Below are positions 1 through 37,119 of a DNA stretch of 37,119 nt, in pieces (position 1 is the first letter of the stretch; each line of letters starts with the position of its first letter). Origin of the DNA: a virus. Both the position numbers and the translations under genes were made by a program. The DNA is taken from positions 1 to 37,119 of the IMG/VR virus record IMGVR_UViG_3300028563_000004; one strand, written 5' to 3'. The notes beneath the pieces were generated by a model that saw nothing but the letters and a program-made list of their open reading frames with translations, was not told the DNA's origin and made no database searches.

Positions 1-79
1 GAATGTAAGATCACAAGTATTGAATTCAACAGTACATTCATTAGTTGTCTTATCATATTTAAGGAAGAATGAACAATCA
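1..79. repeat. Left copy of 79-bp terminal direct repeat
   Basis: Bases 1-79 are identical to bases 37041-37119. The repeat lies inside a minus-strand coding region that continues correctly across the join, so it looks like an assembler overlap on a circular or circularly permuted molecule rather than a biological terminal repeat. Confidence 0.95.
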
Positions 80-303
80 TCATTGTACGCAAAGAACATC
101 AAGTAATCATCAATGTCAGCCTCATCAAAGGTATAATGATCATACTTTGCTGCGAGAGATGCTAACGTAAAATATGCTCTGATAGTCTTAGTTTCTATAA
201 ATGACCATTTATCTGATTGGTCGTAGTATGTAACTATACGTTGATGAGCATTTCCAAATAAACTTGCTGTTGCCATAAGAGCAACAAATATTAACTTCTT
301 CAT
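1..303 (-). CDS. Small secreted protein, 5' part (gene spans the circular join)
   Basis: The ATG at 303 opens a reading frame of 101 codons that runs off the left edge of the window. On the circular map it continues into 37040-36990 and stops at TAA, giving 117 residues. The N-terminus (MKKLIFVALMATASLFGNAH) is a classical signal peptide with a lysine-rich start, a hydrophobic core and a small-residue cleavage region, so the product is probably exported. The mature part is rich in Asp, Tyr and Phe and has three Cys in the C-terminal third. I recognise no family. It starts 4 nt after the terminase large subunit stop and precedes the portal gene, so it sits in the packaging/head operon, an unusual place for an exported protein. 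Confidence 0.8.
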   Translation of the reverse strand, partial: MKKLIFVALMATASLFGNAHQRIVTYYDQSDKWSFIETKTIRAYFTLASLAAKYDHYTFDEADIDDYLMFFAYNDDCSFFLKYDKTTNECTVEFNTCDLTF

Positions 304-306
304 TGT

Positions 307-1677
307 CTACCTATAACTATTGTATCGTGGATCATCATTAAAGAATCGTGGCAATGTATTTTGATTGCCATACAATGCCTCTGCTTTCTTGCGATCAAAC
401 TCTTCAGGAGTCATACCGCGTTTTGTTTTATGCAATGACATACAGAGATATCTTAGCGCATCCGCATAGTGCGAAGCCCAGGATTTAATTGGTTTTGGCA
501 AGTATATTTGCTTTGCCTCATCCCATTCCTTACGATAGTTCTCAAGCGCGTTGATAAGAGAGCGGCACTTATCGCCATCAATCCAAAACTTATTAAAATG
601 AGTCCATACATTTTCAATTCCATCTATAACTCCTACTTGATCTACAAGGGTAAAATCTAATCCTAATTGCCGTGCTTTCTCATAACGTGTTACCGCACCA
701 CCACCCCATTCACGTACCTTAATATCATGGGGAGCAAAGTGCTTGCCATATTTATAGGGTTTGTCTTGGAGTATCTTGGCATAGTGGTCTAGTCCCAAGT
801 TGTTATTAGAGTAACAATCAATAATCCTAATAATACTCCCATCACCGACGACGTTAAAAAAAATAATAGTAGTAGCGTCGTTAACTCCGATGTCCCAAAC
901 TGTATAAGTAAGCAATCCAGGTTCCCATGGAACATGTGTTATTTGTCCTTTCAGTTTCAATGCGTCCAGATGCGTCCCATAAAAACTACCAGATATACCA
1001 CGTTCAAACGAACATTCGTATTCTTGAAGGTAAAGACCCTCATTCATCTGAGCTTTTTCATCCATCAACACATCATAAGGTATGTGATGTATCTCTGATG
1101 CTTTATGATTGAATATCTTCCATTCAGGTAACTCTTGAGCAATTTTCCACAAATGGAAAAAATGATTTTTACCGCGTGGTGTCCCTAAAATCGCACACCA
1201 TCCCCCATTACAAGCCAAAATTGGTCGAATGAATGAGAAGATATCTGGCGGCATAAGTGCATACTCACTGAGAATAACTGCATAGGGATTGGTACCAACA
1301 AGTGATGTATCATATGTATCACCACCAATGATTTGTAGTATAGATCCATTCTTGAATCGTATCTTCATTTCAGCTTGGTTTATAGACTCAACAAGAAGTT
1401 TAGGGAGGTAATCAAGGAACTTAGTACCATCAATTGCAATCGCATCAAAAACAGCCTTACGGCCTTGGGAATAGGTAGGCAATACATAAAATACTAGACA
1501 TACCTTTTTGATGCACTGTCGTATGGCTAGGTTCCAAAAAAGTATATCCTTACCTGCACGACGTGATGCAATGTAAAGTATACGTTTAGACTGCTGTTCT
1601 TCAACAGTATCCCAGATAGGTTCTTGATACCACCTGAGAGAAAATTTGTCTAAAGCTACTTGTACTTCAACGTTCAT
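307..1677 (-). CDS. terL: Terminase large subunit (packaging ATPase/nuclease)
   Basis: Motor that cuts concatemeric DNA and pumps it into the prohead through the portal. Numbered from the ATG at 1677 (456 aa): Walker A-like ASRRAGKD at 37-44; Walker B region AVILSE at 133-138, where the usual Asp is Ser but the catalytic Glu is kept; coupling motif ILGTPRG at 163-169. The RNase H-like nuclease domain has its three acidic positions at D262 (VWDIG), D318 (APHDIK) and D406 (HYADALRY). The frame is open to a GTG at 1698, but the ATG at 1677 forms an ATGA overlap with the upstream stop, the arrangement used throughout this operon, so I prefer it. The terminase small subunit lies upstream in the same transcript. 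Confidence 0.96.
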   Translation of the reverse strand: MNVEVQVALDKFSLRWYQEPIWDTVEEQQSKRILYIASRRAGKDILFWNLAIRQCIKKVCLVFYVLPTYSQGRKAVFDAIAIDGTKFLDYLPKLLVESINQAEMKIRFKNGSILQIIGGDTYDTSLVGTNPYAVILSEYALMPPDIFSFIRPILACNGGWCAILGTPRGKNHFFHLWKIAQELPEWKIFNHKASEIHHIPYDVLMDEKAQMNEGLYLQEYECSFERGISGSFYGTHLDALKLKGQITHVPWEPGLLTYTVWDIGVNDATTIIFFNVVGDGSIIRIIDCYSNNNLGLDHYAKILQDKPYKYGKHFAPHDIKVREWGGGAVTRYEKARQLGLDFTLVDQVGVIDGIENVWTHFNKFWIDGDKCRSLINALENYRKEWDEAKQIYLPKPIKSWASHYADALRYLCMSLHKTKRGMTPEEFDRKKAEALYGNQNTLPRFFNDDPRYNSYR

Positions 1678-1982
1678 TGTATATTTCTTTCTGAACACTC
1701 AAGATCATCACACCAACAATCTAATTCTTTCCTATTTCTAATTAAACTATAAATATCTGATAGTGGCATCTTTAATGGTTCACGTTTTTTTTCAGGCCAA
1801 TCATCAAGATAATAATCGGTGTAATTTATATGTAAATTAATGCCATCCTTTTTTATATATATCCAATCATCGTAAACAAATTCGCCATCTTCAAGCTTAT
1901 CTATTTCTTTAATTAAACTTTCTTTACCACGACAATCAACAATAAAATTTAAGAAATCTTCCAATAATTCATTTACACTCAT
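1674..1982 (-). CDS. Small acidic protein of unknown function
   Basis: A 102-residue, soluble, acidic protein with many Tyr, Trp and Asp residues and a Cys-rich end (CWCDDLEC). It overlaps its upstream neighbour and terL by ATGA junctions on both sides, so its synthesis is translationally coupled to the packaging genes. I recognise no family; the position between terminase subunits suggests a virion-assembly or late accessory role, but this is inference. Confidence 0.75.
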   Translation of the reverse strand: MSVNELLEDFLNFIVDCRGKESLIKEIDKLEDGEFVYDDWIYIKKDGINLHINYTDYYLDDWPEKKREPLKMPLSDIYSLIRNRKELDCWCDDLECSERNIQ

Positions 1983-2191
1983 TCCGGCTGCCTACTTATC
2001 TCTTCATACCCAACTACACACCTTCTACATTGCTGCCCAAACTCATTGCTCTTACAACCATCACAGGACATTTCTTTCATATCACAAAGGGTAATGAGAT
2101 TGATGTGATAGAAGTCTTTGTATTGCTCATTGATTGGTTGTAGCATTGCGCGGAGTTGGTTTACTAATTGTTGCTCTAAATGATCAGTCAT
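1979..2191 (-). CDS. Small Cys-rich protein, probable zinc binding
   Basis: A 70-residue protein read from the ATG at 2191, 8 nt inside the end of the upstream gene; the frame is open to 2263 but that would overlap the neighbour by 80 bp. The C-terminal half has CDMKEMSCDGC followed by CRRC, a spacing suited to one zinc site. It ends in an ATGA overlap with the next gene. No family recognised. Confidence 0.7.
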   Translation of the reverse strand: MTDHLEQQLVNQLRAMLQPINEQYKDFYHINLITLCDMKEMSCDGCKSNEFGQQCRRCVVGYEEISRQPE

Positions 2192-2414
2192 AACTCTGCC
2201 CTTCATTCTTCTGTTTATTGCATACTTCCAACTCTTCCTGTAGCTTCCTATTCTCTTTCTCAAGCAAAGCTATCTTGGTTTCATTCTGCAAAGCTTCATA
2301 GTCATTCACTGCCTTGAGTTCTTGTATTTGAGTTAATAGGTTAGTTACTTGGCATTTGGGATTAGCTCTACAATCACTACAGGAGACAATCTTACGCCAT
2401 AATGATTTAATCAA
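2184..2414 (-). CDS. Small coiled-coil protein with Cys cluster, TTG start
   Basis: 76 residues starting at a TTG that overlaps the upstream TGA (TTGA) and is preceded by a GAGGA ribosome binding site; no ATG is available near it. The N-terminus carries CSDCRANPKC (residues 12-21) and the remainder is a predicted coiled coil of Leu/Glu/Lys heptads. The Cys pattern resembles that of the following gene product, so the two may be functionally linked, but no family is recognised. Confidence 0.7.
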   Translation of the reverse strand: MIKSLWRKIVSCSDCRANPKCQVTNLLTQIQELKAVNDYEALQNETKIALLEKENRKLQEELEVCNKQKNEGQSYD

Positions 2415-2629
2415 TTGGTTTCCTCAAGTTTCTTCTTTAATAGATAGTTTTCTTCTATTTTTTTATGATAACTATCGCATATCGTATGCCACTGCTTCAA
2501 GTTTCTATTCTCCGCATCAATGAATTTCTTCTCTAACGCAATGACTTGCTTACTTAAAAATAAATAATTGAAGAGTGTTCCTAAGAGAGTGCCACATATT
2601 ATTCCGGTAACAACTACGACACTGATCAT
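2411..2629 (-). CDS. Small membrane-anchored coiled-coil protein (possible spanin or holin)
   Basis: 72 residues: one hydrophobic segment at about residues 3-26, followed by a charged coiled-coil region to the end. ATGA overlap with the upstream terminase small subunit gene and TTGA overlap with the downstream gene. An N-terminal anchor plus periplasmic coiled coil is the architecture of inner-membrane spanins, and a lysis role would fit a position beside terminase genes. No partner lipoprotein or endolysin is recognisable, so the lysis assignment is only a suggestion. Confidence 0.65.
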   Translation of the reverse strand: MISVVVVTGIICGTLLGTLFNYLFLSKQVIALEKKFIDAENRNLKQWHTICDSYHKKIEENYLLKKKLEETN

Positions 2630-3138
2630 TCCTTACCTTCCACTGCCTCTATCATCTCTTCCTTGCTCACAACCTTAGGCTTAGCATCACTAATAATAAA
2701 CGTATGCGCCTGCTTCTCTTGCTCAACCTTCATATCACTATGATACTTATTAATAGCCAACCATTCAGGGTCATAGCAATGCATATCTCTCAATGCCATA
2801 TCTTTGTCATATTTACGGGTTAACGCCCCTTTACGCCGACGTGATCCCAGTATCAAACGTGTTATATCTAAAGCCTCTTTTATGTCAGGATACTTATCAG
2901 CCCATGAGTATAAAGTCTGTCTATGCATCTTCATCTCGATAGCGAAATCGGTAATCTCCAAGCTATCTTCTTGAGATGCCCATTCTAACATAGTACATGT
3001 AAAGCGCTTTCGCCAATCATCCTTCTCTGGAAATTGCATGTAGGCGCGATTATTCAGATAGTCATTCCACGACATGGGTTTTGACAATGGTTTTACATCC
3101 ATGCTACTTTGAGGGATTTTTTCTATCTTCTTTGCCAT
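2626..3138 (-). CDS. terS: Probable terminase small subunit
   Basis: 170 residues with a helix-turn-helix at about 62-81 (ITDFAIEMKMHRQTLYSWAD), followed by a helical segment typical of small terminases that recognise the packaging site and form a ring with the large subunit. The typical family wording of the HTH (F-A-x5-R-x-T-L-Y-x-W) followed by a K-Y-P-x-I-x-E-A-L stretch supports the call. It overlaps the RusA-like gene by 1 nt (TAATG) and lies about 950 bp upstream of terL. A general HTH regulator is the alternative. Confidence 0.8.
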   Translation of the reverse strand: MAKKIEKIPQSSMDVKPLSKPMSWNDYLNNRAYMQFPEKDDWRKRFTCTMLEWASQEDSLEITDFAIEMKMHRQTLYSWADKYPDIKEALDITRLILGSRRRKGALTRKYDKDMALRDMHCYDPEWLAINKYHSDMKVEQEKQAHTFIISDAKPKVVSKEEMIEAVEGKE

Positions 3139-3518
3139 TACTGCACCTCAGTGATGATTATCTCCGTTCTTGGGTTTTTATCATACACTTTTTTGAGGGT
3201 TAATGAACATATAATAGAATCATTTTCAATGAGTATTCCCTTGATCGTTTCAAGGAGAAATTTGTAGAGGTTAGATAGACAGGGAGGAGCGGAGGTGTAT
3301 ATTCCTTTGCTAAAATCTTTTTGATGGCGAGATAGATAAAATACTACCTCAAGGTTGATAGGTTTATTGAATAGGGGTTCTTCATTATGCTGTTGATTCA
3401 GATGCAGACCAAAGGATACCTTGTTCATCGTTTGGGGTCCATACATCTTGCTCGTGCTTCTTACTATTTTTTGCCATGCTATGGGAGTCATGTTCACGCA
3501 ATACATTTTGCTTCTCAT
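3138..3518 (-). CDS. RusA-like Holliday junction resolvase family protein with degenerate active site
   Basis: 126 residues with the RusA fold order: N-terminal strands with a PLFNKPINLEVVFYL segment, then the usual acidic motif region, a helix (NLYKFLLETIKG), an ND pair and the C-terminal SLTLKKVYDKNPRTEIIIT, which matches the family end strands. RusA enzymes resolve four-way junctions using Asp residues of a KPDxDN motif and a DD pair. Here the first motif reads PPCLSN (78-83), so both Asps are replaced; the second reads END (98-100), keeping one Asp. Catalysis is therefore doubtful and a DNA-binding-only role is possible. The start has an AAGGAG site 5 nt upstream. Its position just before terS fits a role in preparing replicated DNA for packaging. 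Confidence 0.75.
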   Translation of the reverse strand: MRSKMYCVNMTPIAWQKIVRSTSKMYGPQTMNKVSFGLHLNQQHNEEPLFNKPINLEVVFYLSRHQKDFSKGIYTSAPPCLSNLYKFLLETIKGILIENDSIICSLTLKKVYDKNPRTEIIITEVQ

Positions 3519-3520
3519 CT

Positions 3521-3814
3521 CTACTCCTTTTTATTTTTTAAAACCCATCCTTCAAATATAAGTGCAAATTGATTAGCTAATTCATTAAGATGTTCAAAAT
3601 CTTCAGCAGTTATACGATCATACATAAAATCTGTAATCTTGTTATTTCGTTTGTTTGCCAAAATTGCGGCCACCTGATGGATCATCTCACATGCTGTACC
3701 ACCACGTTCACATTCATATCCTGATCGATAGAGATGTTTAATACAATCCCATTCATCCTCAGTAATGTCAGGAGATAACCAATATACTTGCAGAGGCAAG
3801 ATTCTCTTTTTCAT
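3521..3814 (-). CDS. Hypothetical protein
   Basis: 97 residues, mixed alpha-rich composition, no signal peptide or membrane segment. Three Cys and an ECERGGTACEMIH stretch are noticeable but match no motif I know. The start overlaps the end of the replication-initiator-like gene by 47 bp and has only a weak purine-rich ribosome binding site, so it is probably coupled to it. The stop lies within the ribosome binding region of the RusA-like gene. Confidence 0.65.
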   Translation of the reverse strand: MKKRILPLQVYWLSPDITEDEWDCIKHLYRSGYECERGGTACEMIHQVAAILANKRNNKITDFMYDRITAEDFEHLNELANQFALIFEGWVLKNKKE

Positions 3815-5057
3815 AAACTTCTTTCAATTTATCTTCAGCAATTCCTAATTCTCTTTCAGCATTCCAAAGCATTCTTTCTAAATATCCTGTGCCACCATAT
3901 CCATTTGAAGGAAAATCAGTCATGAATTGCTTGTAAGTCTGTATCTGTAATTTCCATTTCTCTACACGAGCCTGCAAAGGAACAATTTGCTGCATCTCTT
4001 GCCAATCTTCTTGTTTCTTACCCTTTGTAGGATTCTTCTCTTCAATTTGTTGCTTTAAACTGGCAATTGTTTTTTTATCATGTAAAGAACCCCCATAAAT
4101 GGAAAATCTTTCTTCTCGTTGTTTTAATTCAATGCCTATCCTACGCAATTGTTCTTCAAATGATAGGTTTTGTATAGGCTTTTTTGGTTGAACCTGCTGT
4201 GATTTCAAAGGTTTTTTAGCGAACTCACTCTTAGGGTTCATACCAATAATATCACACAAATCATAATACCATTTCCAATCAGGCTTGATATCATTATCCT
4301 TGCAGTATTTTATAAGCAATGACATCAACCAAGCCATCCTATCGTTTATAGCATATTTTAAAACCCTATCCCCCGTAACAATAGGTTCAATCTCACTAAA
4401 AGCATGAGCCAATGCTTCTTCCGAAAATGGTGTAAGCCTAAAATATTCATTGTCATCAAGCTCCAACAAGTTGGATATTTTGAATATCTCAGTGCCTATA
4501 ATCATCTCTCTCACGCTTGCGCTAGTGAGATATTCTTTCATTTGGGGGTCATTACGATACTGTCGAACGAGTTGCTTCACTTCAAAATTCACTACATTTC
4601 CTTTTTTTGAAATATTTTTTCTAAACCTATCCTTTACCGATGCCTCGCGCGCATGTGTTTGTAACTTACTACTATAGGAGGACTCTAGGATAGGATAGGA
4701 GTTTATAAATAAACTATCTTCTAAGATAAGACTCTTATAAGGGATGAACAATTCACACTGAAATGTATATTGATTTGGTGAATAGATATCTTGCTGCTTT
4801 TTAGTAATAAGACCAGCTTTATGAAACTTAGCAGTAGCTTTCTGAACTGTACGAACAGTACAGCCTATTCTTTTAGCTATAGTCTCATTCTTAAACTTAA
4901 CTGATGGATAGTGGCGATAGCGCCAGAGATGTTGATAGATTCTTTGCTCAGTGAGAGTGAGATTATTCACATCCTGCATGGCAGTGTGAAAATCTTTTTG
5001 AGAGAAGCTTGTATTTAACGCTTGATTTTTTATTTGTGTATGGTACATTGTTATCAT
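3768..5057 (-). CDS. Winged-helix replication-initiator-like protein
   Basis: Numbered from the ATG at 5057 (429 aa), residues about 30-85 form a winged helix-turn-helix (LTLTEQRIYQHLWRYR, then ETIAKRIGCTVRTVQKATAK and HKAGLITKK), as found in plasmid and phage replication initiators and DnaD/Rep-type primosome proteins. The rest is helical and charged, with a coiled-coil C-terminal third. It is the only replication candidate in the genome and follows a dyad-containing gap that could be an origin or operator. Three starts are open: TTG 5102, ATG 5057, ATG 5048. None has a good ribosome binding site, but a 25-codon leader frame ends 4 nt before the ATG at 5057, so coupling may set the start. 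A large transcription regulator is the alternative. Confidence 0.7.
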   Translation of the reverse strand: MITMYHTQIKNQALNTSFSQKDFHTAMQDVNNLTLTEQRIYQHLWRYRHYPSVKFKNETIAKRIGCTVRTVQKATAKFHKAGLITKKQQDIYSPNQYTFQCELFIPYKSLILEDSLFINSYPILESSYSSKLQTHAREASVKDRFRKNISKKGNVVNFEVKQLVRQYRNDPQMKEYLTSASVREMIIGTEIFKISNLLELDDNEYFRLTPFSEEALAHAFSEIEPIVTGDRVLKYAINDRMAWLMSLLIKYCKDNDIKPDWKWYYDLCDIIGMNPKSEFAKKPLKSQQVQPKKPIQNLSFEEQLRRIGIELKQREERFSIYGGSLHDKKTIASLKQQIEEKNPTKGKKQEDWQEMQQIVPLQARVEKWKLQIQTYKQFMTDFPSNGYGGTGYLERMLWNAERELGIAEDKLKEVYEKENLASASILVIS

Positions 5058-5061
5058 ATTG

Positions 5062-5139
5062 TTATTGTATTTTATCTTTGTGGTACATGGGTAAACGCAC
5101 AATATATTTCAAAAAATGAAGGTGTTCTTTATTGGACAT
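5062..5139 (-). CDS. Possible 25-residue leader peptide before the initiator gene
   Basis: An ATG at 5139 opens 25 codons (MSNKEHLHFLKYIVRLPMYH and five more residues) ending in TAA 4 nt before the preferred initiator start at 5057. A weak AAAG lies just upstream. It could couple translation of the initiator, which lacks its own Shine-Dalgarno site. Evidence is positional only. Confidence 0.3.
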   Translation of the reverse strand: MSNKEHLHFLKYIVRLPMYHKDKIQ

Positions 5140-5202
5140 CTTTATTTTCAAACACTCAACGTTGCTAACTTTTGTAGGGGAAGAAACGTTAGGTAAAATT
5201 TA

Positions 5203-5248
5203 TAGGGACAGTGTAACAACTGTCCTTAATATTTGTTAATCATTTAAC
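5203..5248. promoter_or_regulatory. Dyads in the gap upstream of the initiator gene (operator or origin candidate)
   Basis: The gap 5140-5313 holds no convincing gene. It contains a perfect 7-bp inverted repeat GGACAGT-gtaaca-ACTGTCC (5206-5225), extendable outward to 5203-5228 with one G-T pair, and a second dyad GTTAA-tcat-TTAAC (5235-5248). On the minus strand a TTGATG/TATTAA pair with 16-nt spacing overlaps the second dyad and could be the initiator promoter. There is no T-run, so a terminator is unlikely. Either an operator bound by the winged-helix protein or a replication origin would fit. Confidence 0.4.
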
Positions 5249-5313
5249 ATCAATAGTGTAATTTAATCTTTGTTTTTGTCCATAGATTTAGTGTATACAA
5301 AATAAGCTTTCTC

Positions 5314-5460
5314 TCAATTTGACTCCTTTTTATCTTTCTTCTCCTCTTTCTCTCTACAGCTCTGATGACAGATAACACCCAATAAAGGATCTTTCTGTCG
5401 CCATATACGATCTTGGTAACACCATGCTTTATGGTATTGCTTATTCTTCTCTGCTATCAT
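5314..5460 (-). CDS. Small basic protein, 48 residues
   Basis: ATG at 5460 with AAGGA 7 nt upstream; 48 codons ending TGA. The protein is strongly charged, with three Cys and a Lys/Glu-rich tail. No family recognised. The good ribosome binding site and its position in a run of small genes support it. Confidence 0.55.
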   Translation of the reverse strand: MIAEKNKQYHKAWCYQDRIWRQKDPLLGVICHQSCREKEEKKDKKESN

Positions 5461-5482
5461 TACTAATCCTTGTTATTCACCA

Positions 5483-5662
5483 TTATTCATTTCTTAATCT
5501 TGCATTGAATGCTTTTCTCTTTAACATATTAAAGGGATATTCATCAAATATTTTATCATTAAGTACTATAACACCTATTCTTTTTAGGCTTATACGACCA
5601 CATATAATAAATAATCTTCTTTTGCGTTTAATAGCTTGCATAAACTTGTGATTAGTTTTCAT
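5483..5662 (-). CDS. Small very basic protein, 59 residues
   Basis: ATG at 5662, with an AAGGA that overlaps the upstream stop; 59 codons, ending LRNE. The product is rich in Arg and Lys (IKRKRR, LKRKAFNARLR) around a short hydrophobic core, suggesting nucleic-acid binding. An alternative start is the ATG at 5641. It lies 22 bp upstream of the 48-residue gene. Confidence 0.5.
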   Translation of the reverse strand: MKTNHKFMQAIKRKRRLFIICGRISLKRIGVIVLNDKIFDEYPFNMLKRKAFNARLRNE

Positions 5663-5667
5663 ATTCC

Positions 5668-5907
5668 TTATTGTTCTCCACCATACTTCGAAGGTTTTTT
5701 TGCAATAAGGTCATCTAAAATCATTGATGAATATGTCCATCCATCTGACAGGGTAAAATTTTCCATACACCCATTCATCATACAATCATCTTTAGGGTGA
5801 ACTTCTTTATAATGATTTTCAGCTCTTTCCATTTCATTTTTAGCAAATTCTAATGAAATATCTTCTTTGTTTTTAAATTTACCAACTTTTTCAAATAATT
5901 TATTCAT
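5668..5907 (-). CDS. Hypothetical acidic protein
   Basis: 79 residues with a GAGAG ribosome binding site. Charged, helical, with two Cys (DDCMMNGCMEN). No recognised family. The last 20 bp of the gene and its downstream spacer recur as a 28-bp repeat at 6289-6316, suggesting local duplication. Confidence 0.65.
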   Translation of the reverse strand: MNKLFEKVGKFKNKEDISLEFAKNEMERAENHYKEVHPKDDCMMNGCMENFTLSDGWTYSSMILDDLIAKKPSKYGGEQ

Positions 5908-5914
5908 ACTACTC

Positions 5915-5995
5915 TCATAATTTTCTACTTATTGAAACCAATATCAAAACAATAAACATCAATTGAACACTAATGCAAGCCAATTGAACTTCCAT
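5915..5995 (-). CDS. 26-residue single-pass membrane micropeptide
   Basis: ATG at 5995 follows a strong AGGGG site at 7-nt spacing; 26 codons, nearly all hydrophobic between residues 4 and 22 (LACISVQLMFIVLILVSISR), ending in a short basic tail. Its TGA lies in the ribosome binding region of the 79-residue gene, so the two are probably coupled. Small phage membrane peptides include antiholins and inhibitors of host membrane proteins; nothing here tells which. Confidence 0.55.
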   Translation of the reverse strand: MEVQLACISVQLMFIVLILVSISRKL

Positions 5996-6021
5996 ATCAT
6001 TCCCCTTTGTTTAATTTATTA

Positions 6022-6087
6022 TTATGGATGGTCATGCCTATTACAAAATGATGCTTTATAATCTAAATTAGAAGGTTTTTTATCCAT
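6022..6087 (-). CDS. Possible 21-residue micro-ORF
   Basis: ATG at 6087 preceded by GGAATAAAGAGTGAAG, a leader that recurs with small changes before neighbouring genes. The product has one Cys and three His residues at its end (FCNRHDHP). It may be a real micropeptide or the truncated remnant of a gene whose leader was retained. Confidence 0.3.
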   Translation of the reverse strand: MDKKPSNLDYKASFCNRHDHP

Positions 6088-6096
6088 CTTCACTCT

Positions 6097-6285
6097 TTAT
6101 TCCTTGATTAATTTAATTAAAAAATTCAATGGAACATAAATAATAAAACATACCCAAAGAATACTAAACATTGATGATACAACTGATAGAAAGTATATAT
6201 CCATACCATTAGCAATCAACAGGAAAAAAGAAGCTGAAAACAGCCATGTAGCCCAGAGTGAGATATTTTTATTTTTTATTATCAT
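6097..6285 (-). CDS. Small two-segment membrane protein (holin-like size)
   Basis: 62 residues, two hydrophobic segments at about 9-28 and 30-58 separated by a short polar turn (NGMD), with lysines at both ends. Its leader, ATAAGGAATAAAGATGA, is identical to that of the gene starting at 6743. Size and topology would fit a holin or antiholin, but there is no adjacent endolysin, so the function is open. Confidence 0.6.
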   Translation of the reverse strand: MIIKNKNISLWATWLFSASFFLLIANGMDIYFLSVVSSMFSILWVCFIIYVPLNFLIKLIKE

Positions 6286-6288
6286 CTT

Positions 6289-6316
6289 TATTCCTTATTA
6301 TTCTCCACCATACTTC
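6289..6316. repeat. Second copy of a 28-bp intercistronic repeat
   Basis: Bases 6289-6316 match 5662-5689 at 27 of 28 positions. In the first copy the sequence encodes the end of the 79-residue protein plus the next ribosome binding site; here the same frame is a short relic ending WKYGGE. Eighteen bases of it recur at 22648-22665, again at a gene end plus ribosome binding site. Confidence 0.7.
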
Positions 6317-6344
6317 CATTGATTTTTTGCATCTTCACTCCTTG

Positions 6345-6743
6345 TTATTCCTTTTTAAATCTACTTCTCAATTCTTCATACATATCTGTACCCATTTCGG
6401 CATTCATTGCTTGTGCAGATGAAATCAATATTTCCTTCATAGATTCATTAAGCAAGAGCGCATCCTCAAGAAAGGGAATTTCTTCCATCTGTTGCCATGT
6501 ATTTTTAAGATAAGATGCGGTGTATCCTATCACAATTAAATCTACGAGAGGATCTAAGTTATCTAAAGAAGATTTATCTTTAGTGTGTTCATACATATGT
6601 TTAAGTTGTTCTTCAATGCTTGTGTTTACTTTCATGATTACTTCACTAAATAAAGAAATCTTATCATGAAATTCTTCCATCTTAATTTTGTTAGTCAACA
6701 AACTACGCAATACCATAACTGATATAGTTTTATTTAAGGTCAT
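6345..6743 (-). CDS. Hypothetical protein, 132 residues
   Basis: Soluble, mostly alpha-helical protein with many Met, Leu and Glu residues. No motif recognised. It follows the ERF gene in transcription order and has the AAGGAATAAAG leader, so it belongs to the early recombination/replication operon. Confidence 0.65.
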   Translation of the reverse strand: MTLNKTISVMVLRSLLTNKIKMEEFHDKISLFSEVIMKVNTSIEEQLKHMYEHTKDKSSLDNLDPLVDLIVIGYTASYLKNTWQQMEEIPFLEDALLLNESMKEILISSAQAMNAEMGTDMYEELRSRFKKE

Positions 6744-6777
6744 CTTTATTCCTTATCCCTTATTGTTTCTTCCATTT

Positions 6778-7362
6778 TTATTTCCTACTCTTCTCTATAT
6801 AAGTCTTAACTACTGAGAACAATTCAGATTTCACGTAGGAGAGGTTTTTTATTTTATAATGGCTCAATATATTAGCAGCTATTTCTTTTGCGTTAGAACA
6901 TGAATCTAGGAGCTTTTCAAGGTATTCTAACTGATCATCAGTGATAAATACTTCTCTCTCTGATTGCCCATCATCATCTTCCTCAGCAGTAATAGCACAT
7001 AGTGATAGTAATGCTTGTTTCTTCATATAGGTATCAGCAGATCCCTTGCCTTGGTTGCCTGGCTTTTCGCTTTCAACTATCCTACAGTCCTCTATATACT
7101 GACCTGTTGGTGCATGTGTTAATCTGGTATACATATACTCAATGCCAGTATCATGAGGTCTCTTAAAGTGAGTAACCCATATACCTTGGTCTTTCAATGC
7201 GCCCTTGACTGCTTTGTAGATAGAGCCAAGCTTGGCATATTTATATTTCTGGAAGCTGTTGTCTCCATCAAGGCCAGTAGCGGTAAAGGTAGCCTGCATC
7301 ATCCCTGATGCTAATGATCGTATGTCTTCTGACATTGCGGGGGAGTTAGAGTTGATTTCCAT
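6778..7362 (-). CDS. erf: ERF-family single-strand annealing protein
   Basis: ERF proteins bind and anneal single-stranded DNA in phage recombination, for example to circularise or concatemerise genomes. In 194 residues the family features are visible: the KYKYAKLGSIYKAVKGAL motif (39-56), a GLxVTH-like strand after it, and the signature around 107-132 (GSADTYMKKQALLSLCAITAEEDDDG). Residues 140-194 form a separate small helical domain (DDQLEYLEKLL onward). Ribosome binding site AGGAAT; the stop of the upstream gene lies 2 nt before the start. A second ERF-like gene lies on the opposite strand at 9687. Confidence 0.9.
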   Translation of the reverse strand: MEINSNSPAMSEDIRSLASGMMQATFTATGLDGDNSFQKYKYAKLGSIYKAVKGALKDQGIWVTHFKRPHDTGIEYMYTRLTHAPTGQYIEDCRIVESEKPGNQGKGSADTYMKKQALLSLCAITAEEDDDGQSEREVFITDDQLEYLEKLLDSCSNAKEIAANILSHYKIKNLSYVKSELFSVVKTYIEKSRK

Positions 7363-7363
7363 A

Positions 7364-7771
7364 TTATTCCTGACTTAAAGATATTCGATATTCTGCTAGT
7401 TTTTTCTTAAATGAGTTCACAAAAGGTATAATATATTGAACGAATTTAAGCCTCATCTCAATTTTGCATTCAATCAAAGGTTTTTTAAAAGTAACTTTAT
7501 TATTTTCTTCAGAAATTATAAAAAGACGATATTTATTAACACACGGTTCCCAAGAAAGAGACCAAAAAATTCCAGTAGGTTCTAAATTAGCAGAAAATAT
7601 ATTTTCTGTGAGTACATATTTTTTATAAGGAAAATTAGTTTTTAAATTAATTAAAGTTTTTTCTAAAATTCTTATTGACTCATTGGATGTATTTAAAAAT
7701 TCTGAAAGATTAGAAGCTTCATTTTCAAACTCTTTCATTATATCCATGAAAGATTCATTATTATTTTCCAC
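7364..7771 (-). CDS. Hypothetical protein, GTG start
   Basis: 135 residues, starting at a GTG that follows a GGGGG ribosome binding site. The N-terminal 45 residues look like a coiled coil; the middle is strand-rich (FWSLSWEPCVNKYRLFII) and the end is helical and basic. It is immediately upstream of, and nearly overlaps, the ERF gene, so it may assist recombination. Its start region (GGGGAAATGTGG) is shared with the gene starting at 8311, a sign of duplication. Confidence 0.65.
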   Translation of the reverse strand: MENNNESFMDIMKEFENEASNLSEFLNTSNESIRILEKTLINLKTNFPYKKYVLTENIFSANLEPTGIFWSLSWEPCVNKYRLFIISEENNKVTFKKPLIECKIEMRLKFVQYIIPFVNSFKKKLAEYRISLSQE

Positions 7772-7800
7772 ATTTCCCCCTAAATTTATGTTCCATTATT

Positions 7801-7884
7801 TTAGTCTTTCACACTAAGATTATTATTCGATTCCCACTTCTCAATAAAAAATCTCATTTTATTAGCTACAATTGGTTGAGTCAT
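7801..7884 (-). pseudogene. Truncated duplicate of the small HTH protein gene (27 codons)
   Basis: The frame from the ATG at 7884 ends in FFIEKWESNNNLSVKD followed by TAA. The HTH protein at 8327-8542 ends in IFVDEWEAKKQNLSVKD, so the last 16 or so residues are homologous, and the DNA that follows (to the next GGGGAAATGTGG start) is also shared. No ribosome binding site is evident and the DNA-binding part is missing, so this is best read as a duplication remnant. Confidence 0.6.
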
Positions 7885-8311
7885 TAGTTAAACTTTTTTT
7901 TAAATTTTTATCATATTCTTCTGTATCTTTTTTAATTAACACATCTATATAATACCAAACTAATGATTCTAAAAGACTCTCAATCATCTCAGAATCATTC
8001 TTGCATTTACTCAATTGTTCAATTCTCCACTCCATTCTCTTTCGTGATTGTTCTATAATACGGCATGGAAGAGCATGAAAGTTTTTCTCATAACTTCTTA
8101 TTACATCATTGATTATTAATACTATTCTTTCTTGCAATCTTTCCTGATCATATTGTTCTTCGTCTCGTTGTTCTCTTATTTTGTCTTTCTCCAGGTATCT
8201 TTCTCGAATGGCATTTGTTCTTTGATTTGATCTATATATCAAAACTTTCATTGTTAAAATGAAAGCAAACAAAATCATATTAATGAATGCTATTATTGTT
8301 AATAATTCCAC
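7862..8311 (-). CDS. Membrane-anchored coiled-coil protein
   Basis: 149 residues from a GTG with a GGGG site. Residues 3-27 are a hydrophobic segment (LLTIIAFINMILFAFILTMKV) and residues 28-75 are highly charged coiled coil (RERYLEKDKIREQRDEEQYD). The remainder is helical. Topology resembles an inner-membrane spanin or a membrane tether for replication; no family is recognised. Its 3' end overlaps the truncated HTH duplicate by 23 bp. Confidence 0.6.
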   Translation of the reverse strand: MELLTIIAFINMILFAFILTMKVLIYRSNQRTNAIRERYLEKDKIREQRDEEQYDQERLQERIVLIINDVIRSYEKNFHALPCRIIEQSRKRMEWRIEQLSKCKNDSEMIESLLESLVWYYIDVLIKKDTEEYDKNLKKSLTNDSTNCS

Positions 8312-8326
8312 ATTTCCCCTTAAAGT

Positions 8327-8542
8327 TTAGTCTTTCACACTCAAGTTTTGTTTTTTAGCTTCCCATTCATCCACGAATATCTTTAATTTCTTCAAAGTTC
8401 TCATGATGCATTTATCTGGAAAACGTCTCATCCTTATCAAAGAACTATGAGTAATACCCAGAGAACGTGATAATTCTAATCCTGATATAAGTTCTTTTTC
8501 ACAAATCTCATTAATTTTTTTAAAATAATCTTCGGCGGTCAT
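8327..8542 (-). CDS. Small helix-turn-helix DNA-binding protein (Cro-like)
   Basis: 71 residues; the core LELSRSLGITHSSLIRMRRF (22-41) fits a phage-type helix-turn-helix, with a helical C-terminus. Such small proteins act as Cro-like or CI-like repressors. It starts by a TAATG overlap with the first gene of the leftward early operon, close to the symmetrical promoter/operator at 8946-8984, which is its most likely target. It could also act elsewhere on the genome. Confidence 0.75.
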   Translation of the reverse strand: MTAEDYFKKINEICEKELISGLELSRSLGITHSSLIRMRRFPDKCIMRTLKKLKIFVDEWEAKKQNLSVKD

Positions 8543-8901
8543 TATATTCCTTTAATAACTTTATTTAATACCATTTCATTCAATTCTTTATTATCACCAA
8601 TAACTTCAATTTTGTTGGTTGGTTCATTAATTTTTGTCAATGTTATTTCACTTTGTTTTTGTTTGTTATAGACAAGAACCAACTCAGAAAGAGTGCGTCT
8701 CGTAAGTTCTTCTAATAAATATTCAATTTTTTCATCTGATGTCTTTCTAATCTCTATTTTTCTTAAAATACCCCATGGCTTGTTTATAAAATCATAGAAT
8801 TCTTCAAGTATAAGATCTGGTAAATTATTATGACGCTCTACTTCATTAGCTACACATTGCAACAATGTATCTTCATTGTGAAGCATTTCTTTATTTTTCA
8901 T
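8542..8901 (-). CDS. Hypothetical protein, first gene of leftward early operon
   Basis: Read from the ATG at 8901, which has AAGGG at 5-nt spacing; the frame is open to 8973 but that would start inside the promoter -35 box. The 119-residue product is acidic and helical, with no recognised motif. It is the promoter-proximal gene of the leftward transcript and is coupled to the HTH gene by a 1-nt overlap, so a regulatory role is possible. Confidence 0.7.
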   Translation of the reverse strand: MKNKEMLHNEDTLLQCVANEVERHNNLPDLILEEFYDFINKPWGILRKIEIRKTSDEKIEYLLEELTRRTLSELVLVYNKQKQSEITLTKINEPTNKIEVIGDNKELNEMVLNKVIKGI

Positions 8902-8945
8902 GTTTTCCCTTGTCTCATACATTAGAATATCTATATATATATATG

Positions 8946-8973
8946 AGTATACACTATTGACTTCATATGTCAA
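8946..8973 (-). promoter_or_regulatory. Leftward early promoter
   Basis: On the minus strand TTGACA (8973-8968), a 16-nt spacer and TATACT (8951-8946): a near-consensus sigma70-type promoter 45 bp upstream of the ATG at 8901. Confidence 0.8.
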
Positions 8974-8984
8974 CTATATATACT
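8957..8984 (+). promoter_or_regulatory. Rightward early promoter, mirror image of the leftward one
   Basis: On the plus strand TTGACT (8957-8962), a 16-nt spacer and TATACT (8979-8984). It shares its -35 region with the leftward promoter: TTGAC-N7-GTCAA at 8957-8973 is a dyad centred on 8965, and the two -10 boxes are placed symmetrically about the same centre. Expression to the right (9039 onward) and left is thus driven from one symmetrical element. Confidence 0.75.
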
Positions 8985-9038
8985 TATATATATATAGATA
9001 GTTAAGCCGTCGACAGATTGTAGACAACTGAGGTAGAC

Positions 9039-9311
9039 ATGAAAGAAATAAGCATAAAAAGTTTAGCTGCACAGATGCAGAAGTTAATTGATATTCGCAT
9101 GGAACATTTCATGGGTCATTATGAATCTATGAAAACTATCAATAAACAGATTGAAGAATTAGAACTTAAAATGGCAGCTATTGTCATAGAACTGGAACCA
9201 GTTGAATCTTTGATATACAATCAGAATCCACAGCTACAAAAAGTATTTGAGTCATTGAAGCGTATATATGTACAAAAGGAAGAGAATGAACCTAATAGAG
9301 AAACTAACTAA
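9039..9311 (+). CDS. Small coiled-coil protein
   Basis: 90 residues, GAGGT site 5 nt before the ATG. Residues 10-60 are a likely coiled coil (MKTINKQIEELELKMAAIVI). No family is recognised. First gene of the rightward early operon, overlapping the next gene by 26 bp. Confidence 0.7.
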   Translation: MKEISIKSLAAQMQKLIDIRMEHFMGHYESMKTINKQIEELELKMAAIVIELEPVESLIYNQNPQLQKVFESLKRIYVQKEENEPNRETN

Positions 9312-9630
9312 TGAACTAGATGTTGAAATTAATCGTGTATGGGAAGAATATATAGGTCTTCATAATGAATTAGATTCGCATCGTGGTAAACCAATATCAG
9401 ATACTAATCTACCTGAAGTAAGTAGAATTCTGGGAGAAATACAAGAAACATTTGCAATATTATATCCAGCATATAATTTCATAGCAACAAGGCACCAATA
9501 TGTTACTAACGCAGTCACCGGATACAACGATTTTATCGAAACACTTAAAAAAGGCGGCGCAACAGAACATAAGCCAGAACCAACAATCATCATCCCAGGT
9601 GGAGATGGTAGAGTGTCCAACCTGTCGTGA
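9286..9630 (+). CDS. Hypothetical protein of rightward early operon
   Basis: 114 residues from the ATG at 9286, which follows AAGGAAGAGA; an upstream in-frame ATG at 9268 lacks a site. Helical, with a Pro-rich end. No recognised family. Its 3' end overlaps a 30-codon zinc-ribbon frame. Confidence 0.65.
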   Translation: MNLIEKLTNELDVEINRVWEEYIGLHNELDSHRGKPISDTNLPEVSRILGEIQETFAILYPAYNFIATRHQYVTNAVTGYNDFIETLKKGGATEHKPEPTIIIPGGDGRVSNLS

Positions 9631-9697
9631 AATCACACGATATCAATGGCAAACAACATGTTACCTCTGTTATAGAAAGTATTACGATGGAAGATAA
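9605..9697 (+). CDS. 30-residue zinc-ribbon mini-protein
   Basis: ATG at 9605 follows AGGTGGAG, a good Shine-Dalgarno match although close to the start. The 30 residues hold two Cys pairs, CPTC and CYLC, separated by 11 residues, as in a complete zinc ribbon, with aromatic and basic residues between and after them. It overlaps the upstream gene by 26 bp and the ERF-like gene by 11 bp. Coding is supported by the metal-site pattern and by the way the ERF-like start falls inside its last codons. Confidence 0.5.
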   Translation: MVECPTCREITRYQWQTTCYLCYRKYYDGR

Positions 9698-10382
9698 AAT
9701 AGTTACTTCAAGTTCTAACATCTATCGTTCAGAACAAATCAATGAGATTATGGGAGCTCTCAGTAAAGCACAGGGTTCATATAAGAAGCTTGTTGCAAAC
9801 CAGGATGCCCCAGGATGCAAGTTTGCTAACCTTGAAGCAATATTAGATGCGGTGAGAGAATCGTTGTCTAGTAATGGGATAGGGTTCTTCCAGTTTATTG
9901 AGTTATTGGATGAAGGTTCGGGTGCTGCATTGCTCAAGACAACACTTGGTCATGCATCAGGTCAATACATATCATCCTGTACCAGGGTTATGGCTGGTAA
10001 GACTGACAAACAAACAGGTAGAATCTATGAAGTTCATAAACGCTTACATGCGTTGATGTTATTGGGTATAGCTCCATCAAGCAATGATCCTATTGCCTTT
10101 GATGATGATGGTGAAATGATGGCAGAACAACATCTTATATCAGATATACGCAAGCCAAATGCACCTGATAAAAAGGAACTTGATTTCAATGATGTAATCA
10201 ATAAACATCAGTATGAAGAGCTTCTGATAGAGTTGAGTGGATTTGAGAAGCTTGCTAAGAATATTATGGAAACATATGGCATTGGTACACTTGCAGATCT
10301 TCCTGCATCAGAGTATCATACAGCACGTGCTAAGATATTAAAGATTAAGAGAGCTGAAGAAGAGTACGCTCGAAGAAAATAA
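9687..10382 (+). CDS. Second ERF-family-like single-strand annealing protein
   Basis: 231 residues from the ATG at 9687; a GTG at 9627 overlaps the upstream stop but has no ribosome binding site. ERF features: ALSKAQGSYKKL and CKFANLEAILDAV (the Y-x-LexI motif), a GIGFFQ strand, the GHASGQYISS turn, then RLHALMLLGIAPSSNDPIAFDDDGE, matching the alpha-helix and acidic end of ERF. The C-terminal domain (HQYEELLIELSG to the end) parallels the C-terminal domain of the ERF protein at 6778-7362. The conserved DTY signature is altered to EVHKRLHAL. Two ERF-type proteins on diverging transcripts are unusual. Confidence 0.75.
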   Translation: MEDKIVTSSSNIYRSEQINEIMGALSKAQGSYKKLVANQDAPGCKFANLEAILDAVRESLSSNGIGFFQFIELLDEGSGAALLKTTLGHASGQYISSCTRVMAGKTDKQTGRIYEVHKRLHALMLLGIAPSSNDPIAFDDDGEMMAEQHLISDIRKPNAPDKKELDFNDVINKHQYEELLIELSGFEKLAKNIMETYGIGTLADLPASEYHTARAKILKIKRAEEEYARRK

Positions 10383-10468
10383 CGGTGTTAGATGGAGTCA
10401 CTTTCATCTTTTTACAAGCACTGTAGTTGTAGGAGGTCAATTTAAACTCCTTTCCTTCTATAACAAAC

Positions 10469-10500
10469 TCCCATGAAGTGCGTGGTTAGGCTTCATGGGA
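10469..10500. terminator. Hairpin between converging transcripts (terminator candidate)
   Basis: Perfect 10-bp stem TCCCATGAAG / CTTCATGGGA with a 12-nt loop, followed on the plus strand by the T-rich TGTTTATTGTT. It lies between the end of the rightward operon (10382) and the end of the late minus operon (10640), so it could stop both. The T-tract is imperfect. Confidence 0.5.
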
Positions 10501-10552
10501 TGTTTATTGTTAAAATAGATAGGGATAGCAACAAGGTGCAATAAATAGCTTG

Positions 10553-10592
10553 TTTAGTCAAGGTCCCACAGCTTGACTAAAGCAATGGGACC
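10553..10592. ncRNA. Structured element with two competing stems (pseudoknot-like)
   Basis: Stem 1 is TTTAGTCAAG (10553-10562) with CTTGACTAAA (10572-10581), 10 perfect pairs. Its loop contains GTCCCA (10563-10568), which is complementary to TGGGAC (10586-10591) just downstream. The order is that of an H-type pseudoknot, though the linkers (0, 3 and 4 nt) are short, so the two stems may be alternatives. The rest of 10383-10639 holds no gene with a ribosome binding site. Function and transcribed strand are unknown. Confidence 0.45.
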
Positions 10593-10639
10593 ACATTAAG
10601 TAGGAGAAAAATAAAGGAAGAGTAAAGAATGAAGTAGTT

Positions 10640-10945
10640 CTATTCTATAGTACCTAATGAATCAGCATCTAGTCTAGCTTTGCATTTATAATTAGGCTGA
10701 CTGAATACCAATTGCGCATACTCATCTTTATCTGTAGGGATCATTCTAATGCCAGCAGCTGCTAACTTAGGATCCCATTCTTGTTTAAAGCGCCTAAAGC
10801 ATTGATCATATTTATGAACAAGTGATCCTTGTAATCTACGCTTCATATCTTCTTCGAATACCTCTTGATGAATCTCATGCATGATTACTTGTTTTTGTGT
10901 ATCAGAGAGTGTAAATAAATGTTCATCGTTAACTGATATTTTCAT
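10640..10945 (-). CDS. Conserved-looking phage protein downstream of fibre genes
   Basis: 101 residues, soluble and helical, AAGGAT site. I believe similar short proteins, with wording like VNDEHLFTLSDTQKQVI and QEWDPKLAAAGI, occur beside tail-fibre genes in other phages, but no function is known to me. It is the last gene of the late minus operon; a fibre assembly chaperone or accessory is a reasonable guess. Confidence 0.65.
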   Translation of the reverse strand: MKISVNDEHLFTLSDTQKQVIMHEIHQEVFEEDMKRRLQGSLVHKYDQCFRRFKQEWDPKLAAAGIRMIPTDKDEYAQLVFSQPNYKCKARLDADSLGTIE

Positions 10946-10960
10946 TTGAATCCTTGTTGA

Positions 10961-13900
10961 TTAAGATGCAACTAATGAGCCACCAAAAGTATTAGGTATA
11001 ATAGGTCCACCTATAGGTCCAAAAGTAGATGTTCCAGGATATGTCACATTACTACCGGTTAAATTATTTGCAATGATGCCTGATTGAATCAATGCTATAT
11101 CGCCAGCATCCATTGCAGCATATATAGAACCTGAGATACACCAGTAACCATTGTAAGTCGTGTCAGTAAGAGAATTATATACAAAGCTTGTTGCATTAAG
11201 TAGTCCAACTAAACGTAAACCACTGGTAGTAGCTATATATAATTTCATTTGAGGTTGAGTAGAACTTGCGGTTCCACACTTCACTGTTGCAGCCACTGTA
11301 AAATTATAAAGTCCCGATATAGGAGCAGTGAAATGTCCCGTAGAAGTATCATAATTGCCATCTAAATCAAAATCAACGGTATCATATACAATTGTTCTAA
11401 TACTATTTGCTGGAGTATAGGTAAAATTATTGGTTAGATAAACTGAAAATGAAGGACCTTCTTCTATTGGTCCAGAACCAATAGTACCCAACTGACCATT
11501 GGAATCAACAAATACGGGAATACCGTCTCCTGCACCCGGAGTTATACCACGAATACCTTGGATGAATGTCTTATTAATTCCTCCAGCACCTGTTGAAGTT
11601 GTATTACCAATGCGCAATACATTTGCTTCAAGTGCGGTTCCAGTAATTGAATTACCTATGATAATATTATTAGATTCACTACTGGTATAATTATTACCAG
11701 CCGCAGAACCAAGAATAATGTTATTTGATCCTGTTGTTAATAAACTTCCAGAACTTCTACCAACAATAGTATTAGTTGTACCACCGGTTATAGATTCTCC
11801 AGCATCTCCTCCAACAAGTGTATTACTTGAGCCTGTTGTAATAAGTCTGCCTGTTTCAGATCCAACTATAGTATTGCTAAACCCTGTAGTAAGTGCTGTA
11901 CCGCATAGATAACCAAGTATAGTATTGAATGTTCCAGTTGCAGCTAATCTACCACTATCAGCACCAATAATAGTACTATTATGAACATCTGTTACTGCAA
12001 GTTCTAATGTATCTCCAGAACCAACAAATGCTACAGTAGAACCACAACCAAGTGCAGCCTGATCAGCTATGATATTCACAACACCCATTACTGGAATAGC
12101 AGTACCACTATCACCATCTATTTCTTCTATACCACCACCACCCCCAGCAAGTGATATAGTAAGTGTATTTGTTCCTGGAGTACCAACAACATTCACACCA
12201 ACACCATCGCCAACAATATTAAGATTATGAACACCATCTGCAGGAACTGCACCACCACTGTTACCAGTAGCTGTAGCAATAATTCCTGTACCAATAGTTC
12301 CTAACTGGCCGCTGGAATCAATATACACAGGAATACCATTACCACCTGTAGGGCTTATGCCACGTATACCGGCAATGAAAGACTTAGTAAGTTGTCCTGC
12401 GCCACCACCAGTAGCTGACCCAATACGTAATACGTTAGTTTCAGCAGCAGTACCGGCAACTGTTGTACCAATAAGTATATTATTGCTTTCAGCAGAAACA
12501 TAAGCACTTCCTGATCCTGCTCCAACAATTACATTATTACCACCAGTTGTAAGAGCATTTAAAGAGCTTCTTCCTATAACAGTATTAGCTCCGCCAGTAG
12601 TTATAAGTGCGCCAGATGTAGCTCCAAGAATAGTATTATTGTTTCCCGTAGTTAAAGCTGCTAAAGAACCTTGGCCTAATACTGTATTATGATTTCCTGT
12701 AGCGGCTAATCTGCCGCTATCAGCACCAATAATAGTATTGTCATTAGTATCAGTAACACTAAATACTATATCGTTGGCAGCAGGTGTTCCTGCAACAAAA
12801 GATACAGTTGAACCACTTCCAAGTGCTGCATTATCTGCATCAAGGTTAATAAGTCCTGCTATTGGAGTGGCAGTACCGCTATCACCATCTATCGTAAGAA
12901 CTCCAGATCCACCACCAACAACTGAAGCAGTTAATGTATGAGTACCAGGATTACCCACGATCGTAATACTGGTTCCATCACCTACTATATTTATATTGCC
13001 AGCTGTTGGTGATACAGCGCCACCACTATTTCCTGTTAATGTTGATACTAAACTTGTTCCACCAGAACCGACAGTACCAAGTTGGCCATTAGAATCTACA
13101 TAAACAGGAATGCCGTCGCCTCCTACAGGAGTAATGCCACGAATACCATGAATAAATGACTGATTAAGATCACCAGTTCCTGACCCAGTTGCATCTCCGA
13201 TACGTAATACGTTTGATTCGAGAGCAATACCTGATACTGCATTACCAATAATAATATTATTACTTTCACTTGTGGTGTAAGTATTCATGGTTGTGGTACC
13301 AATAACAATATTATAATTACCCGTCGTTAATTGATGTAAAGATTCTTCACCAATAATGGTATTGCGTGACCCACTCGTAATTGACTGACCAGATTCAGAT
13401 CCAAATACTGTATTAGCAGATCCTGTTAATGTTAAATTACCACTACTAGCACCAACAATAGTATTAGCAAGACCATCAGTAACGTTGAAGGTTATCACAT
13501 TGCCAGCAGCATTGAATGATACCGTAGAGCCTGCTCCAAGTGCTGCTTGATCTGCTATTAAAGCAACTAAGCCACCAATGGGAAAAGCAGCTCCCGTATC
13601 ACCATCTATTTCTTCTATAGCAGCTCCACCACCACCAACCAATGACACGGTTAAAGTATTAGTTCCTGCATTACCAGCAACATTAACACTTGTTCCATCA
13701 CCGACGATATTTATATTGCCAAGATTACCGCTAATAGCACCACCACTATTACCCGTAAGAGTCTGTAGAAAATCATCAGACCCCCCTGTTGAGGTAAGTG
13801 TCAAAGAGTGTGCACCTGCATTACCTACAAATGTTAAACCAGTAACTGCTGAAAGAATATTAATATTGGATGCACCATCGGGGGTAATAGCGCCACCGCT

Positions 13901-14170
13901 TGTTCCCGTTAAGGTATTAAGATCCCCCGATCCACCACCAGCTTGTAGTAGTGTCCATGTAGCCAATGAACCCTTTGAGTCTGAGTCACCTTGAAGTGAC
14001 ACAAGTACCCATACAGATTCATTAGTACTATTGAGCCATAAATCGCCTAAGGAGACGTTTTGTATATCATATTGGTTAGGATCTCTATCCTCAAAATTCC
14101 AGTTAGGTGGCTGATTGGCATTCGTGCCAAGATACGCGGTTCCTTGTTTACCGCCTAATCTATTGCTCAT
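10961..14170 (-). CDS. Large tail fibre/adhesin with solenoid repeats and C1q-like tip
   Basis: 1069 residues. Residues 1-78 match the start of the fibre protein at 19041-20705 (YLGTNAN..., LGDLWLNSTNESVWVLVS, W-T-L-L-Q-A-G-G) and probably anchor the fibre to the virion. Then come Gly/Asn/Thr-rich modules, each with LTGNSGGAV-type strands, a run of 17-residue repeats of the form NTIIGxxSGxLxTTGxx, and a linker ending GIPVYVDSNGQLGTIGSG; three such modules are visible. Residues about 908-1069 read as a C1q/TNF-like domain (FSVYLTNNF, FTAPISGLYNFTV), a trimeric jelly roll often used as a binding tip. Likely role: trimeric receptor-binding fibre. It overlaps the previous fibre gene by ATGA. Confidence 0.85.
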   Translation of the reverse strand: MSNRLGGKQGTAYLGTNANQPPNWNFEDRDPNQYDIQNVSLGDLWLNSTNESVWVLVSLQGDSDSKGSLATWTLLQAGGGSGDLNTLTGTSGGAITPDGASNINILSAVTGLTFVGNAGAHSLTLTSTGGSDDFLQTLTGNSGGAISGNLGNINIVGDGTSVNVAGNAGTNTLTVSLVGGGGAAIEEIDGDTGAAFPIGGLVALIADQAALGAGSTVSFNAAGNVITFNVTDGLANTIVGASSGNLTLTGSANTVFGSESGQSITSGSRNTIIGEESLHQLTTGNYNIVIGTTTMNTYTTSESNNIIIGNAVSGIALESNVLRIGDATGSGTGDLNQSFIHGIRGITPVGGDGIPVYVDSNGQLGTVGSGGTSLVSTLTGNSGGAVSPTAGNINIVGDGTSITIVGNPGTHTLTASVVGGGSGVLTIDGDSGTATPIAGLINLDADNAALGSGSTVSFVAGTPAANDIVFSVTDTNDNTIIGADSGRLAATGNHNTVLGQGSLAALTTGNNNTILGATSGALITTGGANTVIGRSSLNALTTGGNNVIVGAGSGSAYVSAESNNILIGTTVAGTAAETNVLRIGSATGGGAGQLTKSFIAGIRGISPTGGNGIPVYIDSSGQLGTIGTGIIATATGNSGGAVPADGVHNLNIVGDGVGVNVVGTPGTNTLTISLAGGGGGIEEIDGDSGTAIPVMGVVNIIADQAALGCGSTVAFVGSGDTLELAVTDVHNSTIIGADSGRLAATGTFNTILGYLCGTALTTGFSNTIVGSETGRLITTGSSNTLVGGDAGESITGGTTNTIVGRSSGSLLTTGSNNIILGSAAGNNYTSSESNNIIIGNSITGTALEANVLRIGNTTSTGAGGINKTFIQGIRGITPGAGDGIPVFVDSNGQLGTIGSGPIEEGPSFSVYLTNNFTYTPANSIRTIVYDTVDFDLDGNYDTSTGHFTAPISGLYNFTVAATVKCGTASSTQPQMKLYIATTSGLRLVGLLNATSFVYNSLTDTTYNGYWCISGSIYAAMDAGDIALIQSGIIANNLTGSNVTYPGTSTFGPIGGPIIPNTFGGSLVAS
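11650..13470 (-). repeat. Three arrays of 51-bp coding repeats in the C1q-tipped fibre gene
   Basis: Arrays at about 11650-11990, 12480-12760 and 13240-13470 encode tandem 17-residue units (pattern N-T-h-h-G-x2-S-G-x2-h-x-T-G-x2). The whole module, including its linker, is repeated about every 780-860 bp, so the gene grew by duplication of complete modules. Confidence 0.75.
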
Positions 14171-16092
14171 AGTTTCGCCTCCAAGGCAGCTATGCGTGCA
14201 TTAAGTTTTTGAATTTCATTTAATAGTAATACGGGTAGATCATGATACCTAACCGTATAAGGTTGTCCTTCATCATCTAGCATAGCCAATTCAGGGAACG
14301 CTTCATTAACTTCTTCGGCAATTAAACCATATTGTTTTATATCGAGTTTGTCAGAAATTAAGGTAAATGTTACGGGGTTAAGTTTATAAATAGCTGATGA
14401 TTGATCAGCCATTGGATTAATATTTTGCTTAAACTTGCGTGAAGAAATAACCGTACCTAACAACCCAGTACTATCAATAAGCATTGGTTGTGTTGTAGCA
14501 CCAATTGTTTTGTTATAAACACCCGCAGTTGTAATACCAGCAGTTCCAGAATTGAGTGTCAGAGCAGATGCTCCAGTAGTACTTCCTATGGCAACAGTTT
14601 TAGCTTGTGCACCAGTTCCTATCGTAATACCTGCAGTTCCTGATTGAATAGTAGTTATTGATGTGGTATTAGTACTACCTAAATTTACCGTTTTAACACC
14701 TGCACCAGTTCCTAAGTTTAATGTATTATTGGTAGCATCTGTTGAAATTCCTATAGCTCCTGTACCACTATTAGCAGTAATTGCACTATTAGTAGTAGTA
14801 AGGTTAATGAAACTACTACTACCAGTAGAGAGTGTAATACCGTTACCACCATTGATAGTAGTAGTTGCTGAAGCATTAGTGCTACCAATTGTAACTACAG
14901 CGCTAGCCGAAGATGATGTACCTATATTTACCGTATTAACACTAGTACCGGTCGCCATATTTAGTGAAGTAAGATTATTTCCAGTACCTAGAGTTGCAGT
15001 CGTGACATTACTTCCTGTACCTAAAGATATTCCCGTTGTATTTGAATCAGTTCCTATACTTATAGCACCTGATGATGCTGCCGCAACTCCAATTGTAATA
15101 TTGCCACCAGTAGCGGTAAGAGCGATACCACCACTTCCTGATTTAATAGTAGTTACTGATGTTGTATTTGTACTTCCAACAGTAACTGTCTTTACTCCAG
15201 CACCGGTACCTATATTGATTGAGTTGTTAGTAGCATCATTTGATAATGCTACTGTCCCAGTACCTGAGTTTGCTGTAATAACACCATTAGTCGCAGTAAT
15301 AGTAATACCAGCTGTACCTGATTTAATTGCAGTAACAGATGTAGTATTGGTACTACCAACGGTAACCGTTTTAACGCCAGCACCAGTTCCAATGTTTAAT
15401 GTATTATTAGTAGCATCATTTGAAATAGCAACAGTACCGGTTCCAGAGTTAGCTGTTATAGCACCATTGGTTGAGGTTATATTTAATGCACCACTTCCAG
15501 ATTGAACAGTTGTAGCAGAAGTTGAATTAGTGCTACCAAATGTAGAAGTTTTAACTCCAGCCCCTGTGCCAATATTTATAGTACTTGTTGTAGCATCAGT
15601 CGCCAACGATACGGCACCCCCGTTAGCAGTAATTCCTGCAAACGTAGTTGTAATCGTATTAGTAGATCCACCGAATGATAGTCCTGTAGTACCACCTGCA
15701 AGCGTAATAGCTGGACCTGTTTGCGAACCACCAGTATCACCAGTAATTGATGTTATAGCAGAAAGAAGAGCGCTACTTGTGATAGTTACTGTATTACTAG
15801 CAGGAGAACTACTTGTTGAAATGCCGGTACCACCAACAATACTAATAGTTCCTGAAGTTGGTGTGGCAACACCGCTTGAAGTAGTAAGTGAACTTAAAAT
15901 AGGATCTACAAAGGTTGGTAAAGCAGAAGCGCCGCCAGATGTTAATATTTGGCCAGAAGATCCTACAGCTGCGATCGATTGTATAGCACCTGTTGATGTA
16001 GTTCCACCACAAAGAACTGCATAAGCAGTATTAGATTGAACCCCAGTGCCGCCTTCCACAACAGGCTCAGGGGATATTCTTTTATAAGACAT
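14167..16092 (-). CDS. Tail fibre/spike with peptidase S74 chaperone domain
   Basis: 641 residues. The middle is made of repeated strands (NNTLNIGTGAGVKTVTVGST, then NTTSVTxIKSG, ITANSGTGTVALSNDAT), typical of a trimeric beta-structured shaft. Residues about 550-641 are an S74 intramolecular chaperone: SSRKFKQNI at the self-cleavage site with its Ser-Lys pair, NPVTFTLI, YGLIAEEVNEAFPEL, then a C-terminal coiled coil (LNEIQKLNARIAALEAKL). In this family the domain trims itself off after the fibre trimer has folded. AGGAG site before the ATG; ATGA overlap with the next fibre gene. Confidence 0.9.
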   Translation of the reverse strand: MSYKRISPEPVVEGGTGVQSNTAYAVLCGGTTSTGAIQSIAAVGSSGQILTSGGASALPTFVDPILSSLTTSSGVATPTSGTISIVGGTGISTSSSPASNTVTITSSALLSAITSITGDTGGSQTGPAITLAGGTTGLSFGGSTNTITTTFAGITANGGAVSLATDATTSTINIGTGAGVKTSTFGSTNSTSATTVQSGSGALNITSTNGAITANSGTGTVAISNDATNNTLNIGTGAGVKTVTVGSTNTTSVTAIKSGTAGITITATNGVITANSGTGTVALSNDATNNSINIGTGAGVKTVTVGSTNTTSVTTIKSGSGGIALTATGGNITIGVAAASSGAISIGTDSNTTGISLGTGSNVTTATLGTGNNLTSLNMATGTSVNTVNIGTSSSASAVVTIGSTNASATTTINGGNGITLSTGSSSFINLTTTNSAITANSGTGAIGISTDATNNTLNLGTGAGVKTVNLGSTNTTSITTIQSGTAGITIGTGAQAKTVAIGSTTGASALTLNSGTAGITTAGVYNKTIGATTQPMLIDSTGLLGTVISSRKFKQNINPMADQSSAIYKLNPVTFTLISDKLDIKQYGLIAEEVNEAFPELAMLDDEGQPYTVRYHDLPVLLLNEIQKLNARIAALEAKL

Positions 16093-16100
16093 AGTATCTC

Positions 16101-18023
16101 CTAGTAAAGTTCATAAGTAGATCCATTACCAATTACACTAACAGCTTGATAAGCAGTATTCATTATAAACGTAGTTGCACCATCAATATTAACTGCACCA
16201 CCAACGGTTGTAACAGTAATATTATGAGTAGCTGCTGATCCTGTTCTGTCTTTAATTATAAAGGTTCTACTAAGTGTCGCGGCATTAGGAAGTTGAACAG
16301 TAATTGCACCACCAGAAGAATCAACACTGAGATAATCGTCAGTAACGAGTACAACATATGGAGAACTGTTTACATTTGTATACGCTAAATTTGTTAAACC
16401 AGAACTTGATATGGTAATAGCATTAGCGCCAGGAGTAATAGTGATACCGGTACCTGCAGTAATAACCGCTGTACCTAGTTGATCACCAGATTCTGTTACT
16501 ACCGTTGCAGTAGATCCTACATTTATACCATTAATACCAGAAATAAATGCTTTATTAAGTTGTCCTGTTCCTGATCCAGTTCCAGCACCTATACGTAATA
16601 CATGTGATTCTGAAGCGGTACCAGTATTACCTAAAAGTATATTGCTGCTTTCAGAACCGATATAATTATCACCTGAATTGTATCCTATAAGAATATTACT
16701 TGATCCAAGCGATAATCCATTTCCTGCTAAAGCACCCAACATGGTATTTTGATTACCGGAGAGTATAGAACTTCCTGCATCCTTACCAATGGTAGTATTA
16801 CTATTAACATCAGTTACATTCAATTGGACAGTATTACCACTTCCGGCAAATAATACTGTTGCACCCGCATTTAATCCTGTATTATCGGTTATGATATTAA
16901 TCACACCACCAGATGGTATAGCAGTTCCAGAATCAGTAACAAATGATTCAGATACTGCACTACTTGCTGAAATGGTAATGGTGTTTGCTCCAGGAGTAAT
17001 ATCAATTCCTGTTCCTGCAGTTATAACTGCAGTTCCTAATTGATCTCCGAATTCAGTAACAACCGTTGCAACAGATCCAACGTCAACACCATCTATTCCA
17101 CAAATAAATGCTTGGTTAAGGTAACCATCATTGGTACCAGTACTTTTACCAATACGTAATGTATGAGCTTCTCCAGAAACTCCTGCAACATTATATCCTA
17201 TACAGATATTACTACTGTCACTACCATCATAACTATCACCAGTATTATCACCAATCATAACGTTGTAATTACCACCTGCTATAGTACTTGCAGCACTTTG
17301 TCCTATAATGACATTATTTGAACCACCTAATGCTCCAGCAACAGAAAAACCTATTAAAACATTCTGATTTCCATTAACTGAACTAGCAGAATTACCACCT
17401 ATAATGACGTTATCCTCTCCTGTGTCGAGAGCTCCACTAGAATTTTTCCCAATAATTACATTAAAACTACCACCATTAAGAGAATTCGCCGCACCATCAC
17501 CTATAACAACATTATCATCACCAACACTTAAATTAGGAGCAACAGAAGCACCTATAAGAGTATTCCTGCTACCAAATCCTAACGATATACCACTTGTATG
17601 GCCTAAGACAGTGTTTCGGTTTCCACTAATAGTTCCATTACCACTTCCATTACCAACAATAGTATTGTTATTAGTATCAGTTACATTTAACTGTACGGTG
17701 TTAGAGGAACCAGGAGCGCTGAATGTTACTGATGATCCTGAATTGTTTATGGCATTGTAAGCTTTAATATTAATTATTCCACCGAGTGGAGCTGCGTTGC
17801 CATTATCGGTATCATACTCATGTGCTTCAGCACCTATAGTTGATATGGTTAATGTATTAGTTCCACCATTACCTGTAACATCTACCGTAACGCCATCTCC
17901 TACTACAAAAATATTATTAAAACCATTGGGAGAAATTGGGCCACCGCTGTTGCCCTCTATGGTCTGTACTGCGGTGCCAGGAGGAGGTGTTACCGATGAA
18001 TTAAAAATCCCTGCTTGAGACAT
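16101..18023 (-). CDS. Tail fibre protein with solenoid repeats
   Basis: 640 residues. It shares whole modules with the fibre at 10961-14170: the GNSGGPISPNGFNNIFVVGD opening, 17-residue repeats (NTVLGHTSGISLGFGSR and so on) and the VLRIGxxTGxxxGxLNxAFIxGI linker. Two modules are visible, followed by a C-terminal strand domain (DDYLSVDSSGGAITVQLP to the end) of a type seen at fibre tips. No enzymatic or S74 domain. TAAGGAG site before the ATG. Probably an alternative or co-assembled receptor-binding fibre. Confidence 0.8.
   Translation of the reverse strand: MSQAGIFNSSVTPPPGTAVQTIEGNSGGPISPNGFNNIFVVGDGVTVDVTGNGGTNTLTISTIGAEAHEYDTDNGNAAPLGGIINIKAYNAINNSGSSVTFSAPGSSNTVQLNVTDTNNNTIVGNGSGNGTISGNRNTVLGHTSGISLGFGSRNTLIGASVAPNLSVGDDNVVIGDGAANSLNGGSFNVIIGKNSSGALDTGEDNVIIGGNSASSVNGNQNVLIGFSVAGALGGSNNVIIGQSAASTIAGGNYNVMIGDNTGDSYDGSDSSNICIGYNVAGVSGEAHTLRIGKSTGTNDGYLNQAFICGIDGVDVGSVATVVTEFGDQLGTAVITAGTGIDITPGANTITISASSAVSESFVTDSGTAIPSGGVINIITDNTGLNAGATVLFAGSGNTVQLNVTDVNSNTTIGKDAGSSILSGNQNTMLGALAGNGLSLGSSNILIGYNSGDNYIGSESSNILLGNTGTASESHVLRIGAGTGSGTGQLNKAFISGINGINVGSTATVVTESGDQLGTAVITAGTGITITPGANAITISSSGLTNLAYTNVNSSPYVVLVTDDYLSVDSSGGAITVQLPNAATLSRTFIIKDRTGSAATHNITVTTVGGAVNIDGATTFIMNTAYQAVSVIGNGSTYELY
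16630..17680 (-). repeat. Two arrays of 51-bp coding repeats in a second fibre gene
   Basis: Arrays at about 16630-16810 and 17190-17680 encode the same 17-residue beta-solenoid unit as in the fibre gene at 10961-14170, showing exchange or duplication between fibre genes. Confidence 0.7.
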
Positions 18024-18033
18024 CGTTATCTCC

Positions 18034-18384
18034 TTAAACTTGTGAAGCGTATATTACCGTTACATACAGAGTGCCTGTTGTAGGTAAACTATCTTCTGCT
18101 TTGACATATAACCTATCAAATGCTGATTGCTCCAATAAACCTCCTGTAGATGATTTATTAGTACCATAGTCATATAAGAAGAATCCATTAGCGGCGACTA
18201 TATCATTATCATCAATGCCATTAAAAGATATGAGAATGTTCTCATTGCTTAGATTTGTTACTTTAAGTATTCTGACAGGATTCTCAAAAGGTAAACCTAC
18301 ACCTTCATAATCAGCTGATATATCAGCTGCGTCTACGCTGCGTAAAGTTTCAAACCTTATACGAGCTGAACTTGATAAATTCAT
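18034..18384 (-). CDS. Small virion-type protein, paralogue of the preceding gene
   Basis: 116 residues, beta-rich. The segment ILKVTNLSNENILISFNGID aligns with IRVTNGSTMPVVISFDGIND of the product of 18396-18725, and both end with a strand TVIYASQV/TLSGYYV. The two were made by duplication. Location among fibre genes suggests a tail or fibre-attachment protein; no family recognised. Confidence 0.7.
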   Translation of the reverse strand: MNLSSSARIRFETLRSVDAADISADYEGVGLPFENPVRILKVTNLSNENILISFNGIDDNDIVAANGFFLYDYGTNKSSTGGLLEQSAFDRLYVKAEDSLPTTGTLYVTVIYASQV

Positions 18385-18395
18385 ATCTTCTCCTT

Positions 18396-18725
18396 TTAAA
18401 CATAATAGCCAGACAATGTTACATTGCCCGTTCCTGCAGTACCTCTTGCATATACAACAGTTAATTTAGGAAACAAGGCTACTTGAGCATTTGGTTGAGA
18501 ATTAGTTTGAGAAGGCAAATCAAATGCTGTTTCTGACAATATAAACTCATGATCATTAATACCATCAAAGCTAATAACTACTGGCATTGTGCTGCCATTG
18601 GTGACACGGATAAAAAAAGGTGCTTCCTCAAACCCATCGGGATTAATAGCTTGAAAAGTATTGAGGATCATTGTTGATGATAATATTGTCGTAAGCTGGA
18701 ATGGTTTTACTGAATTCTGTGCCAT
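18396..18725 (-). CDS. Small virion-type protein, paralogue of the following gene
   Basis: 109 residues from the ATG at 18725, which has GGAG 6 nt upstream; an upstream in-frame start at 18746 would place that site inside the gene. Beta-rich, same fold signature as the product of 18034-18384. The ribosome binding site lies within the last codons of the upstream gene. Confidence 0.7.
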   Translation of the reverse strand: MAQNSVKPFQLTTILSSTMILNTFQAINPDGFEEAPFFIRVTNGSTMPVVISFDGINDHEFILSETAFDLPSQTNSQPNAQVALFPKLTVVYARGTAGTGNVTLSGYYV

Positions 18726-18726
18726 T

Positions 18727-18936
18727 TTATTCTCCTTCGGAGACAACCGCAGGCTCTATAACTTCTTCAGCTGGTTTCATTGCTTGAACTGATTGTTGTG
18801 ATAGTTCGTTAAGTTTTTGTAGAACTTCAAATGATGCATCAATTGCATTACCCCAGCTTGCACCATTTGGCATCTGGAATGCAAAGGTAAAATCACCTTT
18901 AGTTACTTGTAGTGTAAGATATTGTTTCATTTCCAT
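18727..18936 (-). CDS. Conserved-looking small phage protein
   Basis: 69 residues: strands up to about 27 (YLTLQVTKGDFTFAFQMPNG), then a helix (AIDASFEVLQKLNELSQQ) and an acidic tail. I believe similar proteins are found near tail genes of other phages, but know no function. Confidence 0.65.
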   Translation of the reverse strand: MEMKQYLTLQVTKGDFTFAFQMPNGASWGNAIDASFEVLQKLNELSQQSVQAMKPAEEVIEPAVVSEGE

Positions 18937-18971
18937 AATAACTCCTCAAGAATTGTTTGAAATATTTTGAC

Positions 18972-19018
18972 TCAAGTATAGCCATCCAACCTTTAGAAGG
19001 CCAGAAAGCTATACTTGA
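18972..19018. terminator. Long intercistronic hairpin
   Basis: Perfect 11-bp stem TCAAGTATAGC (18972-18982) / GCTATACTTGA (19008-19018), with an inner CCTT-tag-AAGG hairpin. It sits in the gap between the fibre gene ending at 19041 and the next small gene. The minus-strand tail is AT-rich but not a T-run, so it may be a weak terminator or an mRNA processing or stability element. Confidence 0.45.
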
Positions 19019-19040
19019 AGAGTATGAAATCTAATCTATA

Positions 19041-20705
19041 TTAACTAGCTGTGTCTATAGAAACCCATGTAGTTCCGGCATCGCTATTTATGTAAGCTCG
19101 TGTAGTTGGGCTTGATCCATCTATACGCAAGTATAATGAACCCTGTCCTGCAGTAATAACACCATTAGGATCTCCTGTACCAGCAAGAAGTTTAGCAGCG
19201 CCAGGCAGTGTAACACCAGCAGTTGATGTTGTAATACTCAATCCAGCTGCAGCAACAACGGGTGTGCCGTTAGGGCTATTAAGCGTTAAGGTAGATCCAG
19301 CTGTTGTTGAACCAACGGCGGTAGCATGAGCTGTTGCACTTGTTCCTAAGTTCAAGGCACCAGTACCAACGTTAACAACAACAGATGTTGCACCTGTCGC
19401 ATTACCAATAGTTATTGTTCTTGCAGCTGCACCTGTACCAATATTCATATTTTGGGCTACAGCGTTATTACCGACATTTATAACACCACCAGAGGAATTG
19501 AGAGACATTGTACTTGTTGCGTTCAATGCCATTGTTCCGGTGGAAGATGCTACAAAGTTGCCAGTACCTGACAGTAAACTTAATGAAGCTGCACCTGTTG
19601 CTGTACCAACGGTAACAACGTTATCAATAGCGCCAGTTGCGATATTAACTGTTTTGATACCTGTACCACCAGTAGCAATATTAACTGCTTGTGCACCCGT
19701 TCCTGGAGCAATAGACACTGTTCCTGTTTGGAGACCTGTACCACCAATACTTACCGTACCTGTAGTCATGGCTGTACCAATAGCAACTGATCCAGCTGTC
19801 TGGGTATTACCAATAGCTATAACGTTAGCACCTGTACCACCAACGTTGATAGTCTTAACTACCGCAGCACCAGTACCAATGTTGAGAGTTGTAGCAGCAG
19901 CATCACCAGAAATTGATATTGCACCTGTTCCAGTAATAAGGCCGAATGCACCATTAGTTGCACCAATTGCATAACCACCTGTTCCTGCAGTAAATGTCAT
20001 ACCTCCAGCAGCATCAGATGCACCTATACTAATTGCGGTAGCAGCAGCTTTTCCACCGTTAAGGGTAATACCACCATGAATAGAAACTAATCCAACAGAG
20101 GCATCATTAGTACCTTGTAGTGAAGCAATAGTTATTCGCTCACTTGTACCACCATTTGCAGTAAAACTTATCGCAGGGTTAGTATTTGATGTTGTAGTAA
20201 AACTTAATGCAGCAGCAGAAGTAATGTCAAAATCACCACTTATCGTTACATCACCCGTAACATCAAGATTACCATCAAACGTTACATCACCTGTAACATC
20301 AAGTGTACCACCTATAGTAGTATCACCCGTCACCGCAAGTGTTGAAGTTAATGTAGTTATACCTGCAGTAAGCTCACCTAAATTAGCTGCAGATGCTGCA
20401 TTCATATTCAAATCACCGGCAGTAATATTTACATCGCCAGCAGTAACCGTTAAGTCACCTGGATCCACGGTGAATGAAGTAGCAGTGGCTGCGCCAGCAT
20501 CAGCGGCAGTCCAAACATTAACACCACCAAGTGAAGAACATAAAATAAAATATGATTGGGAAACGGTGTTTACCCAGACGGTGCCCAATTCAGCCGTGTC
20601 AGATGCCAAAGGATCTCGTGGTTGAACTATTGGTTCCTGTTGTAGACTTGCGTTTGTTCCGTTATAGCCATAAAGCGAAAATCTTCTATTAACTTTAGTA
20701 GACAT
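19041..20705 (-). CDS. Tail fibre protein, low-complexity beta shaft
   Basis: 554 residues. N-terminal residues about 1-75 (YGYNGTNAS, LGTVWVNTVSQSYFILCS, VWTAADAG) match the anchor of the fibre at 10961-14170. The shaft is made of LDVTGDVTFDGN-type and NIGTGAAVKTINVGG-type repeats. The C-terminus (LLAGTGDPNGVITAGQGSLY, then RAYINSDAGTTWVSIDTAS) is a common fibre end motif. AAGGAG site before the ATG. Probably a structural fibre or a proximal segment on which others are mounted. Confidence 0.8.
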   Translation of the reverse strand: MSTKVNRRFSLYGYNGTNASLQQEPIVQPRDPLASDTAELGTVWVNTVSQSYFILCSSLGGVNVWTAADAGAATATSFTVDPGDLTVTAGDVNITAGDLNMNAASAANLGELTAGITTLTSTLAVTGDTTIGGTLDVTGDVTFDGNLDVTGDVTISGDFDITSAAALSFTTTSNTNPAISFTANGGTSERITIASLQGTNDASVGLVSIHGGITLNGGKAAATAISIGASDAAGGMTFTAGTGGYAIGATNGAFGLITGTGAISISGDAAATTLNIGTGAAVVKTINVGGTGANVIAIGNTQTAGSVAIGTAMTTGTVSIGGTGLQTGTVSIAPGTGAQAVNIATGGTGIKTVNIATGAIDNVVTVGTATGAASLSLLSGTGNFVASSTGTMALNATSTMSLNSSGGVINVGNNAVAQNMNIGTGAAARTITIGNATGATSVVVNVGTGALNLGTSATAHATAVGSTTAGSTLTLNSPNGTPVVAAAGLSITTSTAGVTLPGAAKLLAGTGDPNGVITAGQGSLYLRIDGSSPTTRAYINSDAGTTWVSIDTAS

Positions 20706-20775
20706 ACCATCTCCTTAACATAAAATAAATATCTTACTTATAGTAGATTACATTTCAGACTTATAAACAATATAG

Positions 20776-20804
20776 TTGACAATACTTCACTATCATGATA
20801 GTAT
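20776..20804 (+). promoter_or_regulatory. Promoter with palindromic operator for the RHH cassette
   Basis: TTGACA at 20776-20781 and TAGTAT at 20799-20804 are 17 nt apart. A perfect 14-bp palindrome ACTATCATGATAGT (20789-20802) covers the spacer and most of the -10 box. Ribbon-helix-helix proteins bind such short palindromes, so the gene that follows probably represses itself here. Confidence 0.65.
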
Positions 20805-20825
20805 ATAAATAGAAAGGTAAATAAA

Positions 20826-21002
20826 ATGATAGAAAAAAAGAAACGTACACAAATGACTTTCGACATACAACCAGAAATACATCATAAAGTAAAAATATTA
20901 GCAGCAATACGCAATATAAGTATAAATCTTTGGGCCCAAAGGGCCATAATTCGAGAAATAAATAGACAGGAAAGAAATGAAAGGAACGATGATGGAACGT
21001 AA
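20826..21002 (+). CDS. Ribbon-helix-helix DNA-binding protein
   Basis: 58 residues, GAAAGG site upstream of the ATG. Residues 7-14 (RTQMTFDI) form the DNA-contacting strand, with helices at about 16-29 and 33-49 (ISINLWAQRAIIREI): the Arc/CopG/MetJ layout. Such proteins are dimeric repressors, often self-regulating or antitoxins. The palindrome in its own promoter supports autorepression. It lies antisense to the late operon, in a gap between fibre and ejection genes, and overlaps the next gene by 26 bp. Confidence 0.75.
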   Translation: MIEKKKRTQMTFDIQPEIHHKVKILAAIRNISINLWAQRAIIREINRQERNERNDDGT

Positions 21003-21330
21003 ATTCGAAGTAGTATTTAACATTATAAAAACTGAAGACATTCCACCTTTAAAAAAATTAACATATAAAAAAAATCAAAGAATAAAAAATGAAGAAGGAT
21101 TACGAGAAGGATATTTCATAAAAAAAACTAAAGAACAAATGGATGAAGTTCTAAAATCTTGGGGGCTTACTCGTCCAGGAACAAGTCATATTTCTGAATG
21201 GTGTCACCCACTTTGCTATAAAACAGTAGAATATGGTTATCATGAACCAAATCCAGTTTTTAATGGATTATGTCGTAAAGATTGTGATGATAAAGAATGT
21301 TCATTCAAACATGGAAATTATTCATGGTAG
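20977..21330 (+). CDS. Cys/His-rich protein with CCCH-like finger
   Basis: 117 residues from the ATG at 20977 (AGGA at 5 nt); an ATG at 20989 is also possible. Residues 1-60 are basic and helical. The C-terminal third has WCHPLC and then CRKDCDDKECSFKHG, a C-x3-C-x4-C-x3-H pattern resembling CCCH zinc fingers, which usually bind RNA and are mostly eukaryotic. No known family for the whole. It is coupled to the RHH repressor gene and followed by a small membrane protein gene, which gives a compact independently controlled cassette. Confidence 0.65.
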   Translation: MKGTMMERKFEVVFNIIKTEDIPPLKKLTYKKNQRIKNEEGLREGYFIKKTKEQMDEVLKSWGLTRPGTSHISEWCHPLCYKTVEYGYHEPNPVFNGLCRKDCDDKECSFKHGNYSW

Positions 21331-21348
21331 GGAAATTAAAGGAACAAA

Positions 21349-21513
21349 ATGAACATATTTAATTTTATAATAAAAGGGACAATAGCAACATACGCCCTTG
21401 TTGCATGGCTATATATTGCTATTCCTTTAGTAATATTAACTTTTTTTTCTATCTATTATCTCGTGGTAAACATTTTTGCTACTCTATCAACTTTTTTACC
21501 TATTTTATCTTGA
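21349..21513 (+). CDS. 54-residue hydrophobic membrane protein
   Basis: ATG at 21349 with AAAGGA 5 nt upstream. Almost wholly hydrophobic from residue 11 on: about 17-34 and 36-53 could form two membrane helices. Last gene of the RHH cassette. It overlaps the 3' end of the minus-strand gene 21456-22640 by 58 bp tail to tail, so both frames are open there. No terminator is visible after it. Confidence 0.55.
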   Translation: MNIFNFIIKGTIATYALVAWLYIAIPLVILTFFSIYYLVVNIFATLSTFLPILS

Positions 21514-22640
21514 ACTTGTTGTTCAATATCTATTGGAGGTATACCGCCATTTTCTTTGATAATAGATCTAGCCGCTTTTGCTTCAATCTCAGTCAATTCA
21601 TTAAGCGATCGTATGTTATTAATTAATTTTTTCTTGCCAGCATCTGTCTGCATAAGCGTAGGTACTGTATGCATAAACATCTCAACTTCTTTTTGAGTTA
21701 TTCTAGATCCAAAATATTGTTTTGCATTTTTTACAAACTCGCTAGAAAGCTTTTCAAATTCTTCAATATCAGATGGCTCTCCTGAATACCATTTAACACC
21801 GCCCTTTAAAAGTTCTGCAAAAGGAGCAGTAAGTCCACTAATAAAAGGAGCATTCTCAAATTTTGATAATGCAGACCATAAAGCAGCGTTAGGAAGATTA
21901 CCTTTATCTATTAACTTTTCCATACGACCAAGACGTAAGTCAGCTTCTTTTACAGCTTTTTCTTTAGCTTTGAGTTCATCTACATACTTTTTAGTTTTTT
22001 TAATATTTTCACGTCTCTCCGAAAGTGCTAGCTTTTTATTCTCACGTTCTTCTTTTTGTATCGCTAATCTTTCTTTTTGTCTTGCTAATCTTTGCTGAGG
22101 CGTCTCAAATAATTGAGAAATCAATTCCGCCTGCTCAGGACTCAATTGCCCTTGTCCTTGATTTCCTTGTTGTCCAACTTCTTGCTGTGGATAGCCAAAT
22201 TGCTGCTGAGGTTGCGGTTGTAACAACGATTGCATCTGTTGCCCACCACCAAGTGTTGGGTTGTTAAAGTATTGTTGTAAAGCTGATTGTAGTTCATGTT
22301 GTGGGTTATATTGTTCTTGCTCTTGTTCTGGACGCTGTTGATAGCCAGCTAACGCTCCCATGCCAACTTGTTCTTTTGGGGATTCTTTGCTTAGCTCTAT
22401 TAAAAATTTTGGACTCTGAAATATAAGTTTACGTTCTTCAGGTGAAAAATGACTTAAGCGGGTAGCAGTATTTCTACCCAATAATGGTTCCCAATTTTTG
22501 GAAAAATCAGAACGTTCTTTTTTTGTATCATATTTTTTTGTTATTTCGGCTAATTTATATGCAGCAAGGTCTTGTATACCAGCACCTAATACTTCACCAA
22601 GTTGACCACCAAAATTTTTACGCGGTATTGATTGTATCAT
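21456..22640 (-). CDS. Probable internal virion/ejection protein
   Basis: 394 residues: a short N-terminal part with a Gly-rich turn (GGQLGEVLGAG), a Gln/Pro-rich middle (about 100-170), a long coiled coil (about 185-245) and a helical C-terminus. Large, Gln-rich helical proteins encoded next to a Gly-zipper protein and between tail nozzle and fibres are typical of podovirus ejection proteins that exit the capsid with the DNA. No lytic transglycosylase motif is visible. Confidence 0.6.
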   Translation of the reverse strand: MIQSIPRKNFGGQLGEVLGAGIQDLAAYKLAEITKKYDTKKERSDFSKNWEPLLGRNTATRLSHFSPEERKLIFQSPKFLIELSKESPKEQVGMGALAGYQQRPEQEQEQYNPQHELQSALQQYFNNPTLGGGQQMQSLLQPQPQQQFGYPQQEVGQQGNQGQGQLSPEQAELISQLFETPQQRLARQKERLAIQKEERENKKLALSERRENIKKTKKYVDELKAKEKAVKEADLRLGRMEKLIDKGNLPNAALWSALSKFENAPFISGLTAPFAELLKGGVKWYSGEPSDIEEFEKLSSEFVKNAKQYFGSRITQKEVEMFMHTVPTLMQTDAGKKKLINNIRSLNELTEIEAKAARSIIKENGGIPPIDIEQQVQDKIGKKVDRVAKMFTTR

Positions 22641-22652
22641 AATAGATCCTTA

Positions 22653-23483
22653 TTATTCTCCACCACTATCTTTTTTCCATTTATCATGCGCCTTATTTTT
22701 AGCATAAGTTTTAAGAAAATCTGGTGCTGATCCTGCAAGACCTAAGAGTAAGTTTTGTGCAAGTCCATTTGATTGAGGTCTATGAAGATTATCAAACTTA
22801 GGTTGCAAACCTAATTGAAGCATTTGTAAAATTTGTCCTATCTGTTGCTGACCATAACCTGCCTTTTGAGCAGCTAAATCTGCTTCTAAACCAGCTCCAG
22901 CTCTTCCTAATTGAGAAGAAAAAGTAGGAGAACTAAGTGCATTATTTCCCATCGAAGCAAAACGTTCTGCAAGATTTGGAACAGTATTTTGAGAAAATTG
23001 ATTACGAGATTGTTGTTCAATTGGTTCAAATCCAGCATAAGGATTTTGTAATCCCATTATTCCTAATCCTTGCAGATATCTGAATATCTCTTGTTCTTCT
23101 GGAGTATAATTTTGTATTTGTTGTATTTCATCGGGATTTCCAAAAAGAGTTTCAGATTTAGGATTAAAAAGAGATGCAAGAATACCAGCTACACCACCAA
23201 CACCAGCACCAATAGCAGTACCTGCACCAGGGAATAGACTTCCTATTGCTGCACCTGTACCAGCTCCCGCTGCTCCTCCTAATGCTATATTACTTCCATT
23301 TTCTTTTACACCTTCCCACCAATTTCTTGCTCTAGGGAACTTAGGATTAGGATTTTTTCCTGTTCGCAAAGGTTTCTTCTGATTCTGTAAAGCTTGCATA
23401 CCATTACCAGCGTTTATCTGCGGTAGATTTGCCAATTGTTGCTGCGTAGCATTTCTCCAGTCATACATATTTTGTTGCGCCAT
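22653..23483 (-). CDS. Probable DNA ejection protein with glycine-zipper membrane segment
   Basis: 276 residues. Residues about 66-107 (ALGGAAGAGTGAAIGSLFPG onward) form a Gly-zipper hydrophobic hairpin able to insert in membranes; the flanks are Gln/Asn-rich and helical. This composition is typical of pilot or ejection proteins that build the DNA channel across the host envelope. GGAGAG site; it is followed 12 bp later by the second ejection candidate. Confidence 0.7.
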   Translation of the reverse strand: MAQQNMYDWRNATQQQLANLPQINAGNGMQALQNQKKPLRTGKNPNPKFPRARNWWEGVKENGSNIALGGAAGAGTGAAIGSLFPGAGTAIGAGVGGVAGILASLFNPKSETLFGNPDEIQQIQNYTPEEQEIFRYLQGLGIMGLQNPYAGFEPIEQQSRNQFSQNTVPNLAERFASMGNNALSSPTFSSQLGRAGAGLEADLAAQKAGYGQQQIGQILQMLQLGLQPKFDNLHRPQSNGLAQNLLLGLAGSAPDFLKTYAKNKAHDKWKKDSGGE

Positions 23484-23515
23484 AATCTCTCCAATAATTT
23501 ATCATTATCCTAATA

Positions 23516-24037
23516 TTAGAATTTACAGTATTCAAGAGTTACTTGCGAATCGGTAAAGGTAATACCTGAGTTATTATTTATAACAACTTGAGTTGCCGTA
23601 ACACTTACTTGAATATTATTACCTGCGGCATCTGCATAAGGTATAGGATAGCCAACTAAAGTCACTGTATCAGTAGCGGCACCTGAAATGAACATCCATT
23701 GGTATAGTGCTGTAACGGGAATATTATGATCTATAGATGTTACACCAGCTCCTAAAGGCCCTGTATTAACAGTTTTAAGATATCCATTGCGAAATGTATT
23801 AACATTAGCGGGATCATAAAACAATTTACCACTTAAAAACTCTTGATTAATATTATAACCCGTAACCTTTGTGTTAAGTACTAAGGCAATGTTATTAATG
23901 TTTTGGTAAAGTCTAACTAATAGTTCCTTAAACTCATCACTATTAACATCAACTTCATACAACCGACCAACATCCCATATATTAGTGGTAGGGACATATG
24001 ACCCTGTATTTATTTGTTGATTAGGTATATATGCCAT
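23516..24037 (-). CDS. Tail-associated structural protein
   Basis: 173 residues. The N-terminal half is helical (DEFKELLVRLYQNINNIALV), the C-terminal half is beta-rich with a strand/turn pattern (VTLVGYPIPYADAAGN) seen in tail tips and fibres. It follows the tail nozzle gene. I believe such proteins occur in other podoviruses, but the exact role is unknown to me; an adaptor for a tail appendage is likely. Confidence 0.65.
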   Translation of the reverse strand: MAYIPNQQINTGSYVPTTNIWDVGRLYEVDVNSDEFKELLVRLYQNINNIALVLNTKVTGYNINQEFLSGKLFYDPANVNTFRNGYLKTVNTGPLGAGVTSIDHNIPVTALYQWMFISGAATDTVTLVGYPIPYADAAGNNIQVSVTATQVVINNNSGITFTDSQVTLEYCKF

Positions 24038-24045
24038 TTGTTATC

Positions 24046-26505
24046 CTATTGTAATCTAGAACTTGTAGGTTGAGCATTTATACACATAGCATGCAATGCA
24101 AAACCAGAATCTCTTATATCAACATCACTCATTTGATCATGGTTCATAACAAGTTGAAACTGAACAACTTCTCCATTTGCCTGAAAATAAACCGGATGCC
24201 ATAAACGTGTTGCATCTTTTTCATAAGGAAGATCAGGATAGGGGAATGTATCCAATGTACCTGTTCCTAGTAATGTACCATTAAGGAAACTATCTCGTAA
24301 CAAAGGTATATTAGCGGTAGATACATAAAAATCTACCTGCATTTGACCTGCAGCAGTAGAATCAACCATAAAATCTACTTTATTTATAGATGCATTACGG
24401 CCTTCTTGAGCGTAGAAGTTATATTCTTTTGTTAATATAGATATATTGCTTACCCGTGAAACTAAACCACCACCGCTATATGTGCCAGTGAAATCATCTT
24501 CTGGCTTAACATAAATTTGTATGGTATCTGAATCAATAATGGTAACAATATTAAATATTTTATTATTTAAACTATCAGAGTCATCAGACCATGTAGCATC
24601 TTGTATATAGATATATGTATCATTTCCACCATTATCTTGTAATGCAAGGTTATGCTGAATGATTGTTAAAGTAGTAGTGCCACTTACTAAAGTGATATTA
24701 GTTATCTGCAATACAGCAGCATTGGTGGGTTCATCAGCATCACAAATAAATGTATAACCCTCTTGGTTTCCTGCAATAACTTGACGGAACAATGCTTGAA
24801 CAGCACCACTATCCCATGTTACATCATCATTCCATGTTACTGTTTCAGAATCCCATGTTATACCGCTTACTGGTTGGAAGTAACCAAAACAAGTAATAGA
24901 ATCATCATTAAATGCCCATGTTCCTGTTTTATAGTTAAATACTAAAACTCTGCTAGGGTAGGGAAAATCAGTAGAAGACGTAATACTAGGAAAAGTCCAA
25001 TACACCATTTCAACAAAATAATCTCTGATTCCATAAACTCTAAATACTCCTTGATCAGCATTATGAATTTGGAAAACTATATCAGGTATCTTATCATCAA
25101 TACGTTCTACGTTGCTTCCATTACATGCATGGATACCAACATTACCTATACCAATACAAATTTTATCAAAAGGTACAATACTATTAGTAGATTCTGCACC
25201 AAGTTCAGTATTTATTTGTTGAAAATTAAAAGGTTGTACTTCGTTGCCCGTATATACTAATTCCCATGTAGATCGTTCAAAAAAAACAATCAAACGATCT
25301 TTAATAAATTCTACCGTAACAATTGCTTCAGTTGTTGAAGCATCAACTGCATTACCACGTCCTGCAATATCTTGAAACCATGCAGCAGGATCTAATGGTG
25401 AACCAATCTGAGAATAACGTGCTCTATTGGGATAGTTAACACCTGCTTCTACCGTATTTAGTAATACTAATCTTTTATGGAAGGGAACAATAATAAGCGC
25501 TGTATTTATAATGTTGCCGTTAGAATAGAAAATAGAAGAGTTAAGTGATGCTCCCGTAAATGTGTAAGCTCCTGTTGCTATGTTAAATGTACCGGTTCCA
25601 AGGGGAGCGGCTGTTGTTAAACTACTTACCGTAAGAGCACCATTCGCAACTGTCACGGTAAATAAAGTACTACCAATGACAAATGTTTGTCCTAATGCTC
25701 CCAATCCTCCAGGCACCGTTCCTGCAGCATTACCACCACCATCAGTCGTATCTATTGCATCACCTATACTAAAGTAATAATTAAAAGCATTCCATGTACC
25801 AGCAAAATAGTATCTAATGCCATCAGGTATATTAAAATTAGTTACAAAAAATACTTTGTCTGAAGCGTTTACCCCAGTCCATGTTGTTGACCAAAAAAAC
25901 TGTGAATTATCACCTGTCCATACTGCAGCTGCACCAGTGTTAGATAATCTTTCCCAACCACTTGAGTACTGATATGCATATCGGGTATCAAAACCAATAA
26001 CAAATTCATCATTGATGGATGATTGTTCATAGGTTAGTAGACCCATTACTGGTAAATTAGGATAGAAGTAAACATCAGTCCCATTAGGTAAAGCAACACC
26101 AGTAATATTAAAATCTGATGTCGTAAGATTATATGTTGCAGTAGATACTGAATTATCATTTCTCAACATCTGTTGATCGCCACCAGCAGGATTATATACC
26201 GTAAAAACTATATCGCCAATACTAAATGCTTGTCCTATTTCAGGCGTAAAACCAGTATCTACAAAAATAGTACGTAGATTACCAGAAAATACACCAGCCG
26301 TTATAGTTCCTACATTAATTCTTAAACGAGATACTAAAGGATTATCACCAATCCATCGTGATCCAAAACGTTTTCGTACACGTCCTCTAAATACATATGC
26401 ATTATTAAGAGAAGAAAAAGCTTGATCTGGGACTAACCATGGCTTTACATTGGTTTGTAGACCACTATTTTCATCGTAAGGTGCGATAAAAAAACGATCT
26501 GCCAT
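24046..26505 (-). CDS. Tail nozzle-type protein (T7 gp12 / tail tubular protein B-like role)
   Basis: 819 residues, beta-rich throughout. The start (FFIAPYDENSGLQTNVKPWL, then NNAYVFRGRVRKRFGSRW) is the kind of opening found in the tail nozzle or hub proteins of podoviruses, which continue as a beta-propeller with inserted strand domains and form the end of the tail tube. Motifs such as FNYKTGTWAFNDDSITCFGY and the EGRNASINKVDFMVDS region near the end fit. It lies after the tail adaptor gene in the usual podovirus order. AGGAT site. Confidence 0.75.
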   Translation of the reverse strand: MADRFFIAPYDENSGLQTNVKPWLVPDQAFSSLNNAYVFRGRVRKRFGSRWIGDNPLVSRLRINVGTITAGVFSGNLRTIFVDTGFTPEIGQAFSIGDIVFTVYNPAGGDQQMLRNDNSVSTATYNLTTSDFNITGVALPNGTDVYFYPNLPVMGLLTYEQSSINDEFVIGFDTRYAYQYSSGWERLSNTGAAAVWTGDNSQFFWSTTWTGVNASDKVFFVTNFNIPDGIRYYFAGTWNAFNYYFSIGDAIDTTDGGGNAAGTVPGGLGALGQTFVIGSTLFTVTVANGALTVSSLTTAAPLGTGTFNIATGAYTFTGASLNSSIFYSNGNIINTALIIVPFHKRLVLLNTVEAGVNYPNRARYSQIGSPLDPAAWFQDIAGRGNAVDASTTEAIVTVEFIKDRLIVFFERSTWELVYTGNEVQPFNFQQINTELGAESTNSIVPFDKICIGIGNVGIHACNGSNVERIDDKIPDIVFQIHNADQGVFRVYGIRDYFVEMVYWTFPSITSSTDFPYPSRVLVFNYKTGTWAFNDDSITCFGYFQPVSGITWDSETVTWNDDVTWDSGAVQALFRQVIAGNQEGYTFICDADEPTNAAVLQITNITLVSGTTTLTIIQHNLALQDNGGNDTYIYIQDATWSDDSDSLNNKIFNIVTIIDSDTIQIYVKPEDDFTGTYSGGGLVSRVSNISILTKEYNFYAQEGRNASINKVDFMVDSTAAGQMQVDFYVSTANIPLLRDSFLNGTLLGTGTLDTFPYPDLPYEKDATRLWHPVYFQANGEVVQFQLVMNHDQMSDVDIRDSGFALHAMCINAQPTSSRLQ

Positions 26506-26506
26506 A

Positions 26507-27109
26507 TTATAATCCTATTGCTAAGTAAGAAATAGTTGTACCTGCTGGTGGATTTACGAGTCCAAATTGAGCAAAAGTAACATTAGGATGACTCAATGTT
26601 TGAATACCAATAATATTATTATAGTTAGCACCCGGACTTGTAGTGGCAGGAAAAACAGCGTACGTACTCACAAAGTTTGGTGAACCAGGAACATCAGAAT
26701 TTAAATTTATAGTTAATGATTTAAGGCTTGCCATACTAATACCTGTATGCCATTTGAGCAATATTCCTGATGGTAATCGTGTCCATCCAGGATTTGCCCA
26801 TCCTGCAGACGTAAATTCTACTATCCGTGCAACGACTGGAGCTGTTGATCCTAATTGATGCGCAAATACAAGTTCAGGTTGTCCTGTGATAGATGATACT
26901 TGTGAATAAAGTTGTACAATGCCAGCTAAAGGAGTTGGTATCATACTTTGTGTAGGGAATGAAACTCTGTTATGCATACCTTGATTAGTAAGATTATAAT
27001 CAACATGATCAACTTGAAAGGCAACATCGATAACATTAAAATTACCGCTAATTTGATCTCTACTATTTGCAAGTGTTTGCCCCGGAACTGGGACAGTCGT
27101 TAATGCCAT
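26507..27109 (-). CDS. Small tail fibre / receptor-binding protein
   Basis: 200 residues. An N-terminal helical segment (TLANSRDQISGNFNVIDVAF) is followed by a C-terminal domain with NPGWTRLPSGILLKW and a terminal ISYLAIGL, matching the gp53-like tip domain of tail fibres (G-W-x-x-L-P-x-G-I-x-x-x-W). It probably forms a short fibre attached to the nozzle or adaptor. AAGGAG site before the ATG. Confidence 0.75.
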   Translation of the reverse strand: MALTTVPVPGQTLANSRDQISGNFNVIDVAFQVDHVDYNLTNQGMHNRVSFPTQSMIPTPLAGIVQLYSQVSSITGQPELVFAHQLGSTAPVVARIVEFTSAGWANPGWTRLPSGILLKWHTGISMASLKSLTINLNSDVPGSPNFVSTYAVFPATTSPGANYNNIIGIQTLSHPNVTFAQFGLVNPPAGTTISYLAIGL

Positions 27110-27118
27110 GATATCTCC

Positions 27119-28210
27119 TTAATAAGGCCAACCGCCCCCAAACCATCCGCCTATATTATAATTCTTACCCTGAGTGTAGATAGTAACTGTTCTTTCATTT
27201 GCCTGTTGAGTAAGTGTAGTTCGTAGAACTAAACGTTCTTGTTGTTTAAATTCAGGCATAATGAGGTTTACTGAATCTAAATCCATGCGATCTTCAAATA
27301 TTTTCTTTGCCGCACCATAAGCTATATATTGCCACCATTGTGATAGAAATGGCATATCTGTTGAATCCATCAATACAGTAGGCCTCACGTCAGCTTCTAT
27401 CTGCACAGCATATGTTTTATCTGGTACTGGTCTGATGGTAAACTTATCGTCGTAATACAACATGCCTAATGGTTTACCTGGTTGATAAAGAATTCCCTCA
27501 AACCATATAGTAGCCTGATCTTGTGTAATGATCGGGAACGTTATTACATACTGACCAGTTTGATAATTAATATAGTTATTTGGATCTTGAATTGTGTCAT
27601 ATGGTGGAACTAGTGGAACATCTGCCTGCGTAAGATTACCTATCGTATTACTTATAGGAACATCTACCATAACCATGGATGTTCCATTGGTATCTAAGCA
27701 ATTGAAATTAACACTTCTTTGAAGGATAAACGGATAAGGTAAACGAACTGATGGAATACTAGGTTGGAACGGTGGACCAAAAGTTGGCACATATCCGGTA
27801 AAAGGTCCTGATGAATTATCACCTCTTAGTAATGTATCTGAAATGGTATTCGTTTGAGGCCACATGCCATAGAATACATCACGCCATTGAGTATAGAAAC
27901 TTTGAATTCCTGCTATAAACAATGGTGGATGAATGGCAACATATTTATTTCTAAAGTTATAGAGCGGATCAGTTTGTACGGTAGTATTTGTATCATAAAC
28001 ATCTACACCAGGTTGAGTATAAAAGGTAAGCGTTGTCCTTAGAGAGAACAATCTTAAATGCTCAGGAAAATCATAGAGAATGAATGTATTAATATACTCA
28101 TTCAATTGAGAATCGGTAAGTTGTGATGCAGAGGGAGTTCGTGTCAATCTCCGTACTTTTGTCTGAATATTCGCTAAAGTAGAATATTGATTATCAGGTA
28201 TTAATGCCAT
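27119..28210 (-). CDS. Head-tail adaptor / tail tubular protein A-type protein
   Basis: 363 residues. The helical start (TLANIQTKVRRLTRTPSASQ, then LNEYINTFILYDFPEHLRLF) and the ending, with a helical bundle around AAKKIFEDRMDLDSVNLIMP, match the layout of podovirus adaptor proteins (T7 gp11 role), which form a dodecameric ring under the portal and hold the fibres. Its place directly before the nozzle gene supports this. AGGAG site. Confidence 0.7.
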   Translation of the reverse strand: MALIPDNQYSTLANIQTKVRRLTRTPSASQLTDSQLNEYINTFILYDFPEHLRLFSLRTTLTFYTQPGVDVYDTNTTVQTDPLYNFRNKYVAIHPPLFIAGIQSFYTQWRDVFYGMWPQTNTISDTLLRGDNSSGPFTGYVPTFGPPFQPSIPSVRLPYPFILQRSVNFNCLDTNGTSMVMVDVPISNTIGNLTQADVPLVPPYDTIQDPNNYINYQTGQYVITFPIITQDQATIWFEGILYQPGKPLGMLYYDDKFTIRPVPDKTYAVQIEADVRPTVLMDSTDMPFLSQWWQYIAYGAAKKIFEDRMDLDSVNLIMPEFKQQERLVLRTTLTQQANERTVTIYTQGKNYNIGGWFGGGWPY

Positions 28211-28220
28211 TACTACTCTC

Positions 28221-28619
28221 CTATGGATATGGAAGTACGTTTTGCGTAGCTTCTGTTAATATGTCATTTACTTCACCTATAGGCACTACTTGTGCAGGAG
28301 TTCCAAAAGCACCAGGTCGGTAGTTAGGGATAACAAATGCATCAAAGTTGGTTGTATCTATGGTAATAGTAAATTGAGTGTCATTAACAACCGTTATAGG
28401 TCCATATAATTCATTCGCTTGCACCATACCAAAACCATCGGGAACATACAAACGTGCAATTAACCCTGTTAAATACTGATGATTTCCTGGATTAACTCCA
28501 TCAAACGTCGTTGTTACTAACGCATTTTCATCTTGTGTTATGGAAAGTATATTTCTCATCGCACGTTGGAACATGGGAAATTGTACACCGTAATAGTTCT
28601 GAGTATTTGGTATAGTCAT
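28221..28619 (-). CDS. Structural protein sharing a domain with the next virion protein
   Basis: 132 residues, beta-rich. Its stretch QANELYGPITVVNDTQFTITIDTTNFDAF...PAQVVPIGE aligns with the C-terminal half of the product of 29184-30197 (VTNTITVDIDTTGFTAFAF...PAQVVPFGE). This is a duplicated strand domain. Possibly a head completion or decoration protein. Confidence 0.7.
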   Translation of the reverse strand: MTIPNTQNYYGVQFPMFQRAMRNILSITQDENALVTTTFDGVNPGNHQYLTGLIARLYVPDGFGMVQANELYGPITVVNDTQFTITIDTTNFDAFVIPNYRPGAFGTPAQVVPIGEVNDILTEATQNVLPYP

Positions 28620-28627
28620 ATCGTTCC

Positions 28628-29122
28628 TTATGGAGAAACAGTAACTTCTACTAAATTAGTTGGATACATATCTACATCATCATCCATATATTCTAATGAA
28701 TGGAATGCGTAGCGATGAACCTTTTTAGCCATCTGATAGTTAGTAGTATTGAGTCTACCACTTGTATCAACAGGTGCTTGTTGAACAGCTGTATTGTTTT
28801 CAAAGCTTCCTGCAAGTTGTTGATATTGTTTGTAGTAACAATTGTTATTTAAGTGTCGAGCAACACCGCGGGGTAAAGTATATTTTTGGCCATCCATAAG
28901 TTCGTAGGTGGCATTCTCATCACCAGGATAATATTTATAGGTGAATACAACAGCACCTCTGCCACCTTGGTGAGAAGGATTCTCTAGGTTCTTAAATATA
29001 CCACTAACTAATTCAGCGTCTCTATCACGCATTTTTCTCATTTGTTTTGCTAAATCTTCACTGGTAATTTTTTTAGGAGCTTCTTTTATTGCCTGAGCTC
29101 TTTTAACTTCTGGTTTATTCAT
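28628..29122 (-). CDS. Conserved-looking virion protein
   Basis: 164 residues: a basic helical start, then GAVVFTYKYYPGDENATYEL and a DGQKYTLPRGVARHLNNN segment, wording I associate with head or tail structural proteins of unrelated podoviruses. It ends with a short strand region (TNLVEVTVSP). Exact role unknown. Confidence 0.65.
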   Translation of the reverse strand: MNKPEVKRAQAIKEAPKKITSEDLAKQMRKMRDRDAELVSGIFKNLENPSHQGGRGAVVFTYKYYPGDENATYELMDGQKYTLPRGVARHLNNNCYYKQYQQLAGSFENNTAVQQAPVDTSGRLNTTNYQMAKKVHRYAFHSLEYMDDDVDMYPTNLVEVTVSP

Positions 29123-29142
29123 AATTTTCCTCTTTTATAAAC

Positions 29143-29174
29143 ATGGAAAGAGCATCAAAAGACACTCTTTCCAT
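29143..29174. terminator. Intercistronic hairpin in the capsid region
   Basis: Perfect 10-bp stem ATGGAAAGAG (29143-29152) / CTCTTTCCAT (29165-29174) with a 12-nt loop, between two structural genes. On the minus strand it is followed by GTTTATAA. A partial terminator that would reduce expression of genes after the capsid block is plausible. Confidence 0.5.
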
Positions 29175-29183
29175 ACTATTTAA

Positions 29184-30197
29184 TTATTCGTTAGTAACAC
29201 TGAATGATTTACCAGCGACCCAGTAAATAACATCGCCATCAACACCAGCTGGAGAACCAGTTCCCGCAGTTAGCTTCATACCTCTTTCTGCAATGTTCAT
29301 TACAGAATCAGCAAGAAGATCAATATTAGCAGAAATAGCTTCTGCAGTGTTTTCCCCAAAAGGAACTACCTGTGCTGGAGTAAATCCAGGGGCAGTCGTA
29401 AGAGGGAATGCAAATGCAGTAAATCCTGTAGTATCAATATCCACGGTAATAGTATTTGTTACCCCATCAGCATCAGGTTCTTCAACATCAACAATAGTAG
29501 CTTGTAATCCATCAAGCTCTGTCATGCCGTATGCTGCAGCAGTTACTGTAGGAACAATAAATCTTATTACTTGTCCAATCTCAAAAGTATGCACCACAGA
29601 CAATGTAACAATAGCTTGTGTAGCTTGTGATATTTTTGTGATGTAACGAGTACTTGGATAAAAATAAGGAAAATATGGAATACGTCTGAATGTACCCGCA
29701 CCTGGGTTAGCACTTGCTATTGGAGCCATGTACGCAAGTTCAAAACTTACACCAGCACTAATATCATTAATGGTGAAATCTAATCCACCTAATTGTTTAG
29801 CACCTACTGTATTGAAAATACGAACAATATCGAAATTGCTCAATGATCCAGTATTAGCCGTATTAACTACAGGAGGATTTCCTGAAGTAATACCTGTGAG
29901 AGCCAATGATGGGCCAGGTACGTTAATTGATGTATCTATTACGTAAAAACCTGCGTTAGCGGCAATCTGTGATACTGCCAAAGCATTAGTAGTCGCTGTC
30001 TTAGTGTAAATAGTACCGCGTCCTTGGGTCATCCCAAGTTGCCAATAAAATTCAGCACCCGTTCCAGCGCCACCAGCGTAAGATGTAGTAATATTCTTTA
30101 CCCACATCCAATCAGTACCAGAAGGTAAATTAATTATTCTCGCACTACCATCAGAGGTAAAGCGACCTTGATTAGTTCCTGTAAAAACAACTGACAT
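29184..30197 (-). CDS. Virion structural protein, possible decoration or auxiliary capsid protein
   Basis: 337 residues, rich in strands and small residues. The N-terminal half carries SGTDWMWVKNIT and FYWQLGMTQGRG; the C-terminal half holds a strand domain (HTFEIGQVIRFIVP, DIDTTGFTAFAFP) duplicated in the product of 28221-28619. Encoded directly after the major capsid gene and followed by a terminator-like hairpin, so it is probably made in high amount. AAGGAG site. Confidence 0.65.
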   Translation of the reverse strand: MSVVFTGTNQGRFTSDGSARIINLPSGTDWMWVKNITTSYAGGAGTGAEFYWQLGMTQGRGTIYTKTATTNALAVSQIAANAGFYVIDTSINVPGPSLALTGITSGNPPVVNTANTGSLSNFDIVRIFNTVGAKQLGGLDFTINDISAGVSFELAYMAPIASANPGAGTFRRIPYFPYFYPSTRYITKISQATQAIVTLSVVHTFEIGQVIRFIVPTVTAAAYGMTELDGLQATIVDVEEPDADGVTNTITVDIDTTGFTAFAFPLTTAPGFTPAQVVPFGENTAEAISANIDLLADSVMNIAERGMKLTAGTGSPAGVDGDVIYWVAGKSFSVTNE

Positions 30198-30207
30198 TGT
30201 ATTCTCC

Positions 30208-31152
30208 TTAGTTTAGCGTACAACGCATGTTGGTTATCCAGAGATCATTAAGAATACGCGGCACTTCAGCAAATACATAACCGATGGTTACGTTTTGGAA
30301 GAGCGGATCCGAGAACACTGGCGGTCTATACAAGAAACGTGCAGAATAGTTATCTTGCTCAACACAAGCTAACGCTTCCATACCTTGTACAAACACGTTA
30401 TAAACATCATTACCTAGCGCGGAAGCATTTGGAGAAACAGATGCTACAGAAGAAAGCATAAAGCGAACGTTATTAACGTTACCCCACTCACTTCTTAACA
30501 CGCGATTGTCATTTGGATAGTTCCACTTAGAAATGAATCCATTTATATTATTCAAATCTTTAGACAATTTAGTATGACCTAAAGCCATATAAGCGTCTCT
30601 TACAGGACCTGTTCCAAATTTATCTTCCCCACCCTGACTATCCAAAATCATCCAAGCATCATTAGTTAATAATGTTGAAGTAACTTCATCAATATCAGAA
30701 AGAGATAAGTTAGTTGGAAGGTCACCGTTAGTACCACCAGTACAGTTATACATTGAAGCAGTAGAAGCGAGCATATCACGCGTTAACTGATCTTCAGTCA
30801 TACGAAGTGATAGACCGAGTAATTCTGCTGTTTCATTAAGAACTGGATCTTGATTTTGAAGAGTAACCTGTTGGTTGATTGCTACGTAAAGTCCATAAAA
30901 TGACATAGTAGCATCAATATCAACACGAGTTAATGGAGTCGCTGGAGGAGTTGCGCCGCTATTTCCAAGAGGAACTGGAGCAGTTGGCAATCTATCGTAG
31001 CGAGCCATACGTAAAGTTCTTCCCCCTTTAACTGGAAGACGTTTAGAGAGTGCACCTAATTTCATAATAAGGTTCGGTGTTCTTACCGATAAAAGCACAT
31101 CATCAAACGTCTGCTGCACTGGGGCAGGAAGAGTTGTAGGTGTAGTTATCAT
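30208..31152 (-). CDS. Major capsid protein, N4-gp56 family
   Basis: 314 residues from the ATG at 31152 (TTAGGAG upstream; a TTG at 31173 would swallow this site). N4-gp56-type features: FDDVLLSVRTPNLIMKLGAL near the start, the GGRTLRMARYDRL segment, then LTRVDIDATMSFYGLYVAIN and the long helix ETAELLGLSLRMTEDQLTRD. The end has EVPRILNDLWITNMRCTLN. The HK97 fold is expected from the family. It forms the icosahedral shell with the scaffold encoded just upstream. Confidence 0.9.
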   Translation of the reverse strand: MITTPTTLPAPVQQTFDDVLLSVRTPNLIMKLGALSKRLPVKGGRTLRMARYDRLPTAPVPLGNSGATPPATPLTRVDIDATMSFYGLYVAINQQVTLQNQDPVLNETAELLGLSLRMTEDQLTRDMLASTASMYNCTGGTNGDLPTNLSLSDIDEVTSTLLTNDAWMILDSQGGEDKFGTGPVRDAYMALGHTKLSKDLNNINGFISKWNYPNDNRVLRSEWGNVNNVRFMLSSVASVSPNASALGNDVYNVFVQGMEALACVEQDNYSARFLYRPPVFSDPLFQNVTIGYVFAEVPRILNDLWITNMRCTLN

Positions 31153-31334
31153 ACACACACTCCTAATATACAAACGTACTTAGATTAAACTATTTTTTTA
31201 CTGTTGAGTTGAACGACTACTCTTACGTTCCACAGGAAAAAGGGTTGACGAATCCCAGAGTACGTCTGTAATTAGCGAGATTACGTTACGCTGCTGATAG
31301 TATAGTAAGAGATGGTATAAAAATACAAGAAATA

Positions 31335-31381
31335 TCCCCGTCAATTCTAGGAACTGACAGGGACATAGTTAATATTGTCCC
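31335..31381 (-). promoter_or_regulatory. Competing hairpins between scaffold and capsid genes (attenuator-like)
   Basis: In mRNA order on the minus strand: GGGACA (31381-31376) can pair with TGTCCC (31365-31360); the same TCCC can instead start the hairpin TCCC-TGTCA... / ...GGGA (31363-31335), which has 11 pairs and two single mismatches and is followed by the T-rich TATTTCTTGTATTTTTATAC. The arrangement is that of a terminator with an alternative upstream pairing. The remaining gap up to the capsid start (31153-31334) has no gene, and no clear promoter was found in it. Confidence 0.45.
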
Positions 31382-31442
31382 GACCAAAAAAGGTAAATCG
31401 AGACATTACATAACATACAATAATGTATGCTTCAAAACAACA

Positions 31443-32174
31443 TTATCTATAACGTTTAGCTTCTTCAACTTGTTGGCGTAGTTGTGCTTTGCGCTCTTCA
31501 GTGAGAATACGTCTATCATAATCACCAACACGAGTTAATGGTGTATCACCAGATTGTGGTGAAGCATTTGCAGCAGAACGTGGTTTTGACCTGTTCTCTT
31601 CAATTCTTTTATCTAATTCTTGATACTGATTATCGATTATACCGCTTCCTTTAATCAGTTCATACGCAGCATATCCTTTATCATACATATCAGGATTGGC
31701 TAAAATAGTTCTGTAAAGTGAAGGTTTTTGAAATTGTAACTTCTCTAAATTCTCTTTAGTAACAACTGAATCAAAGTCAGTAAACTGACTTTTAAGTCTC
31801 ATCTCAGCATTGACTACAGCACTTTGTTCATTGAACTCTTGAAATTGTTTCTTGGTTTCTTTAAGTTCTCTTTTAAGATTCTTTACATACTTCTTAAGAT
31901 GCTTACCTTCAATGTAAGTATCATCGCTTATATCAAAATCATCTTCATCATCAACTATTTGCATCTTAGTTGTTTGTTGTTGAGACATGTTAGCTTGCAT
32001 CATACGTTCTAGTTCTAATGATCTACGTTCAGCAGATTCAGCACGTTCTCTCATCACACGAAAATTAATCTCTTTTGAAGATTCTTGAACATTACTTTGC
32101 TCTTGTGGCTTTTCAGTAACCGCTTCTTGTTCTGGATGCAAATACTCTGCCGCTTCATTTAATTGATCAAACAT
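31443..32174 (-). CDS. Probable scaffolding protein
   Basis: 243 residues, acidic, almost wholly helical with coiled coil (HLKKYVKNLKRELKETKKQF) and a basic C-terminus (EERKAQLRQQVEEAKRYR), the usual design of scaffolds whose C-terminus binds the capsid protein. The gene lies immediately upstream of the major capsid gene. A perfect AAGGAGG site precedes the ATG, consistent with high expression. It overlaps the upstream gene by 16 bp. Confidence 0.8.
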   Translation of the reverse strand: MFDQLNEAAEYLHPEQEAVTEKPQEQSNVQESSKEINFRVMRERAESAERRSLELERMMQANMSQQQTTKMQIVDDEDDFDISDDTYIEGKHLKKYVKNLKRELKETKKQFQEFNEQSAVVNAEMRLKSQFTDFDSVVTKENLEKLQFQKPSLYRTILANPDMYDKGYAAYELIKGSGIIDNQYQELDKRIEENRSKPRSAANASPQSGDTPLTRVGDYDRRILTEERKAQLRQQVEEAKRYR

Positions 32175-32680
32175 GGTTCCTCCTTTTCTTTGATTTTAAT
32201 AACTGCATCTTTCTTCTCACCATTCTCTTTTTTAATCCAAGTGAGAAGTTCTCCACTTTCCATCAAGAAAACAAACTTTGCCAAGTCAGATGTTTCCTTG
32301 TCGTTCAAATATTTAGGTCCATTTTTGAGTATATGGTGATATAAGATATAATCAGGGATAGACCATAAAAACTCAAGCGTGTCGCTAAATGATTTATATT
32401 TCCAGACTGATTGCTTATAAACAGGAGTAGGACATGATTTTCTAGCGAGAGCAATAATCTTAGGCTGTCTTAAAACACGATCAGCTGTTGTAATGAGTAC
32501 AACATAAAAATCTTTACCCACATAACCTATCTGATTTTTGGCTTTTTGAGCAGTATCATGAACTTGTGTCATAATACCAGGTTCCATGGCACGACGATAT
32601 TCAGTTACATCATCTTCGAGGTCTAAACCTAAACTATCATGCTCAAGTATCTTCTGACCTGCTAACTTTTTTTCTTCCAT
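32159..32680 (-). CDS. Conserved-looking phage protein before the scaffold
   Basis: 173 residues from the ATG at 32680 (AGGG at 6 nt; a start at 32713 would have no site). Mixed alpha/beta, with GKDFYVVLITTADRV, KIIALARKSCPTPVYKQ and FLWSIPDYILYHHIL segments. I believe this protein type occurs before scaffold or capsid genes in related podoviruses; no function known to me. Confidence 0.65.
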   Translation of the reverse strand: MEEKKLAGQKILEHDSLGLDLEDDVTEYRRAMEPGIMTQVHDTAQKAKNQIGYVGKDFYVVLITTADRVLRQPKIIALARKSCPTPVYKQSVWKYKSFSDTLEFLWSIPDYILYHHILKNGPKYLNDKETSDLAKFVFLMESGELLTWIKKENGEKKDAVIKIKEKEEPCLIN

Positions 32681-32709
32681 ACTATTCCCTATGTATGTTG
32701 CGATAAAGC

Positions 32710-32769
32710 ACAATGCAACAAAAATGACAAAATATTTGTATATACACTACAAATCGAATGTTGCATTGT
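32710..32769. promoter_or_regulatory. Nested inverted repeats in a divergent promoter region
   Basis: The AT-rich gap 32681-32982 separates the leftward head genes from the rightward cassette and holds no gene of usual size. It contains an 11-bp perfect inverted repeat ACAATGCAACA (32710-32720) / TGTTGCATTGT (32759-32769), enclosing a second one TTTGTA (32735-32740) / TACAAA (32748-32753). The placing suggests an operator controlling one or both directions. Confidence 0.5.
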
Positions 32770-32842
32770 AGCGAAATAATAATAAAAAAAACAAACAATA
32801 TCAAAAATGTTATTTTTATAAACATTTAATCTTTACATGCTG

Positions 32843-32914
32843 TATAATTTTGTTTATTATTTTTATATCTAATTACACACCAGTATTATTATAGGAGTAT
32901 TCATGACACTATAG
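32843..32914 (+). promoter_or_regulatory. -10 box and 3-codon leader frame ahead of the secreted-protein cassette
   Basis: TATAAT at 32843-32848 is a perfect -10 hexamer, without a convincing -35 box. Downstream, TAGGAG precedes an ATG at 32903 that opens only three codons (Met-Thr-Leu) before TAG at 32912-32914. A Shine-Dalgarno site this good before a minimal frame may be a translation-regulating leader or the relic of a lost gene. Confidence 0.3.
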
Positions 32915-32982
32915 CAGTTACCATAACCACGAATATCATTCGAATACATTAGTTAATATTAATCTTACACATTAGGTATTTT

Positions 32983-33588
32983 ATGAAAAAGATATTAGTC
33001 TTTTTATTATCGTTGACCGCTTTCTCACTTTCTTCCATGGAATTAGTTCCAGCCAAATCAGAATCGTCTACACGCAAAGAACATCATCATCTTATTAAGT
33101 TAAACCATAAAGATAAAATGCGCATTGAAGAGCGCTCTATGTTTGTCCCTGAAAAGTTAGGCAAAATGGAACTCTATCACAACAAACAGGGTTTCTATGT
33201 TCATAAAGACGATCAAAAGATCAAAATAAAAAAGTATTTCACTGATCCAATGGTGAGAGACCTTGATAAAAAACAACTCAAAGCATTCCTTGAAGGTGGT
33301 TATTTGACTATTAACCAAATGGAAGGCGGAGAATTATCTCTTAAATCTAAAATACGTCTTGAAGGTAGTGGCGTTTTAGGTGCAACTATTGGAGCTTTCC
33401 TTGGTAAAGCTGCTGTGTACGTAGTAGGGCATGGAGCTATTCAAGTAGCTGGACTATTATCAGGACCATTCTATCCTGTTACTGTTTTAGCTTTAGAAGG
33501 ATGTCTTGCTGTACCAATTGAAGCTGCTAGTATGGCGGGTGCAGTGGCCGGTGGAATAGCTCTTGGTGTGGCTACAGGGCCTGTATGA
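32983..33588 (+). CDS. Secreted protein with glycine-rich hydrophobic C-terminus
   Basis: 201 residues. Residues 1-19 (MKKILVFLLSLTAFSLSSM) are a signal peptide. The mature part has a basic, His-rich segment (about 26-90) and, from about 128, a long Gly/Ala-rich hydrophobic region (LEGSGVLGATIGAFLGKAA onward) with Gly-zipper spacing, able to insert in a membrane. It is the first gene of a plus-strand cassette inside the minus-strand head operon, flanked by inverted repeats and a bidirectional terminator: the layout of a moron. Possible roles are superinfection exclusion, host envelope change or lysis; none can be proved from sequence. The ATG follows an AGG-poor leader, so expression may be modest. 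Confidence 0.75.
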   Translation: MKKILVFLLSLTAFSLSSMELVPAKSESSTRKEHHHLIKLNHKDKMRIEERSMFVPEKLGKMELYHNKQGFYVHKDDQKIKIKKYFTDPMVRDLDKKQLKAFLEGGYLTINQMEGGELSLKSKIRLEGSGVLGATIGAFLGKAAVYVVGHGAIQVAGLLSGPFYPVTVLALEGCLAVPIEAASMAGAVAGGIALGVATGPV

Positions 33589-33716
33589 TCCCTTGGTACA
33601 CACAAATATTCTATGCATTTATAGTATTCATATTGATTCATGTATTTAAATATTATTGTTTGGATAATGAAGATATAGTTTTGACTATGATCAAGTATTT
33701 CAGGAAAAAAAGATGA
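33585..33716 (+). CDS. 43-residue membrane protein of the secreted-protein cassette
   Basis: ATG overlaps the upstream TGA (ATGA). Residues 7-24 (QIFYAFIVFILIHVFKYY) form one membrane helix, followed by an acidic then a strongly basic tail (KYFRKKR). The stop overlaps the next gene, again by ATGA. No family recognised; chained overlaps argue that it is translated. Confidence 0.55.
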   Translation: MIPWYTQIFYAFIVFILIHVFKYYCLDNEDIVLTMIKYFRKKR

Positions 33717-33856
33717 CTCAGTATGGACATAATTTAGTCGCAGGAATCATTATTATAGTGTTGTACCAATTAGTATTTCATATGATTTTGAAGCATCATC
33801 CTGTAACTAAAAGAAACATACAAGAATGGTCTGATATTTTTGATGAGTATTGGTAA
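33713..33856 (+). CDS. 47-residue membrane protein of the secreted-protein cassette
   Basis: ATGA overlap with the previous gene and an AGGA site 7 nt upstream. One membrane helix at about 8-27 (LVAGIIIIVLYQLVFHMILK), then a polar tail ending in acidic and aromatic residues (IFDEYW). Third gene of the cassette, followed 3 bp later by a strong hairpin. Confidence 0.55.
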   Translation: MTQYGHNLVAGIIIIVLYQLVFHMILKHHPVTKRNIQEWSDIFDEYW

Positions 33857-33859
33857 AAG

Positions 33860-33893
33860 AACTACCCCTCCTGCGTTAGTAAGAGGGGTAGTT
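33860..33893. terminator. Bidirectional terminator
   Basis: Perfect 11-bp GC-rich stem AACTACCCCTC (33860-33870) / GAGGGGTAGTT (33883-33893) with a 12-nt loop. On the minus strand it is followed by CTTTTACC. It separates the plus-strand cassette from the converging minus-strand genes and could stop both, which means the leftward head genes beyond 32713 would need their own promoter. Confidence 0.75.
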
Positions 33894-33928
33894 AATTGAT
33901 TAGAAAACGTTAGGGCAAAACTAATCAA

Positions 33929-34126
33929 CTATTTCTTTTTATCTTTGCGTGCTTCGCTTAAAGCAATTGCAATCGCTTGTTTAGGCTTTTTCACTACTGG
34001 ACCTTTTTTAGATCCGCTGTGTAATTCACCTTTTTTATATTCATGCATTACTTTTTTGATCTTCTTTTTGGCTTTTGGCGTTTCACCGTGATGCTTGTGC
34101 ACCATAGCGCATTTACTACATTTCAT
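33929..34126 (-). CDS. Small basic protein, DUF6496-like
   Basis: 65 residues from the ATG at 34126, with AAGGAT upstream; longer in-frame starts lack a site and would cross the neighbouring gene. The body KKVMHEYKKGELHSGSKKGP and KQAIAIALSEARK match the DUF6496 pattern (V-M-x-E-[FY]-K-x-G-x-L-x-S-G and K-Q-A-I-A-I-A-L-S-E-A). The N-terminus is CSKC followed by several His. The family has no established function that I know. Last gene before the terminator. Confidence 0.75.
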   Translation of the reverse strand: MKCSKCAMVHKHHGETPKAKKKIKKVMHEYKKGELHSGSKKGPVVKKPKQAIAIALSEARKDKKK

Positions 34127-34136
34127 ATCAATCCTT

Positions 34137-34286
34137 TTATTGTGCTGCTGAAGAATCACGGAACCATTCCCTAATTTTCTTAGGATCAGGTCTTCTTTGG
34201 TTGTCTTGTCGCTTGTCTTTGGGTGTATTAAGAATATTGTAGGCAATCTTAGCACACTTTTCGTTAGGCCTTGGAGCTCCCGGCAT
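34137..34286 (-). CDS. Small basic protein, 49 residues
   Basis: ATG at 34286 follows AGGAGATACC. The product is basic and Pro-rich (PGAPRPNEKCAKIAYNIL; RRPDPKKIREWF) and probably binds nucleic acid or a virion partner. It stands between two other small genes with 8-10 bp spacing, each with its own ribosome binding site. No family recognised. Confidence 0.65.
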   Translation of the reverse strand: MPGAPRPNEKCAKIAYNILNTPKDKRQDNQRRPDPKKIREWFRDSSAAQ

Positions 34287-34294
34287 GGTATCTC

Positions 34295-34795
34295 CTAGTA
34301 CTTTTTAGGTTCCATTTCGCGACCAAAGTCTGCATAGTCTTCATGCATTTGCTTTTGAGCACCATAAAAGAGATCATCTACATAACCCATATGGTAGTTA
34401 GCTGCTCGTGGCCAGTATTCATCAATAACGCGTTGTGGAAGCAATGCAGGTGCTGACATATCTTCACGGATCATAGCTCCATCACGTGCTACCATTCTTC
34501 TGCTTTCTTTGTAGCCAGAATATGATTCACGTCTTTCCAATCCACTTACAGTATTTGGAACTGGATCGCTATTGTCATAACGGCGGTTCATGCCTTCGCT
34601 GTAATAACCTGGGCGATTCATGCCATCATACCCACGATTATCATACCCACGGTTATCATACCCACGGTTTACACTTCCGCTATTAAATCCTGCTCTTTCA
34701 CTTGAGCGTGTGCTTCCGTGTCCCATTTCATCAAAGTCACGCTTTGCCATCATCCCACGACTTCCATTGCTGTAGTATCTTTTCTTCTTTGCCAT
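34295..34795 (-). CDS. Low-complexity Gly/Tyr/Arg-rich protein after the portal gene
   Basis: 166 residues from the ATG at 34795 (AAGGAG at 6 nt). Contains an NRGYD pentapeptide repeated three times and many Tyr, Arg, Gly and Asp residues in the first 110 positions, then a short ordered tail (VIDEYWPRAANYHMGYVDDL). It may be a disordered internal or portal-associated protein. No family recognised. Confidence 0.7.
   Translation of the reverse strand: MAKKKRYYSNGSRGMMAKRDFDEMGHGSTRSSERAGFNSGSVNRGYDNRGYDNRGYDGMNRPGYYSEGMNRRYDNSDPVPNTVSGLERRESYSGYKESRRMVARDGAMIREDMSAPALLPQRVIDEYWPRAANYHMGYVDDLFYGAQKQMHEDYADFGREMEPKKY
34625..34669 (-). repeat. Three 15-bp tandem coding repeats (NRGYD units)
   Basis: Units ATCATACCCACGRTT at 34625-34639, 34640-34654 and 34655-34669 are identical apart from one base. 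Perfect in-frame repeats of this kind expand and contract by slippage. Confidence 0.85.
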
Positions 34796-34845
34796 AATGG
34801 CTCCTTCATTAGAAACTGCGATCACTCGCAAGGTATCACCTCTAT

Positions 34846-36912
34846 CTATCCATTCACCGAACCATTCGATGAAAGTTGAGGAGAATTTGTCTTAGTGGCC
34901 TTGATACCACTCGTTTTTTCTTCTTTAACAGCTTCTTGTTCTCTTAACATCTGCTGTATAGATACTATCTGTTGTAGATGGGAAATGTCTATGTTTTCTA
35001 TTTCCTTCATAGCTCTCACAAAGTTGAGTAATGCCATATTGTCATCTGCCACCGCTTTAGCACGACGTTCAACGCCAAGCGCTTTATTTTCATCAACACG
35101 ACTATAACGTTCAACTCCAAGTCCTTCGTCTGCAACGGCTCTTGCTTGCGCCAATTGAGTACGAGCTTGAGCTTCTTGCATTTGAGATTGTAATTGCATT
35201 TGTTGTATTTGTTCAGCCTGTTGTTGCTGTTGCTCTAGTTTCTCAATCATCTTGTCTTTATCTTGTAGTGTCGCTGCATCAATAAGGCTAGAATCAGGTA
35301 TTGGTACACCCATTTCTTTAAGCTGCATAAGTTGAGCGAACTGCATTTGTTTCTGTGATTCAGTATTGAAGCCCATCTCTACCATACAATGATATTTACC
35401 AAATGATTTGTTATAGAACAATGGCGCAGGTTCATCACCTTCTAGTAAGTTTTTAATCTTACCTGGTGTGTAGTTATGTTGTATAACTTTCATAATCAAT
35501 TCACCAAGCAAGTTCTGAGAGAAGTCTAACCTATCAAACAATGGCTGTAGCGTTGTAAGCCCTGCTCCTTGGCGAAGCGCAGATAGTATTCCTGCCTTAT
35601 CATCAAGCGCTGATCCCATAAGCTCTTCATTGATACCTGAAACAAGATTCATTTCTTTGGAGAATGTATCCTGTAACTGGAAGAAGTATTGGGGAATTGA
35701 AGGAGGAGTAATTTGTTGAATGTCAGTCATTTGAGATTCTTCCTTCAATGGAATAATCCTACCCTGACCTGTTTGGAATAGATGTTTAACATCAACTACG
35801 GCATTTTCCTTAAATATCCAACCACTGTTAACCACCGACTCAGCAGCATCCGCTGAAAGGATTACACGGCGGTTAAACAGTATTTGGGGATCTCTCAAGG
35901 AACGGCAGATACCTTGTATACGGCTGTAAAAGTATGGCATCATTGGGTTATAGTAACCAAGCACAGGCACAAAGGGATACGTATCTATATTTAAGTTGTT
36001 TGGACCATCGTAGAATACCTTGTCCTGAATCATGATAGCCATACGAACTGTTGGAATATTCTGCTCAACAATCATAACTTGGGGATAATGAGATAAGAAT
36101 GTTTCAACATCCGCGTTGGTTTGATTGGTGATTTCCATAGTCTCACCAGTAACTTTATCAACTAATAATTTTTGTTTGCGATAATCGCGGTAATAATATT
36201 CGTCATAGGCAAGTCTATTTTGTTGTGTTTGTCCAAAGCTTTCAGGCATGTATTGGAATCTACCATCACGTCCTGTACCTGTTGGATTACCTTCAAGTGA
36301 CATGATCTCATCATACTTGTCTGGTAACAAAGCAGCTGCTGCGCTATGTGATAGGTATGATCTTCTCCATACAAATGAGCAATCTGATAGATCAGGCTTA
36401 CGGAAGTATGGATCAATAAAAAAGCTATTGTATGAACAGTTATCAACTTTAATGTCGCCTGAAACAGGATCGTTTTGGTAATCCATGTATACATGAAGTA
36501 AGTTCATACCTGCTATGCAGCCACCTTGGTGGAATGCTTCAGATACTGTCTCATAAATGCCTTCACGCTTGTAGATATTGAGAAGAACTTTAGTTAATTG
36601 GTCGGCAGTTTGTTGGTCACCATTTTCAAGGGGAATTACAATAGTAGATTTTCTGTTACGTCGTTGGTAACCGGATACCATGTTACATAAAGGACGAACA
36701 CGATTGAAATAGAACGATCCTCTATTGTTGTTAGGCATCGTTGTATTAAGTTCTGCCATCAAGGAAGTATCACCTGCTTCAAGGCGTGTATCAATAGTCG
36801 CTTCAGTCCAATATATCTGCCAAATAGCCTGATTAGCAGTATAGTCAGAGTCTATTTTTCTCTTAATAGCACCATAACTATCATTTAAATACTCAGGTTG
36901 CCTCATTAACAT
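34846..36912 (-). CDS. Portal protein (P22-like family)
   Basis: 688 residues, the size range of P22-type portals. Visible features: FYFNRVRPLCNMVSGYQRRN (67-86), typical of the family; FIDPYFRKPDLSDCSFVWRR; the region DTYPFVPVLGYYNPMMPYFY followed by GICRSLRDPQILFNRRVILS; then GINEELMGSALDDKAGILSA and a long Gln-rich coiled coil (about 555-615) at the C-terminus, as in portal barrels. The dodecamer forms the DNA entry vertex, binds terminase and the tail adaptor. GAGAGG site before the ATG. Confidence 0.93.
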   Translation of the reverse strand: MLMRQPEYLNDSYGAIKRKIDSDYTANQAIWQIYWTEATIDTRLEAGDTSLMAELNTTMPNNNRGSFYFNRVRPLCNMVSGYQRRNRKSTIVIPLENGDQQTADQLTKVLLNIYKREGIYETVSEAFHQGGCIAGMNLLHVYMDYQNDPVSGDIKVDNCSYNSFFIDPYFRKPDLSDCSFVWRRSYLSHSAAAALLPDKYDEIMSLEGNPTGTGRDGRFQYMPESFGQTQQNRLAYDEYYYRDYRKQKLLVDKVTGETMEITNQTNADVETFLSHYPQVMIVEQNIPTVRMAIMIQDKVFYDGPNNLNIDTYPFVPVLGYYNPMMPYFYSRIQGICRSLRDPQILFNRRVILSADAAESVVNSGWIFKENAVVDVKHLFQTGQGRIIPLKEESQMTDIQQITPPSIPQYFFQLQDTFSKEMNLVSGINEELMGSALDDKAGILSALRQGAGLTTLQPLFDRLDFSQNLLGELIMKVIQHNYTPGKIKNLLEGDEPAPLFYNKSFGKYHCMVEMGFNTESQKQMQFAQLMQLKEMGVPIPDSSLIDAATLQDKDKMIEKLEQQQQQAEQIQQMQLQSQMQEAQARTQLAQARAVADEGLGVERYSRVDENKALGVERRAKAVADDNMALLNFVRAMKEIENIDISHLQQIVSIQQMLREQEAVKEEKTSGIKATKTNSPQLSSNGSVNG

Positions 36913-36989
36913 AATTATACCCTCTCACTAGAACTCCTCTCATCAAAGTCTAGAAAGAAGTCTATAATTTTTTAGTGTTAATCGCCATA

Positions 36990-37119
36990 TTAATTGTACA
37001 GAAAAAATGAATCTAATACTTTTTTAAAACTACAATAACTGAATGTAAGATCACAAGTATTGAATTCAACAGTACATTCATTAGTTGTCTTATCATATTT
37101 AAGGAAGAATGAACAATCA
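36990..37119 (-). CDS. Small secreted protein, 3' part (gene spans the circular join)
   Basis: This is the 3' end of the gene that starts at 303. Bases 37119-37041 repeat codons already present at 79-1; bases 37040-36990 add the last 16 residues (ending FFLYN) and a TAA stop. The reading frame is kept exactly across the join, which argues that the two window ends are contiguous in the phage. The portal gene begins 77 bp downstream. Confidence 0.8.
   Translation of the reverse strand, partial: DCSFFLKYDKTTNECTVEFNTCDLTFSYCSFKKVLDSFFLYN
37041..37119. repeat. Right copy of 79-bp terminal direct repeat
   Basis: Exact copy of bases 1-79. Merging the two copies gives a circular map of 37,040 bp in which a 117-codon gene is intact. 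Confidence 0.95.

Follow-up and report, generated by a model that had tools for sequence, protein, structure and literature searches.

Three small genes, coding for a ribbon-helix-helix (RHH) protein, a 117-aa protein and a 54-aa protein, lie on the plus strand of a 37-kb virus record (37,119 nt, the whole of which is called the window here), between a fibre-like gene and a Q-rich gene of the late region on the minus strand. The locus raises the question of whether these genes form a self-controlled module and what such a module would do for the phage. The initial annotation had described the island as antisense to the late genes, and this was confirmed (Table 1). Elsewhere in the window we observed two separate genes for ERF-like single-strand annealing proteins on opposite strands, at 6778-7362 (-) and 9627-10382 (+).

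Table 1. Features of the antisense island and of its surroundings in the window
Feature	Position	Strand	Evidence or remark
Tail-fibre-like late gene, island flank	19041..20705	-	Same neighbour in relatives
Sigma70-type island promoter, TTGACA-17-TAGTAT	20776..20804	+	Promoter scan; most close relatives have TTGAC at this position
Perfect 14-bp palindrome ACTATCATGATAGT, putative RHH operator, across spacer and -10	20789..20802	strandless	
58-aa RHH protein (Arc/Mnt-like fold), constant gene of the island	20826..21002	+	Pfam, PHROGs, fold model, purifying selection
117-aa Cys/His-containing ORF (possible start 20989 or 20992), cargo of this phage alone	20977..21330	+	No relative, no family, no usable fold
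Small membrane protein of 54 aa, cargo; C-terminus lies over the opposing gene	21349..21513	+	
Q-rich late gene, island flank; candidate ejection protein	21456..22640	-	
Conserved 173-aa late protein, survey anchor	23516..24037	-	
P22-type portal protein	34846..36912	-	PF16510, E 9.8e-72

The RHH protein and its promoter

The assignment of the first gene to the RHH class was borne out by several lines of evidence. The protein matched Pfam family PF05534 (24 bits, cut-off 21) over its RHH part only, and it matched Arc-like PHROGs as well as a HicB-like one. A fold model built from 20 relatives (pLDDT 86) gave as its top Foldseek match the Arc repressor on its operator (1par), with a weak E-value (0.11) and a high probability, and antitoxin folds were also among the nearest structures. 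Across the aligned part the protein is 18% identical to Arc, with Q9 and residue 11 aligning with Q9 and N11 of Arc, and since the profile comparison with Arc or Mnt was not significant, the link to these repressors is one of fold. The gene is under purifying selection, with a pN of about 0.2 against a pS of about 0.7. Neither the RHH protein nor the 173-aa late protein showed DNA or protein similarity to isolated phages, and a search of 84,980 bacterial and archaeal genomes gave, as the sole match to the RHH profile, a 3.5-kb contig in a Methylococcaceae MAG.

The promoter scan placed a -35 hexamer TTGACA at 20776-20781 and a -10 box TAGTAT at 20799-20804, separated by a 17 bp spacer. Since shuffles lead one to expect 6.6 promoter-like sites and the scan returned 6, the promoter match by itself proves nothing. 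The palindrome described across the spacer and the -10 box was also confirmed; when the 53-bp promoter region of the window was shuffled with its dinucleotides preserved, an equally good palindrome had a p value of 0.03. Palindromes were enriched in the RHH promoters of 44 loci, with a mean score of 10.1 as compared with 7.6 in dinucleotide shuffles (Fisher p 5.6e-7, a combined value that is too optimistic because the loci are related and kinship was ignored). Their sequences vary between phages. Within the close group, the palindrome sits at a fixed place after TTGAC, and it drifts among close relatives (CTATCATGATAG, CTAACATGTTAG as in L002, CTAGCATGCTAG as in L049) while its register inside the promoter is unchanged; the promoters of L005, L008, L009 and L026 have no clear palindrome. 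In the 37-kb record the 12-bp core of the palindrome occurs once, with two-mismatch copies at chance level, and this single operator per phage in the sequence examined points to autoregulation. We infer that the RHH protein binds the palindrome, its putative operator, and the self-control proposed in the initial annotation is supported as probable.

A scan of the window found no intrinsic terminator at the island end. Upstream of the promoter, a conserved (A)AACAAT element was observed about 4 bases before the -35 hexamer throughout the close clade (window 20740-20776, and the upstream regions of L002-L041), where it is perhaps a binding site or an UP-like element.

Conservation of the island and exchange of its cargo

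Relatives in IMG/VR were collected through the neighbouring 173-aa late protein, and not through the RHH protein, to avoid circularity. A profile search detected an antisense RHH gene at the same junction in 49 of the 79 loci, some of which are near-identical contigs. Among the remaining 30, 25 end too near the anchor gene and L095 breaks off within the gene preceding the junction; L123, L127 and L133 lack the flank that, judging by gene order, would bear the island in the sub-group whose anchor gene is inverted; and L101 has an RHH-like ORF in antisense orientation (4386-4595), which was missed by the profile and seen by eye. Wherever the junction could be read, an antisense RHH gene heads the island. 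Inversion of the 173-aa late gene relative to its neighbours was observed in L105, L114, L124, L132, L134 (the contig of L056) and L139.

The genes after the RHH gene vary between phages, being a membrane protein alone in L007 and L034, an HNH protein with a membrane protein in L006 and L033, Cys-rich proteins in L002, L008, L025 and L041, and other types elsewhere. Some cargo families accompany more than one RHH branch, as does the PxWLH protein of L005, L012 and L041, indicating that cargo has been exchanged between phages. The pN was lower than the pS in nearly all pairs, and in most of the cargo pairs, with a ratio near 1 for the Cys-rich pair L025/L041. The fixed three-gene module that had been proposed was therefore not supported; downstream frames broken in relatives were not seen either, and relatives have different genes in place of these frames. 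What stays constant in the island is the RHH-promoter unit, and the two downstream genes are replaceable cargo. A predicted membrane protein was present in 41 of 51 islands (about 80%), as compared with 18% of 780 antisense control ORFs inside late genes, where the membrane call is a simple hydropathy rule, the first figure counts islands and the second ORFs, and automatic frame choice missed the 54-aa ORF of the window itself. In L061 (same contigs as L075/L076) and L067, we also observed at the same island position an RHH domain joined to the C terminus of a protein of the HNH type (about 175 aa).

Regarding the cargo of the window, the 117-aa ORF had no homologue in viral contigs and no Pfam or PHROGs family match, CCCH included, up to E = 5, while its fold model (pLDDT 46) was unusable. 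Its C-x3-C-x4-C-x3-H motif is a sequence pattern only, and the 'CCCH-like finger' of the initial annotation is unsupported. For the 54-aa protein a pattern scan gave no homologues, and reading the island of L075 revealed a protein in the same island with 51% identity (pN/pS 0.33/0.57); the hydrophobic ORF is likely to be a genuine gene. At its end, about 19 codons lie opposite the 3' end of the Q-rich gene. A conserved 'FATLSxLLPILS' end was considered as a functional motif of the membrane proteins and rejected, since it is present in unrelated frames of L012 and L041 too and so looks like a by-product of the overlapping opposing gene.

Among the 30 long records tested, which may be incomplete, all had a P22-type portal, while no tyrosine integrase, resolvase/serine integrase, antirepressor ANT domain (PF03374) or above-cut-off HTH_3 repressor was found. 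This phage lineage thus seems not to integrate.

Likeness to P22 immI and the possible role of the island

In the immI region of phage P22, mnt, orf59a and sieA lie in antisense orientation between gp16 and gp9. At this place phage L retains just an mnt-like gene with one short ORF (PMC8022706). The window-type island has the same arrangement, with small ORF(s) and a membrane protein downstream of an mnt-like antisense RHH gene, within the late operon in the region of the tail and injection genes, beside the tailspike or fibre gene. Very variable cargo is common to both. The immunity- or exclusion-like layout antisense to the late genes is therefore supported, and it matches P22 immI in position and strand. 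Unlike immI, the island has no divergent arc-ant, with only 120 bp between the RHH gene and the fibre gene, and unlike P22 it has a promoter palindrome of its own kind and is found in a clade without integrase. In addition, the 54-aa protein gave no alignment with SieA beyond 8 residues, and no profile similarity was detected between the Q-rich flanking gene and P22 gp20. Because arc-ant, similarity to SieA and similarity of the flanking gene to gp20 are all lacking, we call the island immI-like and not immI.

The explanation that we favour, at roughly an even balance of probability, is that of an autoregulated 'moron' locus on the antisense strand, the cargo of which would most likely block the entry of related phages or condition the host. 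Host RNA polymerase would read the palindrome promoter once phage DNA enters, and an RHH dimer would bind the palindrome overlapping the -10 box and shut off its own promoter, giving a short, self-limited pulse or a low steady level of RHH protein and cargo. Typical cargo, a small inner-membrane protein whose gene lies beside late tail/injection-type genes, would then most likely block the entry of related phages or condition the host, like P22 SieA, and late transcription would later cross the island on the other strand. The island probably acts for superinfection exclusion or host takeover, working like P22 immI (mnt...sieA), and exclusion by the membrane protein is its likeliest role.

A rather unlikely alternative is an early host-takeover island, in which the RHH protein would limit a burst of small host-remodelling proteins with different jobs and exclusion would not be the main role. 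It agrees with the mixed cargo (membrane, Cys-rich and HNH proteins), with a promoter near the host consensus, and with the finding of no integrase in 30 relatives, which may mean that no lysogen exists to profit from exclusion, but the over-representation of membrane proteins favours a common envelope target. We consider it highly improbable that the island is a toxin-antitoxin locus with the RHH protein as antitoxin and one downstream protein as toxin, a layout that the initial annotation had also suggested. HicAB and other RHH antitoxin systems have the RHH fold, an autoregulated promoter layout and the PF05534 match in common with the island; the scores to this HicB family and to the HicB-like PHROG, the antitoxin folds among the nearest structures and the overlap of the genes all point the same way. 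However, the PF05534 match is confined to the RHH part, and Pfam, PHROGs and PADLOC found neither HicA or another toxin family nor a defence system in the window cargo; unlike that of HicAB, moreover, the cargo of the island is variable. Unlike one half of a matched pair, the RHH gene stays while the cargo changes completely between relatives, and it is fused to an HNH domain in two loci. There is equally little reason to expect that the RHH protein serves as immunity repressor in a persistent state without integration (plasmid-like or carrier), with the island as its maintenance region: universal presence and phage-specific palindromes do look like repressor diversification, and no other above-cut-off HTH_3 repressor was found, but the window record has a single operator and the 84,980 genomes yielded only the match to one short contig.

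Building on the favoured reading of an autoregulated exclusion locus, a broader claim, which we put forward tentatively and consider unlikely, is that an integrase-less lineage with P22-type portals keeps a universal antisense exclusion island made of co-evolved RHH-operator pairs, each the phage's own, and of swapped membrane effectors. If this were true, superinfection exclusion and an 'immunity type' would exist without integrated lysogeny. On the favoured reading itself, the immI-type arrangement would be a constant feature among uncultured podoviruses of a lineage that apparently does not integrate, and not a peculiarity of temperate Salmonella-type phages. The island is also a defined place in which to seek small entry-blocking membrane proteins.

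Residue 11 of the RHH protein and the operator

The RHH proteins and operators of these islands vary naturally, and as a series they could be used to test how DNA specificity is determined by beta-strand residues. In Arc, Asn11 contacts DNA. Among the relatives, residue 11 is Thr with the half-site CTAT and mostly Ala with the half-site CTAA, and the Thr11 proteins are scattered on the tree, which is weakly resolved. The window protein has Thr at this position, that of L002 has Ala and that of L049 has Asn. When every RHH column was compared with a single operator base, residue 11 ranked first (p 0.0002-0.0005, the value of 0.0005 depending on the shifted site chosen for L030). When all sites were set in one register and all positions were tested, the residue-11 pair came near the top (p about 0.006) and was lost after correction for 324 tests. 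As proof of binding the covariation was therefore rejected, the strict test with correction not being significant; the alignments are suggestive of a covariation of residue 11 with the operator. As a separate observation, the island of L122 contains three RHH-like ORFs (2437-3150 in RHH-strand coordinates).
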